From an uncultured Subdoligranulum sp. (lineage in GTDB: Bacteria > Bacillota_A > Clostridia > Oscillospirales > Ruminococcaceae), in NCBI RefSeq assembly GCF_937890665.1, contig NZ_CALADU010000266.1, positions 1 through 11,339 on the forward strand: a stretch of 11,339 nucleotides of DNA, read 5' to 3'. Shown piece by piece: positions 1 to 11,339 of this stretch. Position numbers and translations under genes: made by a program. Every line of letters begins with the position of its first letter. The first letter of the stretch is position 1. The notes beneath the pieces were generated by a model. It saw only the letters and a program-made list of their open reading frames with translations, had not been told where the DNA came from and made no database searches.

Positions 1-504
1 ACAATTGCGCGGTCGGATGTTGATCCGGATAATAGAATTCCACACCTTTCTCAGCACACGTTTGAAGAGTACAAAAAAATATGGGGGACTTTTGAATCAG
101 ATTTGTTTGATTTTAAGGCATCCATTTTTTACCAACGGCGCAAAGAATTTTGCTATGCAGGCGACTGGACTCTTTATGTGAACCTTGGGACGGGTGATGT
201 GACACAGTGTTACTGTGGTAAGAAACTTGGAAATATTTTTGATGCGGAGCCGATTCACTTGGAAGCAATCGGTAAACATTGTACGCAAGCGCATTGTTAT
301 AATGGACATTCCTGGCTGGCGTTTGGAGATATACCCCAATTGCACACGCCAACATACGGGCAGCTACGCAATCGGATTACCGTTTCAGGCGAAGAATGGC
401 TGCGTCCACAAGTCAAAGAAGCGTTTGACACAAAGCTTTATAAGACTAATCGAAAGTATTCTCTGTGGAAACAATTTAAAATCAATCGGGAGAATAGGAA
501 ATGA
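1..504 (+). CDS. radical SAM protein, C-terminal part (SPASM/Twitch-like auxiliary cluster domain), 5' truncated by window
   Basis: The frame is open from base 1 to a TGA at 502-504, giving 167 residues, so the start lies outside the window. Five cysteines are arranged C51, C70-x-C72, C94-x4-C99, with the pattern CYAGDW...GDVTQCYCGKKLGNIFD...CTQAHCYNGHSW. This fits the C-terminal auxiliary iron-sulfur domain of radical SAM enzymes: a Cys near a 'vN..tGdvt.C' strand, then 'lGni', then a last Cys pair. The CxxxCxxC core that binds the first cluster and SAM would be upstream and is not seen. Radical SAM proteins of this kind occur in polysaccharide and glycan gene clusters, which agrees with the exporter pair that follows. 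The substrate cannot be predicted. Family call good, function unknown. Confidence 0.7.
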   Translation, partial: TIARSDVDPDNRIPHLSQHTFEEYKKIWGTFESDLFDFKASIFYQRRKEFCYAGDWTLYVNLGTGDVTQCYCGKKLGNIFDAEPIHLEAIGKHCTQAHCYNGHSWLAFGDIPQLHTPTYGQLRNRITVSGEEWLRPQVKEAFDTKLYKTNRKYSLWKQFKINRENRK

Positions 505-568
505 TGGATAGAATGGTGGCCACATTAACATGGTTGCTGCCGGATGGATTTAGGCCTTTGCTTTGTTA

Positions 569-597
569 TGATTTTGTACAGAGGATGCCTATATAAT
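569..597 (+). promoter_or_regulatory. possible sigma-A promoter upstream of the exporter operon
   Basis: A perfect TATAAT is at 592-597, 23 bases before the ATG of the permease. With a 17-bp spacer the -35 position reads TGATTT (569-574), a weak match. The 116-bp gap after the radical SAM gene holds nothing else clear. The exporter may also be read through from upstream. Confidence 0.35.
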
Positions 598-620
598 TTT
601 ATATCTGAAAGGATTTCGTC

Positions 621-1418
621 ATGTCGACACGTCGATCTCAACTATCTACCTCTTGGCAGCATTTTGCCAAGTATCGGCCGCTCATCAATGAGTTGGTCAT
701 GCGGGATTTAAAGGTCAAGTATCGTCGCAGCTTCCTGGGGTATATCTGGAGTATTTTGAATCCCCTGCTGATGATGATACTGCAAACGATTATTTTCAGC
801 TTTATGTTCCGCAACAATATTCCAAACTATCCGTTGTATCTGATCTGCGGAAATACCCTTTTTACCTTCTTCAATGAAAGTTCCAATATGGGACTTACGT
901 CCATTATCGCCAATGCGGCATTGATCAAGAAGGTATATATTCCCAAGTTCATTTTCCCGCTCAGCCGTGTGGCATCCAGCTTTGTGACGATGAGCTTCAG
1001 TATGGTCGCGGTATTGATCGTTATGCTGTTTACCGGGGCACCGTTACATTGGACGATTGTGCTGTTCTGGGTACCGTTGGTTTTTCAGTTGATGTTCTGC
1101 TGCGGTATGGCGTTGCTTCTGTCTGCGTTGACGGTTTATTTCCGAGATATGCAGCACTTGTTTAGTGTAATGACGCTGGGTTGGATGTACGCCACTCCCA
1201 TTTTCTACCCTCTGGAGCAGCTGCCCACGAACGTGCAGTTCCTGATGAAATTTAATCCGATGTATCACTACATCAACATGTTCCGTAACCTGGTGATGTA
1301 CGGGAATATTCCGGGGCCGAATACCTGGATCGCCTGTATTGTGGCCGGTTTGGTAATGCTGATTGTCGGATTGCTTGCATTCCGCAAATTGCAGCGCAAC
1401 TTTATTTTGTATATTTAA
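621..1418 (+). CDS. ABC-2 type polysaccharide/teichoic acid export permease (Wzm/TagG family)
   Basis: This 265-residue integral membrane protein is of the usual size for Wzm/TagG permeases. It has the family's N-terminal amphipathic stretch before the first membrane helix (LINELVMRDLKVKYRRSFLGYIW split over residues 22-44, where 'RDLKVKYRRS.LGyiW' is the hallmark), about six membrane segments, and the C-terminal 'MYHYINMFRNLVMYG' region. It would form the channel that exports a lipid-linked polysaccharide or teichoic-acid-like polymer across the cytoplasmic membrane. The ATG at 621 is preceded by AAAGGA at 608-613. The ATPase gene follows after 14 bases, so the two are an operon. Which polymer is exported is not shown. 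Confidence 0.9.
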   Translation: MSTRRSQLSTSWQHFAKYRPLINELVMRDLKVKYRRSFLGYIWSILNPLLMMILQTIIFSFMFRNNIPNYPLYLICGNTLFTFFNESSNMGLTSIIANAALIKKVYIPKFIFPLSRVASSFVTMSFSMVAVLIVMLFTGAPLHWTIVLFWVPLVFQLMFCCGMALLLSALTVYFRDMQHLFSVMTLGWMYATPIFYPLEQLPTNVQFLMKFNPMYHYINMFRNLVMYGNIPGPNTWIACIVAGLVMLIVGLLAFRKLQRNFILYI

Positions 1419-1432
1419 GGGAGGGCAGTACG

Positions 1433-2191
1433 ATGCAACAGAATAATCTGCCCCAGGTGGAAGTTAATAATGTATCGATGCGTTTCAATCTTTCTCAGGA
1501 AAAAACGGAAACGCTAAAAGAGTATACTGTCAAGCTGCTGAAGGGCAAGTTGATGTTCAATGAGTTCTATGCCTTGAAAAACGTCAGCTTTACCGTGAAC
1601 AAGGGCGATTCGGTGGCACTGATCGGACGCAACGGCAGCGGTAAGAGTACCATGCTGAAGGTGATTGCAGGTGTCATGTACCCCAGTGAAGGCAGCTGCA
1701 CGGTGCATGGCAGCATTGCGCCGATGATCGAACTGGGTGCGGGATTTGATATGGATCTGACCGCAAAGGAAAACATCTATCTGAACGGTGCGGTCCTTGG
1801 GTTCGACCGCAAATATATGGATGAACATTTGGAAAGCATTATTGAGTTTTCCGAACTGCAGGACTTTATGGATGTGCCCGTCAAAAACTTCTCGTCCGGT
1901 ATGGTCGCGCGTTTAGGCTTTTCCATTGCAACAGAGGTCAAGGCGGATCTGCTGGTGGTGGATGAGGTTTTGGCCGTGGGCGACTTTATGTTCCAGCAAA
2001 AATGTATGAAGCGACTGGAAGGAATGTTGGCCGATGGAGCCACATTGCTGTACGTCAGCCACGATTCTCAAACGGTGCGGCGCCTGTGCAACCGCGCTAT
2101 CTGGTTGGATCACGGCGTAAAGCGTGGAGATGGTCCGTCGGACGAGGTGTGTACCGCTTATGAAGAAGCAATGGAAGCGGGAAAAGCATAA
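1433..2191 (+). CDS. ABC transporter ATP-binding protein for polysaccharide/teichoic acid export (Wzt/TagH family)
   Basis: The 252-residue protein has all ABC ATPase motifs: Walker A GRNGSGKST (65-73), signature FSSGM (153-157), Walker B LLVVDE (173-178) and H-loop His210. The TagH/Wzt traits are present: 'YALKNVSFTVNKGDSVALIG', 'APMIELGAGFDMDLTAKENI' and 'VVDEVLAVGD'. It energises the permease encoded just upstream. The ATG at 1433 has a good Shine-Dalgarno (gggaggg, 1418-1424). It ends soon after the nucleotide-binding domain and therefore lacks the C-terminal carbohydrate-binding domain of long Wzt proteins, so recognition of a modified glycan end by that domain is not expected. It is the last gene of the plus-strand cluster in the window. 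Confidence 0.92.
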   Translation: MQQNNLPQVEVNNVSMRFNLSQEKTETLKEYTVKLLKGKLMFNEFYALKNVSFTVNKGDSVALIGRNGSGKSTMLKVIAGVMYPSEGSCTVHGSIAPMIELGAGFDMDLTAKENIYLNGAVLGFDRKYMDEHLESIIEFSELQDFMDVPVKNFSSGMVARLGFSIATEVKADLLVVDEVLAVGDFMFQQKCMKRLEGMLADGATLLYVSHDSQTVRRLCNRAIWLDHGVKRGDGPSDEVCTAYEEAMEAGKA

Positions 2192-2462
2192 CATAATCAT
2201 ATGCTTTGTTCAATGCGTGAACTTTTGATGAAAGATAGTGGATCTTGACTTTTTGCCATGGCGATTTTGATGGGCAGAGGTAGTTCTCCCTTAAAAAAAT
2301 TGTGTCGATGCATTATTTTACAGGGAATTTGTACACTGTCTCTTTCCTATACCCTGCGGGACTATTTTAAACGAAAAAGGAGTGGCGCCGCATTAGGTGA
2401 ACGCCAATAAGGAAGTATCAAAGACGTACTAACTTAACGGCTGACAAACAGGTGCTACTAAA
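2192..2462. other. intergenic stretch without a recognisable gene; probable junction between host cluster and acquired DNA
   Basis: About 270 bases between the exporter operon and the terminator of the reverse transcriptase. No open frame with a ribosome binding site is visible, no tRNA, and no strong intrinsic terminator for the exporter operon. Gene direction flips from plus to minus here and the AT-rich retroelement begins. This makes it the natural place for the left edge of an inserted element, but no terminal repeat or attachment site could be matched because the other end is outside the window. Confidence 0.4.
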
Positions 2463-2503
2463 AGAACGCTCATGATTCTCAATTGTAGAATCATGAGCGT
2501 TCT
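2463..2503 (-). terminator. strong (bidirectional) intrinsic terminator of the reverse transcriptase gene
   Basis: A perfect 17-bp inverted repeat: agaacgctcatgattct (2463-2479) and its exact complement (2487-2503) with a 7-base loop (caattgt). It begins 2 bases past the stop codon of the reverse transcriptase. On the minus strand the stem is followed by a run of T (tcttttag); on the plus strand by ccttatttttt. It would stop transcription from both sides. Confidence 0.85.
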
Positions 2504-2505
2504 CC

Positions 2506-3873
2506 TTATTTTTTCTGGCCTTCTTTTATCGCCTTGGCAATTTTTCGTTTATGATGCTTTATTAAGGCATTTGCTTCCTGATCGTTGAGCTTCAATATTC
2601 CTTTTGCCTTTCTTGCATAATCAATAAACGTTTGTTTTTCATCATTACGAGAATAAATACTATATAGTTCTTTTGCTGATATATGCCTGCCTTTAGATGA
2701 TATCCAATTACTGCGTCCAATGGTATGAGCTTTTCGACGCATTCTATAATAATATTTTGTTATTGCGCGTGGCCTTAGTCTAATGTTTTTGCCATCAAAT
2801 AGAAATCCTAAGTAGTTTATGCTAGATGGCTGGTCACCCTCGTAGACTACTTTGTTCTTATAAGTATAGCAAGAAGTCTTTTCCTTTTGTAGGTCAATAA
2901 GTCCTTTCATTGATTCTACATAGGAAAAAATGTAACTTGTAAAATCCGCAATTTCGGAATCTCTCTCGTATGGCAAGACAATGATAAAATCATCTGAATA
3001 GCGCATATAAATTCCGCCTTTGCTGGCTACATAACGCTTAATGTCTTTATCAAACTCTATCATGTAAATGTTGGATAGTACAGCGCTAATGGGGGAACCT
3101 TGCGGAACGCCAACCCCAGAAACATTCTTTTTTATATCATTTTTGCTTTTCTGAAATTGTTCCTTAGTCAGTACTGTATCTTTACTATTGATCTTTTTAC
3201 GAACACCTTTTTCTTCAATGTTTTCGCCAGCCGCCTTTACAATGTCTTTCCAATCCCAACTTGAAAAACGGGTGATATTTTTGAAAACAGAAAAGTAATC
3301 TTGAGGCAAGCGCTCAACACCAAGTACTTCGCACATCATTTTCTTGAGATATTGATGTTCCAAATTGTCGAAGAAATTAGTAAAATCACCTACTAAAATG
3401 AAGCACTGGGGAAAGCTGCGTATTGCATCAAAAGCATCCTTGGCAAAATCAATATTGTTTTTTCCTAAGTTATCTCGATATGCAATTGCAACGTCATCTA
3501 TGTTATTTTCACAAGCCCAACTATTATACTGGCAGTTTAATAAAAATGCATATCGCTGATATACACACCTATCTAAATGTGAGCAGTAATATAGCTCTCG
3601 TGGTTTTTTAGGTCCTTTCTTTCCATAACGAGAGTTTTTCTTCTCAAAGTGGATAAATGGATAAAAACTGTGCGTAACTATTTTTGCCCGATCCATTACG
3701 TATTTTCTAATAGAAGGCATGGCTAAAGACACACGCAGGTCAAAATGTGCATAAGGTTTAGTATCATTGTGGTGTTTAACAAAGTCAACCCATGCTTGGC
3801 ACATCTGGTTTGAGCTACAATTATGACAAGATATAGGTCGTTGACATTGATTGTATTCTTTTTGAGTTTTCAT
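2506..3873 (-). CDS. drt2: reverse transcriptase of a DRT2-like (UG2-type) antiphage retroelement
   Basis: The 455-residue protein is a retron/Abi-like RNA-dependent DNA polymerase. Visible motifs: motif A VGDFTNFFDN with Asp163; motif B GVPQGSPISAVLSNIYM (255-271); catalytic YSDD (292-295); and the thumb-side INYLGFLFDG (352-361). The N-terminal region has YAHFDLRVS (41-49) and RELYYCSHLDRCVYQRYAFLL (92-112), as seen in defence-type (UG) reverse transcriptases rather than group II intron proteins. No maturase, endonuclease, nitrilase or other fused domain is present. An N-terminal cysteine cluster (C10, C16, C19, C25) could bind zinc. The ATG at 3873 has a strong ribosome site (gggggag, 3881-3887). 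A structured ncRNA with its own promoter lies directly upstream, and its template encodes a concatemer-type frame, the design known for DRT2. That context, more than the protein itself, is the basis of the DRT2 call; other UG classes remain possible. The gene is more AT-rich than its neighbours. Confidence 0.8.
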   Translation of the reverse strand: MKTQKEYNQCQRPISCHNCSSNQMCQAWVDFVKHHNDTKPYAHFDLRVSLAMPSIRKYVMDRAKIVTHSFYPFIHFEKKNSRYGKKGPKKPRELYYCSHLDRCVYQRYAFLLNCQYNSWACENNIDDVAIAYRDNLGKNNIDFAKDAFDAIRSFPQCFILVGDFTNFFDNLEHQYLKKMMCEVLGVERLPQDYFSVFKNITRFSSWDWKDIVKAAGENIEEKGVRKKINSKDTVLTKEQFQKSKNDIKKNVSGVGVPQGSPISAVLSNIYMIEFDKDIKRYVASKGGIYMRYSDDFIIVLPYERDSEIADFTSYIFSYVESMKGLIDLQKEKTSCYTYKNKVVYEGDQPSSINYLGFLFDGKNIRLRPRAITKYYYRMRRKAHTIGRSNWISSKGRHISAKELYSIYSRNDEKQTFIDYARKAKGILKLNDQEANALIKHHKRKIAKAIKEGQKK

Positions 3874-3898
3874 AATTCTCCCCCCTAAAATGCATCAT

Positions 3899-3938
3899 GC
3901 CTGCTAACATGGGGGACAACATCCCTAAGTTAGCAGGC
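3899..3938 (-). repeat. 3' hairpin of the ncRNA
   Basis: A perfect 10-bp stem (gcctgctaac and its complement) with a 20-base loop that can pair further (ggg with ccc). It lies 26 bases from the start codon of the reverse transcriptase. On the minus strand no clear T-run follows, so it looks like a structural element of the ncRNA and not a terminator. Confidence 0.7.
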
Positions 3939-3986
3939 AGGTACATGAACATTATTGTCCTGGGTGCATCTGATAGCGTTCCGTAG

Positions 3987-3992
3987 TATAAT
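3987..3992 (+). promoter_or_regulatory. -10 half of a promoter assembled only in concatemeric cDNA
   Basis: A perfect TATAAT with no usable -35 at 16-18 bp upstream in the linear sequence. The matching TTGACA is about 95 bases downstream, at 4087. In a 123-nt repeat the spacer would be 17 bp; in the 120-nt repeat suggested by the tccg repeats it would be 14 bp, or 17 bp to the alternative hexamer AATCAT. The start codon is 19 bases further on. Confidence 0.6.
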
Positions 3993-4032
3993 CATACTGG
4001 AAAGGAGTATCATGTTCAACGAACCCAACCTA

Positions 4033-4078
4033 GAATTGGTGGTTCTATGTGTAACGTTACTCATAGAAACATCAATTC
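4033..4078 (-). repeat. long internal hairpin of the ncRNA template
   Basis: Left arm 4033-4049 and right arm 4062-4078 pair at 15 of 17 positions, with a 12-base loop that holds the palindrome gtaacgttac (4051-4060). The polymerase would have to copy through this stem. The same bases encode the first helix of the predicted repeat protein, so they are constrained twice. Confidence 0.75.
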
Positions 4079-4086
4079 GGCCAGAC

Positions 4087-4092
4087 TTGACA
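4087..4092 (+). promoter_or_regulatory. -35 half of a promoter assembled only in concatemeric cDNA
   Basis: A perfect TTGACA close to the end of the template, 11 bases before the presumed repeat end at 4103 and next to the 5' hairpin. In the linear genome no TATAAT-like hexamer follows at a proper distance on this strand. It becomes meaningful when the start of another template copy is joined behind it. Confidence 0.6.
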
Positions 4093-4104
4093 GAAATGCT
4101 CCGC

Positions 4105-4126
4105 CCTTACAGCCAAACGTGTAAGG
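4105..4126 (-). repeat. 5' hairpin of the ncRNA, bordering the template
   Basis: A 7-bp stem (ccttaca and its complement) with an 8-base loop, starting right at the predicted 5' end of the RNA. Its base is one nucleotide from the presumed template end at 4103, so it is placed to stop the polymerase and force a jump back. Confidence 0.65.
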
Positions 4127-4133
4127 TAATGTT

Positions 4134-4162
4134 ATTTTATACCAAAGCACGCTTAAAGTCAA
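4134..4162 (-). promoter_or_regulatory. promoter of the ncRNA and reverse transcriptase
   Basis: On the minus strand TTGACT (4157-4162), a 17-bp spacer and TAAAAT (4134-4139): five of six bases match the consensus in each box. Initiation is expected near 4127, which is the start of the first hairpin. Confidence 0.75.
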
Positions 4163-4234
4163 ACCATTCTACGCATTTCAAGCCTCATTTACAATGGTAA
4201 GAATGGTAAGCTATTTCCAGCTATCCAACCACGC

Positions 4235-4265
4235 CAGAAAGGCTCGGTAACATCGGGCTTTTCTG
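4235..4265 (+). terminator. intrinsic-terminator-like hairpin
   Basis: Twelve pairs form between cagaaaggctcg (4235-4246) and cgggcttttctg (4254-4265), two of them G-U in a plus-strand RNA. In a minus-strand RNA those two become mismatches, so the plus direction is favoured; the right arm carries TTTT. It separates the defence cassette from the transposon genes. No plus-strand gene upstream is evident apart from the cDNA-strand frame. Confidence 0.5.
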
Positions 4266-4305
4266 TCCTCTAAATGCGTAGATACAAACACCATAATAGC
4301 AGCGG

Positions 4306-4329
4306 GCGCAAGCGGATTTCTGCTTGCGC
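4306..4329. repeat. perfect 8-bp inverted repeat
   Basis: gcgcaagc (4306-4313) and gcttgcgc (4322-4329) with an 8-base loop. It sits between the defence cassette and the HTH_16-type gene, next to the longer inverted repeat at 4347-4419. The 4266-4417 stretch has no gene that I can support. Confidence 0.6.
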
Positions 4330-4346
4330 ACGCTTGCTCACTATAC

Positions 4347-4419
4347 AGCAAAGACGGAGGAAGCCGTCAAGGGCGCGGAGCGTTTATCTCGACCCTTGGC
4401 AGCTTCCTTTGTCTTTGCT
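4347..4419. repeat. 27-bp imperfect inverted repeat reaching the stop codon of the HTH gene
   Basis: Arms 4347-4373 and 4393-4419, with a 19-base loop, pair at 23 positions. In a plus-strand RNA three of the four other positions are G-U pairs, leaving one mismatch; in a minus-strand RNA three of the four are mismatches. The right arm overlaps the stop codon of the gene at 4418-4654. It may stop or stabilise transcripts; no T-run marks it as a classical terminator. Confidence 0.65.
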
Positions 4420-4654
4420 ATTTCCTGTTTACAATGGCTTCTACCAGTTTTGCCTGCAACCGATGTTTCATGTGTTCATCCACACGCACATGAGGCGTTC
4501 CGTCCAGCTCATAGAGTGTCCGGGTACACAACTTGTTTATGTAGCCGTCATAGTACCGCAAGACGCGCTCTATTGCCAGCGGATCACCAGCACGGGCCTC
4601 CACAAAAACTGACAGGGGCAGAAGTACCCTGCCGTGGAATGTGGGTTGCTTCAT
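4418..4654 (-). CDS. helix-turn-helix protein of conjugative transposons (HTH_16 / Tn916 Orf8-like)
   Basis: A 78-residue protein beginning MKQPTFHGRVLLPLSVFVEA, with 'ARAGDPLAIERVLRYYDGYINKL' and 'HVRVDEHMKHRLQAKLVEAI'. This is the pattern of the small 'helix-turn-helix conjugative transposon-like' family that accompanies a sigma-like factor in Tn916-type elements. The start at 4654 is chosen because its ATG overlaps the TGA of the sigma gene (ATGA) and is preceded by ggagggagg; the frame upstream is open but has no ribosome site. Translation is therefore coupled to the sigma gene. Likely role: regulation of element transfer genes, by family only. Confidence 0.8.
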   Translation of the reverse strand: MKQPTFHGRVLLPLSVFVEARAGDPLAIERVLRYYDGYINKLCTRTLYELDGTPHVRVDEHMKHRLQAKLVEAIVNRK

Positions 4655-5091
4655 TTCGCGTTCCTCCCTCCCGGCATTAACGCCATCAATTTCACGCGCA
4701 ACTGTTTCAGGGTGCTTGTCCTGTGGCGCTGGACGGCGCTGCGGGACATTCCCACAAAGCCGCCAATCTCGCCGTCGGCCAATTCCAGCACACAATGCAG
4801 AATTAGAATCTTCTGTTCCTGCTCTGGCAAGGTGGCAAAGGCCCCGGCCACCAGCTCATCCCGAATATGTAGGTCATAGCCAAAGGCGGAGAATGTAAAG
4901 CTGTTGCTGGGGTATTCGTCCAGCGTACAGAGTTTATCCATTTCTGCCTGCGGCAAGGTGTCCAGTGGCTTTTCCCGGTCGCGGCGGCGGGCCAGCTCGG
5001 ACAGATATTTTTGGGCCTCGTTGCGTAAAACCGTTTTACAGAAAGCATCCAGCCGGTTTCGTTCCACATAGTCAAAGGTGTATTCGTTCAT
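4651..5091 (-). CDS. small sigma-70-like factor of a mobile element (Tn916 Orf7-like)
   Basis: The 146-residue protein has a C-terminal region-4-like helix-turn-helix, about residues 87-135: LPEQEQKILILHCVLELADG, then EIGGFVGMSRSAVQRHRTST. The N-terminal part (YVERNRLDAFCKTVLRNEAQ) resembles the 'Y..rnkfD.FCK..LrnEa' start of transposon sigma-like regulators. The ATG at 5091 has a strong ribosome site (ggggggcgag). It overlaps the next gene by four bases. In Tn916-type elements the equivalent protein activates conjugation or excision genes. No conjugation genes are in the window, so its targets here are unknown. Confidence 0.85.
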   Translation of the reverse strand: MNEYTFDYVERNRLDAFCKTVLRNEAQKYLSELARRRDREKPLDTLPQAEMDKLCTLDEYPSNSFTFSAFGYDLHIRDELVAGAFATLPEQEQKILILHCVLELADGEIGGFVGMSRSAVQRHRTSTLKQLRVKLMALMPGGRNAK

Positions 5092-5135
5092 TTTCTCGCC
5101 CCCCGATCTGCGGGAGAGTGAGAAGATAAAGCTGA

Positions 5136-5492
5136 TTATTCCACTCCTTTCACCGGCAGCAATATGGCGGCCCCGGCCCGCACCGGGAAACCGCAGAAAA
5201 CAACAATTTTCGCCCGGCAGGTCATAGACCCACCGGGCGAAAAGAAAGGCGATATGCAGTTGATTTGCATGGTATAGTTCATACTCATGACCGCGTGTTC
5301 CCGTTGCTGGGGACGGGCTTTTTTAACGGTACATACCCCGTCGTATTCTGTCGAAACGCTCTTTGCTTCATGGCGGCTCCCTCCGTGGGCCGCCGATCGC
5401 TCCAGCGCCAGTATAAGGGCATAAAGAATGGCGGCCTTGATTTTGTCAAAGCCGCCGTAGTGTATTAGACGCAGGGGAAAAGACTGCTGCAT
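5136..5492 (-). CDS. hypothetical protein between ABC permease and sigma gene
   Basis: An open frame of 118 residues from ATG 5492; in-frame TTG 5525, just after the permease stop, is an alternative start. Codon choice (third-position G/C) resembles the neighbours. Content: a start MQQSFPLRLIHYGGFDKIKA, a possible helix AAILYALILALERSA, a basic middle, and a Cys-containing end. No known domain is recognised. There is no convincing Shine-Dalgarno and the start lies in the hairpin at 5491-5518, so the frame may be only partly or not translated. Alternative: a shorter gene starting at one of the internal ATGs near 5289. Confidence 0.35.
   Translation of the reverse strand: MQQSFPLRLIHYGGFDKIKAAILYALILALERSAAHGGSRHEAKSVSTEYDGVCTVKKARPQQREHAVMSMNYTMQINCISPFFSPGGSMTCRAKIVVFCGFPVRAGAAILLPVKGVE
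5207..5243. repeat. 11-bp inverted repeat
   Basis: ttttcgcccgg (5207-5217) and its exact complement (5233-5243). The 15-base loop can pair again (ggtc with gacc). No T-run follows on either strand beyond the stem. It lies about 115 bases ahead of the sigma gene start and could control its message. Confidence 0.6.
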
Positions 5493-5518
5493 GACGGCTT
5501 TTTTTCTTTTGCCGTCAT
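5491..5518. repeat. 8-bp hairpin with T-rich loop after the ABC permease
   Basis: atgacggc (5491-5498) and gccgtcat (5511-5518) with a 12-base loop, T-rich on the plus strand and A-rich on the minus strand. It starts 11 bases beyond the permease stop codon on the minus strand. It may mark the end of the transporter operon, but there is no terminal T-run. Confidence 0.5.
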
Positions 5519-5528
5519 CCGGCAACCG

Positions 5529-6284
5529 TTAGTTTTCAATTTTTTTCTTGTGGGAAAAGGCAATCAATCCAACCAGAAACATCACGATAAAGCAAAGTAC
5601 AATGCTGATACATCCGCCAATGGTGGCCGGTACATGGGCTTCATAGTAAGTAGATTTATCTGAGAAGAACATGGACACGCGATATGCGAAGCTGCCCGGA
5701 ATGAGAAAACCACTTTCTGAACCGATGAACAGGCAGGATGCAAAGCCATATATCATCCCGACAACGCTTGTTACAATGATATTGCGGCTCAGATTGATAA
5801 CGATCGCCCCTAAACAGGTAGTTATCAAAACGACAACGCCAGCTTCAATTCCAAACCCGATTGCCAGATTAAGGAACAGAGAAAGACCGCCGGGCAACCT
5901 GCCAGCTCCATTGAGTACCGCCACAAGCAGGCCAAAAGCGATAAATAAGACGGCCGCGAAGCCGATGCCGATAACGATGCTGACAGCGACTTTCGATAGA
6001 AAGAGCTTCTTCTTTGAAAAACCGTAGGTGATCCAGTTGATGTAAGTTTTGTTCTTGTATTCCTGATAAAACAGCGAACCAATCAAAATGAAGATCACCA
6101 TTGGGAAGAACATGGAAAACTGGTTATTCATAAAGAAGAACAGGTCAGCAAGTGATTTTGTGCTGTCGTTGAAAACTGCTCCTGCGCCGCCGGTAAGGAT
6201 GGGAAGAAGCGACAACAGCAGAAGAAATACCATAAACCATTCCCGCTTCAACTTGTAAAATTTGTTTTTGATCAACATTCCCAT
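5529..6284 (-). CDS. ABC-2 family permease, probably antimicrobial peptide export/immunity (BcrB/LanE-G-like)
   Basis: A 251-residue membrane protein with about six hydrophobic segments. It begins MGMLIKNKFYKLKREWFMVF and has the typical 'FYQEYKNKTYINWITYGFSKKKLFLSK' cytoplasmic loop (about 73-99) seen in bacitracin and lantibiotic self-protection permeases. The ATG overlaps the stop of the ATPase gene by one base (TAATG), so the two are translationally coupled and form one transporter. The substrate is not shown; peptide antibiotic export is inferred from the family and from the two-component control. Confidence 0.82.
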   Translation of the reverse strand: MGMLIKNKFYKLKREWFMVFLLLLSLLPILTGGAGAVFNDSTKSLADLFFFMNNQFSMFFPMVIFILIGSLFYQEYKNKTYINWITYGFSKKKLFLSKVAVSIVIGIGFAAVLFIAFGLLVAVLNGAGRLPGGLSLFLNLAIGFGIEAGVVVLITTCLGAIVINLSRNIIVTSVVGMIYGFASCLFIGSESGFLIPGSFAYRVSMFFSDKSTYYEAHVPATIGGCISIVLCFIVMFLVGLIAFSHKKKIEN

Positions 6285-6973
6285 TATGCTTCCTCCCTCT
6301 GGCCGGAAGTCATAATATTCTCGTACAGTGCTTCCAGTTCTTTTTCGTTATAATCGTTTTCTGCAATCTTGATGATTTTTCCGCCGCGGATGAAAATAAG
6401 AACATCCGTTACGGCGGCGATCTCCGTCAGATTATGGCTCGATACCAAAATACAGTGTTGGGGAGATTTCAGGCGTTCTTTCAGAAGCAGCCGTATCTCC
6501 TTTATCCCCATCGGATCAAGGCCATTGGTAGGTTCGTCCAGCAGCAAATATTGGACATTGCCTAAAAAAGCGCGGGCAATTCCCAGCCGTTGGCGCATCC
6601 CCAAAGAAAGTTGAGAGAACAGCTTTTTCCGGGCATCCAGCAGGTTTACTTGTTTGAGCGCCGCTTCGATGTTTGGCCGTTTCAGACCTAAATACTGCGC
6701 GTGGAGCTTCAAATTTTCCTCTACGGTAAGCCGGGGGTAAAAAGCCGGGTATTCGATCAAACTTCCAAAACATCTGCTGGAAACGGGCTGCCCATCCGAG
6801 AGAATTTCTCCCGAAAAGGCGGTCAGGCCCAGCATGGACTTAAACAGCGTTGTTTTGCCGGCCCCGTTCGGCCCCAGAACACCATAGATTTTTCCTTGCT
6901 CTAAAGTCAGGTTGATGTTGGACAGCAATGCGGTATTTCCAACATTCAGATTTACATTTTTGATTTGCAGCAT
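6284..6973 (-). CDS. ABC transporter ATP-binding protein (BcrA/lantibiotic-immunity type)
   Basis: The 229-residue ATPase has intact motifs: Walker A GPNGAGKTT (34-42), signature LSLGM (122-126), Walker B YLLLDEP with Glu147, and H-loop His180 in VSSHNL. The sequence 'SLIEYPAFYPRLTVEENL' is typical of the BcrA-like group. The ATG at 6973 has a good ribosome site (ggagg) and follows the 57-aa membrane peptide gene by 12 bases. Partner: the permease at 5529-6284. Unlike the other ATPase in the island it looks fully catalytic. Confidence 0.9.
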   Translation of the reverse strand: MLQIKNVNLNVGNTALLSNINLTLEQGKIYGVLGPNGAGKTTLFKSMLGLTAFSGEILSDGQPVSSRCFGSLIEYPAFYPRLTVEENLKLHAQYLGLKRPNIEAALKQVNLLDARKKLFSQLSLGMRQRLGIARAFLGNVQYLLLDEPTNGLDPMGIKEIRLLLKERLKSPQHCILVSSHNLTEIAAVTDVLIFIRGGKIIKIAENDYNEKELEALYENIMTSGQREEA

Positions 6974-6985
6974 GAAATTCCTCCG

Positions 6986-7159
6986 TTATTGAAAGAAGAT
7001 GAAAAGCATAAAGGTCACAGCGTAAATCAAAAATGAGGTTCCGATGGGTTTTGATCTCTGTTTTAACCCTTTTAGGCCATCGCTCAATATGCCATGCAAG
7101 GCCATGAGCAGGCACACCGCCAAAGCGATGAGTGAAATTGCTAAAGCTACCTTAACCAT
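6986..7159 (-). CDS. 57-aa membrane peptide heading the ABC transporter operon
   Basis: The ATG at 7159 is preceded by a perfect AGGAGGT (7167-7173) with a 7-base gap, and the frame stops at TAA 6986-6988, 12 bases before the ATPase gene. The product has two hydrophobic segments, about residues 3-25 (VKVALAISLIALAVCLLMAL) and 42-57 (SFLIYAVTFMLFIFFQ), joined by a basic loop KGLKQRSKP. No family is recognised. First in an operon with its own regulated promoter, it is probably a small subunit or regulator of the transporter. Confidence 0.75.
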   Translation of the reverse strand: MVKVALAISLIALAVCLLMALHGILSDGLKGLKQRSKPIGTSFLIYAVTFMLFIFFQ

Positions 7160-7182
7160 TGTTTGTACCTCCTATGGCTCAT

Positions 7183-7241
7183 ACTGTACCAAAGAGGTTT
7201 AGGATTTGTTTGAGAAAAGTCTAAGGAAAGTCTAAGGATGA
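7183..7241 (-). promoter_or_regulatory. response-regulator-dependent promoter P1 with four 11-bp operator repeats
   Basis: The -10 box is TACAGT (7183-7188, minus strand) and the -35 position is poor (AAACAA). Next to it, on the plus strand, four units of exactly 11 bp start at 7198, 7209, 7220 and 7231: TTTAGGATTTG, TTTGAGAAAAG, TCTAAGGAAAG, TCTAAGGATGA. Tandem sites with one helical turn period are the usual target of OmpR-family dimers, and one is encoded nearby. P1 would drive the small membrane peptide and the transporter at 5529-6973, with a leader of under 20 bases. Confidence 0.65.
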
Positions 7242-7264
7242 AAAAAGAGCTGCCGAAGCAGCCC
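7241..7264 (-). terminator. intrinsic terminator of the histidine kinase operon
   Basis: On the minus strand gggctgc-TTCG-gcagctc, a 7-bp stem (one G-U pair) capped by a UUCG tetraloop, followed by six T (7241-7246). It starts 1 base past the stop codon of the kinase and separates that operon from P1. Confidence 0.9.
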
Positions 7265-7265
7265 T

Positions 7266-8168
7266 TTAGAAATTGATGATGGGAAACACGATTTGAATTG
7301 CAAAGATGCCGTTTTGCAGAGATGCCGAGATTTGCCCGCCCATGCGGGTCACAAGTCTTTGCGCGATCGCCAGCCCCAGCCCTGTTGTCTTTTTTGTCCG
7401 TGACTGGTCGGTGGTATAAAAACGGTCAAACAAATGGGGAACATCTTCCTGCTGAATACTGCTCGACGCATTTTTAACGGTTATGACCGTTTGCGCTTTC
7501 TCGGTTGCTGCGGTGATCTGATAATTTCCCTTCCCGTGAACAAGCGCATTATAAACCACATTTGAGAAGATCCGGGTCAAGGCATCTGGATCGGCCCAAA
7601 TGACAGCCGGTGAATTGGGGATAACGATATGAGGGACGCATTTTTTCTGTTCAAAATCGCCGTAGTATGAGGCGACAACGTCCCGAAGTACACTGTGTAT
7701 ATCCGTATTCCTGCAATTCAATTTCAGCTCGTCGGCTTCGATCCTTGCAAATTCAAACAGTTGGTCGAGAAGCAGCTTTACAGCGGAAATTCGTTCTCCT
7801 GCAATCATCACATATTCTTTTTGCTCCCCGGTCAACTCCTGTTCCTGTAAAAGCTGAATATAGCCGTTTGCTGTTGCCAGCGGCGTTCGCAAGTCATGGG
7901 ACAGACTGGTGATCGTATCCCGGAACAGGGTATCGCTCCGTTCGATTTCCTGCCTCATACCGCGATATTTTTTGAGAAGATGATTGATACTTGCAGCCAA
8001 ATCCTGTATGGGCCCATCCGTTTTTTCCACCATGATTTCTGTTTGCGTATCCCGTTCTATTAAAAAATCAATCTGCCTTATGATTTTCCGAACCAGCTTC
8101 CGCTGATAAATCAGTTTCAGAAGCAAAAACAGGGAAAGCATTGCCAGCAAGATACATAACACGATCAT
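7266..8168 (-). CDS. sensor histidine kinase of the island's two-component system
   Basis: A 300-residue kinase with one N-terminal membrane helix (2-20), a short linker, and a HisKA domain with the H-box SLSHDLRTPLATANGYIQLL (phosphorylated His91). The HATPase domain has N-box NVVYNALVHG (203-212), F-box LFDRFY and G2 box GLGLA (263-267). The usual DxGxG G1 box is replaced by VKNASSSI (231-238), as in some small Firmicutes kinases. There is no outside sensor loop, so it may sense through the membrane or through the transporter beside it. The ATG at 8168 follows the permease stop by 7 bases. It should phosphorylate the regulator at 9899-10591. Confidence 0.9.
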   Translation of the reverse strand: MIVLCILLAMLSLFLLLKLIYQRKLVRKIIRQIDFLIERDTQTEIMVEKTDGPIQDLAASINHLLKKYRGMRQEIERSDTLFRDTITSLSHDLRTPLATANGYIQLLQEQELTGEQKEYVMIAGERISAVKLLLDQLFEFARIEADELKLNCRNTDIHSVLRDVVASYYGDFEQKKCVPHIVIPNSPAVIWADPDALTRIFSNVVYNALVHGKGNYQITAATEKAQTVITVKNASSSIQQEDVPHLFDRFYTTDQSRTKKTTGLGLAIAQRLVTRMGGQISASLQNGIFAIQIVFPIINF

Positions 8169-8175
8169 GCGGCCA

Positions 8176-8940
8176 TCACCGCCTTTCCAAACCGCGCAAA
8201 TCCATCCTTTGAAACAAGGAGAACGAAACGGCTGTCGGTAAAAATAAATATACTACCAGCGTAATCAAAATGGGCATTAAATTCTCCCCAAAGGTATGGA
8301 TCTGCAAGCTATGGGAAAGCCCTACTACCCAATACTTGTAGAGCGAATAATCCATATCCAATGCTGTGCTTATCTTTGTGAGGTATAGATACAAAACCCC
8401 CAGCAGAAAAAATGCGGCAATCGTGACAATGATCCGATGCCTGAGCAGGTAACTTAGCAGATTGAGAAATGCAGTGTACCCTAAAAAGCACAGGCATTGA
8501 AGCAGAAGAAAGGCTCCGATTGCAGAAAACGAATATTCAAGGCTATACCGGGATGTTCCCATGATCAGAATAGACAAATACGCAACGCCGAAGCATACAA
8601 GCAGAAAAAATAAAACACCACCCCATGCGGCCAGCAGTTTACCGAAGAATAGATGTACTCTGCTTGTGCCTTTAGAAAGTGCGATACTGTATGTGCCGGT
8701 ATGAAAATCTTCTGTAAAGTACAGGCACAAAAAAAGCGTCAACGGAAAAATCAGGCTGTAATCTGAAAATAGAAACTCCGTGAACGAAACCAGAGATATA
8801 GCCGGAAGCATAGCATCTACCGAATTATGATAAAATGTCAGGGCAAGCGCAAAGACAAAAAAAGCGGCCAGTGCGAGGCAGGCCCAAAACAGGCGGTTTT
8901 TGCGGATACGGAATAACTCACTTTGCATCGTCTGGATCAC
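8176..8940 (-). CDS. ABC-2 type permease, partner of the divergent ATPase
   Basis: A 254-residue membrane protein with six predicted hydrophobic segments and the soluble motif YFTEDFHTGTYSIALSKGTS after the second segment, typical of ABC-2 permeases of the antimicrobial-peptide type. Start chosen: GTG at 8940, 8 bases after GGAGG (8949-8953). A GTG at 8949 overlaps that ribosome site and an ATG at 8928 is further off. It overlaps the ATPase gene by about 23 bases, so translation is coupled. It forms a second transporter of the island. Confidence 0.85.
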   Translation of the reverse strand: MIQTMQSELFRIRKNRLFWACLALAAFFVFALALTFYHNSVDAMLPAISLVSFTEFLFSDYSLIFPLTLFLCLYFTEDFHTGTYSIALSKGTSRVHLFFGKLLAAWGGVLFFLLVCFGVAYLSILIMGTSRYSLEYSFSAIGAFLLLQCLCFLGYTAFLNLLSYLLRHRIIVTIAAFFLLGVLYLYLTKISTALDMDYSLYKYWVVGLSHSLQIHTFGENLMPILITLVVYLFLPTAVSFSLFQRMDLRGLERR

Positions 8941-9826
8941 GCTTTGCACCTCCTGTCATTTTCAAAAGATAGTCGGTCGGCTCCATACCGGCAAGCCAGA
9001 TTTCCGATACCTCTATCCCGGAACGAACCAGCAGCGTATTGATTTCCCCGGATCGCTCATTGCAATCAAAAATTCTGATCAGGTCGCGGCCCAACACTTC
9101 AAAATCCGGGAATTGCTGGCTTAAAATCGTGATAGCCTGTTCTAATTGTGGGGTTCTTATCTTTATGCACCGCTGGCAGTTCTCTGTCAATTCCTCAGCC
9201 GTAAGTTCACAAAGTAACTTGCCATCTGCCATCACGCCATATTGGGATGCAAGCCGGGCAAGCAGCGTATAATCCGGTCCAGAGATTAGAAGCGTGGTAT
9301 GGTTCATTTCATGCAGATAGGTCAGAACAGAAAGCAGGCGTTCGCATTCTCCTTTGTCCAGCCCGGAAAAAGGGTCGTCCAGGATTATCATGTCTGGATT
9401 TCCCAAAAGGGCAACCGCCAAATTCACGAAACGCTGGGTCGATAAGGGCAATCGCCGTACCGGCTTTTTTTCTTTCAGGTCCAGATGCAATACATCTAAA
9501 AAATGGCTTTCTGTGCTTCCGAAAGCAGAAGCAAAATAGTGCAGCATATCAGACGGTGACAGAGAGCCGATTGTCACAGGCTTTTGGGGTACAAATCCAA
9601 TCCGGCGGCGCTCCTGCTGATAGTCCATATTGCCAAATAATTTGAGCGTACCAGCTTGAGGTCTCAGTGTACCTATAATAGCCTGCAACAGTACGGATTT
9701 TCCGGCGTGATGGCCGCCGTATAGAACATAGATCTCTCCGCGTTTTACCTGAAATGTGATATTTTTAATCCCGTTTCCGTCCGGGAAAACATAGGTCAAC
9801 CCGGCTGTTTCCAAAGCAGCCTCCAA
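8918..9826 (-). CDS. ABC transporter ATP-binding protein with degenerate catalytic motifs
   Basis: A 302-residue protein, longer than the usual 230 because of a C-terminal extension of about 85 residues. Walker A is GGHHAGKSV (37-45, the lysine is kept). The signature is LPLSTQR instead of LSGGQ (126-132). Walker B is MIILDDP, with Asp151 in place of the catalytic Glu. The H-loop histidine is missing (LLISGPDY). Hydrolysis may be weak, or it may act as a regulatory or sensing unit, as proposed for some transporter-kinase systems. No in-frame ATG exists near the start; TTG at 9826 follows AAAGGGG by 8 bases and is used. It heads the operon ATPase-permease-kinase. Confidence 0.8.
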   Translation of the reverse strand: MEAALETAGLTYVFPDGNGIKNITFQVKRGEIYVLYGGHHAGKSVLLQAIIGTLRPQAGTLKLFGNMDYQQERRRIGFVPQKPVTIGSLSPSDMLHYFASAFGSTESHFLDVLHLDLKEKKPVRRLPLSTQRFVNLAVALLGNPDMIILDDPFSGLDKGECERLLSVLTYLHEMNHTTLLISGPDYTLLARLASQYGVMADGKLLCELTAEELTENCQRCIKIRTPQLEQAITILSQQFPDFEVLGRDLIRIFDCNERSGEINTLLVRSGIEVSEIWLAGMEPTDYLLKMTGGAKRDPDDAK

Positions 9827-9853
9827 ATCATCATCCCCTTTCCATACCGTCTT

Positions 9854-9901
9854 ATTGTAGCAGATCGGCGTGCAAACTTTATAAGATTTCTCTAAGGATT
9901 A
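9854..9901 (-). promoter_or_regulatory. response-regulator-dependent promoter P2 with two 11-bp operator repeats
   Basis: The -10 box is TACAAT (9854-9859, minus strand); the -35 position is poor. Two 11-bp units on the plus strand start at 9880 (TATAAGATTTC) and 9891 (TCTAAGGATTA). They lie 21 and 32 bases from the -10 box, exactly the distances found at P1 (7209 and 7220). The second unit overlaps the stop codon of the response regulator. P2 would drive ATPase, permease and kinase, so the system would control its own sensor. Confidence 0.65.
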
Positions 9902-10591
9902 TCCCTGCATTTTGAAACCGAGGCCCCAAACCGTCTGAATATACTTTTCCTCTGGATTGACTTTGGCAAACTTCTTGCGGAGATTTCCAATGTGGACATT
10001 GATTGCGTTATCGTCCCCGATAAAGTTTTCATTCCACACGCTTTCAAAGATATTATTCTTTGTGAATACCTTTGAGGGTGCGGACATCAAAAGCTGCAAG
10101 ATCAGGTATTCATACCGTGTCAAAGCAATGGGGGTATTCCCGATTTTGGCCGCCATCGCTTCTGTATCAAGGGACAAGTCCTTAAAATGAAGCATCTTGC
10201 CATGATGAGGGCCGGTGGATTTTTGAAAGCGCCGCAGCACCGCTTCAATCCGAACCAGCAGCTCTTGATTGTCGAATGGCTTTGTGATGTAATCATCTGC
10301 GCCGTTTCGTATGAGGTTCACTTTGCTGTCTATATCCGTTTTAGCGGACACGCCGATGATCGGAATATCCATCGCGCTTTTTATCTTCTCCAATACTGTT
10401 TCTCCCGGTATGCCGGGCAGCATCAAATCAAGTAAAATTAAGTCAAAAGTGCCTTTCTCCATCAACAGAAGTGCCTCACTCCCCGAGTAGGCAGAAGTTA
10501 CAAAATAACCGTGTTGTGTGAGAAGTCGCTTTGTCATGTCGTTGAGCGGCACGTCATCTTCTATAATTAAAATGTCAGCTTTGTTTTTCAT
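9899..10591 (-). CDS. OmpR/PhoB-family response regulator
   Basis: A 230-residue regulator. The receiver domain (about 6-120) has acidic Glu11-Asp12-Asp13, phosphoacceptor Asp55 in LILLDLMLPG, switch Ser82 and Lys104 in ITKPF. The winged-helix domain (about 135-228) ends IQTVWGLGFKMQG. The ATG at 10591 is chosen because AGGAGA lies 7 bases before it; the ATG at 10609 has no such site. It overlaps the preceding HTH gene by 17 bases. It should receive phosphate from the kinase at 7266-8168 and bind the 11-bp repeats at P1 and P2. Confidence 0.93.
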   Translation of the reverse strand: MKNKADILIIEDDVPLNDMTKRLLTQHGYFVTSAYSGSEALLLMEKGTFDLILLDLMLPGIPGETVLEKIKSAMDIPIIGVSAKTDIDSKVNLIRNGADDYITKPFDNQELLVRIEAVLRRFQKSTGPHHGKMLHFKDLSLDTEAMAAKIGNTPIALTRYEYLILQLLMSAPSKVFTKNNIFESVWNENFIGDDNAINVHIGNLRKKFAKVNPEEKYIQTVWGLGFKMQG

Positions 10592-10754
10592 CTTTCGTTC
10601 TCCTGTCATGCGGTTTCTCTGCGTCTTTGGGTATCAACCAGATTGTCGCCATCTTCACCGCGCCGGGAATACGGCCGCCGGTGCAATAATAGTTTACCCG
10701 CCGAGGGGTTACGCACCATTTTTCGCTGGCCTCTTTGACTGTCATATAATCCAT
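10575..10754 (-). CDS. excisionase-like helix-turn-helix protein
   Basis: A 59-residue protein, MDYMTVKEASEKW followed by CVTPRRVNYYCTGGRIPGAV. This is the winged HTH_17/MerR-like fold used by excisionases and small regulators: 'v.Eaaek..vs.rrV.....gripGA.K....w.IP'. The ATG at 10754 has ggaggt (10761-10766) 6 bases before it, and a promoter just upstream. Its end overlaps the response regulator start by 17 bases. It could be a directionality factor for the serine recombinase or a repressor of the divergent region; sequence alone cannot decide. Confidence 0.8.
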   Translation of the reverse strand: MDYMTVKEASEKWCVTPRRVNYYCTGGRIPGAVKMATIWLIPKDAEKPHDRRTKDEKQS

Positions 10755-10775
10755 GTCCGCACCTCCAATAATGTC

Positions 10776-10804
10776 ATTATAGTTCTTACACAAGAATGAT
10801 ACAA
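10776..10804 (-). promoter_or_regulatory. promoter of the HTH-response regulator operon
   Basis: On the minus strand TTGTAT (10799-10804), a 17-bp spacer and a perfect TATAAT (10776-10781), 21 bases before the ATG. There is a good -10 and a moderate -35, so expression may be constitutive, unlike P1 and P2. Confidence 0.75.
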
Positions 10805-10900
10805 GAAACAGAATGTAAAGAAAAATCTATACAAAGTTTTGATTTAGCGGGCAGTTTCCGTCCTTGCAAACGTATTATTGGCGAAGCAAAAAACAAGGGT

Positions 10901-10915
10901 TTGGGAAGTTCCCAA
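10901..10915. promoter_or_regulatory. 15-bp perfect palindrome, candidate operator
   Basis: TTGGGAA-G-TTCCCAA lies between the minus-strand HTH operon and the plus-strand tnpW/recombinase genes. It has the size and symmetry of a dimer binding site. The regulator is not known. Confidence 0.45.
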
Positions 10916-10921
10916 CAGACA

Positions 10922-10961
10922 AAAATCTCCGCTCCGGCAGCAGGCCGGAAACGGAGATTTT
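10922..10961. terminator. bidirectional terminator-like hairpin in the divergent region
   Basis: A 10-bp stem aaaatctccg / cggagatttt (10922-10931 with 10952-10961), with an inner stem tccggc / gccgga and a 5-base loop. T-runs lie in the 3' arm on both strands. It is upstream of both divergent genes, so it may block read-through or act as an attenuator ahead of tnpW. Confidence 0.7.
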
Positions 10962-10963
10962 GC

Positions 10964-10983
10964 GGAAGTATGGCCACACTTCC
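10964..10983 (+). repeat. small hairpin after the terminator
   Basis: ggaagt (10964-10969) and acttcc (10978-10983) with an 8-base loop, 3 bases after the terminator-like stem and 45 bases ahead of the tnpW start. It may be part of the leader of that message. Confidence 0.4.
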
Positions 10984-11027
10984 TATGCTTGCTCTGTTGT
11001 GACTTCCCCGGAAAGGGCGGGAACGGA

Positions 11028-11285
11028 ATGGAAAGGAAACGAAGCACCAAAGAGAGCGATTATCTCCCGAAAAGAGGAAATCCGCTGCAAGAAACCGTCT
11101 GTTACAGGCTCAGCGGGACAGTTTATGAAGTACATACTTCCTGTGGTGGGACGGAACTGCTCTATGACAAAATGGTGCGGCTCATTCGCTCGGAAACCAT
11201 TGCTGCATCTGCTGACAAAGAGGACAAACCGCAGTATAATAAAGACAGCAACCTGTTTGTCGGGCGTTCATTACAGGAGGAATGA
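11028..11285 (+). CDS. TnpW-family transposon-encoded protein
   Basis: An 85-residue protein. The middle part VCYRLSGTVYEVHTSCGGTE, then LLYDKMVRLIRSE, matches the 'Y.iggTvYeV...gteLlydKm.RLI' pattern of the small TnpW family found in Tn4451-like elements, whose function is unknown. The ATG at 11028 follows gggcggg; longer versions of the frame lack a ribosome site. It ends 3 bases before the recombinase start, an operon arrangement. Confidence 0.65.
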   Translation: MERKRSTKESDYLPKRGNPLQETVCYRLSGTVYEVHTSCGGTELLYDKMVRLIRSETIAASADKEDKPQYNKDSNLFVGRSLQEE

Positions 11286-11288
11286 ACC

Positions 11289-11339
11289 ATGACAGTAAAT
11301 ACCAACCATCCCGACAACATCACCCCTTTATACGCCCGC
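11289..11339 (+). CDS. large serine recombinase (TnpX/TndX-like), N-terminus only
   Basis: Only 17 codons are inside the window: MTVNTNHPDNITPLYAR. The ATG has a strong AGGAGG (11273-11278). 'NITPLYAR' fits the first beta strand of large serine recombinases of mobilisable transposons, which usually run on as 'LSRDDE'. The catalytic serine would be expected just past the window edge or in the next residues. Placement after TnpW supports the call. The gene would excise and integrate the element. Confidence 0.7.
   Translation, partial: MTVNTNHPDNITPLYAR

Follow-up and report, generated by a model that had tools for sequence, protein, structure and literature searches.

We propose that the window, by which we mean the whole stretch of 11,339 nucleotides analysed here, carries a DRT2 system whose reverse transcriptase (RT) probably copies the template at 3975-4097 head to tail, so that a promoter spanning the joint between copies would drive an endless frame of 41 codons per repeat, the Neo frame. 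This is the best explanation of what was computed here, namely the family of the RT, the anatomy of the RNA, the order of the motifs, and the conservation of phase and frame. In the case of the trigger, the jumping, second-strand synthesis, translation and toxicity we infer the events from Klebsiella DRT2. The working promoter and the repetitive gene are likely not carried as such by the chromosome, being assembled by copying. DRT2 and Neo are themselves already known from the main texts of PMC12039810 and PMC11100668.

The RT gene and its N-terminal extension are as follows.

2506-3873, minus strand: DRT2 reverse transcriptase gene, 455 aa, with a YSDD active site (PADLOC, NCBIfam, solved Drt2 chain)
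3799-3846, minus strand: N-terminal Cys4 extension, RT residues 10-25, with C10, C16, C19 and C25 (C-x5-C-x2-C-x5-C before the RT domain)

By profile and chain comparison the window RT is a DRT2 (UG2) reverse transcriptase, as the sequence-only reading had inferred. The NCBIfam model NF041746 (Drt2) gives 393.1 bits against a cutoff of 390, a narrow margin, and the PADLOC Drt2 models give 445.2 and 292.4 bits, with 73.9 for the next best family, 64.1 for Drt9 and 62.5 for UG17 (DRT10). The solved chains 9lje_A (222.1 bits) and 9c0i_A (221.9 bits, named Drt2), both of which we take to be the Klebsiella DRT2 enzyme, align to it from residue 39 on only. The catalytic YSDD is intact, and D163 and D294/D295 are invariant in a four-sequence alignment (A1).

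The plus strand, which is the cDNA strand, has a frame open from 3949 to 4197, after a TGA at 3946-3948, and an ORF at 3955-4200 including its stop. The elements in and around this frame are listed here; the 69 loci referred to are relatives (window included) selected for at most one mismatch over both hexamers, which bears on the counts of exact matches.

4087-4092, plus strand: -35 element TTGACA of the predicted joint-spanning promoter, exact in 67 of the 69 selected loci
3987-3992, plus strand: -10 element TATAAT of the same predicted promoter, exact in 49 of the 69 selected loci
4001-4007, plus strand: Shine-Dalgarno sequence AAAGGAG, with an SD-like motif in 55 of the 69 loci
4012-4014, plus strand: ATG, likely the start codon of Neo, 19 nt downstream of the -10 element
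3975-4097, plus strand: predicted cDNA repeat unit of 123 nt or 41 codons, template on the minus strand (spacer-17 rule, handle ruler, open frame)
4096-4097, plus strand: AT at the template end, of which the copy AT at 3973-3974 would re-anneal at the jump (2-nt match at the ruler)
3978-3982, plus strand: possible primer-binding site (RNA GGAAC), by analogy with Klebsiella (main text of PMC12039810) and from its position relative to the spacer

The -10 element (3987) comes before the -35 element (4087). Every motif named by the sequence-only reading lies where it had been placed, including the copies of tccg at 3980-3983 and 4100-4103, 120 nt apart, and its statement that joining at 120 nt leaves this frame open and puts stops into the other two was confirmed by computation on the joined unit.

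That reading also took the promoter and the stop-free frame to exist only in a concatemer, and looked to homologues for conservation of phase, TTGACA and TATAAT. Scanned with a four-sequence alignment, genome contigs yielded 176 relatives, 80 of which were taken, and viral contigs 3; in the latter, a scan with a single protein and one with an ncRNA pattern each found no relative. Phage, plasmid and E. coli records, together with genome searches, supplied more loci, to a total of 109, from which 3 with too short an upstream region and 12 duplicates were dropped, as were L097 and L098 (by subtraction), with no RT match at threshold. The set is 93 distinct upstream regions including that of the window, and L110-L112 stand outside this count. 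A search of 11 genomes of the genus of L006 gave only L006's own genome, and a search of plasmid DNA with 3700-4300 gave one record, matching 4167-4300 only.

A region was taken to qualify if it had a 5' hairpin before the -35 element, and TTGACA and TATAAT with at most one of the 12 bases off. By this rule 69 of the 93 qualify, with both hexamers perfect in 47. The permuted anatomy is not chance, because only 4 of 279 dinucleotide shuffles qualify and none of the four is in phase. When the regions are joined at a 17-bp spacer the unit is a multiple of three in 62 of the 69, and all 62 in-phase units have a frame that runs stop-free through the joint, as against an average fraction of 0.21 (0.225 for the window) when the interior of the unit is shuffled. 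The 62 reduce to 48 non-redundant units at 85% identity. Thus the phase is kept in the relatives as the sequence-only reading had proposed and, judged by these regions, the permuted gene is a trait of the DRT2 family.

Seven of the 69 break the phase rule with the automatically chosen pair of hexamers (L054, L055, L057, L060, L065, L069 and L090). In five of them (L054, L055, L057, L060 and L065) another -10 gives a 17-bp, in-frame and stop-free unit; these are not counted, as the search for alternatives, made in ten loci, used phase and open frame as its criteria and is hence post hoc. In L050, L055, L057 and L058 the best TATAAT gives a unit that is one base off, and with TATACT as the -10 element, again a post hoc choice, the spacer becomes 17 bp, the unit is a multiple of three and 4-6 bases match. 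The 24 regions that fail the rule include six loci with a short template, which are discussed below.

A single rule, by which copying ends at the 8th base past the handle, the promoter spacer is 17 bp and the unit length is divisible by three, would thus recover a hidden Neo in 62 of the 69 loci to which it could be applied, of which many belong to Firmicutes to judge by their record titles. Annotation does not see a gene that comes into being only by reverse transcription, and the preprint PMC11100668, in its main text, describes Neo as harder to annotate in divergent clades and suggests alternative mechanisms.

By computation, the RNA upstream of the RT gene has the anatomy of a DRT2 ncRNA, with a 5' handle, template, pseudoknot and 3' hairpin.

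3880-4131, minus strand: putative DRT2 ncRNA, ends approximate (fold energy, covarying scaffold)
4134-4162, minus strand: likely ncRNA promoter, TTGACT at 4157-4162 and TAAAAT at 4134-4139 with 17 bp between
4105-4126, minus strand: 5' handle hairpin CCTTACACGTTTGGCTGTAAGG (fixed distance from the joint in relatives, sub-threshold RT-6 match)
3914-3919, minus strand: pseudoknot 3' strand UUGUCC, whose partner is GGACAA at 3955-3960 (all six pairs formed in each of ten sequences)
3898-3939, minus strand: 3' hairpin ('tower'), 3898-3908 with 3929-3939 (99.1% of cells paired)
3890-3969, minus strand: closing pair, AUGCA at 3965-3969 with UGCAU at 3890-3894 (5 invariant pairs)

With an energy of -83 kcal/mol, the fold of 3885-4138 lies at z -4.97 relative to 200 shuffles. 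The 22 pairs of the scaffold are formed in 99.5% of cells over ten sequences of the clade, as against 25-49% in slid controls, and 4 pairs are changed on both sides, three of them in the 3' hairpin and one, a compensatory change, in the pseudoknot. The closing pair is to be seen as conserved and not as covarying, because its five pairs are invariant. Three of five measures (cells paired, cells changed on both sides, and covariation score) are above all 500 shuffles, and two are not, with 11 of 500 shuffles as high for pairs changed on both sides and 406 of 500 for further pair types. The ten-sequence count leaves out L013, in which an insert is misaligned, and L005, which has a short flank; in L013 the letters GGGCAA and TTGCCC would pair.

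Two Rfam families touch on this RNA. Of 20 loci tested, 13 (L017-L020, L022, L024, L025, L031, L032, L038, L041, L046 and L053) have an RT-6 (RF03027) match over the 5' handle, ruler and -35 element of their DRT2 ncRNA, and RT-12 (RF03016) matches the 3' part in E. coli locus L109 (752-888). Since the matches fall on the handle/-35 part and on the 3' part, RT-6 and RT-12 are, on this evidence, fragments of DRT2 RNAs. The window scores 25.2 bits against RT-6 at 4072-4128, below the gathering score of 46.7, and the other clade loci tested (L006, L008, L009, L013 and L099) have no match at gathering. We found no description of RT-6 or RT-12 as DRT2 RNA in the literature searched, including the main texts of PMC12039810 and PMC11100668, the supplements of which may have the point.

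The position of the joint was approached by looking for bases shared by the two ends of the template. Over 79 loci the mean longest shared run is 3.42 at a spacer of 17 bp and 1.47-2.35 at 13-16 and 18-22; spacer 17 is best in 46 (first of ties counted), and a run of at least 3 is found in 55 at spacer 17, 30 at spacer 20 and 27 at spacer 22. Spacer 17 gives a run of at least 3 together with a unit length divisible by three in 54 loci; in 36 of these copying would stop at the 8th base past the handle, and in 9 at the 7th. With this ruler fixed, at least 2 bases match at spacer 17 in 56 of 69 loci and at least 3 in 48, compared with 10 and 3 at spacer 14; spacers 20 and 22 give a run of 3 or more in 1 locus each. 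As a positive control, the E. coli Drt2 loci L108 and L109 give TGT (ACA in RNA) at the ruler. The main texts give a 17-bp promoter spacer across the joint (PMC12039810) and an ACA joint (PMC11100668) for Klebsiella DRT2; TGT is at the joint in only 3 of the 54 informative loci.

In the window the ruler leads to 4097, where AT faces AT at 3973-3974, giving a 123-nt unit and a 17-bp spacer. The AT match at the ruler is also found in L006 and L008, and L099 has a 4-nt match; the handle of L013 was called 3 nt short automatically, and its score at the ruler was 0. With the promoter hexamers as anchor, the open units of the window and its four close relatives with neo are 123, 126, 123, 162 and 129 nt. 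Over about two units the three frames have 2, 0 and 12 stops at 123 nt, and 2, 0 and 10 at 120 nt. A spacer of 22 was also considered and rejected: it gives 2 matching bases at the ruler in the window, but the frame is broken. ACA-1 and ACA-2 are absent from the template ends of the window, both of which have AU at the ruler, and because of this we file the window as DRT2 and not in the Klebsiella-type subgroup.

The sequence-only reading had placed the joint at the tccg repeats, with the same mechanism and a unit of 120 nt (3984-4103) or 40 residues. This is the alternative that survives best, though we consider it unlikely. The match is of 4 bases, as against 2 at the predicted 123-nt joint, TCC is kept at the same register in L006, L008 and L013, and 120 nt also leaves one frame open. 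However the tccg joint puts only 14 bp between the -35 and -10 elements, and synthesis would have to end at the 2nd or 3rd base after the handle, not the 8th, in the window, L006 and L008. In L099, which belongs to the clade of the window, TCC is missing from that register and ATACT is present at spacer 17, and at the ruler a spacer of 14 gives 0 matching bases in the window, L006, L008 and L099, and 1 in L013. The lower tccg copy is overlapped by the candidate primer-binding site at 3978-3982. Because the tccg joint is off the ruler and has a 14-bp spacer, the 120-nt unit was rejected as first choice, and we predict a joint at 4097/3975 with a 123-nt unit and two matching bases. The joined peptide then changes from ...LTEMLRSIIILERS... 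to ...LTEIAFRSIIILERS....

With the 123-nt unit, the predicted repeat is IIILERSIMFNEPNLELVVLCVTLLIETSIRPDLTEIAFRS, of 41 aa. Those of L006, L008, L013 and L099 would be 42, 41, 54 and 43 aa, with the joint reading LTEI in all four, and among 44 units in that phase LT is found in 43, followed by T or E in 37 and then by I or M in 40. The sequence-only reading expected a helical repeat, and the model of a single unit indeed has two helices, at residues 2-15 and 17-37 (mean pLDDT 71.2, pTM 0.37), built from an alignment of 31 single contiguous units in which the window part was 3976-4095. This is in line with the helical Neo models in the main text of PMC11100668, with a confidence that is modest.

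Differences at the three codon positions number 6077, 5584 and 7108 over 667 overlapping pairs, a weak excess at the third position, and between the window and L006 they are 4, 2 and 1, with no such excess. Since third positions vary only slightly more than the others, coding is supported by the frame and the absence of stops, and not by substitutions. The weak third-position signal is what one might expect if the concatemer acted as DNA and the open frame were an untranslated by-product, and a nested clade (below) has kept the RT and scaffold but has neither a promoter nor a frame in common. We nevertheless regard this as very unlikely, as it does not sit well with a stop-free frame in every in-phase unit or with -35, -10 and Shine-Dalgarno elements kept across unit lengths of 111-168 nt. 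That 3955-4200 is an ordinary short plus-strand gene expressed from the chromosome is hardly credible and was ruled out, for although it has an open frame with a Shine-Dalgarno sequence and ATG, its promoter elements are in the wrong order, it has no Pfam match, it lies in the template of a structured RNA that is conserved, and its stop is outside the conserved unit.

For the head-to-tail copying that we prefer, the course of events would be as follows. Phage infection would trigger the complex of RT and ncRNA, and cDNA synthesis would stop at 4097, the 8th base counted from the 5' handle. The free end of the cDNA would re-anneal 123 nt back (3973-3974) and copying would restart, giving a concatemeric cDNA that would become double-stranded. 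In this duplex the TTGACA from one copy would lie 17 bp from the TATAAT of the following copy, forming a promoter, and the transcript would be translated from AAAGGAG and ATG into repeats of IIILERSIMFNEPNLELVVLCVTLLIETSIRPDLTEIAFRS, a helical repeat protein that would likely arrest the cell.

The window resembles the Klebsiella pneumoniae DRT2/Neo system, as the main texts of PMC12039810 and PMC11100668 present it, in having a DRT2 RT, an ncRNA with handle, template, pseudoknot and 3' hairpin, permuted TTGACA and TATAAT with a 17-bp spacer (predicted for the window), a Shine-Dalgarno sequence and start codon, a unit that is a multiple of three with one stop-free frame, and a predicted helical repeat. 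It differs in that its RT is distant and has the Cys4 N-terminal extension, it has its own Neo sequence, and the unit is predicted to be of 123 and not 120 nt, with an AT overlap of 2 nt and not ACA. RNA-templated repetitive cDNA as an anti-phage output is shared with DRT9 (PMC12483538) and DRT10 (PMC12632851), as these sources describe them in part; in the same excerpts no coding role is reported for the DRT9 cDNA, unlike Neo.

The Cys4 motif is found in 12 of the 93 loci: the window, L006, L008, L013, L099, L011 and the six short-template loci (L009, L010, L012, L014, L015 and L016). In a tree of 31 chosen RTs, which L008 and L099 entered without their N-termini, these twelve form one clade (100/100) and the motif is found only there. 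By motif and tree this is a new 12-member clade characterised by a Cys4 extension, which may bind metal, and with an overlap of only 2 nt at the predicted joint.

The RTs of the short-template loci are 61-62% identical to that of the window and keep YSDD, and the loci keep the handle, pseudoknot and 3' hairpin. The distance from handle to AUGCA is 52-67 nt in the six, and in the close trio L009, L014 and L012 it is 64, 65 and 66 nt, that is, with single-base steps in length. None of the six has TTGACA/TATAAT, the best pair in the joined units missing 3-5 of 12 bases, and at most 4 of the 6 are in frame under any of 169 fixed joint rules. The lowest-energy folds have two template hairpins in L009, L012, L014 and L016, less clearly in L010, and L015 differs. 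The six and L011 form one clade (100/100), and these nested seven sit with the window, L006, L008 and L099 in an 11-member clade (97/97), outside which L013, which has Neo, branches; the exact sister group of the seven is weakly supported (80/58). The simplest reading is that the nested lineage is a DRT2 that has apparently lost Neo. Among the papers listed for DRT2, titles and the openings of abstracts gave no report of a DRT2 without Neo; the supplements of PMC12039810 and PMC11100668 may have one. In the case of L011 no DRT2-like ncRNA was seen by eye within 480 bases upstream of the RT (upstream of 3001), a motif scan gave a single hit on the other strand, and the RT frame is open for 574 codons.

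We tentatively suggest that the DRT2 RNA may be a chassis with an exchangeable template, that the short non-coding hairpin template of the nested lineage may give a structural or regulatory DNA array, and that Cys4 may help to handle this DNA. The nested clade poses a testable question, that of the role of the DRT2 enzyme when its product is no gene.

With regard to the setting of the locus, the sequence-only reading had placed it on a mobile element of Firmicutes. RTs 83-95% identical to that of the window are found, among the matches listed, in Anaerostipes butyraticus, an uncultured Eisenbergiella and a Christensenella MAG, and mobile-looking genes of the HTH_16 and sigma-70 region-4-like types adjoin, which agrees with that placement. 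A pair of this kind is typical of conjugative transposons. The minus-strand genes of the downstream neighbourhood, at 4418-10793, also include ABC transporters of lantibiotic-immunity type and a VanRS-like two-component pair and, among the matches listed, only HTH_16 is above its family cutoff. The whole looks like the cargo of a mobile element. In addition, L100 and L107 have a broken copy of the RT, which contains internal stops and shares about 80% identity with that of the window.
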